This document shows, in pieces, positions 1-64,000 of a stretch of DNA of 64,000 bases (positions are counted from its first letter, which is position 1; each line of letters begins with the position of its first letter). The stretch is from Planctomycetota bacterium (GTDB lineage: Bacteria; Planctomycetota; Phycisphaerae; UBA1845). The stretch is taken from assembly GCA_024280855.1 (NCBI GenBank), contig JAJRPG010000034.1, positions 1 through 64,000 on the forward strand, given 5' to 3'. Below the pieces are notes generated by a model. The model was not told the origin of the DNA and searched no databases. It saw only the letters and a program-made list of their open reading frames with translations. The translations under genes were made by a program, and so were the position numbers.

Positions 1-2
1 CG

Positions 3-260
3 CTCGAAGTGCTGATTAACGAGACGAATTGTTGGGAAGATCAGCGACGCGGTGAAGTTTTGTATAATACGCCGTATGAAACCGATGCTCGTGCATCGTC
101 GGTTGAGCGATTTTCCTCACAGAACTTTGCGTATTCTCAATTTGCCGACGTGCGCAAGCGTGACCGTGTGATAGAGGAAGAAGCGGAAAGTACGGAAGAT
201 ACAGAGAACGATCGGCCCACGCCGCGCTCTAATAAGCGTAAGCCGTGGTTTAAGCCGTAA
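3..260 (+). CDS. Hypothetical protein, 3' end only (cut by window edge)
   Basis: An open frame enters from the left edge and stops at a TAA. The visible ~86 residues are hydrophilic and end in an acidic stretch (EEEAESTEDTEND) followed by a basic, proline-bearing tail (RSNKRKPWFKP). This looks like the disordered C-terminus of a longer protein. No domain is recognisable and no function can be given. A terminator-like hairpin follows within 25 bases, which supports a real gene ending here. A GTG at position 9 could in principle start an 83-residue protein, but the frame is open through the edge and there is no visible ribosome-binding site, so truncation is the simpler reading. Confidence 0.55.
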   Translation, partial: LEVLINETNCWEDQRRGEVLYNTPYETDARASSVERFSSQNFAYSQFADVRKRDRVIEEEAESTEDTENDRPTPRSNKRKPWFKP

Positions 261-283
261 TCCATAGACAACGCATCCCTTGC

Positions 284-346
284 GTTCGCAGAGACAGGCA
301 CGCTTGTGACCGGGTGTGCCTGTTTCATTGCGCGAACAGGTTTTTT
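284..346 (+). terminator. Rho-independent terminator-like nested hairpin
   Basis: An outer stem GTTCGC (284-289) pairs with GCGAAC (332-337). An inner stem ACAGGCAC (294-301) pairs with GTGCCTGT (316-323). Six T follow at 341-346. It lies between the end of the truncated first gene and the convergent recQ stop, so it probably ends transcription of the first gene. Confidence 0.55.
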
Positions 347-381
347 GATTTTAGGCATCATAGCGTGCCGTTTGCATGACA

Positions 382-2766
382 TTATTCTTGATGGTTTCGT
401 GCGTGGGCTAGGACGATTTTGATCTGATGGTAGGCCACCTTTTCTTTGAGGTGTTCGTAGATGGGTTTGAGCTTATCGAACCCGACATGGTCAGCTGCGC
501 CGGCTACTTCTACGTAGATGGATTTTGATACCCACTTTTCGACGGACTTTGGCTTTGTCTCTTCAATGAAATCACACAGATAGCCTGCGGTCGTGGTTTG
601 TGCGCGAGATAGTGCCGTCATGACGGCATCAATAGTTTTTCCTTTTGCGAACATTTCGAAAGCGGTGATTTTAGCTGTATTGGTTTGCGTTGTTGGCGAA
701 GGTGCTGCGGGTGCAGTTTCAGATGCGCTATTCGGGTCGATCACGATATCCACGGATAAGCTATGTTCACGGCAAAAATCGCTTATTTCCAGGCAGAAAC
801 GTTTGCCAAACTTCTTGACTTTGGCATCGCCAATACCATGTGCAGCTTTGAACATGATTAGTTCAGTCGGGCGGCGGCGGGCAAGGTCGCGTAGCGTTCG
901 ATCGCTAAAAATGACAAAGGCTGGCACGGAAGATTTCTCGGATAATTCTCGTCGGATATTGCGCAAATGCTCGAACAAATCTCTATCCACGCCGTCCCAT
1001 GAGATGGTGGAGATGCTCGTTTCCTTGACGGTTTCGATAGCGGTTTTCATCAGTTTTACTTTTCGATTGCCCCGTAACACTTCCCACGAAGCTTCGTTGA
1101 GTTCCAAAACGGGAAGGTCGCCGGATGAACGCGAGAGCAGGTTTTGATCGAAAAGTTGATACATCCACTGCGTGAGAACTTTTTTGGGCGTGCCTTTTAA
1201 TAGGCCATAAGTCGTGGCCTGGTCGTGGCCTCGCTGTCGGATAGCCTGGGTGTTTGCGCCGATCAGCACATCTGCGTTATGGCCTATGCCGTAACTAATG
1301 CCGCTTAGGCGTTGAATTCTGGCGACGCTGGAGAGGATTTTCTGGGCGATTTCGGTGGCTTCTTCAGCGGCTGCGGTTTCTCCAAGGCATATGTCGCAAG
1401 CTTTGCAATCTGGCTCGGGATACGCTTGGCCAAAGTGTTCTGATAATGTGCAGTGTCGGCAAGATGGCACTGTGCAATATCGCCTCATGTCTTCGAGGAG
1501 TAGCGTCTGAGCGGCGATGATATGTACGGCGTCATCTAAATCTTCTGCGCTTCGTTCGAACAGCGATTTCCATCGCATGATGTCCCCGGCGGAGTAGAAA
1601 AGGACGCATTCCGCTTCGAGTCCGTCTCGTCCCGCTCGGCCTGTTTCTTGTTGGTAATGTTCGATGGATTTGGGCATGGTCGCATGAATGACGCACCGGA
1701 CGTTGCTGCGGTCAATGCCCATACCGAAGGCGACGGTCGCGGCGACGACGTCTAATGATTCGTTGGCAAAAGCTTCTTGGGTGCTGTTTCGCTGACTTTG
1801 GCTGAGGCCTGCATGGTAGGCGCGGGCGTTAATCCCGACTTTCTTGAGCGCACCAGCCATCGTTTCCGTGTCTTTGCGGGATAAGCAGTAAATGATAGCG
1901 GCTTCACGGGCATGACGACGGATTACCTCAATGACCTGCGCATGAACATCCAGACGGGGCACGATGCGGTAGATTAAATTGGGGCGGTCGAACGTCCCCA
2001 CGAGCATGGCTGGTTTGGTGAGGCATAGTTGGGCTGCGATGTCCTCGCGCACTCGTTCGGTCGCGGTCGCGGTGTATGCGTGAACGCTGGCTTGGGGGAA
2101 TCTATCTTGAAGCACCGCAAGTTGGCGATACTCAGGCCTGAAGTCGTGGCCCCACTGGCTAATGCAGTGCGCTTCGTCGATGGCGAACGCGCGAATATCG
2201 AGTTGACTCAATAGATGCAAAAATCCGGGCATGACCAGACGTTCCGGCGAAACGAATAAGAGCCGAAGTTTGCCAGCTTTAAGATCGCGCATCGTCTCGT
2301 TTTTTTCGTCGGCGGTCATGCCGCTATGAAGGGCCGCAGCTGGGTAGTCGCAGGCTATCAGTCCATCGACCTGGTCTTTCATTAACGATATGAGCGGAGA
2401 GACAACAATGTGCGTTTGGCTAGCAATGGCAGGGGGAATTTGATAGCAAAGAGATTTGCCGCCGCCAGTGGGCAACACTACGACGGAGTCACGTCCTTCG
2501 AGGGTTGCGCGAATCGCCTCTTCTTGCAAAGGCCTAAGCGTGTCGTAGCCCCAATAGCCATGAACAAGTTGCAAGATTAAATCAAGCGAAGCCGTCGAAG
2601 GTGACGCGAGCGTAGCCTTGCGATCTTCGGATTCATTTAGCGATGTCTGGGTTGTTTCCACGGTAGGCAGCGTATCCCTGGAAATGAATGACGACAAGCT
2701 TGAAAACGAACAATCGGTCGCCCATGAAAATTCACAGCTTCGGTGTGAAGCTGACGTTCTCACCAA
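382..2766 (-). CDS. recQ: ATP-dependent DNA helicase RecQ
   Basis: A 3'-5' superfamily 2 DNA helicase that acts in recombination and fork repair. Visible in order: RecQ motif 0 (LRPLQEEAIRATLEG, ~78-92), Walker A TGGGKS (100-105), DEAH (197-200) followed by the RecQ loop CISQWGHDFRPEY, helicase C motifs with AFGMGIDRSNVR and QETGRAGRDG, then the Cys zinc-binding segment (CTVPSCRHC...CKACDIC), an RQC winged helix and an HRDC domain. A C-terminal extension (about the last 85 residues, from ITAFEMFAKGKTIDAV) resembles the helix-turn-helix domain found at the end of some RecQ/WRN-like proteins. The start is uncertain. The longest frame begins at TTG with a ~60-residue Ser/Thr-rich leader lacking homology to RecQ, and there is no in-frame ATG before the helicase core; a GTG near 2661 is an alternative. 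It is divergent from the next gene. Confidence 0.95.
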   Translation of the reverse strand: MVRTSASHRSCEFSWATDCSFSSLSSFISRDTLPTVETTQTSLNESEDRKATLASPSTASLDLILQLVHGYWGYDTLRPLQEEAIRATLEGRDSVVVLPTGGGKSLCYQIPPAIASQTHIVVSPLISLMKDQVDGLIACDYPAAALHSGMTADEKNETMRDLKAGKLRLLFVSPERLVMPGFLHLLSQLDIRAFAIDEAHCISQWGHDFRPEYRQLAVLQDRFPQASVHAYTATATERVREDIAAQLCLTKPAMLVGTFDRPNLIYRIVPRLDVHAQVIEVIRRHAREAAIIYCLSRKDTETMAGALKKVGINARAYHAGLSQSQRNSTQEAFANESLDVVAATVAFGMGIDRSNVRCVIHATMPKSIEHYQQETGRAGRDGLEAECVLFYSAGDIMRWKSLFERSAEDLDDAVHIIAAQTLLLEDMRRYCTVPSCRHCTLSEHFGQAYPEPDCKACDICLGETAAAEEATEIAQKILSSVARIQRLSGISYGIGHNADVLIGANTQAIRQRGHDQATTYGLLKGTPKKVLTQWMYQLFDQNLLSRSSGDLPVLELNEASWEVLRGNRKVKLMKTAIETVKETSISTISWDGVDRDLFEHLRNIRRELSEKSSVPAFVIFSDRTLRDLARRRPTELIMFKAAHGIGDAKVKKFGKRFCLEISDFCREHSLSVDIVIDPNSASETAPAAPSPTTQTNTAKITAFEMFAKGKTIDAVMTALSRAQTTTAGYLCDFIEETKPKSVEKWVSKSIYVEVAGAADHVGFDKLKPIYEHLKEKVAYHQIKIVLAHARNHQE

Positions 2767-2873
2767 AATTGACGTTGAATCGTGACTGACTAGACTTGTC
2801 CTGCTCCGTTGAATTGTGCAGCGGGTGTGTAGGTAGCGGTATATACCGGCATTAGGTATTGGAGGATTCGACT

Positions 2874-3035
2874 ATGAAAAAGTCTTCGATGGTTCGTTTT
2901 TGCAAGGCGGTAGCTTCAGGTGCGATTTTGTTTCAAGCAGCTGGCTGCGATACGACAGGCTTCTTTGACGTTGTGAATACCATCTTATTGGGTATCACGG
3001 CGGCTGGCAGCGTCGCGATTCTGCAAAATATATAA
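2874..3035 (+). CDS. Small predicted lipoprotein, 53 aa
   Basis: A 53-residue protein begins MKKSSMVRFCKAVASGAILF and has a lipobox-like AAGC-D at residues 22-26, so it is probably exported and lipidated. The remainder (FFDVVNTILLGITAAGSVAIL) is hydrophobic. A clear Shine-Dalgarno, GGAGG, sits 8 bases before the ATG, which supports translation despite the size. Function unknown. The short length, basic N-terminus and single Cys make it a real small exported protein rather than a shadow frame. It stands alone between divergent recQ and the HEAT protein. Confidence 0.65.
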   Translation: MKKSSMVRFCKAVASGAILFQAAGCDTTGFFDVVNTILLGITAAGSVAILQNI

Positions 3036-3190
3036 GTTGAAGGGCTAATCCGGCTTCGCAGCTTGTTCCCTCTCATGTCGGCGTTTTGGACAAAAAAAAC
3101 GGGGTATTTCGCTAGTGAAGCCTTTGGCCCCTAATTTTTGATCTGACAGCGCTTCACCCTGAGGCTGTTTGACGGTGAGTTGGCACTACG

Positions 3191-3218
3191 TTGACCACGA
3201 ATTCACAGCCCCTATACT
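3191..3218 (+). promoter_or_regulatory. Sigma70-type promoter candidate for the HEAT-repeat gene
   Basis: TTGACC (3191-3196) and TATACT (3213-3218) are separated by 16 bases, about 80 bases before the first possible start of the downstream gene. Both hexamers match the consensus at five of six and five of six positions. Prediction only. Confidence 0.45.
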
Positions 3219-3295
3219 GGTTTCTTAGTGAGAATGGGGAGCAGGCGTCTTTATAGTCTGCGAAAACAAAGGCTCATGCCTGTGGGGACTGATTT

Positions 3296-5608
3296 ATGAG
3301 TAAACGCTCCAAAATGTGGGAGGTCTCGATGCTTTTTGCGTCCACAATAGTACATCGTCGTAATCGACTAAATTCTGGCACGTTAATAGTGGGTCTGTTG
3401 TTATCTGCAGGGTTAGCCTGGACTACTCCAGCTTTTTCCCAAGATGGCGACAAGTCGCAGGCAAAAGTAGCTGTGCCTGCTGGCGCAACGGTCGAATCAC
3501 TTTTTACCGATTTCCTACACTATGCACGCATGGGGCGATTTACCACGGCTGATGGTTACGCGCAAGCGCTGTTAGCCCATCCAGAACTTGATCCGGTTAA
3601 GGTGATGGAAGTGGCGAGTCGAGACCAGGAAAGTCTTAACACGCTTTTGATTATCATCGCTAACTCGTCAATCGGCGATAGCGCCAAGCGCGTGCTTGAT
3701 CTCATCCAACAGGGCGAACACGACGAACGCAAACAAAGCGATCGTATTCGTGAGAACATCACGCTGTTAGGTGGCAATCCTCAACAGGAATTTTTCGCCC
3801 AGCAGCGTCTCATTGAGTCTGGCGAATACGCCGTGCCGCCACTAATCGCGACCCTGCTCGATGGTCAGCAGAAAAAACTTTGGCCTCGCGTGATTGTTTC
3901 GTTGACTAAGTTGGGTAAAGGGGCTGTCCGTCCGTTGGTCATGGCTCTACGCATGAGCAACAACGATGTGCGGGTTCATGTGATTCGCGCGTTGGGTGAA
4001 ATTGGCTATCCTCAAGCAGTTCCATATTTGAATCGGCTTATCGCTAGCGACAACATGTCAAGCGAAAGTAAGTCCGCAGCTGCAGCGGCTGTTTCGCGTA
4101 TCAAAGCTATTTCCGGTCGAAAGATATCCGGGGATGCGCAGGATCAATTCTTTGGTCTAGCTGAATGGTTTTATCATGAAGACCCAGCTGTGCGGGCTGA
4201 CCCAAGGCTTCACGAGGCAAATGTATGGTATTGGGATGACGCAGAGCAAGGTCTTCGTGCGACTGTAGTTTCCAGTAATATCTTTGGCCAGGTGATGGCT
4301 ATGCGTTGTTGCGAGGAAGTTCTTCTACTCGAAAACGATCATGCACCAGCTATCGCACTTTGGTTAGCCTCTAACATTCGTCGTGAAAGTCGATTAGGTA
4401 TGAACGTTGAAAGCGGTGACCCTGGTGAGGTTGGCGATGCTGACCCGAGTAGGCCCGACGCTTATCCCCGTGCCAGATACTTTTCCCAGGCGGCTGGTCC
4501 ACGATATGCCCATATGGTATTAGCCCGTGCGGTAAATGAAGGCGACACAGCTGTGGCGCTAGGAGCTATTGAGGCGTTGCGCATCACTGCGGGTCAGAGT
4601 TCGCTTATCGGTAATGAAGATATCAAGCAGCCTTTGGTACAAGCTCTTCGTTTCCCTGATTTGCTGGTTCGCATTCGGGCGGCGTTAGCCTTAGGTTCGG
4701 CGCTTCCTACTTCGCCGTTTGCGGATGCCGAGTTTGTCGTGCCCGTATTGGCTCAGGCGGTTACGCTGAGCGGTCGAGAGCAGGTGTTGGTGTTAGATGC
4801 TGACCAGCAAAATCGCAACCGCGTAGCTGGTGTCATGCGAAACGGCGGTCGGACAGTGATTGCGGACGCCAGTTATTATCCCGCGATGACCCGCGTACGA
4901 GAAGAGACGCAATCCATAGCTATGATGTTGGTCTCTACCGATGTCACTGAGCCTGACGTAGCTAATGTCATTGGCAAGTTCCGATCAGAGTTCCAATACG
5001 CTAAGACCCCTATTGTGTTGTTGGCTAAGCCTACGCACGATTTATTGGCTCAGGATTTAGCCGACCGTTTTCCATTCATCGCTGTTGTGAATAGCAACGC
5101 GGATGACGCAGCTATTGCAGACGCCCTATCGCGTCTACAAGCTAAGACGGGTCGTTCTATGATTGACGATGCGCTTTCGCTAACGCTAGCTAAGTTGTCA
5201 GTGGCTACGCTACACGGTTTAGCTTCCAATGGTCGAACCATATTCGATTTATCTGGCGCTATGCCCGCGCTATTAGCTGCTTTGGAAGCAACCGACGAGT
5301 CGTTGCAGATTTTGGCTGCGTCTGTTTTGGCGATGTCTCCTTCAAGTGCTGCTCAGCAAGGAGTTGCAACAGTCGCTTTGGATGATGGCCGCACGACTAC
5401 GCTTAGAGTGGCTGCTTTCCGTGAGCTTGCAAATTCTGCTAAGAGGCATGGCAACATGTTGGGGCAGGCTCAGATAGACGCTTTGGTGAGCATGGCCTCC
5501 CAAGATGGTGATCTCGTGATTCGCACGGCTGCTAGTGAGGCACTGGGTGCGATGAATCTAACCAATAACCAGGCCAGTGAAATTCTCCGTAGCTACTACG
5601 GCGGGTAA
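3296..5608 (+). CDS. Exported HEAT-repeat protein with an internal receiver-like domain
   Basis: A 770-residue protein with an N-terminal signal sequence (hydrophobic GTLIVGLLLSAGLAW, then AFSQ cleavage region near residue 48). HEAT-like helical repeats follow, e.g. VHVIRALGEIGYPQAVPYL near 230 and VRIRAALALGSALP near 460, with a further set after ~640. Between the two repeat arms, about 495-620, lies a segment with the shape of a response-regulator receiver fold: VLVLDAD at the first strand, an STDV strand where the phosphoacceptor would be, and LLAKP in the place of the conserved Lys. The role is unknown; HEAT arrays are protein-binding scaffolds. Two starts are possible: ATG 3296 after GGGG, or ATG 3329 with a better spaced GGGAGG (3318-3323), which would give a more usual signal peptide. 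It is monocistronic and followed by a dispersed repeat. Confidence 0.82.
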   Translation: MSKRSKMWEVSMLFASTIVHRRNRLNSGTLIVGLLLSAGLAWTTPAFSQDGDKSQAKVAVPAGATVESLFTDFLHYARMGRFTTADGYAQALLAHPELDPVKVMEVASRDQESLNTLLIIIANSSIGDSAKRVLDLIQQGEHDERKQSDRIRENITLLGGNPQQEFFAQQRLIESGEYAVPPLIATLLDGQQKKLWPRVIVSLTKLGKGAVRPLVMALRMSNNDVRVHVIRALGEIGYPQAVPYLNRLIASDNMSSESKSAAAAAVSRIKAISGRKISGDAQDQFFGLAEWFYHEDPAVRADPRLHEANVWYWDDAEQGLRATVVSSNIFGQVMAMRCCEEVLLLENDHAPAIALWLASNIRRESRLGMNVESGDPGEVGDADPSRPDAYPRARYFSQAAGPRYAHMVLARAVNEGDTAVALGAIEALRITAGQSSLIGNEDIKQPLVQALRFPDLLVRIRAALALGSALPTSPFADAEFVVPVLAQAVTLSGREQVLVLDADQQNRNRVAGVMRNGGRTVIADASYYPAMTRVREETQSIAMMLVSTDVTEPDVANVIGKFRSEFQYAKTPIVLLAKPTHDLLAQDLADRFPFIAVVNSNADDAAIADALSRLQAKTGRSMIDDALSLTLAKLSVATLHGLASNGRTIFDLSGAMPALLAALEATDESLQILAASVLAMSPSSAAQQGVATVALDDGRTTTLRVAAFRELANSAKRHGNMLGQAQIDALVSMASQDGDLVIRTAASEALGAMNLTNNQASEILRSYYGG

Positions 5609-5631
5609 CGACTTATCTCAGACTTGTGTCT

Positions 5632-5744
5632 GGTACCCCATTCTTCGCATCGCCCAGTAGCGTGTCGAGCGAAAGTTCAGGCGTTCGGCGATGCGATAGC
5701 TGTCCTTCCCCCACCCTTCGAGAGTACTCGAACAATGGGGCACC
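5632..5744. repeat. Dispersed inverted-repeat element, copy 1 (MITE-like)
   Basis: The element is bounded by GGTACCCCATTCTTCG (5632-5647) and CGAACAATGGGGCACC (5729-5744), near-perfect inverted arms (14 of 16). Its right 41 bases match the reverse complement of the left 41 bases of the copy at 43620-43754 with three differences. Inside that module is a stem TTCGAG-AGTA-CTCGAA. No open frame, and it fills most of the gap between the HEAT gene and lysS. Confidence 0.6.
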
Positions 5745-5860
5745 CTGCGTTCAAATATCATCCAGCCAGTGTTATTCGTTTCTCATAATTTCCGACAATT
5801 GCTGCAATACGCCACCCATGATAGGATCGGTCACGATACATCGACGGGTAAGTATTCAGT

Positions 5861-7498
5861 ATGAAACCGAAAAAAACAGAACAACAACTTCTCATGGACC
5901 AACGTCGTATCAAGCGTGATGCGGTTGCGGAGATGGGTTTTGACCCTTACGGCGGACGATATGCAGATGTCGTTTCAACGCAGCAGGTTCGTACAACCGG
6001 CGAGTCTTTAGGCCTAGGCCCGGGTGACAGAAGCGAGTCTACAGTTCGCATAGCTGGTAGGATCATGTTGCTCCGCGTCATGGGCAAGCTCGCATTTTTC
6101 AGGGTGCGCGACGGCGAGGGGCAAATACAGATAGGCCTAAGTCGCGCTGACATGGGCGACGACCAGTGGGCGTTAATCAAAAAGCTATTACTCGGCGACA
6201 TCATTGGTGTAGAGGGTGTCATCGGGAAGACGAAGACCGACGAGTTGACCGTGTGGGCTACGCAGGTGACGGTGCTGAGCAAGGCCTTGCGTGCGCCGCC
6301 TGAGAAGTGGCATGGGCTTAGCGATGTAGATTTACGTTATCGCATGCGCTATGTGGATTTATTTACGAATCCAAAGGTGCGAGACGTTTTCCGGCTGCGC
6401 AGTTCCATTGTTCATGCGGTTCGTCAGTATCTAGTTGACCAGCAATACTTTGAAGTAGAAACGCCCGTGCTTCAGCCCATGTATGGCGGGGCAGCAGCTA
6501 GGCCATTCACGACGCATCATAATACCTTGGATATGGATTTGTTTTTGCGCATCAGCCCGGAGCTTTATCTCAAACGGCTGCTCGTTGGCGGTATGGACCG
6601 CGTGTTTGAAATCAGCCGGGATTTCCGCAATGAAGGCATCAGCACGAAGCACAATCCTGAATTCACGATGGTCGAATTGTACGAAGCCTATGCGGATTAC
6701 AATGTGATGATGACGCGGGTCGAGGGTATGGTGTCAGCCGCTTTTGAGGTATCGACAAAATCTGCGGTTCCTTTGCGGGCGGCGTGGCTTGAAGATGAAA
6801 TCCGCAAGATCAAAGAAGATGAAAATAAAGGCGAAGTCGAGGCGCAGGAATTCGCCGAAGCGCATCATTTCGAGGCTTATATTGAAGCACGAGATGCGAT
6901 TAAAGCCGGGCGGCAGGTCGGCGTGTATAATGGTGTCGCGTTAGATTTTACCCCGCCTTGGTCGCGTAAAAAATATGCAGATTTGCTACAAGAACATGCG
7001 GGTGTGTCGATTAGTGACCGGGCTGCGGTTCATGCCAAGGCCAAGGCACTGGGGATTGACCCTGCGAACAAAGCTGATGCCGTGGTAATTAACGATGTGT
7101 TTGAAGCTACGGTCGAGCGGCATTTGATTCAGCCAACCTTTGTGTATGATTACCCGGCTGCGATTTGTCCACTGACCCGTCGTGATCCCAAAGACGACTC
7201 CATTGCCCTACGTTTTGAGGCTTTTGCCGCTACGATGGAATTGGGCAATGCGTATAGTGAGTTAAATGACCCTGACGTTCAGCGAGAAAACTTGTCTAAG
7301 AAATTGACTGGCGAGGGTGATGAAACCATGGCTGTCATGGACGAGGATTTCGTCATGGCTTTGGAATATGGTATGCCGCCTGCGGGTGGTCTTGGCGTGG
7401 GAATTGATCGCTTGGTCATGTTGCTTACGGACAGTCCCAGCATTCGTGATGTCATCCTGTTTCCATTGCAAAGGCCTCAGCCTTCGGGAGGCAGTTAG
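5861..7498 (+). CDS. lysS: Lysyl-tRNA synthetase, class II
   Basis: Charges tRNA-Lys with lysine in the cytoplasm. The N-terminal OB-fold anticodon-binding domain (~55-150, TVRIAGRIMLLRVMGKLAFF) is followed by the class II core. Motif 1 lies around FEVETPVLQP, motif 2 is FEISRDFRNEGISTKHNPEF, and motif 3 is GGLGVGIDRLVML near the end. Length 545 is slightly above the usual ~500; the extra residues lie in the region rich in Lys/Glu around 310-370. The ATG start gives the normal MKPKKTEQ-type beginning. It is followed after one base by the lolC/E-type permease, so the two are co-transcribed. High confidence. Confidence 0.97.
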   Translation: MKPKKTEQQLLMDQRRIKRDAVAEMGFDPYGGRYADVVSTQQVRTTGESLGLGPGDRSESTVRIAGRIMLLRVMGKLAFFRVRDGEGQIQIGLSRADMGDDQWALIKKLLLGDIIGVEGVIGKTKTDELTVWATQVTVLSKALRAPPEKWHGLSDVDLRYRMRYVDLFTNPKVRDVFRLRSSIVHAVRQYLVDQQYFEVETPVLQPMYGGAAARPFTTHHNTLDMDLFLRISPELYLKRLLVGGMDRVFEISRDFRNEGISTKHNPEFTMVELYEAYADYNVMMTRVEGMVSAAFEVSTKSAVPLRAAWLEDEIRKIKEDENKGEVEAQEFAEAHHFEAYIEARDAIKAGRQVGVYNGVALDFTPPWSRKKYADLLQEHAGVSISDRAAVHAKAKALGIDPANKADAVVINDVFEATVERHLIQPTFVYDYPAAICPLTRRDPKDDSIALRFEAFAATMELGNAYSELNDPDVQRENLSKKLTGEGDETMAVMDEDFVMALEYGMPPAGGLGVGIDRLVMLLTDSPSIRDVILFPLQRPQPSGGS

Positions 7499-7499
7499 C

Positions 7500-9092
7500 A
7501 TGTATAAATGGTTTCTCGCCTGGCGTTATTTACACACCAAACTAATTGCTTTTTTTGGCATAGCTAGCGTTTCGTTGTGCGTAGCTATGGTGCTGGTAGT
7601 GATGAGCGTGATGGGCGGTTTTCTCGATACGATTCGAGAGCGTTCGCGCGGGTTACACAGCGAAATTTTGCTGGAAACGTCTTCATTGCAGGGTTTTCCT
7701 TTCTACGGGGAATTTCAAGAATACCTAGCTGATCATCACGCCGATACCGTGTCAATGACTACACCGGTGATTTATACCTACGGAATTTTTCGCGTGCCTG
7801 CGACCAAATACACCAGGCCCGCGCGGGTTGTTGGGATGCGTTTGAATGAATACACGCAGCTAAACGATTTTAAGCAAGGCCTACATTATGAACATTATTT
7901 TCCGGGGACCACCCATCTTGGCCCACAACGCATGCCAGTTGGTGGTATTGATGCTAATCAGCGGTTGGTCTTACCCAAAGATTTGGAAGCCGCGAATGCT
8001 CGATGGCGTGAATCAGAGACTGATGTAGAGAAGAAAAAAAATTACGAAGCCAACCCTTATGAGATGGCTATTTATCCGCCTTATGTGACGACGCCCATAT
8101 ATGGCGAGCGTGTGTACGCATTTGGCGATGATGGCCCTGGTTATGTCGGGCCGAAAAATAGTGGAGTCATCATCGGCTGTGATATGCTGAATGAGCGGCG
8201 CGATGATGGTGACTTTGATCGCTTTCTCGCTCGCGGCGCTGACATAGCCGTGACACTCATGCCCATTTCGCCGGGTGGTAATGTGACCGGTGAGCCGCCT
8301 GTGCGTTTGCCGCTGCGATATGTGGACGATTCGCGTACCGGTATTTATGAAATTGATGACCTTTGCATTTATGTCGATTTTGACATGTTGCAACACAAGT
8401 TAGCCATGGACCCACAGGCATTAGCTGATGGCGGAATGAGTCGGGCGCGGATCAATCAGATGCTCATCGGCTTGCATGACGGGACTGACCTTGAGACGGG
8501 CAAAGCTGTAGTCTCCGCAGCGTGGGAAAAGTTTCTGGATTCATTAGGCAACAAGCCAAGCTTGATGGATGTGAACATGTTGAATCATACCAGTGTGATG
8601 ACCTGGGAGGATATGCAACGACCCTTCATTCAGGCGGTAGAAAAAGAAAAGGTTCTTGTTACGCTTTTGTTTTCTTTGATTAGTCTGGTGGCTATGGCTT
8701 TGGTGGGTTGCGTGTTTTATATGATCGTGGAAAAGAAAACGCGGGACATCGGCATTTTGAAAGCCATCGGCGCTTCAGCTAGAGGCGTCGCGGGTCTGTT
8801 CGTAGCTTATGCTTTAGCCGTGGGGATTTGCGGGGCGATTTTGGGGACAGGGCTCGGTGTCGTGTTTGTGTGGAATATCAACGACATTCAATCTTTTCTC
8901 GCGTCGCTAAATCCGCAGTTGCGGGTGTGGAGTCCTGAGGTTTACTCTTTTGATAAAATCCCTGAAATTGTAAAAACTTGGGATGCGATAGGTGTCGCTG
9001 TAGTCGCAGTGTTGGCGTCGGTGGCTGGTTCAATCATCCCGGCTACGATTGCCGGTCGCATTTGGCCAGTGAAGGCTTTGCGGTACGAGTAA
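7500..9092 (+). CDS. LolC/LolE-type ABC transporter permease (FtsX family)
   Basis: Membrane subunit of a MacB/Lol-type ABC machine, the family that moves lipoproteins from the inner membrane or does related mechanical work. TM1 lies at about residues 15-40. A large periplasmic domain follows (~45-380), then three C-terminal TM segments (about 385-412, 432-462, 498-520) that form the FtsX domain with the usual coupling motif KTRDIGILKAIGAS. At 530 residues it is longer than E. coli LolC (~400), the extra being periplasmic. The start is ATG 7500, set by GGGAGG at 7486-7491 inside the end of lysS; longer frames upstream overlap lysS and are not credible. The ATPase follows after 5 bases. Whether it is a true lipoprotein-sorting permease is inferred. 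Confidence 0.88.
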   Translation: MYKWFLAWRYLHTKLIAFFGIASVSLCVAMVLVVMSVMGGFLDTIRERSRGLHSEILLETSSLQGFPFYGEFQEYLADHHADTVSMTTPVIYTYGIFRVPATKYTRPARVVGMRLNEYTQLNDFKQGLHYEHYFPGTTHLGPQRMPVGGIDANQRLVLPKDLEAANARWRESETDVEKKKNYEANPYEMAIYPPYVTTPIYGERVYAFGDDGPGYVGPKNSGVIIGCDMLNERRDDGDFDRFLARGADIAVTLMPISPGGNVTGEPPVRLPLRYVDDSRTGIYEIDDLCIYVDFDMLQHKLAMDPQALADGGMSRARINQMLIGLHDGTDLETGKAVVSAAWEKFLDSLGNKPSLMDVNMLNHTSVMTWEDMQRPFIQAVEKEKVLVTLLFSLISLVAMALVGCVFYMIVEKKTRDIGILKAIGASARGVAGLFVAYALAVGICGAILGTGLGVVFVWNINDIQSFLASLNPQLRVWSPEVYSFDKIPEIVKTWDAIGVAVVAVLASVAGSIIPATIAGRIWPVKALRYE

Positions 9093-9097
9093 AAAAT

Positions 9098-9811
9098 ATG
9101 TTGCGTGCGTACGATTTATATAAAGCTTATAAGATGGGCAAGGCGTCGGTGGAAGTATTGTCCGGCGTTTCTTTGTCTGCGAAAGCTAGCGAGTTTCTGG
9201 TCATTCTAGGTTCCAGTGGGTCAGGCAAGAGCACGCTGCTACATTTGTTGGGTGCTTTAGATATTCCGGACAAAGGCGATGTCGAGTTTCAGGGGAAGAG
9301 CGTTTTTCAGCGTGCGAAAAAATCTCGTGAAAATTATCGGAACCGCGATGTGGGTTTTGTGTTTCAGTTTTATCATTTATTGCCAGAATTGACGGTGCTG
9401 GAAAACGTCATTATCCCCCGGCTCATCGGTACACCCGCCTTAAAATGGCTTTCACATCGACGAGAGGCGAAAAAAGAGGCATTGGCTATGTTGGACCGCG
9501 TAGGCCTGTCGCATCGTGTGAAACACCGCCCGAACGAGCTTTCTGGAGGTGAAAGGCAGCGTGTCGCTATCGCTCGCGCGCTAATCAATAAGCCTACGCT
9601 CTTGCTAGCGGACGAACCTACAGGTAATTTAGATGAGAAGATCGGAGCTGAGATTCTGGATTTGTTGTCAGAATTTAATTCAGCCGGTCAAACAATTATA
9701 ATGGTCACGCACGATGCACGAGTGGCTGTGCGTGCCCATCGGCAGGTTCGGTTGGTTGGCGGCAAGATTGAAAAAGTTGTGCCGGCCCAGCCTTCGCCTG
9801 CGTTGGCTTGA
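9098..9811 (+). CDS. lolD: LolD-type ABC transporter ATP-binding protein
   Basis: Cytoplasmic ATPase that drives the adjacent permease. At 237 residues it has the normal LolD/MacB-ATPase size. Visible are Walker A GSSGSGKST, the Q-loop in FVFQFYHLLPELTVLENV (typical of LolD/MacB), signature LSGGERQR, Walker B LLLADEPTGNLD and the H-loop in MVTHDARVA. The ATG at 9098 lies five bases after the permease stop; frames reaching upstream overlap the permease and are rejected. Only a weak GAGT precedes the start, so translational coupling is likely. Downstream ilvE follows after 24 bases. Confidence 0.92.
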   Translation: MLRAYDLYKAYKMGKASVEVLSGVSLSAKASEFLVILGSSGSGKSTLLHLLGALDIPDKGDVEFQGKSVFQRAKKSRENYRNRDVGFVFQFYHLLPELTVLENVIIPRLIGTPALKWLSHRREAKKEALAMLDRVGLSHRVKHRPNELSGGERQRVAIARALINKPTLLLADEPTGNLDEKIGAEILDLLSEFNSAGQTIIMVTHDARVAVRAHRQVRLVGGKIEKVVPAQPSPALA

Positions 9812-9835
9812 AATAGGTGTTTTTGAGGTGTTGCT

Positions 9836-10762
9836 ATGACCATGGCCATTTCTGATGTAGAGACTAAAGGGATGCAAGATAATCCATTTTCGCCACGAGC
9901 GGATATGAAAATTTGGTTGGGCGGGAAATTGGTATCGTCAGCTGAGGCGACGATTAGCGTTTTCGATCATGCTATCCTATATGGCGACGGCGTGTTTGAA
10001 GGCATTCGCATATACAACGGCAAGATTTTCAAAGAAGCGGAACACATCAAGCGTATTTATGAGTCGGCTAAGTCGATTCGTCTTGAGATTCCTATGTCGC
10101 CTGAAGAAGTGTCCAAAGCCATGCGCGAAGCGATGCAGGCTAACGATATCACTAAGGATGGATATATTCGTCTTGTGGTAACGCGCGGCGTTGGGTCGTT
10201 GGGTATTTCCGTTAAGCATACCGCTTGTCCGACGGTGTTTATTATAGCCGACAAGATTGCGCTTTATCCACCAGAAGTATACGAGCGTGGCCTGCGCTGC
10301 ATTATCTCCAGCATTACGCGAAATGCGCCGAATAGCACCAGTCCTCGTGTGAAGTCGCTCAACTATCTCAATAACATCATGGCTAAGTTGCAGGCCAATG
10401 ATTGCGGCGCGGATGAAGCGATTATGCTAACCGCTCAGGGGCATGTATCTGAATGTACGGGCGACAACATTTTCATTATACGCGAAGGAAAAGTGTTCAC
10501 CCCGCCAACTTCGGAAGGCATTCTTGAAGGTGTGACGCGCAATTTGGTGATGGAGTTAGCCCGTAAGCGTGGGCTGGAAGTGTTTGAAAAATCGCTCATT
10601 CGCCATGATTTGTTCGTCGCAGAAGAATGTTTCGCCACGGGGACCGCAGCTGAGGTTATTCCGATTGTGGAAATAGAGCATCGCCCCGTCGGCGATGGCC
10701 TGCCCGGTACCATCACCAAGCAGCTTATTAAAGACTTTATCGAATACCGCAACGCCCAGTAG
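9836..10762 (+). CDS. ilvE: Branched-chain amino acid aminotransferase
   Basis: PLP-dependent fold-type IV transaminase for Leu/Ile/Val. After a ~20-residue leader the protein follows IlvE closely: KIWLGGKLVSSAEATISVFD, then HAILYGDGVFEGIRIYNG, the PLP lysine K173 in SPRVKSLNYLNN, EAIMLTAQGHVSECTGDNIF and the phosphate-binding TGTAAEV. Length 308 is typical. The D-amino acid aminotransferase and aminodeoxychorismate lyase relatives share this fold, but GDGVFEGIRIYNG and the overall length favour IlvE. Probably the last gene of the lysS-lol-ilvE run. Confidence 0.93.
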   Translation: MTMAISDVETKGMQDNPFSPRADMKIWLGGKLVSSAEATISVFDHAILYGDGVFEGIRIYNGKIFKEAEHIKRIYESAKSIRLEIPMSPEEVSKAMREAMQANDITKDGYIRLVVTRGVGSLGISVKHTACPTVFIIADKIALYPPEVYERGLRCIISSITRNAPNSTSPRVKSLNYLNNIMAKLQANDCGADEAIMLTAQGHVSECTGDNIFIIREGKVFTPPTSEGILEGVTRNLVMELARKRGLEVFEKSLIRHDLFVAEECFATGTAAEVIPIVEIEHRPVGDGLPGTITKQLIKDFIEYRNAQ

Positions 10763-10901
10763 GTACATCGCGGGCATCAAGCGATAGATCAATTTCTGCG
10801 AGCTGGCAGTTGTCTTGCGCTGTCATCTTTGAGAAAGGCCAATTAACCCAACTCCTCCGCCAAATTCGTCGATAAATCAGCGTTATTAGGAGCTGATTGC
10901 G

Positions 10902-11036
10902 ATGAGTGCGGGATTATTCATATTTTGGTTAGCTGTTAGCTCGATTGGGGCCTTTGTGTTTCTCAGTTTCGTCGTGGATAATATTGCTGTGATGACGAAC
11001 TCAATAGCGCTGGAGCGTAAGAAGCTGGGCGTGTAG
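10902..11036 (+). CDS. Small single-pass membrane protein, 44 aa
   Basis: A 44-residue frame with one strongly hydrophobic helix (LFIFWLAVSSIGAFVFLSFV, residues 5-24) and a short basic end (LERKKLGV). AGGAG at 10888-10892 is spaced 9 bases from the ATG, supporting translation. It ends in two consecutive TAG codons. Function unknown. It could be a chance frame in an otherwise gene-free gap, but the Shine-Dalgarno and clean TM segment argue for a real small protein. Confidence 0.5.
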   Translation: MSAGLFIFWLAVSSIGAFVFLSFVVDNIAVMTNSIALERKKLGV

Positions 11037-11294
11037 TAGGGCCTGATAGAACGGGGCGGCGGGAAGTGGTGTATTACCAATTCACTGCTTAAAATCAAGT
11101 ACTACTGTGACCGGGAAGCCGATATTATAGCTGAAATTGTTGACTCGGCGTGGCTAGGGCATAGGATTTGTATAGCTGGGCGCTGCGGTTTTGTGACGGT
11201 CAAAGCCGATGAGGTAAGGTAGCGAGGTGTTTTCGCTATGGCCTGGATGGGCGTGGTTTGCCGGCATCATACGGCTAGATGTGAGGGATAGAGG

Positions 11295-12293
11295 ATGTCA
11301 TTACCTCCAGAAAGATTTTCACAGCTTCGATGGCTGCACAATGCGGTTTGTGTTGTGGCTTTGATCGGCGCAGCCTGCGCGATTTTCGCGGGTATTATTG
11401 GTATTGACGCCACTTCTTCGACTTGGCTCTTTGTGGCTGGCGGGGCCATGCTCTTGGTGGTGCTGACCTTAGCGACGCTTATGCCACTGCTCCTCAAGAT
11501 TGAGGCTACGCTGACGCGCAACTTGCATCAGCTTCATTCGCTTGAAGAAAGCTATAATAAGCAGACTACTTTCCTTAATGCCATAGCAGATAACACACGT
11601 ATTTCAGACGCGGCTAAGGGGTTGGCGCAAAGAGACCAGGAGATAGATGGTCTGCGAGCGGCTATTCGAGGTGAAATTCAGTCGCGCAGATGGGAATCTG
11701 CGCTTAATTTAGTTAGTGAGATGGAGCAGCGATTTGGTTTTCGTGACGAAGCCGAGGCACTGCGTGAAGAATTAGACGAAGCCCGGTCGGCAGCGGTTGT
11801 GATGAAGCTGGACCGGATTGTCGAGCATATTGAAAAACTGTTAACTGACCACGATTGGGACCAGGCTTCCGCAGAAATTGATCGTATGGGGGCAGCACTA
11901 CCGGGGAATCCTAAAACTCAGACGTTGCGTGATAGAATGATTTCTTTGAAAGATAAACATAAAACTGTACTTCGGCAGGAATGGGATGAAGCCGTGCGGC
12001 GTAGCGATACGGACCACGCCATCGAAGTACTGCGTGAGCTGGATTCGTACTTGTCCACAAGCGAAGTTCAGGAACTGCAAGCCTCTGCCCGTGATGTTTT
12101 CAAGGAAAAATTGCTACAGCTTGGTGTTCAGTTCCGATTTGCGGTGACAGAAAAACGTTGGCAGGATGCGTTGAACATCGGGCTGAATCTCGTCAGCGAG
12201 TTTCCCAACGCTCGCATGGCTAATGAGGTTCGTGAAGCGCTCGATACGCTCCGAGAACGTGCCCAGCAGCAGTCAGACCATCAGCCTGCTTAG
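11295..12293 (+). CDS. Membrane-anchored helical-repeat/coiled-coil protein
   Basis: A 332-residue protein with two N-terminal TM helices (about 13-36 and 43-66). They are followed by an entirely helical, charged region with coiled-coil stretches (EEALREELDEAR, KLDRIVEHIEKLL) and TPR-like helix pairs of the type W-x-x-A-L-N (RRWESALNLV, DWDQASAEI, RWQDALNIGLNLV). The repeats would lie in the cytoplasm and serve as a binding platform. It is not assigned to a named family. It stands alone after a gap from the small membrane protein and is followed by a hairpin-rich gap. Confidence 0.78.
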   Translation: MSLPPERFSQLRWLHNAVCVVALIGAACAIFAGIIGIDATSSTWLFVAGGAMLLVVLTLATLMPLLLKIEATLTRNLHQLHSLEESYNKQTTFLNAIADNTRISDAAKGLAQRDQEIDGLRAAIRGEIQSRRWESALNLVSEMEQRFGFRDEAEALREELDEARSAAVVMKLDRIVEHIEKLLTDHDWDQASAEIDRMGAALPGNPKTQTLRDRMISLKDKHKTVLRQEWDEAVRRSDTDHAIEVLRELDSYLSTSEVQELQASARDVFKEKLLQLGVQFRFAVTEKRWQDALNIGLNLVSEFPNARMANEVREALDTLRERAQQQSDHQPA

Positions 12294-12671
12294 CGGTTCG
12301 CTCCGTATAGTCATCCTCCATTTATTCCTTAATTAGACTTTGCGCCGGTTTAATCAACCGGAGTTATCAAATTATCTGCAAAGCACGGGTAAACAGTAGC
12401 TTACCCATGCCACCCAGCCTTAATTACGCTTCTTGCGTCAAGGTGTATTTCTCTAGTAATAAGCGATTAGTTATCGGACTTTTAGGTGTATGTAGCCACC
12501 ATTGTGTGAGTCCGTGAGGTAACGATGCGGAATGTTTAATTAAGAAGCTTAGTTATCGCGTAAGGTCATTCAGATATGGTGTTTAGGTTCCGATAGTCCT
12601 GTTGATTCTGGCGTTTTCCTGGGTTAGGTGAAGCAGCCATTATTGTGGTGTTCTTCTATCGTGTGAATGTC
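12294..12671 (+). promoter_or_regulatory. Hairpin-rich leader upstream of the diguanylate cyclase
   Basis: A 378-base gap without a credible gene. Within 12338-12443 there are consecutive stems: CTTTGC (12338-12343) with GCAAAG (12378-12383) enclosing CCGGTT/AACCGG (12345-12361); GGGTAA (12387-12392) with TTACCC (12401-12406); and CCTT..ACGC-loop-GCGT..AAGG (12418-12443). The density of stems suggests a structured RNA leader or cis-regulatory element. It does not match the c-di-GMP-I riboswitch motifs I can recall, so no class is assigned. Confidence 0.35.
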
Positions 12672-14084
12672 ATGTCTGAGCAGCAACATACAACTGATGC
12701 TTTATCTGGCGAGGTATCCTGGCTACGTCGTCTAGGTGATGTGCTGGTTAGTTTTCAAGTGAAATCAACCACGCTTGTGGTGTTTTTGTGTATTGCGGTG
12801 GCTGGGGCTTCGTCGTCATTTTTGGTTCGTTCCAGCATGTCGGCGCTGGGGCAGCAGCAGGATGAGGCGCTGGTTGGTTTGTCGTCGCTCATGGCTGATG
12901 CTGCTTCGCCGATGATGGCGTCTTCTGTTGATAGGCAGGCGTTGGCGGAATTGGCTAAGCGAACGGCAGATGGTGCGCCGCTGGTTTATGTGGTCATCCA
13001 CGATACTGAAGGTCATGTGATAGCGTCTGCTTATCAAGGCGCGGCTGTTGAACTTCGTGAAGAGATAGAATCGCGAGAGCTTGATAAAACGGTGTTGGGA
13101 ACGCCGTCTTCCTGGCGCAAGAAAAGTGAGCGACTTTCATTTCGTGAAATTGTATATCCAATCAACACGAGCCATGGAGGCATTCAATCGGACGATTCCA
13201 CGAATTTGTTGACCGGGTATATCCGGGCTGCGATGGCTCCGAACACTTATCGAAAAACACTGGCTAGTAGTATCGATATGCTGATTGGTGTCGGTATTAT
13301 TGCTTTAGTATTTTCGATTCCGCTGGGCTTTTTATTGGTTCGCAGGATCGCATCTCCTTTGCATGAGTTGGGGACGACGATGTTGCAGTTTTCTCAAGGT
13401 GATCTTCAAGTGCGTAGCCCCGAAGGTCGTCGGGATGAAATTGGGCAACTTGCGCGGGCTTTTAATCGCATGGCAGACCAGCATCAACAGGCGCATGAAG
13501 GCGTGCTTCGTTTGAATGCCGAGTTGGAGCAGCGGGTACTACAGCGGACCGAGCAGTTGCGTGATTTATCTACGCGTGACCCACTAACGGGTTTGTATAA
13601 CCGCCGCCATTTGGGAGAAGCGCTACGGCAGGCATTCGTGGAAGCGCAGCGATATGAGCGTAATCTGGCGTGTGTCATGATTGATCTGGATGATTTTAAG
13701 AATGTCAACGATCTTCAGGGGCATCGTGTTGGCGATCAGGTATTGGTGCTTGCTGCGGAGACTATTAAGAGTCAGTTACGATCGTCAGATATACCGGCTC
13801 GGCCTGGTGGTGACGAGTTTGTGATATTGTTGCCGCAGACATCTGCCTATCGGGCGGCGACGATCGCTCGTCGAATTATTAGCGCGTTTTGTGAAAGTGT
13901 TAAGGCTGAGATTCCCGAAGTATCTGTGGGGATGAGCGCGGGCATTTCTGATGTTGAGACGCTCAAGCCTGCTGTGCCTGAGATATTGGTTGATGAGGCT
14001 GACCGAGCGCTGTACCAGGCTAAGGCGAATGGTAAACAGCGTGTTTGTACCCCTGACCACTTGCCTGACCCCCTTTCGACATGA
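12672..14084 (+). CDS. Membrane diguanylate cyclase (sensor-HAMP-GGDEF)
   Basis: Makes c-di-GMP from two GTP. From the ATG at 12672: TM1 around residues 29-51, a periplasmic sensor of ~150 residues, TM2 near 204-226 (GVGIIALVFSIPLGFLLV), a HAMP domain (RRIASPLHELGTTMLQ and DEIGQLARAFNRM), a short coiled coil, and a GGDEF domain opening with TRDPLTGLYNRRHL. The active site is intact (GGDEF), and RSSD sits five residues upstream, matching the RxxD inhibitory I-site, so product inhibition is expected. No EAL domain. An in-frame GTG at 12645 is the longest start, but ATG 12672 is preferred. The hairpin-rich leader upstream may regulate it. Confidence 0.93.
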   Translation: MSEQQHTTDALSGEVSWLRRLGDVLVSFQVKSTTLVVFLCIAVAGASSSFLVRSSMSALGQQQDEALVGLSSLMADAASPMMASSVDRQALAELAKRTADGAPLVYVVIHDTEGHVIASAYQGAAVELREEIESRELDKTVLGTPSSWRKKSERLSFREIVYPINTSHGGIQSDDSTNLLTGYIRAAMAPNTYRKTLASSIDMLIGVGIIALVFSIPLGFLLVRRIASPLHELGTTMLQFSQGDLQVRSPEGRRDEIGQLARAFNRMADQHQQAHEGVLRLNAELEQRVLQRTEQLRDLSTRDPLTGLYNRRHLGEALRQAFVEAQRYERNLACVMIDLDDFKNVNDLQGHRVGDQVLVLAAETIKSQLRSSDIPARPGGDEFVILLPQTSAYRAATIARRIISAFCESVKAEIPEVSVGMSAGISDVETLKPAVPEILVDEADRALYQAKANGKQRVCTPDHLPDPLST

Positions 14085-14226
14085 TGATATTTTGACGCGG
14101 AATGTCATTTTCGCGTGGATAAATATCGATTTCCCCCGAATTATATTATGGACGCGGTTTTGTAATCGCCGTAGGCCCGATCAACGGGTACAGTTTAGGT
14201 AGTGGCGGTGTTGCTTGAATGCGGCC

Positions 14227-14661
14227 ATGGCTTTTTTGTTAGGAGTGATGTTCATGCTAGTCGCTGCGGGACAATTTATTGGTGGCAAGATGGTGACGGC
14301 GATATTCGTGGTGGCTGGTGCTGGTGCGGTGATTTGGTTTTGGAAGCATCCAGAGCATTTAGAGACGATATGGCTGACCGTCAAGTATGTGCTGGCGTGG
14401 ATGGGGTGCGTGCTTGCGCTTCCGTGGGCTACATTTTTCGTGACTCGATGGGCGATAGCGAGGGATTCTAATGCGGTAGCGGGGGCGATGCTCGCGGGTT
14501 ATTCGATCATAGATTTTATCGTGGCTTGGTGGTTGATTGGGTCATTGGCTGGGATTGGTTCGTTGTCGTGGGCGGTGCTGCTTCTTGGTATACTTTCGGC
14601 TGCGGTTTATAATTTGAAGGTTTGTGAACATATTGCTGAGCGGGCTGAGAATGGGTTGTAG
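14227..14661 (+). CDS. Multi-pass membrane protein, first gene of the ESCRT-like cluster
   Basis: About 144 residues with four hydrophobic segments: MAFLLGVMFMLVAAGQFI, TAIFVVAGAGAVIWFW, a helix around VLAWMGCVLALPWATFF, and the C-terminal pair around SIIDFIVAWWLIG and WAVLLLGILSAAVYNL. No family recognised. A TTG at 14215 is an alternative start; the ATG at 14227 is preferred. It is separated from the kinase by ~90 bases that hold two REP-like repeats, so co-transcription with the downstream cluster is likely but not certain. Confidence 0.65.
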   Translation: MAFLLGVMFMLVAAGQFIGGKMVTAIFVVAGAGAVIWFWKHPEHLETIWLTVKYVLAWMGCVLALPWATFFVTRWAIARDSNAVAGAMLAGYSIIDFIVAWWLIGSLAGIGSLSWAVLLLGILSAAVYNLKVCEHIAERAENGL

Positions 14662-14665
14662 TATG

Positions 14666-14727
14666 CCCGCAGGCTTGCGCCAGCGGCTCTGATTTGTGGT
14701 TTGTCCGCAGCTTGCGCTTGCGGCTCT
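14666..14727. repeat. Two tandem REP-like GC-rich palindromic units
   Basis: Units at 14666-14690 and 14705-14727 both begin with CCGCAG and end in GCGGCTCT, with the internal GCTTGCGC shared. They belong to the family that recurs at 21965, 23884, 33471-33564, 59378 and 59438. Confidence 0.6.
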
Positions 14728-14754
14728 GGTTGACCGATCATATGAGGCTTTTTG

Positions 14755-15813
14755 ATGTCTATGTTGAATAAAGGTGACCGTATACAAAACTATCTGCTGG
14801 AGGAGTGCTTAGGCGTTGGCAGCTTCGGGGAAGTTTGGCGTGGCCGACATCATATGTTTGGTGATTTGGTTGCGATCAAGGTGCCGACTGACCCGCAGTA
14901 TGTGCGTAATTTGCAGCGTGAAGGTGTGGCGGTTCATGGCTTGAAACACGCCAACATCGTGCGGGCGATTGATCTTGATCCGTATGGTGATCCGCCATAT
15001 TTCATTATGGAATATATTGATGGCCCGTCGCTAAGGCAGGTGATTGACCATTATCAAAAGAACATTCCTATATCAACAGTCATGGTGATTATGCAGGGGG
15101 TGTTGCAGGGATTGACGGCTGCTCATGGCGACGGGTTGGTTCATCGAGACGTTAAGCCGGCGAATATATTGTTGAATGTCGCGCTGGCGTCACTGGCTGA
15201 GGTTAGCGTTTCTTCGGTGAAGGTGACGGACTTTGGACTGGGGCAGGCTGTGGGGATGACGACGCAGTCCATTATGCAGAGTGGTAGTTTGCAAGGTAGC
15301 GAAGGGCGTAGTGTAGCTGGGACGTTGGCTTATATGTCTCCAGAGCAAAAGGAAGGTCGTGCGGTTGATGCGCGTAGTGATCTTTATAGCTGTGGTATTG
15401 TGCTGTTTGAATTGCTGACTGGCGAGCGACCTGTAGGTGGTGAAAAGCCAAGTGAGCTTAGGCCTGAGGTGCCGGCGCATTTGGATGGTGTTTTTGAAAA
15501 ATGTTATACTCGGCGTGATGCACGATTTGCGAGTGCGACGGAAATGTTGGCTGCGATGACGGAGCGGCCAGTATTGGATGAGGTTGTGCCTCGCTTGACA
15601 CCGCCACCTGTGCCCGCGCATGTGCATTCTAGTGCGAAGCTTAAATGTGGGCAGTGTCAGCGTGTTATCAAGGCGGACGATCAGTTTTGCATTCATTGCG
15701 GGCAGCAAATAGCAGCGGCGGTGCCGAAGTGTCATGCTTGTCAAAGCCTGGTGCGGGCGAACGATCGGTTTTGTATTCATTGCGGCGTAGATTTAAGTGT
15801 GTTGGTGGAGTGA
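14755..15813 (+). CDS. Ser/Thr protein kinase with two C-terminal zinc ribbons
   Basis: A PknB-type cytoplasmic kinase. The glycine loop is LGVGSFGEV (19-27), the ATP-anchoring lysine is K42 in VAIK, the catalytic loop is HRDVKPAN (D132), the metal site is DFG (159-161), and GTLAYMSPEQ marks the P+1 loop. The kinase domain ends near residue 270. Two zinc ribbons follow a proline linker: CGQC...CIHCG and CHAC...CIHCG. No TM segment, so it is soluble. The ATG at 14755 has GAGG seven bases upstream. The downstream gene, 15 bases away, also ends in a zinc ribbon. Placement at the head of the ESCRT-like genes suggests that it may control their assembly; this is inference. Confidence 0.93.
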   Translation: MSMLNKGDRIQNYLLEECLGVGSFGEVWRGRHHMFGDLVAIKVPTDPQYVRNLQREGVAVHGLKHANIVRAIDLDPYGDPPYFIMEYIDGPSLRQVIDHYQKNIPISTVMVIMQGVLQGLTAAHGDGLVHRDVKPANILLNVALASLAEVSVSSVKVTDFGLGQAVGMTTQSIMQSGSLQGSEGRSVAGTLAYMSPEQKEGRAVDARSDLYSCGIVLFELLTGERPVGGEKPSELRPEVPAHLDGVFEKCYTRRDARFASATEMLAAMTERPVLDEVVPRLTPPPVPAHVHSSAKLKCGQCQRVIKADDQFCIHCGQQIAAAVPKCHACQSLVRANDRFCIHCGVDLSVLVE

Positions 15814-15828
15814 TAGAGGATTGATGCC

Positions 15829-16086
15829 ATGCCCGGCGAGCCGTTTATTTTTATAGCTGTACTACTGCTTGGGCTAGCGGCATTCTTTTTTAGTGCGATC
15901 TATGTTGTCGTTCGCGTGGTCGGTGCGGTATTTAGCAGCCTTGGCCGATTGTTGGGAGGATCGGGGGTACGACGACCGATAGACAGAGAAGCCCCTGTCG
16001 GTATCGCTTGCCCGCGTGAAGGATGTCGAAATGTTGAATATCGTCACGCGCGTTTTTGTAGCCAATGTGGTGCGCGATTGTTGTGA
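15829..16086 (+). CDS. Small membrane protein with C-terminal zinc ribbon
   Basis: 85 residues. A TM segment at about 7-40 (FIFIAVLLLGLAAFFFSAIY) is followed by a basic linker and a four-Cys zinc ribbon (CPREGC...CSQCG). AGAGGA sits upstream of the ATG. It lies 15 bases after the kinase, which also ends in zinc ribbons, so the two probably interact or bind the same partner. No named family. Its gene position between the kinase and the first ESCRT-III-like gene suggests a membrane tether for that system. Confidence 0.75.
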   Translation: MPGEPFIFIAVLLLGLAAFFFSAIYVVVRVVGAVFSSLGRLLGGSGVRRPIDREAPVGIACPREGCRNVEYRHARFCSQCGARLL

Positions 16087-16119
16087 TAAGTTATTGATGG
16101 GAATTGGTGAAAATTTCTG

Positions 16120-17583
16120 ATGAGTGTGAACGCCGAAAAAGCGATGCATCTGGAAGCTGATTTCCTGGCGGGAGTGGAAAGTAATCTTCACGCGGCTGAG
16201 GGCGGTTTGCTGCGTGGTTCGATCTGGCAGACAGCGAGGTTGGATGATGAGGATCGGTTGCGTGCGCTGCTCGCGGAGAATCGTACTTACGACCGTGAGA
16301 GATTAAAGACTTTGCCAGCGAATCGGCGGGTGGCGCTGTATGGTTTTGAGAAGCGATTTATTTTTGGTCGTCGTCGAACGGGGGTAGCTATTGCTTCGAC
16401 GATGTCGCCGCTGTCGGCGCTGGTTGGAAAGCCTGAGGAGGCTGGACCTGCGATTGGGCTTGGTGAATTACACGATCATGTTCATAAGCTGGTTGGTGAG
16501 GCGAACATGCCTCATGTGATTGGTGTGTGTAGTACGACGGGGTTCACGCCGCAGGCTCGTGACGCGAAGTTTAGTATTCCCAAGGTTTCGGTGGTGTTGG
16601 TAGAGCCTGACGGGCAGGGCGGTTGGCGGGTACATGCTGCGGGTGATGCGGTGGACGATAGGCTGGTGAAACTTTTCGATCCGGAGAAGGAAAGCGATAA
16701 GGTGGATCGGGCACGCGAGATGATTGAGTCCTACAGTGCCGAGTTGGTGACGGGGAGCCTTTCGGCTTCAACCGTTGCCAAAGAGGTCAACTTGCCGGAA
16801 CATTTGGTGCGTAAGAGTTTTCGTCAGTTGGCTGATAGCGATGCGGAGTTGAAGATTGTCGATCGAGATGGGCAATTGCTGATGTATCGCGGTGCGGCTG
16901 GTTCTGGATCGGAGAAGAAATCGATGAATATGATCGACAAAATTAAGCAACTCTTTTCCGGTGAAGGAGACGAAGCCGAGAAGATAAATCTATTGGCTGA
17001 GCGTCGGGCGACGCTGACGCAGCGGCGCGATCGTTTCTATGAAGATATTGCCAAGCTAGAGAAAAAAGAAGCAGGGCTGCTCGAAGAAGGTAAGCAGGCG
17101 AGGTCAGCTGTGCCTCGTAGACGTATTGCGGCGCAGATGGCGCAGCTTCGTAAAGACATCGCCCGGCAAAATACGACCGGTGCGATGCTTAATCAGCAGA
17201 TTAATATTATCAGCACGGATATTCATAACCTGACGTTGATTCAGCAGGGTGATTTAGCTCAGCTTCCCGATACGGAGGAGCTGACGACTCATGCGGTTGA
17301 AGCGGAGGAGATGTTGGAATCGCTTCGTGCGGATAGTGAGATGGTGGGAAGTTTGGAAGCGGGCATTGAGCAGACTTTGATGAGTGATGAGGAGCAGGCT
17401 ATTCTCAAAGAGTTTGAGAGTCATGATGCGGGGGCTGAGACGGTGGAGACTCCGCCTTCAGTGGTCTCGCCGCCAGAAAAATCACCGCGCGTGGCTAATG
17501 ACTCTTTGCCGACATCGGCACGCCCTGAGACTGACGAGCCTGAGTCACCTGATTCGCGTAAAGCTGATCCTGAACCTTCGTAA
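16120..17583 (+). CDS. Winged-helix plus ESCRT-III-like coiled-coil fusion protein
   Basis: 487 residues in three parts. Residues ~1-190 form a globular alpha/beta domain I do not recognise (LYGFEKRFIFGRRRTGV, then KVSVVLVEPDGQGGWRVH). Residues ~196-262 look like a winged helix (SLSASTVAKEVNLPEHLVRK, then the wing KIVDRDGQLLMYRG). Residues ~270-435 form a long basic helical hairpin (ERRATLTQRRDRFYEDIAKL; VPRRRIAAQMAQLRKDIARQ), a break, then acidic helices ending in EEQAILKEFE: the ESCRT-III/Snf7 layout. The last ~50 residues are Pro/Ser/Glu-rich and disordered. A winged helix ahead of an ESCRT-III core is the arrangement of eukaryotic CHMP7. Two further ESCRT-III-like genes and a MIT-AAA gene follow. 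The fold assignment rests on pattern, not on a profile search. Confidence 0.75.
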   Translation: MSVNAEKAMHLEADFLAGVESNLHAAEGGLLRGSIWQTARLDDEDRLRALLAENRTYDRERLKTLPANRRVALYGFEKRFIFGRRRTGVAIASTMSPLSALVGKPEEAGPAIGLGELHDHVHKLVGEANMPHVIGVCSTTGFTPQARDAKFSIPKVSVVLVEPDGQGGWRVHAAGDAVDDRLVKLFDPEKESDKVDRAREMIESYSAELVTGSLSASTVAKEVNLPEHLVRKSFRQLADSDAELKIVDRDGQLLMYRGAAGSGSEKKSMNMIDKIKQLFSGEGDEAEKINLLAERRATLTQRRDRFYEDIAKLEKKEAGLLEEGKQARSAVPRRRIAAQMAQLRKDIARQNTTGAMLNQQINIISTDIHNLTLIQQGDLAQLPDTEELTTHAVEAEEMLESLRADSEMVGSLEAGIEQTLMSDEEQAILKEFESHDAGAETVETPPSVVSPPEKSPRVANDSLPTSARPETDEPESPDSRKADPEPS

Positions 17584-17607
17584 TTTGTTTGCAGTTGAAG
17601 GGCTATT

Positions 17608-18261
17608 ATGAGCGGAATATTCGCTAAGTATTTTTCTGGTAAGAACAGTTTACCGCAGTCGCTGTTTGATTGGCTAACGAAGCGCAAGAAGTCGTTGTCG
17701 CAGATGACACGGTCGGAGCTTCGTCGTCAGGAACTGTTGCTGGAGAAAGATCGCACGCAACTGCTGAATAAAGTAACTAAGTTAGCTAAGGATAAGCAAG
17801 AGATTTTCGAGCGTGGTGCGCAGGAAAAAACGCCGGAAGTGCGACGGATGTTAGCTCAGGAATTTGAGCTGCGTACTTCTGAGCAATTGATGCTAGCTAG
17901 GCAACTTAATATTCGTAGTAAAGAGATGATGACGGTTTCTCGGCTTCGGATGTTGCGAGAGAATGCGGACCGTATGGGACAGGCCGGGAAGTTGGGGCTG
18001 ATTACGCCGGGCGATTTGCTGCGATTAGGTAAGCTTATTGAAGCGGACTCGGTGAAGTCGGAAGTATATCAGGAACGCCTTGATGATATTTTGTCGCTTG
18101 GCGCAGAAGTTGATGAGGGTGCGGCTGGATTGGGTGATGCGGGCGAAACGGTGCTTGGCGTTTGGGATAAGATGGATGCTGGGGCGATTACTGACACGGC
18201 TGAGGCTTTTGAAGAGGCGGACCGTAGCGTGCGCGATCGCCAAGCTGCGCCGGAGTCATAA
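17608..18261 (+). CDS. ESCRT-III-like (Snf7/PspA superfamily) coiled-coil protein
   Basis: 217 residues, within the 200-240 usual for ESCRT-III proteins. A short amphipathic N-terminus (MSGIFAKYFSGKNSL) could insert in membranes as in Snf7 and PspA. A long helical hairpin follows (about 35-125: LRRQELLLEKDRTQLLNKV, then PEVRRMLAQEFELRTSEQLM). Separate shorter acidic helices follow (LLRLGKLIEAD near 137-147, YQERLDDILSLGAEVDEG, AEAFEEADRS). This charge layout, basic hairpin then acidic tail, is that of an autoinhibited ESCRT-III subunit. It starts 24 bases after the winged-helix fusion gene and is followed by pspC. Alternative: a generic coiled-coil scaffold. Confidence 0.72.
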   Translation: MSGIFAKYFSGKNSLPQSLFDWLTKRKKSLSQMTRSELRRQELLLEKDRTQLLNKVTKLAKDKQEIFERGAQEKTPEVRRMLAQEFELRTSEQLMLARQLNIRSKEMMTVSRLRMLRENADRMGQAGKLGLITPGDLLRLGKLIEADSVKSEVYQERLDDILSLGAEVDEGAAGLGDAGETVLGVWDKMDAGAITDTAEAFEEADRSVRDRQAAPES

Positions 18262-18297
18262 TTTTTTTGGGCGTACCGTTTGAGAAGGGATATTTTT

Positions 18298-18504
18298 TTG
18301 AGCAGTTATACCAGACGACTGAGAAGAAGTGTTCATGACCGCTGGATGGCAGGGATATGCGGCGGGCTTGGAGAATATTTTGGTGTGGACCCGACAGTGG
18401 TGCGCGTGTGTTATGTAATGCTGTCAATACTCTCGGCTGGATTTCCGGGGACGTTGGTTTACTTGTTATTGTGGTTGCTGATTCCTGAACGAGAGTATTA
18501 CTAA
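18298..18504 (+). CDS. pspC: PspC-domain membrane protein
   Basis: 68 residues, almost entirely a PspC domain: RRLRRSVHDRWMAGICGGLG, then EYFGVDPTVVRV and a hydrophobic helix VMLSILSAGFPGTLVYLLLW ending LLIPE. PspC sits in the inner membrane and, in proteobacteria, works with PspA, itself a member of the ESCRT-III superfamily. The start is chosen as TTG 18298 because AAGGGA (18285-18290) is spaced correctly; a TTG at 18280 gives six more residues. It lies between two ESCRT-III-like genes, so it is a plausible membrane partner for them. Confidence 0.9.
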   Translation: MSSYTRRLRRSVHDRWMAGICGGLGEYFGVDPTVVRVCYVMLSILSAGFPGTLVYLLLWLLIPEREYY

Positions 18505-18555
18505 AGTGTATTCCGTTAATTAGCAACTTGAAACTCAACTTTTTGGAACGAATCG

Positions 18556-19167
18556 ATGGGATTATTCAAATCAGATGAAGAGCGGCGGATTGAGCGCGAT
18601 ATTAAAATTCGTCAGGGGATTCGGCGGATTGAGAAATCGATTCGTGAGCAGGGAAAATTTCAAGACGAGTTTGTTAAGAACGCACAGCAGGCGCGGAAGA
18701 TTGGCGATACGCAGCAGTATAATTTTATTCGCAACTCATTGAAGAAGACGGCTACGATTCGCAAGATGCTTGAACGGCAATTGCTGACGGTGAAAAATGC
18801 GTTGGTGATTAAGCGGCAAGCGGAGGCCTCGGCTGATTTTTCTCAGGCGATGGGGATGATGGCTGCGGAGATTAGCAACTTGTTTGGCGCGACGGACCTG
18901 GTCAAAACGCAGATGGATTGGGAGAAGGCCATGGTGCAATCGCAGTCTATGGAAGAGCGCATGAATATGTTCCTGGACAGCGTTGAAGACATTGCTTCTC
19001 AAGATGCTGAGATGAGCGCGTCGGATGATGTGATGAGTGATGCTGATGTTGATCGGTTGATAGACGCCGAAGCTGAGGCGGAACACAAAAAGGAATTGGA
19101 TAAGTTAGCCGGGCTTAGGGCGGAGCTTCATGCGCTCAAAAACGAATCCGGTGAAAAGCAAAAATAG
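18556..19167 (+). CDS. ESCRT-III-like protein with CHMP2/Vps2-like layout and MIM1-like tail
   Basis: 203 residues. It begins MGLFKSDEERRIERD, reminiscent of the MSLF..-type N-terminus of CHMP2/Vps2. A basic helical hairpin spans about 10-90 (IKIRQGIRRIEKSIREQGKF; NFIRNSLKKTATIRKMLERQ). A Met/Ala-rich helix follows (DFSQAMGMMAAEISNLF, 94-110), then a Met-rich acidic helix (DWEKAMVQSQSMEERMNMF) and an acidic linker. The C-terminal helix contains LAGLRAELHALK (184-195), whose Leu spacing and final Lys match the MIT-interacting motif MIM1 at four of six positions. An ATPase with a MIT-like domain is encoded two genes downstream. Homology is inferred from layout and motif, not from a search. Confidence 0.8.
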   Translation: MGLFKSDEERRIERDIKIRQGIRRIEKSIREQGKFQDEFVKNAQQARKIGDTQQYNFIRNSLKKTATIRKMLERQLLTVKNALVIKRQAEASADFSQAMGMMAAEISNLFGATDLVKTQMDWEKAMVQSQSMEERMNMFLDSVEDIASQDAEMSASDDVMSDADVDRLIDAEAEAEHKKELDKLAGLRAELHALKNESGEKQK

Positions 19168-19215
19168 CGAGCGTGAAGGGAATCTGATTATTAGCTTAAT
19201 TGAAGAGGAAACGAA

Positions 19216-20649
19216 ATGAAGCTAGTGCATATCTTATTGTGGGTTGCTGTGGGCGCAAGCCTAACTTTTGCTCAACCTGTACTGATCGATCCACCTGATT
19301 TTTCTGACTCATTCCCGACCGGTTCGCCAGACCCGGCTGCGATTCATCCTGGTAGCGGTTGTTTTTGGCTGGCTAGCGGGGAGATGGTTTCTGGCGATGT
19401 GGATTGGATACAAATTCTAATCCCCTTCGATACTAGCGAAGTGATTGTTGATGTGGACATTACGTCTGGTAGTGGCAGCAGTAATTTATTTGTGTCGTCG
19501 TCCGGCGGGTCGAGCGGTTCTAATAATGATGATGGCAATAGTGCGTTCGATCAGAATTGCGGTGGCAGTGGCCTGGCGACTGATTCTGTGGTGAGGTTAG
19601 GCACGACGCCGGTTGGCGCGGTTTTTGGGATTGGAATATCTGGTGGGAGTGATGGCGGTTTTAATGGCAGCCATAGTGAAACATTTAGCTATGATGTATA
19701 CGTTTATGCTATGGGAACGCCTCCGGGTTGCACGCTGGATTCGCAATGTGACGATGGCGTCGCCTGTACGATGGACGTTTGCGATTTGACGAGCGGTGAG
19801 TGCATAGTGACACCTGATGACACTAAATGTGATGATCGTGTGGGTTGTACTGATGACTTTTGTGATTCGACAAGTGGCTGTCAGTTTGTAGTGAACGATG
19901 CGCTTTGCGATGACTTGGTTGGTTGCACAGTGGATTCTTGCGATGCGGTGAACGATTGTCAACATGAAGCTGACGATACGGCGTGTGATGATGGTGTTGG
20001 ATGTACCGTTGATATTTGTGATGCGATTAACGATTGTCAGAATCAAACTGATGACTCGTCATGTGATAATGGTTTGTTCTGCGATGGGCAGGAATTTTGT
20101 CATGTTGTGAATGATTGCCAGGACGGGCCTAGTCCATGTTTTCCGGGTGATGCTTGCGACGAGACGAATGGTTGTCAGCCAGTGGTCGGATTGCCTGTTG
20201 AGATTGACATTTATCCTGGCAGTTGTCCGAATCGTCTGAATCGTTTTCGACGGGGTTTCTTTCGTGTCGCACTTACTGGCACGTCTGGTGTATCATCTGG
20301 GGATGTAGATCGATCATCGCTACGGCTTAGCAGGGCTGATGGTGTTGGGCAATCTCTCGCTCCTTTTACCGGAGGTTTTGGACCTAGGTTTATTGAGAGC
20401 GATGTGGTCATGTTTGCTGGTGGACAGGCGTGTGTGTGTCACGCAGCCATCGCGGACGGCATGTTGGATTTGATCATTCCGTTTGATTTAGCGGCTGCTC
20501 GTGAGGCGTTTTCGATTGATGCCATGACACCGACACGAACGATCGAATTGGTGCTCACTGGCCAAACTTTTGCAGGTGATAATTTCGCGGCATCGGATTG
20601 TGTGCGTGTTTTTCCACCCTCAAAACGAAGAAGTATTCGTCTGCGATAG
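19216..20649 (+). CDS. Secreted protein with tandem Cys-rich (CTDC-like) repeats
   Basis: 477 residues. A signal peptide (MKLVHILLWVAVGASLTFAQ) is followed by a beta-rich domain with Ser/Gly/Asn-rich loops (~20-170). At least six tandem repeats of about 22-24 residues follow, of the type CDDGVGCTVDICD-x-x-N-DCQ (~177-310), each carrying Cys at fixed spacing. A C-terminal beta domain completes it. The repeat type occurs in surface proteins of many bacteria with large secretomes and in Dictyostelium. GAGGAAA precedes the ATG. It is co-directional with the ESCRT-like genes and lies between the CHMP2-like gene and the MIT-AAA gene, although it acts outside the cytoplasm. Confidence 0.8.
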   Translation: MKLVHILLWVAVGASLTFAQPVLIDPPDFSDSFPTGSPDPAAIHPGSGCFWLASGEMVSGDVDWIQILIPFDTSEVIVDVDITSGSGSSNLFVSSSGGSSGSNNDDGNSAFDQNCGGSGLATDSVVRLGTTPVGAVFGIGISGGSDGGFNGSHSETFSYDVYVYAMGTPPGCTLDSQCDDGVACTMDVCDLTSGECIVTPDDTKCDDRVGCTDDFCDSTSGCQFVVNDALCDDLVGCTVDSCDAVNDCQHEADDTACDDGVGCTVDICDAINDCQNQTDDSSCDNGLFCDGQEFCHVVNDCQDGPSPCFPGDACDETNGCQPVVGLPVEIDIYPGSCPNRLNRFRRGFFRVALTGTSGVSSGDVDRSSLRLSRADGVGQSLAPFTGGFGPRFIESDVVMFAGGQACVCHAAIADGMLDLIIPFDLAAAREAFSIDAMTPTRTIELVLTGQTFAGDNFAASDCVRVFPPSKRRSIRLR

Positions 20650-20677
20650 GTGTTTTTGTCTTAGATCGGTTGTGGAA

Positions 20678-20706
20678 CTGGATTCCTGCCTGCGCGGGAA
20701 TGACGG
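20678..20706. repeat. dRS3-like short inverted repeat
   Basis: GGATTCCTGCCTGCGCGGGAA with flanking TGACGG resembles the widespread bacterial element with ATTCCC..GGGAAT arms and a CTGCGC centre. It is a single copy in this window, in the ~117-base gap between the secreted Cys-rich protein and the MIT-AAA gene. Confidence 0.45.
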
Positions 20707-20766
20707 ATAGCAGCGATGGCCCTTGTTTTATAGTTTTTCTTTGTGTTGTGTTGGCTGTAATTAGTT

Positions 20767-21885
20767 ATGACTGTTTCATTTACAACTTTTGATCGCCTGA
20801 AGCGCAAGGGAATTACTTCGTATAAAAGCGGAGATTTTCTGGCGGCTAAGACCTATTTGGTTGATGCGGCTGAATGTATGATAGAGCTTGCGGAATCGGC
20901 TAAGTCGCCGGAGACGCAGCGTCAGCATGAGGAACTAGCTGCGGAGTTGATAGACCTGGCTAAGGATTGTGACGCGCGGCATGATGCGGTGCGCACGGGG
21001 CGGGTTAAACAATCTGAACAAGAAGATGACTCAGGGGCAGATGCTTCGGATTGGTTGGTGAGCGAGAAGCCAAGCATCGGTTTTGAGGACATCGCAGGGC
21101 TGGAGAATGTTAAGGACGAAATTCGTCTGAAGATGATTTATCCTTTTAGTCACCCAGAATTGGCTAAGCGGTATGGCATTGCGACGGGTGGGGGTGTACT
21201 TCTTTTTGGCCCGCCTGGCACGGGTAAGACCATGATAGCCAAGGCGATTGCCCATGAGATTGATGCGGCGTTTTATGTCGTTAGTGCGGCTCAGATGTTA
21301 AGTAAATGGGTCGGCGAGGCGGAGCAAAACATTCGTAAATTATTCGTCGCGGCTAAGGCTCAGCCGAGGTCCGTAATCTTTTTAGATGAAGCCGAAGCGC
21401 TGGTGCCCAGGCGTAAACAGGATTCGTCGTCTGTGATGCAGCGGGTGGTTCCGCAGATTCTTCAGGAGTTAGAAGGGTTTGAACGAGGCGGTGATAATGC
21501 GCTGCTGTTTGTGGGGGCGACCAATAAGCCTTGGATGCTGGATGAAGCCGTGCTGCGTCCTGGTCGTTTTGATGCGAAAATTTATGTGGGATTGCCAGAT
21601 GCCCCCGCGCGATTTCGTATGCTGGAGATTTATCTAGGTAATAAACCGTTGGCTGATGACGTTGAATTTGGTCCGTTGTGTGATCGACTTGAAGGTTATA
21701 GCGGGGCGGATATTAGAAACATCGCCCAGCAAGCGGCGCATCGTCCGTTTATGGAAGCCGTCGGCGGTAAGGAGCCAAGGCCAATTAATTGGGCGGACCT
21801 CCTAGCTGTGCTTGAGCAAACGAAGCCTTCTGTACATCCGGCTGACCTCGTGCGGTATGACAAGTTTGCACAGGATGGGACGTAA
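20767..21885 (+). CDS. Vps4-like MIT-AAA ATPase
   Basis: 372 residues. Residues ~1-75 form a three-helix MIT-like domain (FDRLKRKGITSYKSGDFLAA; then ETQRQHEELAAELIDLAKDC). After an acidic linker the AAA core opens with IGFEDIAGLENVKDEIR (~104-120) as in Vps4. Walker A is GPPGTGKT (148-155), the pore loop is KWVGEAE (180-186), matching the KWxGESE signature of the Vps4/katanin/spastin clade, Walker B is VIFLDEAEA (203-211), sensor 1 is GATN (250-253), and RPGRFD holds the arginine fingers. It ends with the TKPSVxxxDL..F helix usual in this clade. Predicted role: binding the tails of ESCRT-III-like subunits through MIT and disassembling the polymer. FtsH and archaeal Cdc48 share the core, but not the MIT domain. 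Confidence 0.92.
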   Translation: MTVSFTTFDRLKRKGITSYKSGDFLAAKTYLVDAAECMIELAESAKSPETQRQHEELAAELIDLAKDCDARHDAVRTGRVKQSEQEDDSGADASDWLVSEKPSIGFEDIAGLENVKDEIRLKMIYPFSHPELAKRYGIATGGGVLLFGPPGTGKTMIAKAIAHEIDAAFYVVSAAQMLSKWVGEAEQNIRKLFVAAKAQPRSVIFLDEAEALVPRRKQDSSSVMQRVVPQILQELEGFERGGDNALLFVGATNKPWMLDEAVLRPGRFDAKIYVGLPDAPARFRMLEIYLGNKPLADDVEFGPLCDRLEGYSGADIRNIAQQAAHRPFMEAVGGKEPRPINWADLLAVLEQTKPSVHPADLVRYDKFAQDGT

Positions 21886-21964
21886 GGATTTTCTCCGCTC
21901 GCGCAACTATCATTTGAATAGGTGCGTGTTCGTTTGAGTTGCGTGTCGCCAATAAATTTTGCGG

Positions 21965-21990
21965 CCGCGCAAGCTGAAGCATGCGGCTCG
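21965..21990. repeat. REP-like palindromic unit
   Basis: CCGCGCAAGCTGAAGCATGC followed by GGCTCG, near-identical to the unit at 59438-59463 and to the reverse complement of the units at 23884 and 59378. It lies in the gap between the MIT-AAA gene and the SPFH-like gene. Confidence 0.6.
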
Positions 21991-22011
21991 TAGTTCATGG
22001 AAGTTATGATG

Positions 22012-23784
22012 ATGTCAGGTAAGTTCGATCCACAACATTTTCTACAGCAAGCTGACCACGTTGCGTTAAGCGTCGCGGCTGAGGAGTTATTTGGTTTTCT
22101 ACGCCGTTCGTATGATCTTCCGCCATCATGGGCGGCGCTATTGACGCGAGATACTGGGGATCAGGTTTTGGTTCAGCCTGGCGGTAAAATCGAGGCGACG
22201 GACCTGGATGGCTTACTCTTGGTTCGAGTGACGCCGACTGAAGTTTCCTTTGAAGAATGTGTAACGACTAAAGATCATTTTGAGTGTCAGGCATCTGTCA
22301 GATTCAGTCTTGGTGTGATTCCCGACCGTAACGAGTTAGCCTCCTTTCAGAAATCGTTATTGGGTAGTCATCGCGTGATTAAGGTTAACGATGTGGCGAG
22401 ATATCTTCAGGCATCGATACGGCAGTCGCTTAGCGATATCGCTACAGGGCAAAAGGCTGATGCGTTGATCGGGGGGCGAAGTTCGCATCTAGTGTTACAG
22501 AACTTGCAAGATGCCATTAAGCAGCCTTGTTTTCTATCAGGGTTGCAATTGATGGGTGAGCCTCGGGTGCGGTGGGAATCTCAATCGCACCGTAAATTAC
22601 AACAAGTGCGTCAACACGGCGCGTTGGTGCAGGCGCAGCAGGAAATCAATCGAAAGCTAGGCGATGCGCGGCGTGATGCTCAGGAGTCGCGGATTGAACA
22701 GCTTGGGGACATGTTGTCGCGTATGAAGGAAATCGCGGCGATTTCGCCTGAGGCAGAGTTGCCTGAATTGCTTCGTGCTTTTTCAGATAAGCAGCGTGGT
22801 GAAATTTATGAGGCTGTGTTCGCAAAGCCTGATACGCATCAGCTTACGCGATGGATAGTCGTAGCCTGTGGTGAAGACTTATTGTTTTTCGATCCGCGCG
22901 AGACCCAGGCTAAGCCGCGACAGGTTTCTGTTAGTGGTGATGCGGGGTTGGTTCGATCCATTCAGACGGCGATTGATAAGCGCGGGGTTTCATTACTGCT
23001 CGGCGCGGCGACGGGTGTTTATGGTTTACCTGTTGAAGCGAGCGAACCTGAAACCATTTGGCTAGTGCCCGATGCGCCTGTGGTTCGTGGCGGTTTTAAT
23101 GCGGTAGCTAGGTCTGCGGATCGTATTTTCGCTAGTCATTCGGAGCTTGGTATCTGGTATTGGTCTGCGCAAGATGTTAGCGACGCAGTTCAGTTGTTTT
23201 CTTCTGTGACACATGACGCTAAAGCGGTGCGAGGTATTACGCATGTAGCGGACAAGATGTACTGCGGCCTAGATGCGAAAATCTTATGTTGGCCCAGTCA
23301 ATCATCGGCTGATGAGCCGAGCGAAATTTTTATGGGGAGTGAATCCACGATCACTTCGATTTGCCCGAGTGGTCGGGGGTTATACGCCGGTAACGCGGAT
23401 GGCGATATTTTGTATTGGCCCGGCGGTGTGACTGAGAAGCCTCAAACGATTCATCGCGGCATGAATAGGCCTGCGGAATCTCTTTGGCTGACATCCGCGC
23501 ACGGGGTTGATCGGTTGGTGTTTACCGATACGTCATTAGCAGTCCATGCGTTGGTCGTGGGTGATAGTTTTGTCTGCCGTTATGAAGCGGGTGGCCAAAC
23601 GCTTCGACGGGTGGAGGTCGCCGGTGATTTGATCGTAGCTACGACGGAGTTGCGTGATCGTTTGATTTGTTGGTCGGCGTCAGACTCGTCCAGGCCTGCA
23701 GCCACGATTGCGGTTGGTGCATTGCGAGGTCGAAGCATTCAGGACGCCTGTTTGGTGTCTGAGTCCCCGCCGGTTTCGGCGTAG
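22012..23784 (+). CDS. SPFH-like plus coiled-coil plus beta-propeller protein
   Basis: About 590 residues. Counted from the longest frame (ATG 21997), residues ~60-190 resemble an SPFH/band-7 domain (LLLVRVTPTEVSFEECVTTK, ASVRFSLGVI, VARYLQASIRQSLSDIATGQ). A coiled coil follows at about 195-250 (SHRKLQQVRQHGALVQAQQE). The remainder (~285-590) consists of repeated four-strand blades with W near blade ends (IWYWSAQDVSDA, ILCWPSQSS, ILYWPGG, LICWSASDS), i.e. a seven- or eight-bladed propeller. No TM helix is evident. GGAAG at 21999-22003 favours ATG 22009 or 22012 over ATG 21997. It follows the MIT-AAA gene and may act as a membrane-associated scaffold for the cluster; SPFH assignment is by pattern only. 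Confidence 0.72.
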   Translation: MSGKFDPQHFLQQADHVALSVAAEELFGFLRRSYDLPPSWAALLTRDTGDQVLVQPGGKIEATDLDGLLLVRVTPTEVSFEECVTTKDHFECQASVRFSLGVIPDRNELASFQKSLLGSHRVIKVNDVARYLQASIRQSLSDIATGQKADALIGGRSSHLVLQNLQDAIKQPCFLSGLQLMGEPRVRWESQSHRKLQQVRQHGALVQAQQEINRKLGDARRDAQESRIEQLGDMLSRMKEIAAISPEAELPELLRAFSDKQRGEIYEAVFAKPDTHQLTRWIVVACGEDLLFFDPRETQAKPRQVSVSGDAGLVRSIQTAIDKRGVSLLLGAATGVYGLPVEASEPETIWLVPDAPVVRGGFNAVARSADRIFASHSELGIWYWSAQDVSDAVQLFSSVTHDAKAVRGITHVADKMYCGLDAKILCWPSQSSADEPSEIFMGSESTITSICPSGRGLYAGNADGDILYWPGGVTEKPQTIHRGMNRPAESLWLTSAHGVDRLVFTDTSLAVHALVVGDSFVCRYEAGGQTLRRVEVAGDLIVATTELRDRLICWSASDSSRPAATIAVGALRGRSIQDACLVSESPPVSA

Positions 23785-23853
23785 CATTCCCTAAATATCT
23801 CGATTTCGCATGGCTGGCTTCACGAGTGATCGTAACCCCAGTAATATGCGGGC

Positions 23854-24807
23854 ATGTATCAGGATGGCATTAAAATCCTACCCGAGCCGCGGGCTTCAGC
23901 CCGCGCGGAGTCACGATCATGGTGTAGTCACCTGATTGCGCTAATGGTCATATTTCTGTTGGCTTCAACAGTTCAAGCTCAAGCATTAGATAAAAATCCT
24001 GTAGCAGGTCCAAAGCGTATTGTGGTCATCGCCCCCAATGCGGCTGAGATTGTATGTGCGTTGGGTGCGTGTGATCGAATCGTAGGCATAGGGAAATATT
24101 GCATCTTTCCGCCCGAATTATCCTCTCGTCCCCAAGTTGGCGGGCTGATGGACCCGGATTTGGAGCGCATTGTATTGCTTCGGCCTGACTTGTTTGTTTT
24201 GCGTGGCCGGAGTGAATCGTTAGAGAGGCTATGTCGAGAATTACATATCGATACTTATTACGACGAGACGGATTCGCTGGAAGGTATTGAAAAGTGTATA
24301 CGTGATTTAGGTGCGAAGTTGCAGCTTGAAGATAAGGCGGCGCAGCTTATTGGAAAATTTAATAAGGACTTGGATCGTTTGCGAAAGCGCACAGCGGGTA
24401 AGCCCAGGCCTCGCGTATTGATGACCGTGATGCGACAGCCCGACCGATTGCGGGATATTCTCACGGCTGGTCGTGGTACATTTTTGAATCAAATGTTGGA
24501 GTTAGCCGGGGGCGAAAACATTTTCAAGGATGTGGATGCGCCCTATCCGCAGGTGAGTATGGAAGCGATTTTGTCGCGTCGGCCTGATGTGATTATTGAA
24601 TTGTTACCAGAGATTGACGTGGACGAGTCGCGTCGTAAAACGCTGCTGTCTCAATGGAAAAAGTTCGAGACGCTTCCGGCTGTTCAATCTCACCGGATAT
24701 ATTTTATTGATGACGATCATGCGCTGATTCCTTCGCCGAGGTGTGTGAGTATTGTTGAAAAGTTGGCGCGTCTGCTTCATCCGGAGTTACCATCCGATGA
24801 AAAGTGA
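23854..24807 (+). CDS. Periplasmic binding protein of a B12/Fe-siderophore ABC importer
   Basis: BtuF/FecB-type solute-binding protein. After a signal segment (LIALMVIFLLASTVQAQA, residues ~28-45) comes the family pattern: RIVVIAPNAAEIVCALGA, DRIVGIG, PDLERIVLLRPDLFVL, LNQMLELAGGENIF and SMEAILSRRPDVIIEL. Its gene overlaps the ATPase gene by 11 bases, and the permease overlaps in turn, so the three form one transporter. The substrate is uncertain: corrinoid or ferric siderophore. A REP-like palindrome at 23884-23908 lies inside the first 20 codons, giving an odd N-terminus (EPRASARAESRSW) ahead of the hydrophobic core; the true start may be later. Confidence 0.88.
   Translation: MYQDGIKILPEPRASARAESRSWCSHLIALMVIFLLASTVQAQALDKNPVAGPKRIVVIAPNAAEIVCALGACDRIVGIGKYCIFPPELSSRPQVGGLMDPDLERIVLLRPDLFVLRGRSESLERLCRELHIDTYYDETDSLEGIEKCIRDLGAKLQLEDKAAQLIGKFNKDLDRLRKRTAGKPRPRVLMTVMRQPDRLRDILTAGRGTFLNQMLELAGGENIFKDVDAPYPQVSMEAILSRRPDVIIELLPEIDVDESRRKTLLSQWKKFETLPAVQSHRIYFIDDDHALIPSPRCVSIVEKLARLLHPELPSDEK
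23884..23908. repeat. REP-like palindromic unit overlapping a coding start
   Basis: Stem GCGGGCT-TC-AGCCCGC within GAGCCGC...GCGCGG. Compared with the unit at 59378-59402 it differs by a G-to-A and a matching C-to-T, which keeps the stem paired. It falls in the first codons of the binding-protein gene. Confidence 0.6.
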
Positions 24808-25609
24808 TGTTGCTTTGCTATCGGCCCGCGATGTTTCATTTGGCTATCCTGGTCTATCGAAATTTTTAGGCCCAGTGAGTTTGGACGTGTTAGCCGGGCA
24901 GTGTTGGGGGCTTGTAGGTCCAAACGGAGCAGGTAAAAGCACACTGCTACGCATTTTAGCGGGACTCATTCAGCCTGGCGTGGGCGAAATTTGTTTACAA
25001 GGTGAACCCTTGTGTAATGTGTCACGCGCTAATCGGGCGAAGTTGGTCGCGTTTTTGCCGCAGCATCCGCCGGCTGATGTGGATATGTTGGTTGAGGATG
25101 TTGTGCTGCTTGGTCGATTTCCTCATCGCACGTTGGGGCTGTTTGAATCCGGGCAGGACCGACGCGAGGCTGAGGCTGCGATGCAGTCTACGGAAATTGC
25201 GAAGTTTTCTCGGCGACATCTTTCTACGCTTTCTGGCGGAGAGGCTCAGCGCGTTCATCTAGCTGCGATGTTTGCGCAGTCGCCGTCGATTCTACTGTTG
25301 GATGAGCCGACGACTGGTTTAGATTTGAATCATCAGATAGCTATCTTCGATATGATACGGCGGAAGGTGGATGACGATCAGCTAGCGGCGGTCGTGGTGA
25401 CGCATGATGTCAACCTAGCGGCACAGTATTGTGATCGCATTCTTCTATTGGATGACGGAAAAGTAGTCGCGAGTGATACGCCGGATCGCGTGGTGAAGCC
25501 TGAGGTTCTTTCGAGCGTGTATGGTCTAGAGTTGGTCTCCGCGCAGACTCCGGACAATCGCGTGGCTTGGGTGGTACCGAAAAATTATCGTATTAAGGCA
25601 AATGGATGA
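24797..25609 (+). CDS. ABC importer ATP-binding protein (BtuD/FecE type)
   Basis: 270-residue cytoplasmic ATPase of the B12/Fe-siderophore importer. Walker A is GPNGAGKSTLL, the Q-loop is in FLPQHPPADVDMLVEDVVLLG, the signature is LSGGEAQRVHLA, Walker B is ILLLDEPTTGLD, and the H-loop is VVTHDVNLA. The FecE/BtuD group is recognised by RFPHRTLGLFE after VLLG. The ATG at 24797 overlaps the end of the binding-protein gene and gives the natural N-terminus MKSDVALLSARDVSFGYPG. The permease start overlaps its stop as ATGA. Confidence 0.93.
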   Translation: MKSDVALLSARDVSFGYPGLSKFLGPVSLDVLAGQCWGLVGPNGAGKSTLLRILAGLIQPGVGEICLQGEPLCNVSRANRAKLVAFLPQHPPADVDMLVEDVVLLGRFPHRTLGLFESGQDRREAEAAMQSTEIAKFSRRHLSTLSGGEAQRVHLAAMFAQSPSILLLDEPTTGLDLNHQIAIFDMIRRKVDDDQLAAVVVTHDVNLAAQYCDRILLLDDGKVVASDTPDRVVKPEVLSSVYGLELVSAQTPDNRVAWVVPKNYRIKANG

Positions 25610-26751
25610 CGTCACTTAGTCGAGGACAATTTATTTTTCGGCTCACTGCCTGCGTGGTTTTTCTCGCGGTATTGCTACTGTTGAGTCCTGGTATTGGTAC
25701 GGAATCTGCTTCGTTTGGCTGGTCGGATGCGTGGCGGGCGCAGTTAGGATTACCGATCGATGCAGCTAGCTTGGTGGCCCGGCCTTTTGTCGATACGGAT
25801 GGTGATGGCCAAGTGTCTGAGGAGGAGTTAGCGGGTTTTGTTGCGCTGGCTAAGCATATTGGTTTCGGCTTGCGATTTCCTCGGACGTTACTCGCGCTAC
25901 AGGTGGGGATCACGCTGGCTATGTGCGGGGCGACTTTTCAAATTTTATTTCGCAACCCGCTAGCTACGCCGTATACGTTGGGCGTTGTGAATGGTGGCTC
26001 GCTGGGAGCGCTGTTAGCGATACGATTCGGTTGGACGGTGATGGTGTGTGGTATTTCGTCGATTGCGCTCGCAGCGTTTGGCGGGGCGGTGTCGATTGTC
26101 GTAGCTGTGTTTGTGTTCGTGCGAGGTTCGCGCCGTTTGACATCGAATGAGCTGCTTCTAGCTGGCGTGACGATGGGCATGTTCTGTTCTGCGATGATGA
26201 TGTTTATTACTTCGGTTTCTGATGAGCGTGTGACGTTTGCGACCATTCGTTGGATGATGGGTTCTTTGGACCCTATATCCGACTTGGAGCAGATGACGCT
26301 GCTGCCCATGATGGTTCCTGCGTGGATTGGTTTGATGCTCATGTCGCGGGCGATGAATCAATACCGGTTGGGTGATGAGTTAGCTCAGACTCGTGGCGTC
26401 AATGTGGTAGCACTTCAAGGTATTAGTGTAGCGCTTTGTACGTTGGCTACGGCGGGCGTGGTGGGGTATTGTGGCCCGATTGGTTTTGTCGGGCTGGTCG
26501 TGCCGCATATAGCTGTGCTTTTGGTGGGGAATGATTGCCGCATTTTATTACCGGCTTCGGGGCTGTTGGGCGGAGGGTTTTTGGTTGTGTGCGATTGGGG
26601 CGCTCAGTTGACCATGCGCCTGGCTGGTTGGGTAACGGGGCGGGATGTGGGGAGCGCGACCCTGCCTATCGGGGTGGTGACTGCCATTGTCGGCGTGCCT
26701 CTGTTTTTGGTGCTGTTGCGGACAAAATTGGGCCAGCGGCAGCGGTCGTAA
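25606..26751 (+). CDS. FecCD/BtuC-type permease with inserted EF-hand loop
   Basis: 381-residue inner-membrane permease of the same importer. Family features: RFPRTLLALQVGITLAMCGA, FRNPLATPYTLGVVNGG, the long TM series, GVVGYCGPIGFVGLVVPHI with R/H for ATPase coupling, and the end TAIVGVPLFLVLL. Unusually, the loop between TM1 and TM2 (periplasmic side) contains DTDGDGQVSEEE (63-74), a complete EF-hand calcium loop with D63, D65, D67, Q69, S71 and E74, followed by a helix (LAGFVALAKHI). Usual BtuC/FecD proteins (~330 residues) lack this. It may couple calcium to transport or merely stabilise the loop; this is inference. Confidence 0.92.
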   Translation: MTSLSRGQFIFRLTACVVFLAVLLLLSPGIGTESASFGWSDAWRAQLGLPIDAASLVARPFVDTDGDGQVSEEELAGFVALAKHIGFGLRFPRTLLALQVGITLAMCGATFQILFRNPLATPYTLGVVNGGSLGALLAIRFGWTVMVCGISSIALAAFGGAVSIVVAVFVFVRGSRRLTSNELLLAGVTMGMFCSAMMMFITSVSDERVTFATIRWMMGSLDPISDLEQMTLLPMMVPAWIGLMLMSRAMNQYRLGDELAQTRGVNVVALQGISVALCTLATAGVVGYCGPIGFVGLVVPHIAVLLVGNDCRILLPASGLLGGGFLVVCDWGAQLTMRLAGWVTGRDVGSATLPIGVVTAIVGVPLFLVLLRTKLGQRQRS

Positions 26752-26914
26752 TAGGCAGATAAATCGGTAATTCCTCGTTGATTGTCGATTTTCGTCAACG
26801 GAAACACGCAGGCGTTAAATATTTGCTAACCTTTCACGAATATATGGGTCTTAGACGGTACTGTTTGAGATGTCCGAGTTAATTTTTTGGCGAGCAGATT
26901 GTGGAGCGTTACGC

Positions 26915-27778
26915 ATGAATTTGAGACGAACAACATTTGGTACGTTAGCCTTGCTGGTTTGCTTTACATCATCTGGCTGCGTTGTCATTAGTAATGGCTG
27001 GGGCGGATGTCGGTCTACGGTATGGGTTGAAGATGATCGAACCATTTCTATAGATACGGCTGGTTTGCAGACTATGGATGTAAAAACGCACAACGGTAGG
27101 ATTACCTTTGCCGGCTCTGATGGTTCGACAATAGCGACTGCTCAGATTCACGTTAAGGGCGGGGCACGCTCTGAAGAAGAGGCCCAGGTCGCGCTCGCTG
27201 CTATCGAAGTTTTTGTTGAGCCTGGTAGCGGAGGTCGGCAGCTCTTGGGCTGGCGGTGGAATCCCGCTAAGAAACGGTCCTGGAGTGCCCAAGTTAGCTT
27301 CGATATTTCAGGGCCTTCCGGAGTGAACCTTGACGTTGAAACGCATAACGGTCGGGTGGAAGTGTCCGGTGTACAAGGCGTAGTAAAAACAATTACGCAT
27401 AATGGCCGAATCAACGTGGAATCATCGCAAGGTGAGCTATTCGCTAAAACTCATAATGGTCGAATCGAAGCTGATTATGTTGGCGAGAATCTGACCTTGA
27501 TTTCGCACAATGGAACCATCACAGCTAAGCTGGATAAATGCGACGAAATTATGGGAAAGATGGTGACGCATAATGGTAGCGTGAAGGTAATCATGCGGGA
27601 CGGTGTTTCCACATTAGTTGATGCCAGTACGCGTAATGGCCGAATCTCATGCGACTTGCCGCTTGAGCAGCAAAAGCGATCTAAGCGACACCTGACAGGC
27701 ACGCTTGGAAATGGTGGCGGTAAACTCAATCTCGAAACCCATAACGGTGGAATACGCATTATGCGATCTGACGGGTAA
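26915..27778 (+). CDS. DUF4097-type beta-repeat lipoprotein
   Basis: 287 residues. The signal peptide ends in a lipobox (LVCFTSSGC, Cys22), so it should be membrane-anchored outside the cytoplasm. The body is a right-handed beta repeat of about 18-25 residues with the motif THNGR or variants at least eight times (KTHNGRITF, ETHNGRVEV, ITHNGRINV, KTHNGRIEA, ISHNGTITA, VTHNGSVKV, STRNGRISC, ETHNGGIRI). This is the DUF4097 pattern. GGAG at 26903-26906 fixes the ATG at 26915; an upstream ATG at 26870 is less likely. Molecular function is unknown. It ends in a strong terminator, so it forms a single-gene unit. Confidence 0.85.
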   Translation: MNLRRTTFGTLALLVCFTSSGCVVISNGWGGCRSTVWVEDDRTISIDTAGLQTMDVKTHNGRITFAGSDGSTIATAQIHVKGGARSEEEAQVALAAIEVFVEPGSGGRQLLGWRWNPAKKRSWSAQVSFDISGPSGVNLDVETHNGRVEVSGVQGVVKTITHNGRINVESSQGELFAKTHNGRIEADYVGENLTLISHNGTITAKLDKCDEIMGKMVTHNGSVKVIMRDGVSTLVDASTRNGRISCDLPLEQQKRSKRHLTGTLGNGGGKLNLETHNGGIRIMRSDG

Positions 27779-27817
27779 CGCGACTATACGACATTTTCTC
27801 CCCTTCTGCCCCCAATC

Positions 27818-27849
27818 AGCCCGTAGGTGTTATCGCCTACGGGCTTTTT
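27818..27849 (+). terminator. Rho-independent terminator
   Basis: AGCCCGTAGG (27818-27827) pairs perfectly with CCTACGGGCT (27836-27845) over an 8-base loop and runs into TTTTT. It ends the DUF4097 lipoprotein gene. Confidence 0.88.
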
Positions 27850-28067
27850 GGTGCGCCAGGATAGCCTAGACAGCATGTCCGTGGTTGTTGTATATGGCGA
27901 AGACGCTTATGGTGGCCATTGTTTTGTGCTAGCAAGGATAATCGTAAGGAAATCCCGCCTATCTTGGCAGTGTTGGAGGTAGGGAGTAAGCTTCTGGCAC
28001 GCGATGTGCCGACTTTATATGGTACTGCGGTTGATCGTAGATTTTCACAACTGACGGAAAGACAGCT

Positions 28068-29258
28068 ATGAAGGTTGGAATACCCACCGAGACATTTCCT
28101 GGAGAACGGCGCGTTGCGTTGGTTCCTGATACGGCAGCCCTGCTTAAAAAAGCTGGTCATGAGGTGCAGATTGAGCGTGGTGCTGGTGTTCTAGCGGGGT
28201 ATTCTGATAAAGCTTACGAGGAGAAAGGCGCAACGATAGCCGTTGGTCGTGCAGAGCTTTTCTCCTGGTCCGAGGCGATTTTTCAGGTTAGAGGCTTAGG
28301 GGCTAATCTCGAAGCAGGTCAGTCTGATCTTGATTTGATGAAACCCGGGCTGGTGATCATCGCCGGTCTTGATCCATTGTCCGAGCCTAAGGCGGTTGAA
28401 AAACTTGCCGCGGCTAAGGTGATGGCCTTTTCGATGGAGCTGATGCCGCGTATTACGCGTGCACAGAGTATGGATATTATGTCGTCCATGGCCACCATTG
28501 CGGGATACAAGTCCGTGTTGATGGCTGCGGATGCTTCCATTCGTATGTTCCCTATGTTTATGACGGCTGCCGGAACGGTAACTCCGGCCCGTATGTTTAT
28601 TATGGGTGTTGGCGTTGCGGGATTGCAGGCGATTTCGATGGGACGCCGGTTGGGTGCGATTGTGAAGGCCTATGATGTTCGGCCAGCGGTGAAGGAGCAG
28701 GTGGAGAGTCTTGGCGCGAAATTCGTTGAGATGGAGTTGGACGCTGGCGATGCGGAGACCAAGGGTGGCTATGCGAAGGAGATGAGTGACGAGTTCCTTC
28801 GCAAGCAGCGTGAGTTGATGACTGAGACGCTGGCGGAGAGCCACGTGGTGATTACGACGGCGGCTATTCCTGGAAGGAAATCTCCAATTCTTGTGACGGC
28901 TGAGATGGTGAAGCATATGATACCAGGCTCGGTCATTATTGATCTTGCGGCTGAGCGCGGTGGCAATTGTGAATTGACCAAAGCCGGGGAGACTGTTGTT
29001 GAGCATGGTGTCACTATTATGGGGCCGTTGAACTTAGCCAGTACGATTCCGCTTCACGCCAGTCAGATGTTTTCTAAGAATTTAACAACGTTCCTGGCTG
29101 AGTTGACCAAGGATGGCGCGTTGGCGCTAGATATGGAAAACGAAGTGCTTCGGGAAACGCTTGTCGCACATGAGGGTGAAGTGGTTCATCCGCGTATTCG
29201 TGACTTGTTGGGCCTGGCGCCGAATAAGCCTGCGGAAGAAACGGCTTCTAATTCGTAA
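28068..29258 (+). CDS. pntAA: NAD(P) transhydrogenase subunit alpha, part 1
   Basis: 396-residue NAD(H)-binding subunit (domain I) of the proton-translocating transhydrogenase. Family features: MKVGIPTETFPGERRVALVP at the N-terminus, RITRAQSMDIMSSMATIAGY (the RQD-loop region; here Arg is kept but the order is ITRAQSMD), the Rossmann segment MGVGVAGLQAISMGRRLGA and VVITTAAIPGRKSP. Like other split enzymes it stops before the TM part, which the next gene encodes. The three pnt genes are spaced 29 and 3 bases apart and co-transcribed. Alanine dehydrogenase is related but shorter and lacks the pntAB/pntB neighbours. Confidence 0.95.
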   Translation: MKVGIPTETFPGERRVALVPDTAALLKKAGHEVQIERGAGVLAGYSDKAYEEKGATIAVGRAELFSWSEAIFQVRGLGANLEAGQSDLDLMKPGLVIIAGLDPLSEPKAVEKLAAAKVMAFSMELMPRITRAQSMDIMSSMATIAGYKSVLMAADASIRMFPMFMTAAGTVTPARMFIMGVGVAGLQAISMGRRLGAIVKAYDVRPAVKEQVESLGAKFVEMELDAGDAETKGGYAKEMSDEFLRKQRELMTETLAESHVVITTAAIPGRKSPILVTAEMVKHMIPGSVIIDLAAERGGNCELTKAGETVVEHGVTIMGPLNLASTIPLHASQMFSKNLTTFLAELTKDGALALDMENEVLRETLVAHEGEVVHPRIRDLLGLAPNKPAEETASNS

Positions 29259-29287
29259 TAAGTCGATTCACTACTAAGGAATAATTC

Positions 29288-29566
29288 ATGGATTTGATGC
29301 CCCTCGTTACGATTTTGATGCTCGCGATTTTCGTGGGTTTTGAAATCATTACCAAAGTGCCACCTACGTTGCACACGCCGTTGATGTCTGGTTCAAATGC
29401 TATTTCCGGTATCGCTGTTGTCGGCGCGTTGGTCGTGTCTGGCGCTGATGGTGGTACGCTGCCTAGTGTGTTGGGGTTTATCGCGGTCGTGCTGGCTACG
29501 GTGAATGCCGTGGGCGGGTTTCTCGTGTCGCATCGTATGTTGGCTATGTTTCGTAAAAAGGGCTAA
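29288..29566 (+). CDS. pntAB: NAD(P) transhydrogenase subunit alpha, part 2
   Basis: 92-residue membrane subunit with three to four TM helices (LVTILMLAIFVGFEIITKV; NAISGIAVVGALVVSG; LGFIAVVLATVNAVGGFLV). VPPTLHTPLMSGSNAISGI is the conserved loop of domain II. It ends SHRMLAMFRKKG, the normal PntAB tail. It forms part of the proton channel with PntB. Confidence 0.95.
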   Translation: MDLMPLVTILMLAIFVGFEIITKVPPTLHTPLMSGSNAISGIAVVGALVVSGADGGTLPSVLGFIAVVLATVNAVGGFLVSHRMLAMFRKKG

Positions 29567-29569
29567 TCC

Positions 29570-31069
29570 GTGGATCCATCAACGGCTAAAACTATAGAAG
29601 GCGCAATGGACCCGGCAACGGTCACGATGATTCGAGACCTTGCTTATCTGTTCGCTTCGGTACTATTCATTCGTGGTTTGAAAGGTTTGACGCATCCGCG
29701 TACTGCGGTTCGCGGCAACCTGCTTGGCGTTTGCGGCATGTTGGTCGCTGTTGTGACTACGCTATGGGCGGGAGGTATCGTCACTTGGGGCTGGATTGCT
29801 TCGGGCTTAATCGTGGGTTCGCTTATTGGTGTCTTCCTGGCGGTTAGAGTTCCCATGACGGGTATGCCACAGATGGTGGCTATTTTTAACGGCTTTGGTG
29901 GCGCTGCTTCATTTCTAGTTGCTGGCGGCGAATTGTTTATTCGATTGGCGAATTCGCGTGCTGCGGATGCAGTAGCTGAGGCGGGTGCGCATGAGGCTAT
30001 GTCTTCTCAGTTTACGATTGCCACTGCGCTGTCTGGGTTGATTGGAGCTGTTACGCTGACAGGAAGCTTTGTCGCATTTATCAAATTAGCTGAATATAAA
30101 ATCACCATTGGCGGCAAAAAGATATGGCTTAGCGGTTCGCTGCAGTTGCCAGCGCGACATTTGATTAGCATCGTAGCTGTCCTGGCAACGATTGGCCTGT
30201 GTGTCGCAGTCGTGGCTGACCCTACGACATCCTTGTGGTATTGGTTGCTCGTCGCGTCTGCTGCGGTTTTGGGTATATTGATTACCATACCCATTGGCGG
30301 CGCGGATATGCCAGTGGTTATTGCCTTACTCAACTCCTATTCCGGCTTAGCTGCTTGTGCGACCGGCTTTGTGATTGGCAACACGGTACTTATTATTGCT
30401 GGTTCGTTGGTGGGGGCGTCTGGCCTGATTCTCACAGCGATTATGTGCAAGGCGATGAATCGGTCGTTGGCTAGTGTTATTTTTGCCACGATGGGACCGA
30501 CAGCTGACGGTCCTTCCGCCGACGATGTTTATGCGGGTAAGATTAAAACTACCTCGGCAGATGAGATAGCTATGATGCTCGATGGCGCTCAGCGCGTCGT
30601 GATTGTGCCCGGCTATGGTATGGCTGTTTCGCAAGCACAGCACGCAGTGAGGGATTTAGCGAATTTGCTCGAATCGCGCGGCGCGACGGTAGAGTTTGGT
30701 ATTCATCCGGTCGCAGGGCGCATGCCAGGTCATATGAATGTGCTATTGGCTGAGGCTGATATTGATTATGATAAATTGTTAGAGATGGATGCGATCAACC
30801 CGACGCTGGATACGGTAGACGTAGCCTTGGTCATCGGTGCTAATGATGTGGTTAATCCCGTTGCTCGAACTGATCCATCCTCGGCTATTGCTGGTATGCC
30901 GATTATTGATATCGATAAGTGTCGCACGGTTGTGGTGATTAAGCGAAGTCTAAGCCCAGGTTTTGCGGGTATTCCTAATCCGCTTTTTGCTCAGGACAAT
31001 ACGCTGATGTTCTTTTCGGATGGCAAGAAAGCGTTCGTGGAGATTACGGCTGCGGTGAAAGATTCGTAG
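29570..31069 (+). CDS. pntB: NAD(P) transhydrogenase subunit beta
   Basis: 499-residue subunit with nine-helix membrane domain II and NADP(H)-binding domain III. Visible are RGLKGLTHPRTAVRGN, MPQMVAIFNGFGGAAS, IGGADMPVVIALLNSYSGLA, and in domain III VVIVPGYGMAVSQAQHAV, FGIHPVAGRMPGHMNVLLAE, VIGANDVVNP and DKCRTVVVIKRSL with GFAGIPNPLF. The start is GTG at 29570, three bases after pntAB; ATG at 29606 is an alternative since PntB proteins are usually ~460-480 residues. The enzyme uses the proton gradient to make NADPH from NADH. Convergent with the Tad-like gene. Confidence 0.95.
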   Translation: MDPSTAKTIEGAMDPATVTMIRDLAYLFASVLFIRGLKGLTHPRTAVRGNLLGVCGMLVAVVTTLWAGGIVTWGWIASGLIVGSLIGVFLAVRVPMTGMPQMVAIFNGFGGAASFLVAGGELFIRLANSRAADAVAEAGAHEAMSSQFTIATALSGLIGAVTLTGSFVAFIKLAEYKITIGGKKIWLSGSLQLPARHLISIVAVLATIGLCVAVVADPTTSLWYWLLVASAAVLGILITIPIGGADMPVVIALLNSYSGLAACATGFVIGNTVLIIAGSLVGASGLILTAIMCKAMNRSLASVIFATMGPTADGPSADDVYAGKIKTTSADEIAMMLDGAQRVVIVPGYGMAVSQAQHAVRDLANLLESRGATVEFGIHPVAGRMPGHMNVLLAEADIDYDKLLEMDAINPTLDTVDVALVIGANDVVNPVARTDPSSAIAGMPIIDIDKCRTVVVIKRSLSPGFAGIPNPLFAQDNTLMFFSDGKKAFVEITAAVKDS

Positions 31070-31161
31070 AGGCTCATCTATAAATCACAATAGATGCGTT
31101 GGTGTGCGTGGGTGATTGCAAAGTTATTTAAGCCTGTGTTCATTCATCGTTTGAAAATTAA

Positions 31162-31197
31162 GTTGCCACGAAGCGGCGCTTCTCGCTTCGTGGCAAC
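31162..31197 (-). terminator. Hairpin between convergent genes, probable terminator
   Basis: GTTGCCACGAAGCG (31162-31175) pairs perfectly over 14 bases with CGCTTCGTGGCAAC (31184-31197). On the minus strand a T-rich run (TTAATTTTC) follows, so it may serve the Tad-like gene; on the plus strand no T-run follows, though it could still end pntB transcripts. Confidence 0.6.
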
Positions 31198-31224
31198 TGA
31201 TGATTTCGAACTGATTTCCTTTTT

Positions 31225-33093
31225 TTATTGAACTAACTCAACCGGGCGTTTTCCCCCTAGAGCCTGAAATATTTGTTCCAATTGGGCGCTGTATTGGTCA
31301 ATGGTTCCTTCCGCGTGGTAGTGGTCGCCGTCTCCGATGTCAGCGATGCTGGACATGAGTACTTGATCTGCGTCCACGCCTACACTGATGGTAAACACTT
31401 GTATGCCCAAAGATGCTGCGACTTGTGCCTGAGCAAGTGCGTGCGCTGCACCGCCGGAGATGGAATAGGATCCAGAAGAATCTACGTTGGCTTTTCCGTC
31501 AGTCAACAGGATGATGACTTTCTTTGAGATATTCCGTCCACGCGTGCTGGTTAGTTCTGTGATGGCTGCATCGATGCCATTGCCCATGTTGGTAAGCGTG
31601 TTGTAGTAGCCAGCTTGCATGGCGCTAAGGCGGTCTCCCACAACCGGGAAATCATTCGTAAGATCCACCTCGTGACTAGCTGTGGTGGCATAAACTTCTA
31701 ATGACAATTGATCGTTGGTTTGGAGAGAATCCAGTAGCCAGACCATATATCCTGCTGCGTCCTTCACCGCCTGTAATGGCTGGGCTGGTGTGTTCGCTAG
31801 TGCAGATGTTTGGCTATTACGAGGTTTTCTTTCCAGCAAATAGTTTACCAATGTTTTTGGCCCAAATTTGTATTGGAAGTCGCTATTGGCTACAGCCATT
31901 CTTGAGTTACTTTTTCTGATGTAATTATAAATATAATCTCTCCATGAACCGGACTCAAAGGGATACTGTACGAGATAAGTAAGCTCGCTGGATCCTGGCC
32001 AATTATCGCTATCGCCTATGTTTCGATCGGCTGGCGGGACAGATTCCCATAGTCCACCAGGGATGCCGCTATCCCATCGGGCCAAACCGAGCGCGACAGC
32101 TACGCGATTGGTCCAAGCGTATTGGCCTTGAGCGTCTTTGTTTCCATCAAAAGCTGGACTGTTCAACGCTGCTATTTCATTTGCGGAATAACCTATATCT
32201 GCTAGCCAAGTGTCCAAATTTGCGTCATTCCAGGAAGAATATCGAGGTAAGTCTATTAAGCCCGGGTCGGTTCTCGGATCGTAATTTTGAGCGTTTACGT
32301 CATTGCCCCAGTAATACATCCATCCCCATGTGGGGCCAACTTGGCCATTACCTGCAGCGGCAGCGGCATCAGAAGGTACGTTTCCTTGCGTGCTTGGTCC
32401 TATCGCTGGCGGCGCTATGGGATTAGCTGGGTCTCCCTGAGGTGTTGCATTTATGCCGTCTCCGATACCATTGACACCGTATGTAGGAGGTATATTTGCC
32501 CATACGTCAAATATATTTATCTCGGTCACGCCTAGGTGGCGCAATTCACTGTCGTCATTTTGAGAACCTGAAAGGTCTGCTACAATGGCGATATCGCGTG
32601 GTACCATCTTAGCGATTGCACTAGCGGATATTTCAGCGCTTGATATTCCGATCACACTAGCGAAGTATAGGTCTAGCGGGCCATTGGAAGAATCGTTCGT
32701 CATTCTGACTGTCACGCGAACGGAATCGGGGATGACGTTGTTGACAGTAAAATCATATTTGCCAGTAGTGGCGTTGTAGCTTGCCCTGCCAAATTCTACG
32801 TCAGATGCGTCTAGCTGGACGGTTCTTCCAAGTACTTTGTTTAGGCTTACATAAGTGTCAGCTACAGTACGTGCAGAACTGATTAAGTTGCCTCCGGAAT
32901 AATCAGCCAAGGCGGCAGCGGTGGCTAAGGCAGTGGCATCTGCAACGGTCTGCAAATCGGACCTGGCGTTATACATGACTCCAACGTCAACGGTCAGGGC
33001 AGCAAATCCGACTATGACGGGCAACACGATGACAACAAGAACTGCAATGACACCTTTTTCTCTCGATGAAACCTTGCGGTAGTTACGACGCAT
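31225..33093 (-). CDS. TadG-like protein with von Willebrand factor A domain
   Basis: 622 residues. The N-terminus is a Tad/TadE-TadG pilin-like membrane segment (EKGVIAVLVVIVLPVIVGFAALTVDVG) followed by the usual MYNARSDLQTVADATALATA. From about residue 160 a vWA domain begins at DIAIVADLSGS, a MIDAS DxSxS match, interrupted by a long insert (~180-410) and continuing with KKVIILLTDGKANVDSS and the final VFTISVGVDAD. It would be exported and held at the envelope. The start is ATG 33093 because GAGGAG lies six bases upstream; a longer frame adds seven residues. No other tad genes are in the window, so a pilus role cannot be claimed. Confidence 0.85.
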   Translation of the reverse strand: MRRNYRKVSSREKGVIAVLVVIVLPVIVGFAALTVDVGVMYNARSDLQTVADATALATAAALADYSGGNLISSARTVADTYVSLNKVLGRTVQLDASDVEFGRASYNATTGKYDFTVNNVIPDSVRVTVRMTNDSSNGPLDLYFASVIGISSAEISASAIAKMVPRDIAIVADLSGSQNDDSELRHLGVTEINIFDVWANIPPTYGVNGIGDGINATPQGDPANPIAPPAIGPSTQGNVPSDAAAAAGNGQVGPTWGWMYYWGNDVNAQNYDPRTDPGLIDLPRYSSWNDANLDTWLADIGYSANEIAALNSPAFDGNKDAQGQYAWTNRVAVALGLARWDSGIPGGLWESVPPADRNIGDSDNWPGSSELTYLVQYPFESGSWRDYIYNYIRKSNSRMAVANSDFQYKFGPKTLVNYLLERKPRNSQTSALANTPAQPLQAVKDAAGYMVWLLDSLQTNDQLSLEVYATTASHEVDLTNDFPVVGDRLSAMQAGYYNTLTNMGNGIDAAITELTSTRGRNISKKVIILLTDGKANVDSSGSYSISGGAAHALAQAQVAASLGIQVFTISVGVDADQVLMSSIADIGDGDHYHAEGTIDQYSAQLEQIFQALGGKRPVELVQ

Positions 33094-33399
33094 GATTAGC
33101 TCCTCGCGGGCCAAGGTTGTGGTATTGGCCAGAGCAGTGCGACTGTCATGTCGACATACACGACGTCATGCGGTCGCAGGTTGCATCTTACATGCAACTT
33201 TGCTGCCATAAGAGACTTTACGATATATGCGAATGTAAGAGCAAAGATATATCAAAAACAATTCAGACGTCCTAAAAAAAGGCTTGAATAACAGCTGGTT
33301 GCGTATTGATTGGCTTTTTGATGGACGCCAGGATGGTCCGAAAAGTAATCACGCTATCACCGTCCTGACAACACTTTTTCTTTTATCAGGAAAGTTCGC

Positions 33400-33600
33400 C
33401 AAAATCCCCCCCCTTCCCTTGGTTAGTGAGGGCAGGGGGGTGCAAGACAGTCTTGGCGGGGTGTTATGTCAGAGCACCTGGCGCAAGCCTGGTGGCATAC
33501 CAGCGTATGGATGCAATTGGCCATGTTGACTCTTCCGGCCCGCAGGCTGGCGCCATGCGGCTCTGACCCCATTCCGCCGAAACTGTCTTGCACCCAGGGC
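33400..33600. repeat. Large imperfect hairpin element with embedded REP-like units
   Basis: Arms beginning GGTGCAAGACAGT (33438-33450) and its reverse complement near 33587-33599 extend inward for roughly 60 bases with modest mismatch. They include an inverted pair of REP-like units (33471-33500 and 33540-33564). A C-run/G-run hairpin (33403-33438) precedes. No coding frame is convincing. The whole gap 33094-33746 otherwise holds only the divergent regulatory space of the Tad-like and hpd genes. Confidence 0.6.
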
Positions 33601-33746
33601 AGGGTGTCGAGAGACGAATTCTGGCGTACCCATACCCGTTTGTGTACAATGCGTCCCTGTTTCGGCACATGTGTCGCCATGCGAAAGCCCGCCTCACCCG
33701 GGCATGGGGATGCGTTTCAATACTGGTGAAGTTCAGGAGATATCCC

Positions 33747-34838
33747 GTGAGCGAAGACTTTCTTCCCGTGAAGGGGTACGACCATATTGAGTTTTATGTT
33801 GGTAACGCCAAGCAAGCGGCCCATTTTTATGACAAGACCTTCGGCTTTACGCCGGTGGCTAAAATGGGACTGGAAACGGGTAGCCGGCAAAAGGCTAGCT
33901 ATGTGATGCGGCAGGGGAATGTGCAATTCGTGTTAAGCTCTGCTTATACGCCTGACCACGAAATCGCACGACATTGCGCGCTGCATGGCGATGGTGTCAA
34001 AGCGATTGCGCTGGAAGTGAACGATGTTGAGAAGTCGTTACGCGAGGCTAAGAGTCGTGGCGCGACGGTGCTATTGCCAGCTAACCCGCAAGAAGACGAG
34101 CATGGCACCTATGTGACAGGCGAGATCAAGTATGCTGGCGATACCGTTTTTCGATTCGTTGAGCGGAAGAATTATCGCGGTGCGTTTGCGCCGGGGTATC
34201 AGCCCATCAACGCGCACGGTTGCGAGTCAGTCGGCTTTGCGGCGATAGACCATGTGGTTACTAATGTTTATCTGGGCGAGATGAATTATTGGGCGACATG
34301 GTACGAGCAGGTGCTTGGCTTTACCAACCTAGCTCACTTTACGGACAAGGATATTAGCACCGAGTATTCCGCGCTGATGAGTAAGGTGATGGAAAGCGGT
34401 AAGGGGAAGTGTAAATTTCCGATCAACGAACCGGCTGAGGGTAAAAAGAAAAGTCAGATTGAAGAATACCTCGACTATTATTATGGCCAGGGCGTGCAGC
34501 ATATTGCGCTTAATACGGCGAACATTTACGATACAGTCGTTGAACTTCGCAATCGGAATATAGATTTTCTGCGCATCCCAGATACCTACTACGAATACAT
34601 GAAAAACCGCGTCGGCGATGTGGGGGAAGACTGGGATAAACTTCAGGAACTCGGCATTCTTTTGGATAAGGACGACGATGGTTATCTCTTGCAGATATTC
34701 ACCGCGCCCGTTCAGGATAGGCCAACACTATTTTATGAAGTCATTCAGCGTCATGGCAGCAAAGGCTTTGGCATTGGTAATTTTAAGGCGTTATTCGTTA
34801 GCATCGAGGAAGAGCAGGCCTTGCGCGGGAACCTGTAG
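33747..34838 (+). CDS. hpd: 4-Hydroxyphenylpyruvate dioxygenase
   Basis: Converts 4-hydroxyphenylpyruvate to homogentisate, second step of tyrosine catabolism and source of the tocopherol/plastoquinone head group elsewhere. Two glyoxalase-like halves are visible. The Fe(II) ligands of the family are present: H169 in AAIDHVV, H252 in GVQHIAL and E331 in FYEVIQR. Length 363 is normal. The start is GTG 33747, set by AGGAGA at 33735-33740; frames reaching back to 33588 run into the repeat element and lack homology. hmgA, the next enzyme, follows after 112 bases. Confidence 0.96.
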   Translation: MSEDFLPVKGYDHIEFYVGNAKQAAHFYDKTFGFTPVAKMGLETGSRQKASYVMRQGNVQFVLSSAYTPDHEIARHCALHGDGVKAIALEVNDVEKSLREAKSRGATVLLPANPQEDEHGTYVTGEIKYAGDTVFRFVERKNYRGAFAPGYQPINAHGCESVGFAAIDHVVTNVYLGEMNYWATWYEQVLGFTNLAHFTDKDISTEYSALMSKVMESGKGKCKFPINEPAEGKKKSQIEEYLDYYYGQGVQHIALNTANIYDTVVELRNRNIDFLRIPDTYYEYMKNRVGDVGEDWDKLQELGILLDKDDDGYLLQIFTAPVQDRPTLFYEVIQRHGSKGFGIGNFKALFVSIEEEQALRGNL

Positions 34839-34950
34839 CAAGATGCCTAAAATTAAGATGTGTTGATCTACCGCTTGGACATTAAACAAACGAATGTGGG
34901 GTGAGCCTTATTGGTTCGCATAGCCCAGATCAGATAGGAGTTGATAAATA

Positions 34951-36168
34951 ATGATTCATTATCACAAACTCGGCAGTATTCCGCCGAAGCATCATGTGAC
35001 GCATAGAGAAAACGATAAGCTGCTCATGGAGCAGTGTATGACCCGCGTGGGTTTTGATAGTACCTACAGCATTTTATATTTTCGCACGCCGCCAACTGAT
35101 GAATGCGCAGTGCGGTCGATGGAGTTGCCGGGTTTTTGTCCGGTGAAACCCGTCGAGCATCAGCCATTGCATCGTCGTCATATTCGAACGCAGGATATTA
35201 AGCCGGATGGGGATTTTCTCACATCGCGCCGGACGTTGTTAATGAACGACGATGTGCATGTCGGCGTAGCTAAGATCAATCAGCCAGCTGGTCATCATTG
35301 GTTTAGTAACGCGCAATCTGATGAGTGTTGGTTCGCTTATGATAAGGGCGGATTGCTTGAGACGGTGTATGGGCCATTGCCTTTCAAGAAGCACGATTAC
35401 GTTATTATTCCCAAGGGCACACCGTATCGGCTACATGTAGAGGGCGACGCGGGAACGTTTTTGGTGTTCGAGTCGTCTAGCTACATTGATGTGCCCAAAC
35501 AGTTTCGTAACGAAGCGGGTCAAATAACAATGGACGGGCCTTACTGCCACCGTGATTTCAGGATGCCGCAGGAATTACTACAATATGACGAAAGCAAGCA
35601 TGGCAAGGGGCCGTTTCCGTTGATTGTTAAGTTTGCGAATCAGGTAGCCGTTCATGAATACGAGCATTTTCCGTGGGACTTAGCTGGTTGGGATGGTTAT
35701 TCCTATCCGGTGGCTTTTAACATTCACGACTATCAGCCTCGCACGGGTGCCATTCACCTGCCACCGACGATTCACATTACGTTTGCTGGCCGCGGGTTTA
35801 TCATTTGTAGTTTCGTGCCGCGTAAGGTTGATTATTATAAGGGTGAAGGGCATCAGGCGATTCCGTGTCCGTATGGCCATGCTAGTGTGGATTGCGATGA
35901 GATTCTTTATTACGTTGAAGGAAACTTTACTTCTCGAAAAGGGATTGAAGGGCAATCGATCAGCCTACACCCCATGGGCGTCCCGCATGGCCCGCATCCG
36001 GGAACGTATGAAAAAAGCGTCGGGACGGATCGGACTTCAGAGCTAGCTGTGATGTGTGACACGTTTAAGCCGCTTATCATGACCGACTTTGCGGCTTCTA
36101 TTGAACAGGAAGATTATCATTATACCTGGGTTAAGCGGGAGAATGAGGCGATCGAGACGAGTAAGTAA
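34951..36168 (+). CDS. hmgA: Homogentisate 1,2-dioxygenase
   Basis: Opens the homogentisate ring to maleylacetoacetate. 405 residues, of the shorter bacterial type. The Fe ligands expected by alignment with the human enzyme are present: H310 (YGHASVD), E317 (CDEILYY) and H346 (GVPHGPHPG). AGGAG precedes the ATG by about ten bases. With hpd it forms a tyrosine-degradation pair; maleylacetoacetate isomerase and fumarylacetoacetase are not in the window. Confidence 0.94.
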   Translation: MIHYHKLGSIPPKHHVTHRENDKLLMEQCMTRVGFDSTYSILYFRTPPTDECAVRSMELPGFCPVKPVEHQPLHRRHIRTQDIKPDGDFLTSRRTLLMNDDVHVGVAKINQPAGHHWFSNAQSDECWFAYDKGGLLETVYGPLPFKKHDYVIIPKGTPYRLHVEGDAGTFLVFESSSYIDVPKQFRNEAGQITMDGPYCHRDFRMPQELLQYDESKHGKGPFPLIVKFANQVAVHEYEHFPWDLAGWDGYSYPVAFNIHDYQPRTGAIHLPPTIHITFAGRGFIICSFVPRKVDYYKGEGHQAIPCPYGHASVDCDEILYYVEGNFTSRKGIEGQSISLHPMGVPHGPHPGTYEKSVGTDRTSELAVMCDTFKPLIMTDFAASIEQEDYHYTWVKRENEAIETSK

Positions 36169-36300
36169 TCTTTTTTGTTTAGTGTGCGGTTCTTTGAATT
36201 GGGATCAGGCAAAGGCTACGATTGAAGGAATCGGATTGACTGGCGAATAATGGCAAATCGACTAGTTGGGACGATATGTATAGCTAAACAAAATCTAGTG

Positions 36301-37230
36301 TCACAGCATGGACACCACGTCAAGAACCGGTTGCTTGAAATGATTTGCCCATGGTTCATCACATTCTAGTGTAACAGCAATTGTGGATTCAAGGCGTGCT
36401 TTGAGACCATTTTTGTTGTAATGGCTGGTTCCCATTATCCGTTCAATGTCATCTGCTAGAGCAGTGGAGAACCATTTGCCTTTAAAAATTCGGTGATGTT
36501 CACCTTTAGTAAACAGTTTATCAACTTTGATGGATGTGGTTTTCAGTCGTTTTTTGAATTCGGCTGTTGGGATTTTGTACCTTCGTGCAATCTTTTGAAC
36601 ATATGAATTGTATTTCGTTTCGTCAGTCGATTGGCAGGGGCTTATTTGGATTTGTGACTCTTTTCCGTAATTTGCTACGCGAGTGACCGTATATTCCGTA
36701 ACGCATAGGCATATACATATCCATTTTTTCCATAATTGAGCGATTCGTTGGCACCATGCCGATGCATCGGCCAGATCAGATTGCAAAACTCTGGGGTCTA
36801 CTGAGGCTACAGAAGCCGCACTAGTTAAGAGGTCTCCATGCAAGAAAATGTAATTTTGGGCATCATAATGCTCGGTGTAGACAACATGCTGTGATCGTTT
36901 CTTTTTGCGTTGTATGTCATCAACATCTTTATCGAGGAAGAAAATGCACGAAGTTTTATTTATTCCTAATGTTGAAGTAAGCGCAGATTTTTTTCGGAGA
37001 AAGGAAAAGAATTTGAGTAACGCTTGCTTTCCTCCTACTTTGCCAGGTAGTACTTCGGCTATAACAATTTCATATCGAACTTGTAAATTGGGTATTGATT
37101 CAATTACACGCGAGTAGAAAAAGCGGTCCAAATGTACTCCTTCTACAAAGATGAAGAGATCAGTCGATGACATTTGCATCATGCGAAGATAGCCTCCGGG
37201 TGTATGTTGAATGCGATTTATAATTTTCAT
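36301..37230 (-). CDS. DUF4435/TOPRIM-like protein, AriB-like effector candidate
   Basis: 309 residues. The N-terminal half has the TOPRIM-like DUF4435 pattern: FIFVEGVHLDRFFY (glutamate E30) and CIFFLDKDVDD (the DxD pair at 100 and 102). The C-terminal half is helical with several Lys-rich stretches (KKRLKTTSIKVDKLFTKGEH). It starts directly after the stop of the AAA ATPase, so the two are translationally linked. The AAA + DUF4435 pair is the makeup of the PARIS anti-phage system (AriA + AriB), where AriB is a TOPRIM nuclease released upon sensing of an anti-restriction protein. The assignment is by pattern and gene order. Confidence 0.75.
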   Translation of the reverse strand: MKIINRIQHTPGGYLRMMQMSSTDLFIFVEGVHLDRFFYSRVIESIPNLQVRYEIVIAEVLPGKVGGKQALLKFFSFLRKKSALTSTLGINKTSCIFFLDKDVDDIQRKKKRSQHVVYTEHYDAQNYIFLHGDLLTSAASVASVDPRVLQSDLADASAWCQRIAQLWKKWICICLCVTEYTVTRVANYGKESQIQISPCQSTDETKYNSYVQKIARRYKIPTAEFKKRLKTTSIKVDKLFTKGEHHRIFKGKWFSTALADDIERIMGTSHYNKNGLKARLESTIAVTLECDEPWANHFKQPVLDVVSML

Positions 37231-38424
37231 TTAGATTCTAAATATATTTTTGTCAGGGACATCCGCTAAGACTTCAGGTGAGTGAGTTGCAAAGATAAAT
37301 TGAGCTTTACTGTTTAAGGCTCGAAGCGAATGAATTAAGTCTCTCTGCCAGTCTACATGCATAGACAACTCGGGCTCATCTACCATCATGCTGTTTTCGT
37401 TAGCCAATAGAGATTGAACGAATATTCGTACCAGATGTTTCTCGCCCGACGACAATGATGCTAAGCCAATTGTTTCTCCTGCTAGGGTTTTAAATTCAAT
37501 ACATTCGTCGGTGAATTTGATTTTCTTGCTTTTAGTGAACATGCGTTCGATTAGCTCTTGAAGTTTATTGCGCGATGTCATTGCTGATTCTATTTTATCT
37601 TCTACGGAGTCAATAATCTGGACGACGTCTTGTAAGATTGGTTGGTCATGGAATCGCTTTGCAAACAATTTTGGAGTTTCAAGAATAGTTGCAGAGCGTT
37701 GTCTTTCTAGGAATTTCTCCACTCTTTCATATGCTTTTTCTGGTGTTAGTTTACCCTTGAAAGTTTTCCGTTTGGAATTTGTTGTGGAAAGAACAGCTCT
37801 TAAAATACTGACCAGTCCTTGCTCTTGAGCCGTCCTTACGTCTCGTGAAACTTGTGCGGAGTATTGTCTCCATGATTGGCTGATATGAGCAGCAAAAAAA
37901 GAGTCAAGATGATCCTCTGTTAATTCCATATGCCTCGAATATGGATGGTTCGATACTGCAAAATAGTTGCTATCGCCCACGTGTAGTCGCGTTGTTGGTA
38001 GGTACTCATGATTCCAACGCGTTGAAGCTGCATCTCTAGGAGACGAAGGCGAACAGCTCCATTCCAGGTTGCCATCGCGTGTCGGTTGTTCTTTGTTAAT
38101 GATCTCACTACTAACAGAGGTATCGCTTCTTGCGGGCGATCCTTTTTTTCGACGAGTAGTTCTGGCTGGCTTATTCATCTTAATCGATCTTGTGAATACT
38201 TTGTCCCAAGTCATCGAATAGATGCTGACTATTGCCGCTGTGAACGGAACATTTGTGAGGTTTTCTGTTTCGCCTGACATAGCGGAGTGAAGTATTTTTA
38301 GTAGTGAAGTCTTTCCGCTACCATTTAAGCCAAAAAAGATATTTGTGTCACGGTTTAATTTGAGGTCAAGCGGTTCTTTGCGCCCTGCTAAACCATCTAT
38401 CCGAAAGGACACAATATGGGCCAT
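37231..38424 (-). CDS. ABC-type AAA ATPase, AriA-like sensor candidate
   Basis: 397 residues of the AAA_15/OLD-type. Walker A is GLNGSGKTSLL (32-42), the signature is LSSGEKHLVRIF (~324-335), Walker B is MMVDEPELSMH (~346-356), and the H-loop is FATHSPEVL (~379-387). The middle (~120-300) is an insert of helical character. No TOPRIM domain follows, unlike OLD/GajA, since it is encoded separately in the next gene. The region is visibly more A/T-rich than the flanking housekeeping genes, suggesting acquisition. Together with the DUF4435 gene it resembles PARIS; other AAA + DUF4435 pairs exist, so the type is not certain. Confidence 0.8.
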   Translation of the reverse strand: MAHIVSFRIDGLAGRKEPLDLKLNRDTNIFFGLNGSGKTSLLKILHSAMSGETENLTNVPFTAAIVSIYSMTWDKVFTRSIKMNKPARTTRRKKGSPARSDTSVSSEIINKEQPTRDGNLEWSCSPSSPRDAASTRWNHEYLPTTRLHVGDSNYFAVSNHPYSRHMELTEDHLDSFFAAHISQSWRQYSAQVSRDVRTAQEQGLVSILRAVLSTTNSKRKTFKGKLTPEKAYERVEKFLERQRSATILETPKLFAKRFHDQPILQDVVQIIDSVEDKIESAMTSRNKLQELIERMFTKSKKIKFTDECIEFKTLAGETIGLASLSSGEKHLVRIFVQSLLANENSMMVDEPELSMHVDWQRDLIHSLRALNSKAQFIFATHSPEVLADVPDKNIFRI

Positions 38425-38597
38425 GGCGATATCCTCAAAATGTAGAACTGCTTAACTGCCACTTGCTTACATCGTACACTGGTGGCACTTAGCTATACAA
38501 GAACTTGATCAACATTATATGCAGGGTTTACATTCTGTATACTAGGTCAATATTACCTTCTAGATATGCGATAATTCTGGCTTCTATCGCTCAAGAA

Positions 38598-40376
38598 TTA
38601 GTTTGCGGAAGGTATTTTTCGAAACACTATCGTACCAAAGCTAGCTATGAGTAATGTGAATGCGATCAATCCCCAAGTTGAAGTCGTGGGGATAGCCGCT
38701 TCGCAGGCGTCGATTGTGCCGTTAAGGTTTTGATCTAGCGAAGCATCGTCGGTGATTTCGCATACGTCGGGGATTAGGTTTGCGTTGCAGTCGGCGAAGG
38801 TCAGGTTAGCTATGTCAGTGACGTCGTCTATGCCGTTACCATCGCAGTCGCCAGCCACGGCGGCTAGTGCGTCGAGTATGCCGTAACCTCTCACGAACTC
38901 GGCGTCGAAAGTGCCATTAGCTATGAAGTCGTTTGCAGTGTGCATTAGATACCATCGCATTTGCTCGATGGACCAAGTGGGATGAGCCTGTACCAGACAG
39001 GCTACCACGCCAGCAGCTAGTGGCGTTGATAGCGACGTGCCGCTCTTGCCGGTGTATGTGGTATTGCTACTTTCTGAAACCGTTCGTGTGTTCACGCCCC
39101 AGGCTAAGACTTCCGGTTTGGTTCGACCGTCGGCGGATGGGCCATCAGAACTAAAACCTGCGATGGTTCCCGTGCTATCTACAGCGCCTATGGTAATCAC
39201 TTCAAGTGCGTCGGCTGGGGCAATCAGACGCGAGGTCGCCGGGTCTGTGTCGTGGCCACTGTTGCCTGCGGCGTTAAGACAGTGCATCCCGTTCGCTGTT
39301 GCGATGTTGACAGCTATGGTGGTAACTGCGGTTAGCCCATCGAGGTCGCTCTGCGTATACCAGTCGATATAGCCCAGCGACGCTGTCACGAGGTCGGCAC
39401 CATTTAACTCCGCAAATTCCAGACCCGCGACGTAATTGTCTTCCTCAGCCTGATACTCCGCTGTCGTGTCTTCGGTCTTACAAAGAATGAACTCTGCATC
39501 GTAAGCCCCGCCGACGTAAAGGTTAGGTTTGTAAGCGCCGATTGTTCCTAAAATCCAAGTGCCGTGATTATGCTGCGTAGCTGGGTCGCCGGTTTGGAAA
39601 CTTGTATCGGCGTCGTTATCGACAAAGTCGAACTCAGCTATCACATTGAGGACGTGCCCAGGTTCATTGAAAGCATCGTGCGAGCGTTGAAACCCTGTAT
39701 CCAAAATAGCGATGCGAACCCCCGCGCCGGTGAAGCCAGCCGTGTGTAAATCCGTCAATTTGATCTGCACAAGTTGAGCTTCGGCTTCGCCGTAAAACCC
39801 CGCGGCGGATTTAAGATTTAGTGTAGGGTCGGAAAATTTATCGGTGCCAGCAGGGACGGGCGGCTGAATTCGTCTGCCACGACGCACCGGCTGAATGTTT
39901 GTGACTGATGGCAAGGCTGCGATTTGACGAATCTGCGCTTGCGTAGCGAATACACTTACGCTGTTGAGCCAACGACTCACGACGTGAACCTTTGCGCCAG
40001 TGGAACGCACCGCATCGATGTAAGATAGTGGTACAGGTAGATCGTGCGTGTCGAATAATTCTGGGGTATTGCGGCGCAGTGTACGTCGTTGAATCGCACG
40101 GTTGGTGAATAAGTCCTTCGCATTTTGTATCGCAGCGTTTCGATTTTGTGCGGATGGCAGTCCTTTTGTCGATTCAAAAAAGACCCATGCTTTGATGCGA
40201 TGGTCGATCGCTTGTTGAGAAAATAATTCGTTTAGAGAATGATGAACTTTTTGCACAGATCGAGGTGCGTCGTTGCCTGCGAGGTTAGAATTTAATTGTC
40301 CCATAGAAATAGGTAGGGACGCAGTAAGACTACTTGCAGCTACGATTGCAATTAGAAGAGGCCGTCGTGCGAACAT
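38598..40376 (-). CDS. Secreted subtilase (S8) with calcium-repeat stalk and IPTL-CTERM sorting signal
   Basis: 592 residues. Signal peptide (LLIAIVAASSLTASLPISMG), a propeptide of ~150 residues, then the subtilisin domain with catalytic Asp in IAILDTGF, His in NHGTWILG and Ser in GKSGTSLSTPLAAG; the oxyanion Asn is in LNAAGNSGH. Dockerin-like calcium repeats follow (GDCDGNGIDDVTDI; DQNLNGTIDACE). The end is IPTTSTWGLIAFTLLIASFG then a positively charged FRKIPSAN. This is the IPTL-CTERM tripartite signal: motif, TM helix, basic tail. It should be exported, processed by an exosortase and attached to the cell surface. An EpsI-type exosortase partner is encoded at ~51 kb. Confidence 0.92.
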   Translation of the reverse strand: MFARRPLLIAIVAASSLTASLPISMGQLNSNLAGNDAPRSVQKVHHSLNELFSQQAIDHRIKAWVFFESTKGLPSAQNRNAAIQNAKDLFTNRAIQRRTLRRNTPELFDTHDLPVPLSYIDAVRSTGAKVHVVSRWLNSVSVFATQAQIRQIAALPSVTNIQPVRRGRRIQPPVPAGTDKFSDPTLNLKSAAGFYGEAEAQLVQIKLTDLHTAGFTGAGVRIAILDTGFQRSHDAFNEPGHVLNVIAEFDFVDNDADTSFQTGDPATQHNHGTWILGTIGAYKPNLYVGGAYDAEFILCKTEDTTAEYQAEEDNYVAGLEFAELNGADLVTASLGYIDWYTQSDLDGLTAVTTIAVNIATANGMHCLNAAGNSGHDTDPATSRLIAPADALEVITIGAVDSTGTIAGFSSDGPSADGRTKPEVLAWGVNTRTVSESSNTTYTGKSGTSLSTPLAAGVVACLVQAHPTWSIEQMRWYLMHTANDFIANGTFDAEFVRGYGILDALAAVAGDCDGNGIDDVTDIANLTFADCNANLIPDVCEITDDASLDQNLNGTIDACEAAIPTTSTWGLIAFTLLIASFGTIVFRKIPSAN

Positions 40377-40589
40377 TGTTTATAATCCTTTGCATGGACC
40401 AAAGTCGTATCGGGAAAGTGTGAAGTCCGAACTCGCCCCCCTTTGCTACGCAACAACCAGACAAGCGATTAGGATGCTGATTGTTGTTGAGTCATACCAC
40501 GGTGATTATTATAGACGTTTTGCAGGGAAATTCAATGATTTTGACGTGTTAATTCTAGGCTATTCTGCGGTTATGCGCACGCCCGGTTT

Positions 40590-41663
40590 CTATAGCAGCA
40601 ATAACAACATGCCGCCAACGTAGGTGAAGCTGATGAGGACGGCGTCGAATCCGAAGCGGCGAAGCACCGTGCGGCGGCTTTTATAGGTCAAGCTGCCGAC
40701 GGTGATGACGGTGAGGATGATAGCTGTTAGTCCGGTAATCATGTGATCGTTCTGCGTTACGCTGCCAGGTGCAAGCAGCACCGGTTGGCCGTCGATTAGG
40801 GAGACGACTTTGAGTACGGGGATCACGAATATATTGAACATGTTCGAGCCAAAGATGTTGCCCAGTGCGAGATCGATATTGCCAAGTCTTATCGCAGCTA
40901 TGCTGGTCGCGATTTCTGGTAGCGAAGTAGCGACGGCTAGGAAGCACGCGCCGACGAATGTGGCTCCGAGAGGCCGACCTATGATTCCGATTTCGTGGGT
41001 GCTAAGTACATCACCCAGCTGAGCCAGCCACCAGGAAGCTGCCACGATGATGATGGCGAGTACGGCTAATGCCAAATACATTGAGCCTGGTACACGCTGA
41101 ACAGGTTTCTCTTCGGACTCATTGGCTAAAGCGCTTTGCGTTTTTTCAAAACGGTACACCAACCTCATGCATCCAAAGTAAGCTACGAGAATGAGAAGTG
41201 ACCATGCGATTTCAAACCATTGAGCAACCGACCCGGTGGAATTAATTCGGCTACTCACGACGAGGCCGAAGATCGCTAATCCGATCAGGGCTAAACCAAA
41301 TGAACTGGTGAGCGCATGTGCCGGACTAACTTTTCGTAATACAGACCCGCCGCCGATCATGGCATTCATCATGACGATAATAACTATATTGAATGCACAA
41401 CTGCCGAAAATCCCGCCGAGTGCTAAATCGACATTGCCGATGGTCGTCGCGGTTGATCCGGAAACGAGTTCTGGGAGGCTGGTCACGGTGGCTAATAAAA
41501 TTAGTCCGATCCATCCGCCGCCAATGTTGAGCAGGTCAGCTAACCGGTCGGCTAACTTGGCGAATTTTGCGCCGGCAAGGATGACGATTAAGCCGACGAC
41601 GAACAGCTCAAAGAATAACGCCCAGGTGGGTAGTGACTCCGAAAATATCATCTTGGACAGCAA
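40590..41663 (-). CDS. Calcium/sodium antiporter (CaCA family, YrbG-like)
   Basis: 357-residue integral membrane exchanger with two inverted halves. Each half carries the alpha repeat: SLPELVSGSTATTIGNVDLA with GGIFGSCAFNI in the first, and SLPEIATSIAAIRLGNIDLA with GNIFGSNMFNI in the second. The Glu of SLPE and the Asn/Ser of GS(N/C) form the ion site. TM helices alternate throughout; a cytoplasmic loop near 175-195 is charged (EKTQSALANESEEK). An alternative start is the next ATG (MIFSES). It stands alone. Confidence 0.93.
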   Translation of the reverse strand: MLSKMIFSESLPTWALFFELFVVGLIVILAGAKFAKLADRLADLLNIGGGWIGLILLATVTSLPELVSGSTATTIGNVDLALGGIFGSCAFNIVIIVMMNAMIGGGSVLRKVSPAHALTSSFGLALIGLAIFGLVVSSRINSTGSVAQWFEIAWSLLILVAYFGCMRLVYRFEKTQSALANESEEKPVQRVPGSMYLALAVLAIIIVAASWWLAQLGDVLSTHEIGIIGRPLGATFVGACFLAVATSLPEIATSIAAIRLGNIDLALGNIFGSNMFNIFVIPVLKVVSLIDGQPVLLAPGSVTQNDHMITGLTAIILTVITVGSLTYKSRRTVLRRFGFDAVLISFTYVGGMLLLLL

Positions 41664-41840
41664 GGGTAAGCGTTCCTTTCAGGCGGCGTATTCATGGCTT
41701 CTCATTTAACCATTCGACATTTCGCTAACAGAGCCATGATCTATATGGCCACATTGTCGGCTATGTATCTCGGATTAGCCATGCTAAATTATGAGGGAAT
41801 TTATAGCGGGCTTGGGAGACGCTGTCACACCGTGTTGAAA

Positions 41841-42059
41841 TTACCCAGCTCGAAAAAATCGAGAGTCCGTGCCGCCCGGGCCTACCTTTAGGCGAATGGA
41901 CCTGGCACACTTGGGGCAGTTGCCCACATAGGCTTCGCCAGCTGCGTTTCGATAAATGCGTGAATAGACATTGCAGCATTCAAACTGCATACCAATCCAG
42001 GGCCTGCCTGCGGCGGTGGAGGACTGATGGTCCGAAGTATGTTCGGCGTCGTTTGGCAA
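41841..42059 (-). CDS. Small zinc-binding protein, 72 aa
   Basis: A 72-residue protein. The conserved-looking core is GRPWIGMQFECCNVYSRIYR, followed by AYVGNCPKCARSIRLKVGPG and GTDSRFFRAG. The pair CC and CPKC makes a four-Cys zinc knuckle. From memory this sequence type recurs in planctomycete genomes; no search was made. The longest frame starts at TTG with AGGAAA only a few bases upstream, so the true start may be the internal ATG (MQFECC region) or another codon. Function unknown. Confidence 0.68.
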   Translation of the reverse strand: MPNDAEHTSDHQSSTAAGRPWIGMQFECCNVYSRIYRNAAGEAYVGNCPKCARSIRLKVGPGGTDSRFFRAG

Positions 42060-42226
42060 AGTTTCCTATTCCGAAAAAACAGTAAACTGAAATTCGTGTT
42101 TCGTTACAAAACATTCGTCGCGTACATAGATTCCGGCCGGGTGGCATGGGCGAAGGGCATCGGAACTCAAGCCACCCAGCGTGTCACCTACTACCAGGCA
42201 CTTACTCATTATCGACCGTCCACGAT

Positions 42227-42859
42227 TTAGTCATCAATTTGGTCCTGTACATAGGCCTCGACGGACGCTGCGCTTGATTCCGCTCTTGAAAGTATGCCTT
42301 GGAGATCTGCCCGAATCTGGTCCCGCTGCTTCGTGTCAGCTATTTCCGGGATGTTGATTCGCACACTATAAGCCGCAGCCTTGCTCGTCGCTAAAGCCAA
42401 GACACCAGCTACGCCAAGGTCGCTGACCAGGTATTTATTCGTGTGCTGTTTGAATGAATCAAGCGTAGTTAACACCGTCGCCGCGAGGGCAGCCATCTGC
42501 AACGGCACGCCCGCCGCTTCCAATACTGTCCGCTGATGTTGATTACGTTTACTTTCATCCTCCTTCGCCGCCTTAGCAGCCGAAGTCATATTCGCATAAG
42601 CCGCAGCGTCTTGGTCGATCAGGCTGCGAAATAGTTGGTCCGCGCGATGAAGCTGCTGCGAGAAAGTTTCAATCTTCTCACGGACGCTTGGCTCTGTATT
42701 CTTGTTGACCGAATAGGCTGTCACCATACGAGCCATCGCGCAGGACAACGCGCCCGTAGCTGCTGCGACTGCGCCGCCACCGGGTGTGGGCGTTCGGTTA
42801 GCTGTCTCGTCGAGAAATTTATCCAAAGTTAAACTGGCAAGCTCAGCCATGATTATCAT
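42227..42859 (-). CDS. Cyclodeaminase/cyclohydrolase family protein (FtcD-like)
   Basis: 210 residues, an all-helical protein of the formiminotetrahydrofolate cyclodeaminase family. TPTPGGGAVAAATGALSCAM is the hallmark, and DQDAAAYANMTSAAK follows at the expected distance. SDLGVAGVLALATSKAAAYSVRIN marks the C-terminal half. Members act on folate C1 units, removing ammonia from 5-formimino-THF or hydrolysing methenyl-THF. The gene overlaps the DUF2064 gene as ATGA (start 42859); ATG 42850 is an alternative. Confidence 0.92.
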   Translation of the reverse strand: MIIMAELASLTLDKFLDETANRTPTPGGGAVAAATGALSCAMARMVTAYSVNKNTEPSVREKIETFSQQLHRADQLFRSLIDQDAAAYANMTSAAKAAKEDESKRNQHQRTVLEAAGVPLQMAALAATVLTTLDSFKQHTNKYLVSDLGVAGVLALATSKAAAYSVRINIPEIADTKQRDQIRADLQGILSRAESSAASVEAYVQDQIDD

Positions 42860-43614
42860 ACCTGTATAAGAAGTTCGTGCGTCAACTGGCGTAATGCGAT
42901 AGACGATTCCAGTTCGGCTAATTCATCTGCGTCAAAATCTTCGACCATTTTTTCAAAATCGTCAAAGCAGTCAATATCATACCACGGGGGCAACTCAGCT
43001 AGTGCGAGCTTCGCAGCCTGGGCTTGCGCTCGCGTTTGGTCAGCCACTGTGGACGAACCCCAGTCTATCTTTTCAAACAATGAAGGACAGGGGCTACGCA
43101 ATGATAGCAAGCAGTACCCCCCGTCGTGGGTTGGGTTTATAGCTACATCGTTTGATTCTAACACTGACAGAGATTGTAAAAGATGATCTTGCGGTAGTGT
43201 TGGTGAATCTGCGCCGAGTAATACGACGGCATCTGCACTTTGGTTGAAGGCCCGGTCTATTGCGCGTGAAAGCCGCTGCCCAAGATGACCTTCGCCTTGA
43301 GGCCAATAGTCGTTGATGCCGGTTAGATTCATTTTGCGAAATGATTCTAATTGTGAATCCGGAGCGCCAACCAAAACGACGGTGATGTTATAGCGACTGA
43401 CTTTGGCTATGTTCTGCTTGAAATAGACAGCCCGTTCACACACCGCACGCATAGCTGCTTCGTGCCATGTCGCTGCTTGCTCGAAGGATAGTGGCGGCAC
43501 AAGTCTGGTTTTGACTTTTCCGGCTATCGGATATTTGGCAAAGATGAGAATACTTGCTTGTTGCACAGGTGCAGGATCGGGCCGAATCTCGTTGGGGTCA
43601 AGAGGCTGCTTCAA
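42856..43614 (-). CDS. DUF2064 family glycosyltransferase-like protein
   Basis: 252 residues with a GT-A-like nucleotide-sugar fold. ILIFAKYPIAGKVKTRLVPP is the family signature, LGADSPTLP holds the metal-site Asp, and INPTHDGGYCLLSL is the conserved substrate loop. Members of this family (TIGR04282) have been tied to arsenosugar synthesis and to other glycosyl transfers; the substrate here is unknown. Overlaps the FtcD-like gene by four bases, so they are co-translated. A dispersed repeat lies right upstream. Confidence 0.9.
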   Translation of the reverse strand: MKQPLDPNEIRPDPAPVQQASILIFAKYPIAGKVKTRLVPPLSFEQAATWHEAAMRAVCERAVYFKQNIAKVSRYNITVVLVGAPDSQLESFRKMNLTGINDYWPQGEGHLGQRLSRAIDRAFNQSADAVVLLGADSPTLPQDHLLQSLSVLESNDVAINPTHDGGYCLLSLRSPCPSLFEKIDWGSSTVADQTRAQAQAAKLALAELPPWYDIDCFDDFEKMVEDFDADELAELESSIALRQLTHELLIQV

Positions 43615-43619
43615 TTACA

Positions 43620-43754
43620 GGTGCCCCATTCTTCGGGTACTCCCGAAGGGTGGGGGAAGGATTGTCGAAATTAAGTTCGTCCTCCACCCTTCGCGTCACA
43701 GAACACAATTACTTTGTTGGGTGTGTAATCAAGTGACGCGAAGAATGGGGCACC
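43620..43754. repeat. Dispersed inverted-repeat element, copy 2 (MITE-like)
   Basis: Perfect 16-base terminal arms: GGTGCCCCATTCTTCG (43620-43635) and CGAAGAATGGGGCACC (43739-43754). A second, nested inverted repeat joins CTTCGCGTCAC (43689-43699) to GTGACGCGAAG (43734-43744). The left module matches copy 1 in reverse orientation. No coding capacity. It fills the gap between two minus-strand genes. Confidence 0.7.
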
Positions 43755-43770
43755 TGGGCGTGGCTAAGTC

Positions 43771-44772
43771 TTAGCCTTCAGATTCTTCGATCGCGCCTAC
43801 GACGGCTTCCAGTGCGTCGCGACGAGTGACAATGCCAAGCATCTGCCCGCCCCGGTCTGTTACGACAGCTATGTGTCGTTGGTTTTGCTGCATGTCAGCT
43901 ATGACTTTCGCGACGGTGTCGTGGGCCTGAACCTTTAGCGCCGGTTGCAGACACTCGTCAATTCGTTGCCAATCTGTGCGCCGCAATAACTCGTCCACAG
44001 AGACAAAACCGATGACGCGCCTGGGGCGGGTGTCGTAAACGGCTAATCTTGTGTAGCCAAACCGTCGCGCGGCGCGAATGAGCGCACGTTGGCCTGTGTC
44101 CGCAGCTAGGCTTACGACGTGATTCCGCGAGACCATGACTGTATGAATCCGAATTTCTGGAAGTTGAATGACCTTGCGGATTAACGAGGATCGCGCTTCG
44201 CCATGCTGTTCGCCAGCTAGAGCATCTTGTAACATCGTGGCTATATGTCGTTTGGGGGCAAGGGTCAGTACACGCGATGGGGTCTGACTCCGTTGGACGG
44301 CACGCTCTGCCATGCTGGCTAATGTGGTGAATAATGACACCGCGCCTAATGCGTGGAAAATACGATCTGCTTGTTTGAGTATCCAGCTTCCCGACAGCAT
44401 AAGCCGATCAGCGTGTAGTCTGAAAATGCTTTTGGGAACCACTTCGCCAAAGACGAATACGATAGGTGTCAAGATCATGACAGTATAGACTTCAGTATCT
44501 AATTCGGAGAGCATTAACCCTTTAGCCAGTGCGTAAGCTACAGTCATTGAGGTTAGATAGTTCATGACGTTTGTGCCAATCAGCGTGACGCAAAGTGTGC
44601 GAGGTTCATTCTCCAGCAAGGCCGCTAGTCGCTTGGCACGCACATCCTCCTGGCTGGCTGCGAGGTGCAGGCGGACGCGACTCAGGCAATACATGCCCGT
44701 CTCCGCACCCGAAAAGAATGCGGAAAAGGCCAGGCTAACTATCGCGATCAAAATCAATGCCCACCAAATCAT
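43771..44772 (-). CDS. CNNM/CorC-family membrane protein (DUF21 + CBS), downstream paralogue
   Basis: 333 residues. An N-terminal DUF21 transmembrane domain (WWALILIAIVSLAFSAFFSG, ETGMYCLSR, FGEVVPKS) is followed by two CBS motifs (ending VIGFVSVDELL and MLGIVTRRDALEAVVG). It lacks the C-terminal CorC_HlyC domain found in its neighbour. The family is linked to Mg2+/Co2+ transport. The start overlaps the stop of the upstream paralogue (ATGA), so they act as a pair, perhaps a heterodimer. Confidence 0.9.
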   Translation of the reverse strand: MIWWALILIAIVSLAFSAFFSGAETGMYCLSRVRLHLAASQEDVRAKRLAALLENEPRTLCVTLIGTNVMNYLTSMTVAYALAKGLMLSELDTEVYTVMILTPIVFVFGEVVPKSIFRLHADRLMLSGSWILKQADRIFHALGAVSLFTTLASMAERAVQRSQTPSRVLTLAPKRHIATMLQDALAGEQHGEARSSLIRKVIQLPEIRIHTVMVSRNHVVSLAADTGQRALIRAARRFGYTRLAVYDTRPRRVIGFVSVDELLRRTDWQRIDECLQPALKVQAHDTVAKVIADMQQNQRHIAVVTDRGGQMLGIVTRRDALEAVVGAIEESEG

Positions 44773-46028
44773 GATGTCTCAACCTCCTGATGGGGAGATT
44801 CGCTATCGCGTTGCAATAAAATGCGGGTAATACGGCGGCTGCGCATCGTTTCTACTGTGAGCGTTAGGTTTCCGATGGTAATCGCATCTCCGCATCGTGG
44901 AAGTCGGCCAAGCTTAGCGAGCATGATACCGCCTACCGTGTCGATATGACGCTGCATATCGCCAATGTTAAAACGGTCAGCCAGCAGTCTAGCGCTGAGG
45001 TCGCCAGCGAGGCGATAGGTGTTTGGGTCTATCATTTCAGTAGCAGGGCGACTTTCACCTTCCTCTGCTTCCGGTACATCGCCCATGAGCCAAGCCACGA
45101 CATCTTCCACTGCGACCACGCCAGCTGTACCGCCATATTCATCTACCACGACGGCAAATTGAATATGCTGTTGGCGGAAGTGTCGCAGAACCTGAATAAG
45201 ATTAGCCTGCTCTGGAACATAGTGAATCGGTCGCATCGTTTTTGTGATGAGCTGGTCGGGATACAGAAAATAATCCCGCGCATAAATCACGCCACGCATG
45301 TCATCCAAATTTTTTCCTGATACCGGAAACCGACGACGACGACTTTGTCGAAGCAGTTGTTCGATAGTTTCCGGCGATGAATCGATGGGGACGGATACAA
45401 GATCAACGCGTGGCGTCATGATTTCTCGCACGCGCACATCATTCGCAGCTACCACTGCTTGTAGCATCGTCTCTTCTTTGGTGTTGATGACACCATCCCT
45501 CGCGGATTGTTCCACGAGCGATTGAAGCTCGTCCGTAGTTACTGGGCCGGACGTTTTTGTCGATGGCTCCAGCAAGCGAATCAACGGTTGAACGACGCAG
45601 AATCGTAATAGACCACGAAGCGGAGAGAGAACAACCTGAAGTATCGCGATGACCATGCCAGAAAAAGGAGCCAAGGATTGGGCATGGGAAAGGGCGATTG
45701 CTTTGGGAATGATTTCGCCAAATGCGATGACCGAGAGGAGTATGCCCACGCCACATGCCGCCGCCGCCCAAGGGGCTTTGTGTCGAAGCTGCTCAGCCAG
45801 GATGTATGACGTTGAGAAAATGGCGATGTTGATAGCTGTATTCGCGATGAGTACGGTCATGAGTACGCGGTTGGGCGTGCGCATGAGTTTGTGGACCAGT
45901 CGCCGCAGTTTTACGGTGGACCGTCCATAGTTGTGAAGCGAGCGATCACTCAAAGAAAATAACGCAGTTTCAGAACCTGATACCACGCCCGAGACGATCA
46001 GCAATATGACAAGCCAAAGCCAAATCAT
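44769..46028 (-). CDS. CNNM/CorC-family membrane protein (DUF21 + CBS + CorC), upstream paralogue
   Basis: 419 residues with the full family layout. DUF21 TM domain (VSGSETALFSLSDRSLH, FGEIIPKAIALSHA), a linker with TKEETMLQAVVAANDVRVRE and IMTPRVDLVSV opening the first CBS motif, the second CBS with FAVVVDEYGGTAGVVAVEDV, and a CorC_HlyC transporter-associated domain (YRLAGDLSARLLADRF, VDTVGG-type VGGIMLAKLGRLP, ending RITRILL). Implicated in Mg2+/Co2+ efflux or sensing. First gene of the pair. Confidence 0.93.
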   Translation of the reverse strand: MIWLWLVILLIVSGVVSGSETALFSLSDRSLHNYGRSTVKLRRLVHKLMRTPNRVLMTVLIANTAINIAIFSTSYILAEQLRHKAPWAAAACGVGILLSVIAFGEIIPKAIALSHAQSLAPFSGMVIAILQVVLSPLRGLLRFCVVQPLIRLLEPSTKTSGPVTTDELQSLVEQSARDGVINTKEETMLQAVVAANDVRVREIMTPRVDLVSVPIDSSPETIEQLLRQSRRRRFPVSGKNLDDMRGVIYARDYFLYPDQLITKTMRPIHYVPEQANLIQVLRHFRQQHIQFAVVVDEYGGTAGVVAVEDVVAWLMGDVPEAEEGESRPATEMIDPNTYRLAGDLSARLLADRFNIGDMQRHIDTVGGIMLAKLGRLPRCGDAITIGNLTLTVETMRSRRITRILLQRDSESPHQEVETS

Positions 46029-46127
46029 TGTAGATCACGTCCGTGTGACAGAAGCCATCCTGGTGGCACTTGAGTTGCCGCAGAAAATTCACCAAAGCTA
46101 GAATGATTAGTTTGCATACACTGTCGA

Positions 46128-49100
46128 TTACGGCTGATGGTCGCTGGCAGCTGCCCTCGCTTGCGACTTGGATATTTTTCCCTGTGCGATTGCGTCGCCT
46201 TGACTCTCCGCTACGTTGAATCCCGCGTGATAGATGTCAGCCGCTTCCAGGAAACGCTGTCCACGACGGTACGCCTCGCCCAAATGGTAATAGGCATCAT
46301 AGCTGTCCGGGTTCAATCGAATCGCCCGCGTGAGTTCCGCGGCGGCTTCGTCATATCGCCCCAGTAGAACATAAATCCAGCCTAACGTGTCAAGCGTTTC
46401 GGCGACGTCTCGGTATCTTACAGCCGACTTAGCATACGTTAGCGCGGCTTCATTTTCCCCCAACGCATCTGATAGCAGATAAGCGAGGTTGTTTAGGACG
46501 ACCCAATTGGTTTCGTCGTATTTGAGAGATTGTTCGTAAGCTTTTCGCGCCTTCTCGAAATCTTTTGAGTTGAGATATAGCTCCCCTCGCTCCGTGAACA
46601 GATCGGCTCGTTGGTGATTCTTGTCTGCTGAAACTAGCAACTTTTCAATTATTGCATCAGCTTCTTTCACTCGACCAGCTAACGAATATAGTCGGGCTAA
46701 TATCCGATTATTCGCACGCGATAGAGAAGCATCATCCGATAATTCGGTAAAATATTTTAGGGTTGATTCTAGCGAGCCGAACCCACGCTGGGCTAAATCT
46801 GCTAGCGTTCGCGCGTGCAAACTAGCTTTCGACATGGTCTTCTCGGCCGCTTGTCTAAAAACATGCACCGCTTGGTTAGTCTGCCCCGCAAGCGCGAGCA
46901 GTTTTCCATATTGGCCAAGAACCAATGCAGGGGCGGTGTCGGCATTGGCATGTTTTTCAAAATAAGTTACGCCTTCTGTCGCTTGGCCAACTGAGGCAAA
47001 AGCATTTAGCACAGCAATGACCTGCGACGGTGCATATTTTGATAGCTCTGCGGCACGCTGCAAATCAGCTAGCATTTTTCCGTGGTCATTAAGGCCGCCA
47101 GATATGTCTGCCCGTAACGCAAACCATCGCGGGTTGGGCGCATTAGATGATTGATTGATTCTTGCGGTGACAACACGGTCTGCATCTGCAAACCGTTTTA
47201 GTTCGATGTAGGCCCGTGTTAATGCTTCTAACGCGACTTCGGATTGTGGCGCATCCTGAAGGAGCGATTCCAACTCTCGCAACCGAGCGTCCTCACGGTT
47301 GGCTTGATGATGAAGACGAGCCAAGAGCAGTCTGGGCGCAAGGGCTAAAGCGAGTGGGTCCGCTTGTTTGATTTGCTCCAGGTCGGTAAGCGAAGCCGGT
47401 AATCGGCCAAGTGATAATGTGTGTTGCGCTCTCTTGAACAAAGCATAAGTATGATTGGGGTTAGCCTGCAAGAAAGTTGTCAACCGTTCCACCGCTGGGA
47501 TAATTTGGCCACGACGAGAAAGTATCTCACTTTCCCACAAGTCGGCGCGGGCGTCATTCGGATATTGTTTTCTGAATGTCGCTAAGCCTTCACTAGCACC
47601 TTCGAGATCGTCTAACTCGCGAGAAAGTAAACATGCAATTCTAGCTAGCTTCACCGAGGCTAATTTAATGTCCGTATCATCATCCACAGAGGCAATGGCT
47701 TGATCGTACCATGTCAATGCTTCAGCCGGCTTACGAACCGTGCGTTGATAGAATTCGCCCAGGCTATGACATACTTCAAACGTGTGGGCTATTTCTGCTG
47801 CCTGTAGCAATGTCTGTTCAACATCGTCGAGCTGAGACAAGCTGAGTTGATGGGCAGCTAGAAGTACTAGAGCTTCCGCTTTTTCTTTCGGCGTCGTTCG
47901 AGAATCTGCGAATTCCAGTAACGTTTTCTCGGCTAACTGCGGTCGATTCGTCCGCCGGTAATACTTTCCGATGGCTACGATTAACACCCGCTCGTCCGGC
48001 TTTAAGGTCATCAAATGACGGTATATATCATCTGCTTTTTCAAGATCGTTGTTAGCCTCATATAATTCTGTCAATCGAGAGAGCGTTTTCAAATTGTCCG
48101 GGTCACTCGCTAGTGATGATTCGTAGTTAGCAATCGCTTTGTCGGGATCAGCACGTTCTTGCTGCAATTCCAATTCGTTTCGCACCCACTGGTCTGACGG
48201 AATCAATCGCTTGCAAGCAGCCAGGTGCTTTTCGTAAGTAGCTTGGTCGCCCACATCCTTCGCCAGCATCGCCAATCCCTTTCGAGCAAGCGCCTCGTTG
48301 GGATTAACGCGCAGCGCCCGTTGGTAATAAGAAGATGCCTCATCCGTGTCACCTAACCGATGAAGGCAATGAGCCAGGCTCGCCAGCGACTGGGCATGTG
48401 TTGGCTGAGCATCGACCGCCGCCCGTAGCGCCAGTTTAGCCAGGGACCATTCATCGCGATACATGTAGTATAAGCCAAGAAGGTGCTGCCCGCCCGCGCC
48501 GTCAACATTATACTTCGCTGCCGCGTCACGCGCCTCGGTCATAGCAGAATCGTTTTTTGATAACGCCCCAGCCCGGAGTTTGCTTAATAAAATAGCCCGG
48601 TGTTGCGCGCTGGTCGTTTGCTGGGCCGCTGGTGTGTCCCTGGCGATGAGATGTTTCTCCGCTTCGTCTAGGTAGGCTATTGCTTGCTCAGGCTCGTGGT
48701 TACGAATATGAAAATCAGCCATCCGCGCCGCCCGTTCATACGCATCCTTTTCCTCACTAATTAGTGAGGCTATACTCTCCTTGCGCTGCGATGTAGAGAG
48801 TTCAGGCTGTACGACCAGCGACAATCTTTTTAGATAATTGTCATCTGGTTTAATTTTCAGGGCGCTAGCTACAATCAATTGCGCTTTTTCTAACTTTTCT
48901 CGCGATAGTAACAATTGAACAGCCGCGGCTAATAGCCTTGGTTCGGCAGGCTCGTTTTGTAATGCCGTAATAAGCACTTGTATCGCTTGTTCAATATCGT
49001 CTTGACTTATAAGCTCGCGGGCCATGAGTAGCGAGCGAAGCGCTTCGTCCTGTACCAAGCCGCTTGCACCTTGAAACTGACCGCGACGTTCAAGCAGCGC

Positions 49101-50714
49101 CGCTCGAATTTGCCTGGCTTGGTCATTGGTCGGATCGTTTCGACGCACGATTTCCAGAGCGCGGTCAAGCGCTGGATTTTCTATCTCATCGTTTAGCATC
49201 AAAGCCTGTGCGTATGTAATCCACATAGCCAGCGGCGCGGTTGCCTTAGCTCTGTTGCGACCATCCAAAATAGTATCTTTCGCCGCGCCAGGTTCGTTGA
49301 GTTTGAGGTGCAATCGCGCCAGCAAAAGTTTGCTATCCCAATCAACCACATCCATAGACAGGAATCCTGCGTCCGCACTTCGTAAATCTTCCAGCGCTTC
49401 GCGGTCTTGTCCAGTAAAAAATTTAATTCTCGCAGATTGAGTCAATACATGCGGATGACCTGGAAACTCTCCATTAGCATCGTCTACATATTGCTTAGCC
49501 CGGATAATAAGTTTGTCTTTTTCAGCTTGATCGAGTTCGGCGTCTTCCGCTCGCGACTTAGCCAGCGCCGTCTGTGAGGCGAGAATCATCAACTGAAAAG
49601 CAAATTGTTTATCATACGCAGCCCGGATGCCTTTACGAGAAAACCCGGCGTCCAATCGGCGCTCGCACGCATTGATCGCATCATCAAAATGTTGCGAAGC
49701 CCGATACAGTGTCGCCAGCAAAACATAAGTATCGAAATTATCGTCATCAGCTTTTATACTGAATTCATACGCCGCAATAGCCTTAGCTAAAATTGGTTCA
49801 GTTATCTCGTCGTTTTCTTTCTTTTGCTTGGCTCGTGCCCAGGATTGGGCGAAGAAAATCCCACGTTGCTGATACGCCTCACGCATTGCATCCACGTCAT
49901 CACCTGCTGAGGCGACAGCGCTAATGATATGCTCACCAGCCAGCGCCACACGAGCGAAATAATTATCATCCGTTTCGTCCGTGGCTCGCGGTCGATTAAG
50001 ATGTCTGGCAAAGGCTGTGTGAATTTTAGACGCTTCAACGCTGGTGTCTTCATATTTCGTGAGTAAATCAGCAAAATGTGACGCCCCAGCTGAGAGGTCG
50101 CCCGCTCGTAAGTGCGCGTTGGCAAGGTCGATAGCATAATCAATATCGCCTGGTGCCAGCGTAACGGCTTTTTCCAGGGCAAGAATCCCTTCATTTGCGG
50201 TTTCCGAGTCTATCGTCCGCTGTCCGTACATCAGCGACATGCCTATGGCATGATGTACAAAGGCTTTTGTCGTATCGTCTGCCTGTGCGGCGCTATCCAA
50301 CATAGTCTTAGCGGCTTCAGCAATTTTCGACCATATACGCGGCGAAGGATATAGTTTCGATAGCTTGAGCAATGTTTCAAGTCGCGTGCGGTGTGCCTCG
50401 ATAAGCGCAGGATCATCGATCAGCGCCTGCTCCCAGGCAGACAATGCCCGTTGTACTTCGCCAGCTTCAAGAAAAGCGTGCCCCATGAAGACCAGGTGTA
50501 ACGGGTCATGGCTTCGCGTATACGCCCGCATATAAAACCCGGCCGCTTGCTGCCATTCTTCGTGTGCTTCATAGTCCTGAGCTAGCGCGACGAAATGTTG
50601 GGGGTCGCGGTTTTCTAATTGCCGCAGCATGAGGACTGCTACAAATACGATGGCTGCCATAGAGAAAAGCGTCAGGCCGATGACGATATTTTTATTTAGT
50701 CGTTTGCGAGCCAT
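46128..50714 (-). CDS. Giant TPR protein with N-terminal membrane anchor
   Basis: 1528 residues. A TM helix at about 9-28 (NIVIGLTLFSMAAIVFVAVL) is followed by more than 25 TPR-type helix pairs to the C-terminus. They are easiest to see in SLAHCLHRLGDTDEASSYYQ, RALRVNPNEALARKGLAML and ERGELYLNSKDFEKARKAYEQ, with the A-x-x-Y-x-x-A-L/I-x-x-P spacing. It would sit on the membrane with the repeats projecting, most likely outside, as a scaffold. The preceding gene on this strand, 76 bases upstream, encodes an EpsI-type exosortase partner. TPR proteins accompany EpsI in exopolysaccharide/exosortase loci; this is a family observation. Confidence 0.88.
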   Translation of the reverse strand: MARKRLNKNIVIGLTLFSMAAIVFVAVLMLRQLENRDPQHFVALAQDYEAHEEWQQAAGFYMRAYTRSHDPLHLVFMGHAFLEAGEVQRALSAWEQALIDDPALIEAHRTRLETLLKLSKLYPSPRIWSKIAEAAKTMLDSAAQADDTTKAFVHHAIGMSLMYGQRTIDSETANEGILALEKAVTLAPGDIDYAIDLANAHLRAGDLSAGASHFADLLTKYEDTSVEASKIHTAFARHLNRPRATDETDDNYFARVALAGEHIISAVASAGDDVDAMREAYQQRGIFFAQSWARAKQKKENDEITEPILAKAIAAYEFSIKADDDNFDTYVLLATLYRASQHFDDAINACERRLDAGFSRKGIRAAYDKQFAFQLMILASQTALAKSRAEDAELDQAEKDKLIIRAKQYVDDANGEFPGHPHVLTQSARIKFFTGQDREALEDLRSADAGFLSMDVVDWDSKLLLARLHLKLNEPGAAKDTILDGRNRAKATAPLAMWITYAQALMLNDEIENPALDRALEIVRRNDPTNDQARQIRAALLERRGQFQGASGLVQDEALRSLLMARELISQDDIEQAIQVLITALQNEPAEPRLLAAAVQLLLSREKLEKAQLIVASALKIKPDDNYLKRLSLVVQPELSTSQRKESIASLISEEKDAYERAARMADFHIRNHEPEQAIAYLDEAEKHLIARDTPAAQQTTSAQHRAILLSKLRAGALSKNDSAMTEARDAAAKYNVDGAGGQHLLGLYYMYRDEWSLAKLALRAAVDAQPTHAQSLASLAHCLHRLGDTDEASSYYQRALRVNPNEALARKGLAMLAKDVGDQATYEKHLAACKRLIPSDQWVRNELELQQERADPDKAIANYESSLASDPDNLKTLSRLTELYEANNDLEKADDIYRHLMTLKPDERVLIVAIGKYYRRTNRPQLAEKTLLEFADSRTTPKEKAEALVLLAAHQLSLSQLDDVEQTLLQAAEIAHTFEVCHSLGEFYQRTVRKPAEALTWYDQAIASVDDDTDIKLASVKLARIACLLSRELDDLEGASEGLATFRKQYPNDARADLWESEILSRRGQIIPAVERLTTFLQANPNHTYALFKRAQHTLSLGRLPASLTDLEQIKQADPLALALAPRLLLARLHHQANREDARLRELESLLQDAPQSEVALEALTRAYIELKRFADADRVVTARINQSSNAPNPRWFALRADISGGLNDHGKMLADLQRAAELSKYAPSQVIAVLNAFASVGQATEGVTYFEKHANADTAPALVLGQYGKLLALAGQTNQAVHVFRQAAEKTMSKASLHARTLADLAQRGFGSLESTLKYFTELSDDASLSRANNRILARLYSLAGRVKEADAIIEKLLVSADKNHQRADLFTERGELYLNSKDFEKARKAYEQSLKYDETNWVVLNNLAYLLSDALGENEAALTYAKSAVRYRDVAETLDTLGWIYVLLGRYDEAAAELTRAIRLNPDSYDAYYHLGEAYRRGQRFLEAADIYHAGFNVAESQGDAIAQGKISKSQARAAASDHQP

Positions 50715-50790
50715 GGCGGTTGTTTCCTTTACTCAAGCCCAATCACCCAAAAGTACGCTTGAGATTATATCAGTCTTGTGTAATTAGTCT

Positions 50791-51561
50791 TTATGATTTT
50801 TTCTGCTGCCTGGCTCGTTGCTCAGAGGCATCGAAGTCAGGCCAATGGTCACGGATCAGTACAGGGAGAACCAGATCAAATAGCTTGGTCACGCCTTCGA
50901 TATTTTGTTCCCGCGTCGCTCTGGGAAAACTAACTTCTACTTTACTGAAATAGGCAAATGTATTGGTCAAGCTATTGACCATCATGCGAACATTAAGGCT
51001 GTTCGCTACGAACTGCCCGTTACAATGGAAATTATATATGACAGAAATTTTTCGTTCATTGTGTATTTGAGTCTTGGAGAAGGTTAATACACGAATGGGC
51101 ACCTCTTGATTCGCTTTACCCAATGCCGCTACCTGCACCACCGTTTCTTCATGAGGCTGAGAAGGCTGATATCCCGCACCGTAGTAGCACACGTCTGGCT
51201 TATGCAACACCATTTTGTTAGCCCCGGTGTAGTATGTCACCAGAAAAGTAACCAATCGAAGCGGGTGATTTTTTGGCAGGGAGGTATCCTCAAGAATCCA
51301 ATTGATATACTCAGATGTCCCCAACGATTCGGTCATGGTGGAATCAAGAATGATTCGGTCAACCACACGAAACGGCAGCAGTGAAGACTCATCCAAAGCG
51401 CTAAGCCGGGATTTTAACGGCAATGACAGCTTGTCGGCGTTAATGCCTAACCTATCAGCCACCGGGCCTGACAGGACCATAGCGCAGCCCAGCATGGCCA
51501 CGACAACCATAAATGGCCGGGACAGTACACGCTGCGAGGCGATTTCAGAGTTTGAACTCAT
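50791..51561 (-). CDS. EpsI-family exosortase-associated protein
   Basis: 256 residues. An N-terminal TM segment (PFMVVVAMLGCAMVLSGPVA) is followed by the EpsI domain: LVTYYTGANKMVLHKPDVCY, whose H-K-P-x-V-C-Y is the counterpart of HRPEVCYP in EpsI proteins, then YGAGYQPSQP. EpsI occurs fused to or beside exosortases (PEP-CTERM/IPTL-CTERM systems). An IPTL-CTERM subtilase is encoded ~11 kb away on the same strand. No exosortase gene is in the window. Upstream of the giant TPR gene. Confidence 0.85.
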   Translation of the reverse strand: MSSNSEIASQRVLSRPFMVVVAMLGCAMVLSGPVADRLGINADKLSLPLKSRLSALDESSLLPFRVVDRIILDSTMTESLGTSEYINWILEDTSLPKNHPLRLVTFLVTYYTGANKMVLHKPDVCYYGAGYQPSQPHEETVVQVAALGKANQEVPIRVLTFSKTQIHNERKISVIYNFHCNGQFVANSLNVRMMVNSLTNTFAYFSKVEVSFPRATREQNIEGVTKLFDLVLPVLIRDHWPDFDASEQRARQQKKS

Positions 51562-51834
51562 TGATAAACTCTTGTAAATAAACGAGTTACGAAATAATAC
51601 CTGCTTATAACGACCCCCGGCGCGGAAGTATAGGTAGCATGGTCCATAACGTCAAATCGGCTTTCAAACCGGCCTATATTCACTTTCTCGCCCACAGATT
51701 TAAGCTTTTTTCTCAAATTCTTAGCCCCATGCCCTGCCAATACAGGGAACGTGATTCAGTCACATAGGCCAACGACCGATATTACTTATTGAAGCAGTTC
51801 ACCATGATAATGGTGAGCCATATGGCAGGAGCTA

Positions 51835-52593
51835 ATGACCGTGTCCGCAATTACGTCATCTCAACAGACTCGAAGCCGATGCCTCATCCTAGGATGCGGA
51901 GGGCATGGCCGGGTTGTACTCGATATCCTGCGAAACGCCGGACAGGCGGAAGTGGTCGGTTTTGTCGATTCTGACCCCCACATGGTCGGTCGTCGAGTGG
52001 ACGGCATCGAAGTGCTAGGCTGTCCTGACGACCTCGCATCTCTCCGAACGAAACACACCATCGAAAGTGCGATAGTCGCTATTGGTAACAATGGCGTAAG
52101 ACGCGCCTTCGCCCACAAACTTACTGAACTAGGCTTTGAACTCATCAACGCCATCCACCCCTCAGCCAACATCGCCGGCAACGCCACGATGGGAAAAAAT
52201 GTCGTGGTCGCAGCTGGTTCGCTAGTCTGCGCTCATTGCCAAATCGGTGACTCTGTCATTTTGAATACAGGGTGTATCGTCGATCATGAATCGTTAATCG
52301 GCACAGCTACCCACATTTGCCCCGGCGCAAGATTAGCAGGCCGAGTGACTGTAGAGTCTGGCGCGTTCGTTGGCATTGGGGCTACAGTGATTCAAAGTTT
52401 GCGCATAGGTTACGAAGCTATCATCGGTGCCGGCGCGGTCGTCATACGCGACGTAGCGCCGATGTCCACCGTGGTAGGTGTGCCCGCTCAAGCGACACCT
52501 ATTACGACCGTAACCGTGCCGCGCAACGATTGGCTGCTTGCCGGTGAAATATCAGCCGATCAGCTAACCCCCATAAATCCCATTCACGGCTAG
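51835..52593 (+). CDS. NeuD-type sugar O-acyltransferase (left-handed beta-helix)
   Basis: 252 residues. An N-terminal Rossmann-like domain (CLILGCGGHGRVVLDILRNA) binds the nucleotide sugar. A hexapeptide-repeat beta helix follows (about 110-215), with NTGCIVDHESLIGTATHICP carrying the catalytic His and AIIGAGAVVIRDVAP at the end. This is the PglD/NeuD layout used in sialic acid, bacillosamine or similar surface-sugar acetylation. AGGAG lies upstream of the ATG. It converges with RNase R and their ends overlap by four bases. Substrate unknown. Confidence 0.92.
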   Translation: MTVSAITSSQQTRSRCLILGCGGHGRVVLDILRNAGQAEVVGFVDSDPHMVGRRVDGIEVLGCPDDLASLRTKHTIESAIVAIGNNGVRRAFAHKLTELGFELINAIHPSANIAGNATMGKNVVVAAGSLVCAHCQIGDSVILNTGCIVDHESLIGTATHICPGARLAGRVTVESGAFVGIGATVIQSLRIGYEAIIGAGAVVIRDVAPMSTVVGVPAQATPITTVTVPRNDWLLAGEISADQLTPINPIHG

Positions 52594-54866
52594 CGGCGTT
52601 TCTTCTTCCGGTTCACGCGAGCTTTAGTCTTAGGGCGTTTTCTTTTACCTGCTGACTTGCGATTCGTTGGAGCTTTTTTCGTTCCATCCCCGCCCGGTCT
52701 ACGTCTTCGTTTTTTACCGCTCGGCGGAGGCGCATCGGCTAATGTTAAATCCATGCGCCGCGTTGGCAGGTGAACACTTGCAACTCGCACTTCGAGCTTA
52801 TCTCCAATGCGAATTTCTTTGCCACTGCGTTCGCCGATGACCACGCCACGCTTCGCGTCAACATGCCACCAATCGTCGGGCATGTTATCGAACAAGATTA
52901 AGCCATCAACCAGAAATTTATCCAACTGAACAAACACGCCGATGTTAGCTACGCCCGTTACGACGCCAGAAAACTCGTCGCCTAGAAAACCTTTTTCTAT
53001 TAACCGTAGTACGCGCACTAATCGTACATCACGCTCTGCCGATTCGGACTTTCGTTCTCGGTCTCCGCAATGATGACCAAGCGTAACGAGGTCTTCCACG
53101 GAAGGTGAAGCCGCTCGCCCCTTTTTGGATTTAAGTTTTCCCGCGAGTAGTTCATCAATTAAGCGATGTATCGTTAAGTCCGGATATCGACGAATGGGCG
53201 AAGTAAAATGGCTATAATTTTCACTGGCTAGTGCGTAATGTCCGCTAGTGCGCGGGGTGTATTCCGCTGCACACATAGACCGCAAGATAGCTAGGTTCAC
53301 CGGGAACGACTCCGATTGACCACGAACTTCATCCAACAGTTGTTGCAAATCTTTACGATCAGCGTTGTCAGGTAAATCGTGTCCAAGTACGCGCAGCAGT
53401 CGTTGCAATCCGCCTTCACCCATATCGCGTGGCTCTTCATGAACCCGGCGTAGATAAGCGACGCCCGTTGCGTGCAGCAGACGCGCGACGACTTCATTCG
53501 CTTCGACCATAAACATTTCTATCATCGTGTGCGTATAGCTTGAGTCAGTGGGAACCACATCAATCACGCAGCCATCGTCGTCATGCACAAGTGCCGAATC
53601 CGGCAGGTCCAACACTAACATGCCATCTTTAAGCCTTCGACTACGGATTGTTCGAGCCAGCTTCTCCATGTCATGAAGCAAAGCCACAACTTTCGCACTC
53701 GTTCTCCCAGGTTGGCCATCGAGAATATGCTGCGCCTGTATATAAGTCAGCCGCTTAGCTGAGCGAATGACCGTATTAGCTACGCGTGCTTTCTTGACTA
53801 CGCCGCGCGGGGAATAAGTGATAAACGCACTTTTCGTGAACCGCACTTCGCGTTGTTGCAGCGAGCAAACGCCGTTAGACAAAATCTCTGGCAGCATGGG
53901 GATGACATGGTTAGGCAGATAAGTGCTGTTACCCCGTTTATGCGCTTCGACGTCCAAAGCCCCGCCTGACGGGACAAAATGACTTACGTCAGCTATATGT
54001 ATGCCAAGCTCGATGGTTCCGTTTTTATTGTGTGTCAACGATATGGCATCGTCGAAGTCGCGTGCGTCTGGCGGGTCAATGGTTATGATTGTAAGCTTGC
54101 GAAGGTCTTCGCGGTTCTCAAAATCCTGGTCAGCGTCGTACTTCGCCATCGCCTGCCGTGCATCGCTAAGAACCTCGTCAGGGAACTCTCTAGGCAATTG
54201 ATATTGTTCGATAGCTGTTTCAATATCAACTTCTGGGTCGCCACGTTTACCCAGCACTTTCACGATCACGCCACGGGCAGCGCGTTGCTGCGTGGGGTAT
54301 TCTGTCAGTTCGACGACAACCTGGTCCCCCGGCTTAGCTTGTTTAGCTGAAGGGTCGCCGACGATAATGGGGATGTGTAAGACGTTCCCGTCAGGCACGA
54401 CCAGCCATTTACTACCTTGACGTTTGAGTTCGCCGACAAATTGACTTTGCCCGCGTTCAACAATGGCCACGATGCGACCATCGAATTGCATGCGCCCGTC
54501 GCGTTTTCCTCTTCTCGAAACGTTTGCCCTTACACGATCGCCGGTTAAAGCGCCGCCAGTTTTTTCGCGCGATATATAAAGATCGCCGTGAGCGTTGGGC
54601 GTATCGAGAATGATAAAGCCAAAGCCCCGTGGATTAGCACGAAAGTTTCCGACGACAACGGATGGAGGCTCCGCGAGCATCATGGCGTCAGTACTTCCCA
54701 ACGCAACGCGACCCGTTCTCATCAGCGCTTTGCAAGCACTATGAAAATCACCAAGCTCGTCCTCGCCAATATCCATAGCTAGGGCAAGCTCAGCGGCTGC
54801 TTGGGGTTGATACCCACCCTGGCTGATGAACTCTATGATGCGGTCAGCGTATTTTTTAGAGGGCAT
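52590..54866 (-). CDS. rnr: Ribonuclease R
   Basis: 758-residue 3'-5' exoribonuclease that degrades structured RNA. An N-terminal winged helix is followed by a cold-shock domain (NFRANPRGFGFIILDTPNAH) and a second OB fold. The RNB catalytic domain has IDPPDARDFDDAISL with the metal-binding Asp residues and GIHIADVSHFV. An S1 domain follows (SGVVTGVANIGVFVQLD). A Lys/Arg-rich tail (KRKRPKTKARVNRKKKRR) is typical of RNase R and not of RNase II. The start at ATG 54866 gives the normal N-terminus. Confidence 0.95.
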   Translation of the reverse strand: MPSKKYADRIIEFISQGGYQPQAAAELALAMDIGEDELGDFHSACKALMRTGRVALGSTDAMMLAEPPSVVVGNFRANPRGFGFIILDTPNAHGDLYISREKTGGALTGDRVRANVSRRGKRDGRMQFDGRIVAIVERGQSQFVGELKRQGSKWLVVPDGNVLHIPIIVGDPSAKQAKPGDQVVVELTEYPTQQRAARGVIVKVLGKRGDPEVDIETAIEQYQLPREFPDEVLSDARQAMAKYDADQDFENREDLRKLTIITIDPPDARDFDDAISLTHNKNGTIELGIHIADVSHFVPSGGALDVEAHKRGNSTYLPNHVIPMLPEILSNGVCSLQQREVRFTKSAFITYSPRGVVKKARVANTVIRSAKRLTYIQAQHILDGQPGRTSAKVVALLHDMEKLARTIRSRRLKDGMLVLDLPDSALVHDDDGCVIDVVPTDSSYTHTMIEMFMVEANEVVARLLHATGVAYLRRVHEEPRDMGEGGLQRLLRVLGHDLPDNADRKDLQQLLDEVRGQSESFPVNLAILRSMCAAEYTPRTSGHYALASENYSHFTSPIRRYPDLTIHRLIDELLAGKLKSKKGRAASPSVEDLVTLGHHCGDRERKSESAERDVRLVRVLRLIEKGFLGDEFSGVVTGVANIGVFVQLDKFLVDGLILFDNMPDDWWHVDAKRGVVIGERSGKEIRIGDKLEVRVASVHLPTRRMDLTLADAPPPSGKKRRRRPGGDGTKKAPTNRKSAGKRKRPKTKARVNRKKKRR

Positions 54867-55383
54867 TAGATTTCCATTTCGTCAGCGGTGTATCAACGTG
54901 AGACTTAATTGTCGCACGAATAATTCAAGCTCGCGGCTGATCGACTGTAGTCTATGTTTCCCATTTTGTTAATTGCTGGTACGCCCTGTTGGTTGATACC
55001 CAATGAATCATGAGGTGCTTCGTCTGATTCGAATGCCTAGGGTTTTGTGAGTAACGCCAGCTAATGTTTTCTCAACGAATGCGCAGAAAATGCGCCAAAC
55101 TCATGTTCTGAACTGTTGATATAGCCCCATGATCCAGCATGAACGGTAATGTTTGCCGTCACTCAAGTTTTTTTTGCGCCTTCGCCGATAAAATTCTTAC
55201 TAAACATCCCAAGCTGCCCAAATTTACATTCAGGGCTTGCAAACGGATTTAGATGTGAATCAACCGGCAAGCGGAGGCTTGTCGAGCTTTAAGACAATCG
55301 AGCATCGGATCATTCTCAGGGATCAGGCAGGAGGCCTATCTTAGAGGCCTTGGTGTCTGATCCATGCAAAAGGAGTGTTCCCG
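54867..55383 (+). promoter_or_regulatory. Gene-free gap with a symmetrical hairpin before the B12-domain-like gene
   Basis: 517 bases without a credible gene. At 55320-55363 GGATCAG pairs with CTGATCC, CA with TG, and AGGCCT (55332-55337) with AGGCCT (55345-55350) around a 7-base loop, with small matched bulges. It stops six bases before the ribosome-binding site AAAGGAG. A smaller stem GGCAAGC/GCTTGTC is at 55266-55283. No T-run follows, so it is more likely a leader structure or operator than a terminator. No cobalamin riboswitch motif was seen. Confidence 0.5.
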
Positions 55384-56160
55384 ATGGCGACTATTTCCCT
55401 TCTCAATGATTACATGACCCCTTTGTTAGCCGGCAATCGCTTGGCCTGTCGGCAATTGGTACAGGACCGCATGAAGCGGTGGGGCGATACCATGCGACTG
55501 TATCGCGACCTACTTTGGCCTGCGATGGAACAGGTTGAGAAGATGTATCGTGACGACAAAATAAACGCCGCCTCAGAACACATGGCTACCCGTATCAACA
55601 GGGCAATAGCTGACCAGGTTCAGACTAAGCTGGAAGTATCCACAGCTATCGGGAAGAAGATCATTATTTGCTGTGCTGATGGCGAGTCGGAAGAATTAGG
55701 CGCACAAATGACGGCTGATCTTTTCGAGAGCAGAGGCTGGGAAGTATTTTTTCTAGGCGGAGGAGTTCCCGCAGACGAAATTCTGTCGATCGTAGGTCAA
55801 CTTCGACCAGAAGTTCTTATGATTTATGGCACGGAACCGACTGGCGTACCGATGGTTCGCAGTCTGATTGATACCATTCGAACCGTAGACTCAAACCCGA
55901 CCATGAACATTATGGTATCCGGCGGCGTGTTCAACCGGGCTGATGGTTTGTGGAAAGAGGTTCACGCAGATTTATTTGCCAACACCGCCCAGGAAGCGAT
56001 ACCGTTAGCCGAGGCTGCTGAACCTCGCAAGGCAGACCCAAGACCCATCGGCGCACCGAAAAAACGTCGTCGTCGTCGTCGCCCACCACTGCTGACCGCG
56101 GCCGAGCAAGCGGAGTTAAAACAACAGTCACAGCCGCAGGCTCAGCCGCAAAGTTCATAA
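55384..56160 (+). CDS. Cobalamin-binding-domain-like protein without the cobalt-ligand His
   Basis: 258 residues. Residues ~1-90 are the helical cap seen before B12 domains (YRDLLWPAMEQVEKMYRDDK, then HMATRINRAIADQ). Residues ~95-210 follow the B12-binding Rossmann pattern: ICCADGESEELGAQMTADLF, GWEVFFLGGGVPADEIL, VLMIYGTEPTG and IMVSGGVFNR. In the position of the lower-ligand His of CarH-type domains (GExHxLG) the sequence is GESEELG, so the His is replaced by Glu. A basic stretch (KKRRRRRR) and a Gln-rich tail end it. ATG 55384 is fixed by AAAGGAG. It may bind base-off B12 without His, another ligand, or nothing. Confidence 0.85.
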   Translation: MATISLLNDYMTPLLAGNRLACRQLVQDRMKRWGDTMRLYRDLLWPAMEQVEKMYRDDKINAASEHMATRINRAIADQVQTKLEVSTAIGKKIIICCADGESEELGAQMTADLFESRGWEVFFLGGGVPADEILSIVGQLRPEVLMIYGTEPTGVPMVRSLIDTIRTVDSNPTMNIMVSGGVFNRADGLWKEVHADLFANTAQEAIPLAEAAEPRKADPRPIGAPKKRRRRRRPPLLTAAEQAELKQQSQPQAQPQSS

Positions 56161-56235
56161 CCATTTGATAGGCATCCGGTGATTATCCCTTGGCCTATGG
56201 AGCCATGCTGTCGAGCCGGTTTCAGAATGGCTTGG

Positions 56236-56604
56236 TTAGTTGTCGAAGCGCAGGTATGGTTCTAGCCTAGCCGTGGTTTTTGGGCCTATGCCCCGGATAT
56301 GTTGTAGATCGTCCACTTGAGTAAAAGACGCGTGATTGTTGCGTTGGTTTATGATCGCAGCCGCTCTGGTCTCGCCGATGCGCGGTAGCGCGGTTAGTTC
56401 CCATAGCTCCGCGCGGTTTGGATTGATGCGCAAGGTTGTCGGTGATACAGCAGGCGACATGCTATCTTGCTGCGAATATACAATGGCCCTCGTTGCGACG
56501 ATGAGCCATAGTAGGCCTATCATTACGCCCATGCGTGTGGAAATGATGGAGCTTTTGTTCCCGCGTCTCGGCTTATTATTCGAGGGAGATGCTGGTGTGT
56601 TCAT
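56236..56604 (-). CDS. ComEA-like helix-hairpin-helix protein
   Basis: 122 residues from ATG 56604. A TM helix at about 24-41 (GVMIGLLWLIVATRAIVYS) is followed by a ComEA-type HhH DNA-binding domain: LRINPNRAELWELTALPRIG, then ETRAAAIINQRNNHASFTQV and LQHIRGIGPKTTARLEPYL. In competent bacteria ComEA binds incoming DNA in the periplasm. No other competence genes are nearby, so the role is inferred from family alone. A longer frame upstream overlaps the GH10-like gene and is not credible. Confidence 0.85.
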   Translation of the reverse strand: MNTPASPSNNKPRRGNKSSIISTRMGVMIGLLWLIVATRAIVYSQQDSMSPAVSPTTLRINPNRAELWELTALPRIGETRAAAIINQRNNHASFTQVDDLQHIRGIGPKTTARLEPYLRFDN

Positions 56605-56626
56605 CGCGCACCGTTCGTCTTTTAGG

Positions 56627-58126
56627 TTAGTTGACCTTCTTGATTTTACTATAGAAGTCAGCCATATCGTGATAGGCTTGCTTGGGCGCAGCATCCGAGC
56701 GTAGGAGACCGCCGTGCGGGACTGGCTGATTTCCGTAATCGTAAAAACTGCTCCACGAGACAGATTCTACAAACGGTTTGCTCAGCGCTAAGACGGCGAA
56801 CTCTTTCATCCATTCAGCCTGAATTTGTTCATTCCAATCCCCTCGCCATGTACCGCCTGCGAGGTCCGGTCGATCGTCGCTATTCGCGGTCGTGCCATCA
56901 GGGCCTGTGCCGGATGGAACTTGCATCCCGGTAATCTGAATCGGTTTGCCAATTTTTCCGAACGCATCCAGCAGGGATGAGATTTGAAACATGTCTCTGA
57001 CGAACATGCCGTCGTGTTGTGGACCGAAATTAAATTGTAAGCCAAAAGCATCGAAGGCGACGCCGCTTTGGACAGCCATGTCAGCGTAGAGCAATGGCGG
57101 AATGGTGCGCTGATTTCGGCTGTAGTATTCACCCCAGGGCATAGTTATGTCTAAGACGATGCTTGCTTTTGGCGCAGTCTGCTTGGTCAGTGCTGCAGCC
57201 ATCCGAGTTAATTCCATTATTTGCTCGAAATTAAACGGCATGCAGTTGGGGGCATGTACTGCGCTTACCACATCCCACGAATGGACATATTGACCATAGC
57301 GATGAACGACGCGTCGAATATGTTCAAACGCAAGATCGCGTAGGGTGTCAAAATCATTTTCCCAGGCGTATAGCCACTGGGGAATTATGTTCTCGTGGAA
57401 GCACAACAAGGGCGAGCCTTTGATGGGGATTTTTTGCTTGGCGAGTATTTCAATCCAGCCATCAATAACCTTCCAGTCATACGTCTGCTCGGTCGGTTCG
57501 ATTTGGCACCAGTTCATAGGGACGGTGACGAAATCGCAAATGGCTGAGATGCGTTCTCTCGCTTGGTCGGGTGGTAATTCGTCCGCGACTCTGCATCCCA
57601 GCACCCGTCGAGGCAGTGACCCGGTACGCAGTCGGCGATCGAAAAAGGCGTTGGCATGATAGGCTGATAGACCTTCAGAGCCTTGAACGGAAGCCGCGAG
57701 GGACTTATCCGCAAATACCGCAGCTTGGGCGGGCGTATCAGCCTGCAAGGCTTGAATGAGTAACTCTCTCGCGTCGTGGATGAGTTTGAAGGCGTCTTCA
57801 GGTTCCTGCTGATCTAGCAAGCCCCAATCCTCGATTTTCTGATTGAGTCGGAGCAGTCGGCCACGGGCAAGTTCTATGTGAAGATTATAAGGAGTATCGC
57901 GTTCTAACAGGCGGACGGTCTCAGTTAGAACCTCTCCGACGCCGTCGATTTTCCACAATAGGGCTAATCCCGCAGGTCCAGCCGCCCGCTTGGTACATTG
58001 AATAACCCCGCCTCGAAAAGTCACCTCAGCCCGGAGCGGTACATCATCGCTTCCGACGACGTAGGAACCAGCTAGGTTAGCTGATTCAGCCAGTTTGTTT
58101 GATTCGTAAACTTCAAATGAAAGCAT
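56627..58126 (-). CDS. GH10 xylanase-like protein lacking both catalytic Glu residues
   Basis: 499 residues. An N-terminal ~160 residues form a beta/helical module with no recognised family. Residues ~180-495 follow the GH10 TIM barrel: ISAICDFVTVPMNWCQIEPT, YDWKVIDGWIEILAKQKIP, IKGSPLLCFHENIIPQWLY, HSWDVVSAVH and IQITGMQVPSG, ending SWSSFYDYGNQP. GH10 enzymes have WDVVNE at the acid/base and ITE at the nucleophile. Here they read WDVVSA (284-289) and ITG (398-400), so both catalytic Glu are gone. No signal peptide is visible. A carbohydrate-binding or structural role is possible. It lies 23 bases upstream of the ComEA-like gene on the same strand. Confidence 0.85.
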   Translation of the reverse strand: MLSFEVYESNKLAESANLAGSYVVGSDDVPLRAEVTFRGGVIQCTKRAAGPAGLALLWKIDGVGEVLTETVRLLERDTPYNLHIELARGRLLRLNQKIEDWGLLDQQEPEDAFKLIHDARELLIQALQADTPAQAAVFADKSLAASVQGSEGLSAYHANAFFDRRLRTGSLPRRVLGCRVADELPPDQARERISAICDFVTVPMNWCQIEPTEQTYDWKVIDGWIEILAKQKIPIKGSPLLCFHENIIPQWLYAWENDFDTLRDLAFEHIRRVVHRYGQYVHSWDVVSAVHAPNCMPFNFEQIMELTRMAAALTKQTAPKASIVLDITMPWGEYYSRNQRTIPPLLYADMAVQSGVAFDAFGLQFNFGPQHDGMFVRDMFQISSLLDAFGKIGKPIQITGMQVPSGTGPDGTTANSDDRPDLAGGTWRGDWNEQIQAEWMKEFAVLALSKPFVESVSWSSFYDYGNQPVPHGGLLRSDAAPKQAYHDMADFYSKIKKVN

Positions 58127-58438
58127 AACACGTCTAATTATATCTGAATTTCTCTTGCTACGATATTCGATCCCAGCGGCTATCTTAACCGCTGGCCCTC
58201 CGCGATACCCATTATGGCAAATCGTCTTGAAATCGTCGAGCGCTTCAGGTCGTGTTTCCCATATGAATTAGTCAGTATCGGGGCAAAAGCGCTCCCAAAT
58301 TAGATATTTTTCCGTTAGCATAGTCATGCGGGCTGGATTTTTTGTGCCTGCATCAGCCCCAACTTGGGCTTCGGGATTATCCGTGGACGGGCAATCCCAG
58401 ACGTTTTATGAGTACCCTAGCCATAAGAGCCATGACTA
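58127..58438. other. Gene-free divergent promoter region
   Basis: 312 bases between the divergent GH10-like and purC genes. One clear stem, CCAGCGG (58173-58179) with CCGCTGG (58189-58195), and nothing else recognisable. Confidence 0.4.
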
Positions 58439-59341
58439 ATGACGAGTTTGAATATGACGCCAATTGTAAAAGAGACCAATATCGCAGATGTCCCCGTTCG
58501 CAGGGGCAAGGTGAGGGATATTTATGACCTTGGCGACGAGATATTGCTCGTAGCTACGGACCGAATCAGCGCCTACGACGTGATTCTTCCCACTGCGATA
58601 CCTCAAAAAGGGATGATGCTGACGAGCGTTTCCAAATTTTGGTTCGACTTTTTTCAGGGTGATGTGTTACATCATCTCATGGAAGTGGTTCAGGATACCG
58701 CGCCTCCGGGCCTAGAGGCCTATTTGCCACAATTGCAAGGCCGAACGATGCGGTGCATTAAAACTGAGGTCGTGCCTATCGAATTTGTCGTGCGGGGATA
58801 CATCACGGGTTCTGGTTGGAAGGATTATCTTAACACTGGCCAGGTGTGCGGCATCGATTTGCCCGCAGGTTTGCAGCAATGCCAGCAACTGCCCGAACCG
58901 ATTTTTACCCCGGCGACGAAGGAAGACGTGGGCCATGATGAGAATGTTTCGTTTGAACGAGCCAGCAAAATCGTGGGCGCATCTTGTATGACGGAACTGC
59001 GAGATAAGAGCCTCATGTTATATAATAAAGCTTCAGCGCACGCGCGGGAGCGTGGTATTATTATCGCTGACACCAAGTTTGAATGGGGAAAATATAAAGG
59101 TGAGTATTATCTGATCGACGAAGTACTCACGCCGGATTCGTCGCGCTTTTGGCCCGCGGACGAATATGAAGCAGGCCGAGATCAAAACAGTTTTGATAAA
59201 CAAATCGTGCGCAATTATTTAACGACGCTGGTCGATGCGGGTAAGTGGGACAAGACGCCTCCCGGGCCTGAACTTCCCGACGAAATAGTTCAAAAAACTT
59301 CTGCTAAATATGCCGAGGTGGTTGATCGTTTAATGCGTTAG
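58439..59341 (+). CDS. purC: SAICAR synthase
   Basis: Phosphoribosylaminoimidazole-succinocarboxamide synthase of purine synthesis. 300 residues, the longer eukaryote-like type. Visible are RRGKVRDIYDLGDEILLVAT, DRISAYDVILPTAIPQKG, PIEFVVRGYITGSGWKDYL, IIADTKFEWGKYKGEYYLID and DEVLTPDSSRFWPADEY. ATG 58439 is the longest start; ATG 58454 is nearly as good. No strong Shine-Dalgarno. Monocistronic; REP-like repeats follow. Confidence 0.96.
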   Translation: MTSLNMTPIVKETNIADVPVRRGKVRDIYDLGDEILLVATDRISAYDVILPTAIPQKGMMLTSVSKFWFDFFQGDVLHHLMEVVQDTAPPGLEAYLPQLQGRTMRCIKTEVVPIEFVVRGYITGSGWKDYLNTGQVCGIDLPAGLQQCQQLPEPIFTPATKEDVGHDENVSFERASKIVGASCMTELRDKSLMLYNKASAHARERGIIIADTKFEWGKYKGEYYLIDEVLTPDSSRFWPADEYEAGRDQNSFDKQIVRNYLTTLVDAGKWDKTPPGPELPDEIVQKTSAKYAEVVDRLMR

Positions 59342-59377
59342 GCTTAATGACCTGTTTCACAAGCTTCGCGACTACCT

Positions 59378-59463
59378 GAGCCGCAGGCTTTAGCCTGCGC
59401 GGTCTCTCGGATTTGTGTGTGTCTCGGTGGCCTGTCGCCGCGCGAGCTGAATCATGCGGCTCG
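59378..59463. repeat. Inverted pair of REP-like units (REPIN-like)
   Basis: The unit at 59378-59402 (GAGCCGCAGGCTTTAGCCTG then CGCGG) and the unit at 59438-59463 (CCGCGCGAGCTGAATCATGC then GGCTCG) are in opposite orientation 35 bases apart, between the convergent purC and gltX genes. Each is itself palindromic. Confidence 0.65.
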
Positions 59464-59490
59464 GAAACGACGGCATCAGTTCGATTTCGC

Positions 59491-60993
59491 TTACGCGAGT
59501 ATGGCCAAGCATTTGTTAATTCGGTTTAGTGTGCGCTCTTTTCCTAGTAGTTCCAGCGTCTCACCGATGGACGGACTCACCGTTGAGCCGGAGACCGCTA
59601 CCCGAATGGGCTGCGCGATGTTGCCCATTTTTGTATCTAGCGAATCACATAAGTCTTTGACCAAAGCTTCAATCGACGCTTTGGTAAAGTGTTCAAGGGA
59701 TTCCAGCTTAGTTTGTGTCTGCGCTAAAATTGAAAACCCGGCATTGTCGTTTTTAGCGAGAACTTTCTTGACGGCTTTCGGGTCATACTCGATGGCTTGG
59801 TCCTGCACGAATAGAAAGCCGATTTTCTTTTGTAAATCTGCAAAGGTGCGAAATCCGGCACAGGCCTGTAACAGGCGCGTCAGCATGTCGTCGTTGGCGC
59901 TCTGCATGGGTAAATCGTTGATGGCAGCATAATCTTTCAGGCGCTCAAGCAATTTAGCTTCCGGCAAGCGCGCAGCCCAGTCAGTATTAAACGAAAGCAG
60001 CTTCGCTCGGTCGAATTTGGCATTAGTCTTACCGATGCGCTCCATGGAAAACGCCTGCGTAAGCTCGTCCAAGGTATACGTTTCCTTATCGTCTCCGGTA
60101 CTCCAGCCGAGCAGGGCGATGAAATTTAGAATCGCCTCTGGCAAGAATCCCGCGGTCCGGAAGTCGTGAACCTCAATCTCTGGCGGTGCGAGGCCGGCTT
60201 TGATGGCTTTTTCCTTATCTCGCTTACTCATTTTGGACCCGTCCATATTAAATATGACAGGCATGTGGCCATAGATTGGGGTGGGGAAGCCTAAGGCGCG
60301 TTGCAGCGCCACGTGCTTATGCGAATTCATCAAATGCTCCTGCCCGCGCAACACATGGGTGATTTTCATCAGGGCGTCATCGACGACACAGGCGAAGTGG
60401 TAGGTGGGATAGCCATCACCTTTTTGAATGATAAAGTCCTCAAATTGATCGGCTGTAAGCGTCACGTCGCCGAGGATGCTGTCGTGAACGGTGATGTCTT
60501 CGTCGGGCATTTTGCAGCGTACGACTACGCGCTGACCCTCTTGCTTAGCTTGCTGACCCTGCTCGATGGTGGGAAGTGGATTGGGGCGCGGATAGCGAAA
60601 GCCGCCATGCTCTTTTTTGGCTTTTTCACGCATATCGTTTAATTCTTGAGGTGTTTCCAGTGCGTAGTAGGCCCGGCCTGACTCGAGCAGTTGCTGCATG
60701 TATTGGTTGTAAATGTCGAGCCGCTGACTTTGGAAATATGGTCCATAGTCGCCGCCAGCTTCAGGGCCTTCGTCCCAGGTGAGTCCCAGCCAGCGTAAGT
60801 CGTCGAGAATTTTTTGCACAGAATCTTCCACATGGCGAGCTTGGTCGGTGTCCTCGATGCGTAATACCATGCAGCCACCTGCTTTTCGGGCGACGAGCCA
60901 ATTGAAGAGAATGGTCCTGGCTCCACCAATATGCAGATATCCTGTGGGTGATGGGGCGAAGCGGACGCGGACGGTTTCTGATGCTGCTGGCAT
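59491..60993 (-). CDS. gltX: Glutamyl-tRNA synthetase
   Basis: Class I synthetase, 500 residues. The HIGH-type motif is FAPSPTGYLHIGGARTILFN, the KMSKS motif is MDGSKMSKRDKEKA, and VLRGQEHLMNSHKHVALQRA is the conserved acceptor region. The C-terminal anticodon domain is present to residue 500. The start is ATG 60993 (MPAASETVRVRFAPS) with GGGAA eight bases upstream, not the longer frame beginning at 61059. Whether it is discriminating (Glu only) cannot be decided from the sequence. Convergent with purC. Confidence 0.95.
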   Translation of the reverse strand: MPAASETVRVRFAPSPTGYLHIGGARTILFNWLVARKAGGCMVLRIEDTDQARHVEDSVQKILDDLRWLGLTWDEGPEAGGDYGPYFQSQRLDIYNQYMQQLLESGRAYYALETPQELNDMREKAKKEHGGFRYPRPNPLPTIEQGQQAKQEGQRVVVRCKMPDEDITVHDSILGDVTLTADQFEDFIIQKGDGYPTYHFACVVDDALMKITHVLRGQEHLMNSHKHVALQRALGFPTPIYGHMPVIFNMDGSKMSKRDKEKAIKAGLAPPEIEVHDFRTAGFLPEAILNFIALLGWSTGDDKETYTLDELTQAFSMERIGKTNAKFDRAKLLSFNTDWAARLPEAKLLERLKDYAAINDLPMQSANDDMLTRLLQACAGFRTFADLQKKIGFLFVQDQAIEYDPKAVKKVLAKNDNAGFSILAQTQTKLESLEHFTKASIEALVKDLCDSLDTKMGNIAQPIRVAVSGSTVSPSIGETLELLGKERTLNRINKCLAILA

Positions 60994-61234
60994 TGGATGG
61001 TTCCCTTGAAAGTAGGCATCTACGCCTAAAATACTATTTCTAGGGCTTAAGGTATTCACACGCTGCTATTTGTTCAAGCGCGGCACGCGCTTATTTGTTA
61101 ACAGGGCGGATTTTTAGATCATTCTCTGATTAGAGGAAAAATACTATGCTTAATATTATAAAATCAGACATTGCAACCTCGTTAGTCTCACCAGCGGGTG
61201 GAATTTGTCCGATGCGCCGGGTAAAATCTTATCG

Positions 61235-61663
61235 ATGAGTAGATATTCAAATTCGGACAAGTTCAGAGCTGCTGTGAACAAAATTCTAGTCGCGGGCGCG
61301 GCATGTGGAGCAATGTTTTACTTGATAGTCATTGCTTCGTGGATTTTGCTTGCGTATGCTGAATTGCGCGATTCAGCTATAGCGGATGCTGACTTGAGGA
61401 GATTCTGGCACGCTATTCCTGCCCCATTACTTTTTGGCATGTTTCTAACGGCATTGTTTAAGAGAAAAAAGAAACGCTTTTTACATTTGATGCTCGTTTC
61501 TGCCTTGCTAATCATGCTATGTTGGTCCTTGTATGATGGATACCAGGGCCATTATCAGTATTGGGCTTGGATAGATGTTCGCGTCTGTAGCAATGGAGCC
61601 TATCACTATTATCTAAATTGGCCTTGGATGAATGAAATTGAACCGTGGTTACCGTACAAATAG
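61235..61663 (+). CDS. Small membrane protein of unknown function
   Basis: 142 residues with three hydrophobic segments: VAGAACGAMFYLIVIASWIL, PAPLLFGMFLTALF and LHLMLVSALLIMLCW. They are separated by KRKKKR on the cytoplasmic side. The C-terminus is aromatic-rich (YHYYLNWPWMNEIEPWLPYK). No family recognised. ATG 61235 is preferred over a TTG 30 bases upstream. Composition is a little more A/T-rich than its neighbours. It stands alone between gltX and priA. Confidence 0.6.
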   Translation: MSRYSNSDKFRAAVNKILVAGAACGAMFYLIVIASWILLAYAELRDSAIADADLRRFWHAIPAPLLFGMFLTALFKRKKKRFLHLMLVSALLIMLCWSLYDGYQGHYQYWAWIDVRVCSNGAYHYYLNWPWMNEIEPWLPYK

Positions 61664-61816
61664 TGAGACTGGCTTTCGGAGGCGTACAGTGTGGACAGTG
61701 TCAAAAAACGCAATTACTCACAAGCTGGCGCGAGCATTCTCTGTTAGCATGCGTTGTTACAGCTTAATCTATCAGGGCTTACTCTAAAATGGTTTCGCGT
61801 GTGCTGGGCGACAACA

Positions 61817-64000
61817 ATGGCTAGTGATTCTTCAATCATATCTCAATCGAACGAGTTCCTCTGGGTTGAGCAGGGTCAACAAAGTGAGGGGCTAATCGCT
61901 GAGGTTGCGCCGATTCTTTCGACGGATAAAACGTATCACTTCAACGTGCCAGAGCCAATGGTTGAGGGGATTGAGATTGGCCAGCGCGTATTGGTTCAGA
62001 CGGGCAAGCGTGGGCGCGAGGTCGAGGGATTTATTGTCGCATTAGATCTTAAGCTTTGGGATTCAACCCTGCGATCCATCGAAAAATGCGTTGATGAAAA
62101 AACTTTTCTCAGTGAAAAACTCATCGCGTTAGGGAATCAGATTAGCCGTCATTACTCCTGTGCGTGGGGCTTAGCGCTCAAGGCTATGCTTCCCGAAGCG
62201 GTTCGTAAAGAGTCTGGGCTGCGCTCGGTACGTTATGCCAATATGGTGGCATCAATGGAAGAGATTGAGTCTCAGCAGGATCGATTGAGTCCCAAGCGGC
62301 GGGCGATACTTGAGACGTTGCAACTTTCGCAAGAACCTATATTGGTTGAGGCCTTGTTGGAAAAAGTAGGCGCGGGTGCGAGTGTACTAACTGCTTTGGT
62401 GAAATGTGGCTGGGTTTCTATTGAAACGCGGAAGGAGCTTCCCGAGCCTGATGATGCGATAATAGAACAAACCAACCCTGATTTTAAGCTGAATGCCGAC
62501 CAGCAGGCTGCTTGTGAACGTATCGAGAAGATGGCTCAAGGTAACGAGTTTGGCGTGATGTTGTTGCATGGGGTTAGTGGTAGTGGCAAGACGGAAGTTT
62601 ACATTCACGCCATTCGTCGGGCCTTAGCCAGGGGGCAGCAGGCTATTCTTCTAGTCCCGGAGATTGTACTAACCACTCAGTTGGTATCTCGACTATTACA
62701 TCGATTGCCGGATGTAGCTCTTTTTCATAGCGGATTAACCGGGTCGCAGCGGTCGATTATGTGGCGGCGGGTGGCTTCGGGCGATAAGAAAGTGGTGATA
62801 GGCACACGCAGTGCAGTGTTCGCACCTTGTCCAAATCTTGGCATCATTTGCGTAGATGAAGAGCAGGAGCCAAGCTATAAAAACCTGCAAACGCCGCGAT
62901 TTCATGTGCGTGATGTCGCAATTATGCGGGCTAATTTGCACAAAATCCCCATCGTCTTGGGGTCAGCTACGCCTTCATTAGAAACTTTCTACAATGCACA
63001 CTCGCGTCCAGAATATCATCTGCAGGTGTTGCCCTCCCGTGTCATGTCGCTGTCGCTGCCAAAAATACATCTGATCGACATGCGCGACGAATGGGCGGAA
63101 TGTAAACAGCCTGTGTTGTTGTCTCGGTCCATGCATCGTTTGTTGGGTGAAACGCTTGGACGCAAGCAACAGGCGATGATGTTGCTTAATCGTCGTGGCT
63201 TTGCTTCTCGTGTTTTTTGTCCGGCGTGTAAATCTCGCATCACATGTCCGAGTTGCCAGGTCGGCATGGTCGTGCATGTAGCCTCGAAGCAGTGTCGTTG
63301 TCATTACTGCAATTTGCGCACGCCTATCCCTAAAATTTGCACCAACCTATCTTGCAGACAGCCATTGCAACAGGTTGGTTTTGGTACGCAGCGCCTGGAA
63401 GATGATGTACGCGGCTTTTTCCCCGATGCGAAAATCGCCCGTGTAGATAGCGATACGATGACGCACCGGAGTGAGTACGAGCGAATTGTGAAGCAGTTTC
63501 AAGATCGTGAAATTGATATTTTGATCGGCACGCAGATGATAGCTAAAGGGCTGGACTTTCCGCATGTAAGTTTTGTTGGCGTGGTAGACGCCGACCCGTT
63601 GGGCTATGCGACGGATTTCCGCATGAATGAACGATTGTTCCAACTCGTGACTCAAGTCGCCGGTCGAGCAGGCCGGGCTGAGGGGAACGCGCAGGTTGTG
63701 GTGCAGACGACCGTGCCGGAGTTGCCATCCATGCGTGCCGCGTTGACGCATGATTATGAAACGTTTGCTCAAAACGAATTAACAGTGCGAGAGCGTGCGT
63801 CGCTACCGCCATTTTCTCGGCTAGCTAGACTCATATTGTCGCACCCACGAGAGGAGGTCGCTAAGCAGGAAACTGATGTGGTCGTGGGCAGGATTCAGGA
63901 TGTGCTAGCTAAGTTGTCGATGTCGGGGGCGAATGTATTAGGGCCTAATGCTTGTGCGATGGCGAGGATTCGCAATTTATACCGCTATGAAATCATCATT
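61817..64000 (+). CDS. priA: Primosomal protein N' (PriA helicase), 3' end cut by window
   Basis: A frame opens at ATG 61817 and runs in phase to the right edge (728 codons without stop), so the gene is truncated. It restarts stalled replication forks. An N-terminal 3'-DNA-binding domain is followed by Walker A GVSGSGKTEVY, LLVPEIVLT, FHSGLTGSQR, IGTRSAVFAP, Walker B region DEEQEPSYK, GSATPSLET, the zinc-binding insert (CPACKSRITCPSC, then CRCHYC and CTNLSC) and LIGTQMIAKGLDFPHVSFVG with QVAGRAGRAE. The usual DEEH box of PriA reads DEEQ here, and GVTGSGKT reads GVSGSGKT. The C-terminal domain begins near the edge. Confidence 0.95.
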   Translation, partial: MASDSSIISQSNEFLWVEQGQQSEGLIAEVAPILSTDKTYHFNVPEPMVEGIEIGQRVLVQTGKRGREVEGFIVALDLKLWDSTLRSIEKCVDEKTFLSEKLIALGNQISRHYSCAWGLALKAMLPEAVRKESGLRSVRYANMVASMEEIESQQDRLSPKRRAILETLQLSQEPILVEALLEKVGAGASVLTALVKCGWVSIETRKELPEPDDAIIEQTNPDFKLNADQQAACERIEKMAQGNEFGVMLLHGVSGSGKTEVYIHAIRRALARGQQAILLVPEIVLTTQLVSRLLHRLPDVALFHSGLTGSQRSIMWRRVASGDKKVVIGTRSAVFAPCPNLGIICVDEEQEPSYKNLQTPRFHVRDVAIMRANLHKIPIVLGSATPSLETFYNAHSRPEYHLQVLPSRVMSLSLPKIHLIDMRDEWAECKQPVLLSRSMHRLLGETLGRKQQAMMLLNRRGFASRVFCPACKSRITCPSCQVGMVVHVASKQCRCHYCNLRTPIPKICTNLSCRQPLQQVGFGTQRLEDDVRGFFPDAKIARVDSDTMTHRSEYERIVKQFQDREIDILIGTQMIAKGLDFPHVSFVGVVDADPLGYATDFRMNERLFQLVTQVAGRAGRAEGNAQVVVQTTVPELPSMRAALTHDYETFAQNELTVRERASLPPFSRLARLILSHPREEVAKQETDVVVGRIQDVLAKLSMSGANVLGPNACAMARIRNLYRYEIII

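Follow-up and report, generated by a model that had tools for sequence, protein, structure and literature searches.

To our knowledge, the ESCRT machine, which cuts and reshapes membranes in human cells, has been reported only from archaea and eukaryotes. In the Sulfolobales, the Cdv system is the cell-division machine. The Planctomycetota are best known for their internal membranes and for division without FtsZ. The archaeal 'Main clade' ESCRT (Makarova et al. 2024, PMC10936438) combines in one locus three ESCRT-III-type proteins, a large scaffold, a Vps4-family ATPase and a Ser/Thr kinase. On the bacterial side, PspA belongs to the ESCRT-III superfamily (PMC8281802), and Ravi et al. 2024 (PMC11237479) have noted that in some bacteria Vps4-like or other AAA ATPases accompany members of the PspA/Snf7 group or occur where snf7 is missing. 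That study reports transfers of Vps4-like genes with snf7 displaced, but no multi-subunit operon homologous to an archaeal ESCRT locus, and Planctomycetes are not mentioned in its text. No report of ESCRT in the Planctomycetota was found in PubMed Central, whose coverage excludes most subscription papers and preprints.

The locus described here lies in a 64,000 nucleotide stretch of DNA from a member of the Planctomycetota (the window) and is probably a bacterial ESCRT-type membrane-remodelling operon. Judged by sequence, it is one conserved unit of three ESCRT-III-like subunits, one of them fused to a scaffold/winged-helix protein, an ATPase with MIT and AAA domains, and a kinase, together with a multi-TM and an SPFH/propeller-like protein (Table 1). 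Its function is most plausibly to remodel membranes, with polymer turnover driven by ATP. The open reading frames listed for the window agree with the single co-directional run given in the initial annotation.

Table 1. Features of the putative ESCRT-type operon in the window.
Feature	Position	Strand	Basis
p1, small multi-TM membrane protein	14227-14661	+	ORF with in-frame ATG at 14227; conserved position
Ser/Thr protein kinase with C-terminal double zinc ribbon	14752-15813	+	Pfam Pkinase 2.1e-38, DZR 2.6e-9
p4 N-terminal half (A4), scaffold domain and probable winged helix	16120-16923	+	Homologous to Tp_85, large protein of an archaeal ESCRT locus
p4 C-terminal half (E1), ESCRT-III-like protein	16924-17583	+	Homology to p5; match to Tp_2515
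p5 (E2), ESCRT-III-like protein	17608-18261	+	Matches to Tp_1919 and Tp_2515; hhalign to E3
p6 (E3), ESCRT-III (Snf7-type) protein, most conserved member	18556-19167	+	Snf7, PDB profile, AF2, Foldseek, archaeal match
p6 C-terminal amphipathic segment LRAELHALK, proposed MIT-interacting motif	19114-19140	+	Conservation
p7, secreted protein	19216-20649	+	At the locus only in the window's genus
ATPase, whole gene	20767-21885	+	Pfam AAA and Vps4_C, intact Walker motifs
ATPase N-terminal MIT domain, three helices (residues 5-20, 24-44, 48-78)	20767-21003	+	AF2, Foldseek, VIA
ATPase AAA core and Vps4_C-type C-terminus	21055-21885	+	Pfam, motifs, trees
p9, SPFH-like N-terminal half and probable beta-propeller	21997-23784	+	Weak Band_7 and propeller matches

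The neighbourhood is conserved across the Planctomycetota, as the initial annotation had proposed to check. The order p1-kinase-p4-p5-p6-ATPase-p9 is found again in eight families of the window's order, and rearranged versions are spread over the phylum. Among 60 relatives, 50 have p6; the ATPase is present in 49 of these p6 carriers and in none of the 10 relatives that lack p6. Because the gene order recurs in this way and the two genes co-occur, the operon is not a chance arrangement. In a wider sample of planctomycetes, p6 is found in 56 of 392 genomes, 54 of which also have one or other of two ATPases, with 5 ATPase-bearing genomes among those without p6 (Fisher p 7e-58, for genomes that are phylogenetically non-independent). 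The host records are almost all metagenome-assembled genomes. p6 is also present on records titled as chromosomes (L102 and L141), and contamination is therefore not the explanation. A viral origin was rejected, with no relatives found in the viral contigs searched.

The assignment of p6 required family profiles rather than a single sequence. On its own, the p6 of the window has no Pfam match, and single-sequence searches of Pfam and the PDB gave nothing useful. In its family of 24, 20 proteins match Pfam Snf7, the best with an E of 2.7e-6, and matches among the relatives extend to position 157 of 171 or further; one member scores 27.2 bits against the Snf7 cut-off of 27.3. The PDB profile search lists nine sequences with an E of 10 or less, eight of them ESCRT-III proteins (CHMP3, Snf7, CHMP2A). 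The AF2 model predicts helices at residues 7-49, 52-110, 115-153 and 162-202, a layout that would fit ESCRT-III. The top 10 Foldseek matches of this model all belong to the ESCRT-III superfamily, but their E-values of 0.18 or more are not significant, and its Z of 11.6 is inside the range of unrelated helical proteins.

The initial annotation had assigned an ESCRT-III-like layout to p6, to p5 and to the C-terminal half of p4, and this layout is borne out, with profile comparisons indicating that the three are homologous to one another. The p4 and p5 profiles are linked at an hhalign probability of 90. Profiles from shallow alignments did not link p6 to p5 or p4. With deeper profiles, E2 matches E1 (hhalign E 5e-15) and E3 matches E2 (E 8e-6), while p6 and the p4 C-terminal half are still not linked directly at default settings. 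The expected Snf7 similarity is found for the p6 family; neither E1 nor E2 matches Snf7 directly. E1 is fused to the scaffold half in the window, with the boundary at about 16924, and is a stand-alone protein elsewhere in the phylum; the N-terminal half of p4 is a separate gene in L201-L203.

It could be argued that the system is of the phage-shock type: its coiled-coil proteins would be related to PspA/Vipp1 and form stress coats, and the ATPase would be an unrelated helper. PspA is in the same superfamily (PMC8281802) and has the same helical-hairpin fold, and the operon could replace PspA, for which there was no match in the window's own genome. Against this, the p6 family matches Snf7, PspA_IM30 is absent from the best 25 families in the Pfam tables of E1, E2 and E3, and the PspC of the initial annotation was not recovered: neither p1, which has no Pfam family, nor eight homologues match PspC at E<=10. 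The set of three distinct subunits with a dedicated MIT-AAA ATPase differs from PspA/Vipp1 systems and matches the archaeal ESCRT locus. A system of the phage-shock type is very unlikely.

The archaeal locus compared here, on the Thermococcus peptonophilus plasmid NZ_CP014751.1, resembles 'Main-clade' ESCRT and also has Vps4 and a Ser/Thr kinase. The p6 profile matches its Tp_6894 at 66.6 bits, and this archaeal counterpart also matches Snf7. The E2 profile scores 39.8 bits against Tp_1919, with shuffled sequences reaching at most 4.6, and 39.5 bits against Tp_2515, with at most 6.6 after shuffling. The E1 profile scores 35.1 bits against Tp_2515, and shuffling gives no more than 7.5. Positions 12-202 of the A4 profile match Tp_85, assigned to arCOG09748 by its match to the published layout, with 35.4 bits, compared with 3.1 at most for shuffled sequences. 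Coiled coils yield spurious matches, and the operon could instead be that of a TPR-AAA ATPase with lineage-specific coiled coils, its ESCRT-III likeness being a helical-hairpin coincidence. However, shuffled and reversed controls reach at most 7.5 bits, compared with 35-67 for the real matches, and Snf7 is the only family that p6 members match repeatedly, with any other Pfam family matched by 3 of the 24 or fewer.

The ATPase bears further on such a coincidence. It matches Pfam AAA (3.6e-39) and Vps4_C (3.3e-6, 27.4 bits against a cut-off of 21.3), and has the pore loop KWVGEAE, GATNKPW and a KPSV tail. In sequence searches its N-terminal domain matches MIT no more often than TPR. The AF2 model of this domain (pLDDT 84) nevertheless points to the MIT-like fold proposed initially. 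Its top 7 Foldseek matches are all MIT domains, none of them TPR, and VIA aligns it with the MIT domains of katanin (Z 12.7, rmsd 1.4, 77 aligned) and Vps4 (Z 12.6, rmsd 1.6, 80 aligned). In the trees, the AAA core of the window (AAA1) branches next to bacterial TPR-AAA ATPases as their sister (97.6/96; 96.3/92 in a second tree), and orthology to Vps4 was ruled out. Its grouping with Vps4 over Cdc48 depends on sampling, with UFBoot 98 when more references are included and 68 with fewer. The finger region, RPGRFD, is of the Cdc48 type and unlike Vps4. The enzyme is therefore called Vps4-like rather than Vps4. The Vps4/katanin-clade ATPase of the initial annotation thus stands for the MIT-like domain and the pore loop, and falls for the position of the core.

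A second planctomycete ATPase, AAA2, is the sister of archaeal Main-clade Vps4 (99.8/100). Of the 56 genomes with p6 in the phylum-wide sample, 42 have AAA2; in other planctomycetes it lies in the same cassette, and it was not detected in the window's order. Planctomycetes probably had both ATPases ancestrally, including the archaeal-type Vps4, with the window's order keeping only the other. An archaeal-type Vps4 in this cassette, together with the MIT fold, argues against a coincidental TPR-AAA operon, and despite the tree position of AAA1 that alternative is highly improbable.

Overall, the window locus appears to share its ESCRT-III subunits, scaffold/winged-helix protein and kinase with the Main-clade kind. 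Since the Main-clade Vps4 is absent from the window's order, the operon is a variant of that kind and not a member of it. It differs in its bacterial host, the fusion in p4 and an ATPase that is not a Vps4 ortholog; it adds the SPFH/propeller and multi-TM proteins, and no PP2C was seen among its genes. With eukaryotic and Asgard ESCRT-III and Vps4 it shares Snf7-type subunits, a MIT-AAA ATPase with Vps4_C and a conserved C-terminal tail at the MIM position, but has no identified ESCRT-I/II or ubiquitin system, a different arginine-finger region and few strict MIM1 motifs. The Cdv system (CdvB/CdvC) of TACK archaea has the same pairing of ESCRT-III with a MIT-AAA ATPase; however, CdvC clusters away from AAA1 in trees, no CdvA was seen, and the window has a kinase and SPFH/propeller genes in addition. 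The ESCRT-III polymer and MIT-AAA disassembly machine that the initial annotation had put forward for a bacterium is supported by homology, by fold, by the conserved operon and by the archaeal match, with the amendment that the true Vps4 relative is the second ATPase. Of the outcomes that it had set against its own reading (no ESCRT-III profile or fold, a TPR-like N-terminus, or an AAA core with FtsH/Cdc48 and no conserved neighbourhood), none was found in full. With a conserved operon in bacteria whose parts correspond one by one to those of an archaeal locus, the machine would reach a third domain of life. It makes testable whether ATP-driven ESCRT-III turnover is used by bacteria, and adds material on whether ESCRT moved between domains or predates them.

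In the proposed mechanism, the ESCRT-III subunits would use their basic hairpins and M-x-L-F N-termini to bind the membrane from its cytoplasmic side and would polymerise together, with the scaffold half of p4 nucleating or recruiting them at a site marked by the SPFH/propeller and TM proteins. The MIT domain would hold p6 by its amphipathic C-terminal tail, and the hexameric AAA ring would draw subunits through the KW pore loop, so that the polymer is remodelled and the membrane bent, cut or repaired. The kinase may gate assembly, and the machine may be linked to the endomembranes.

Such a set could be the division machine of bacteria that lack FtsZ, like Cdv. None of the 392 planctomycete genomes passes the FtsZ cut-off, the window genome is also without FtsZ, and division in FtsZ-less planctomycetes has been described as unsolved (PMC5147048). 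However, the kinase and SPFH/propeller partners suit sorting or repair better, and a dedicated division role is unlikely. Because p6 is patchy and relatives without it are nearly all FtsZ-less too, a general planctomycete divisome is ruled out. A broader proposal is possible but doubtful: a complete, working native ESCRT in a bacterial phylum without canonical FtsZ, which would serve cytokinesis or the sorting of internal membranes and would have been present in the Planctomycetota long enough for forms with one and with two ATPases to arise.

The tail of p6 follows a variable linker. In 17 family members L187, R188, E190 and K195 are invariant and L191 is nearly so. An amphipathic tail is kept in 114 of 129 p6 homologues against a shuffled mean of 16, in sequences that are not independent. 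Strict MIM1 is found in 2 of the 129, relatives L207 and L213 (EDKVSSRLDSLR and EGRMGSRLDALR).

Among the partner genes, p7 was dropped as a component of the system, being an insertion. The kinase and zinc ribbon were annotated correctly from the start; this kinase is kept in the operon across relatives, and Ser/Thr kinases of such a type are also found in archaeal ESCRT loci (PMC10936438). The counterpart of p1 in other planctomycetes is a longer membrane protein adjoining the ATPase and propeller genes. The SPFH-like propeller protein first proposed for p9 holds weakly, with Band_7 matched by 1 of 9 homologues (4e-4) and weak propeller matches; in most loci p9 is directly 3' of the ATPase.

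An ORF check bore out the gene run of the initial annotation, which had proposed an ESCRT-III/Vps4-type cluster, with every gene present at the coordinates listed. Of these products, Pfam recognises the kinase, the ATPase and, in p7, the repeats, and no others. The insertion of p7 between p6 and the ATPase is restricted to the window's genus. The stretch at 11295-14084, upstream of the operon, encodes a membrane protein of coiled-coil/TPR-like type alongside a HAMP-GGDEF-like protein; both are kept as neighbours within the family.

Genes of the probable ESCRT-type operon
Gene	Positions	Strand	Features
p1	14227-14661	+	multi-TM
Kinase	14752-15813	+	Ser/Thr kinase with double zinc ribbon (Pfam)
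p4	16120-17583	+	scaffold protein fused to ESCRT-III-like E1
p5	17608-18261	+	ESCRT-III-like by profile alignment
p6	18556-19167	+	Snf7 matches in divergent family
p7	19216-20649	+	secreted, Cys-rich; three Dicty_CTDC-type repeats
ATPase	20767-21885	+	Pfam AAA 3.6e-39; Vps4_C 27.4 bits (cut-off 21.3)
p9	21997-23784	+	

The window's p6 alone had no match in the sequence search. Within its divergent family, A5, Pfam Snf7 is matched by 20 of the 24 proteins (best E 2.7e-6; in one example over model positions 5-157 of 171), and other families by 3 or fewer members each. Eight of the nine sequences found in the PDB profile search with the p6 family, at E up to 10, are ESCRT-III, including CHMP3 (0.0028), Snf7 (0.0068), and CHMP2A (0.2). 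The AlphaFold2 model of p6 (pLDDT 79.6) has helices at 7-49, 52-110, 115-153, and 162-202. Its best ten Foldseek matches are all of the ESCRT-III superfamily, at non-significant E-values, and its VIA list is headed by Snf7 with a score within the helical-protein background (Z 11.6, rmsd 2.7, 110 aligned), thus sequence outweighs structure as evidence here. Profile alignment finds p5 homologous to the C-terminal half of p4 (E 5e-15) and to p6 (E 8e-6). As judged from sequence, p6, p5, and the p4 C-terminal half (E1) are three putative ESCRT-III subunits. An amphipathic pattern in the p6 tail is shared by 114 of 129 homologs, which are not independent sequences (shuffled mean 16), and two have a strict MIM1.

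The N-terminal 78 residues of the ATPase are predicted to form three helices (5-20, 24-44, and 48-78). By sequence, MIT and TPR matches are both weak; by structure, the top seven Foldseek matches are MIT domains, and VIA aligns the domain with the MIT of katanin (Z 12.7, rmsd 1.4, 77 aligned) and Vps4 (Z 12.6, rmsd 1.6, 80 aligned). The core has Walker motifs, the pore loop KWVGEAE, the Vps4-like GATNKPW and KPSV tail, and a Cdc48-like RPGRFD. In trees with few reference AAA sequences, this ATPase type (AAA1) is sister to planctomycete and Streptomyces TPR-AAA ATPases (97.6/96), and again so under another model with the spastin, katanin, and Msp1 sequences left out (96.3/92). The two trees differ over its grouping with Vps4/CdvC/katanin rather than Cdc48, which has strong support in one (93.5/98) and weak support in the other (64.6/68). 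A second ATPase of other planctomycete families, AAA2, which went undetected in the window's 60 relatives, is sister to archaeal Main-clade Vps4 in both trees (99.8/100, 99.9/100). The window's ATPase is therefore Vps4-like in layout, and is not classed as Vps4. The nearest kin of its core, a separate planctomycete TPR-AAA family (L218-L222) also found on Streptomyces plasmids, may possibly be the bacterial Vps4-like ATPases of Ravi et al. (PMC11237479). That study had noticed bacterial Vps4-like ATPases unaccompanied by snf7, as well as some bacterial PspA/Snf7-AAA associations, which tempers the claim to novelty; its text makes no mention of Planctomycetes.

A tblastn search of plasmids turned up an ATPase on a Thermococcus peptonophilus plasmid (98% of query aligned), beside genes for a kinase, a PP2C phosphatase, and proteins of 607, ~200 (two of them), and 188 residues. 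The p6 profile matches Tp_6894 from this locus (66.6 bits), which by itself matches Snf7 (4.2e-4); p5 matches Tp_1919 (39.8 bits) and Tp_2515 (39.5 bits), E1 matches Tp_2515 (35.1 bits), and the p4 N-terminal half (p4N) matches Tp_85 (35.4 bits), with all window-shuffled and reversed controls at 7.5 bits or below. The gene set fits the published Main-clade archaeal ESCRT set of Vps4, ESCRT-III, a kinase, a phosphatase, and a large protein that combines helical, coiled-coil, globular, and winged-helix regions (PMC10936438). Other archaeal ESCRT loci have zinc-ribbon, SPFH, and beta-propeller proteins (PMC10936438), domain kinds also indicated in the window's operon. The Thermococcus locus (NZ_CP014751.1) is apparently complete, and its plasmid is a plausible vehicle for between-domain transfer. 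Another archaeal ESCRT-like locus is on a Halarchaeum plasmid (NZ_CP054709.1), where a kinase and PP2C are accompanied by two hypothetical proteins of ~210 residues and a Vps4-type ATPase.

Of the 60 relatives, 50 have p6; the ATPase is present in 49 of these (the exception being G024) and in none of the other 10. The order p1-kinase-p4-p5-p6-ATPase-p9 is kept over eight families (20 fetched loci), and in two genomes the operon is in two pieces, p1 to p6 and ATPase-p9. Phylum-wide, p6 is found in 56 of 392 genomes sampled, 54 of which have AAA1 and/or AAA2, as do only 5 of the remainder. The common cassette elsewhere in the phylum is p4N, E1, E2 (p5), often AAA2, p6, AAA1, p9, p1, and kinase. 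The scaffold protein and E1 are separate genes in L201-L203, hence p4 in the window is a fusion of the two. Nearly all of the listed relatives are metagenome-assembled genomes; contamination is argued against by relatives on records titled as chromosomes (CP070718.1 and CP030884.1).

Homology, operon unity, and the predicted MIT fold of the ATPase N-terminus are shown for the probable ESCRT-type operon. The three subunits would co-polymerise on the cytoplasmic membrane, perhaps nucleated by the scaffold half of p4; the MIT domain could then capture the p6 tail, with ATP driving subunit extraction. FtsZ was not detected in the 4.56 Mb planctomycete genome containing the window, and none of 392 planctomycetes has a match above its cut-off. 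Since the ESCRT set is likewise missing from most planctomycetes without FtsZ, a role in division is not assumed by default. PspA was not detected in the window's genome, making membrane repair or sorting at least as likely a role as division. Six planctomycete genomes (G216, G268, G320, G173, G100, and G204) do have divergent members of the tubulin/FtsZ superfamily, with scores under the FtsZ cut-off.
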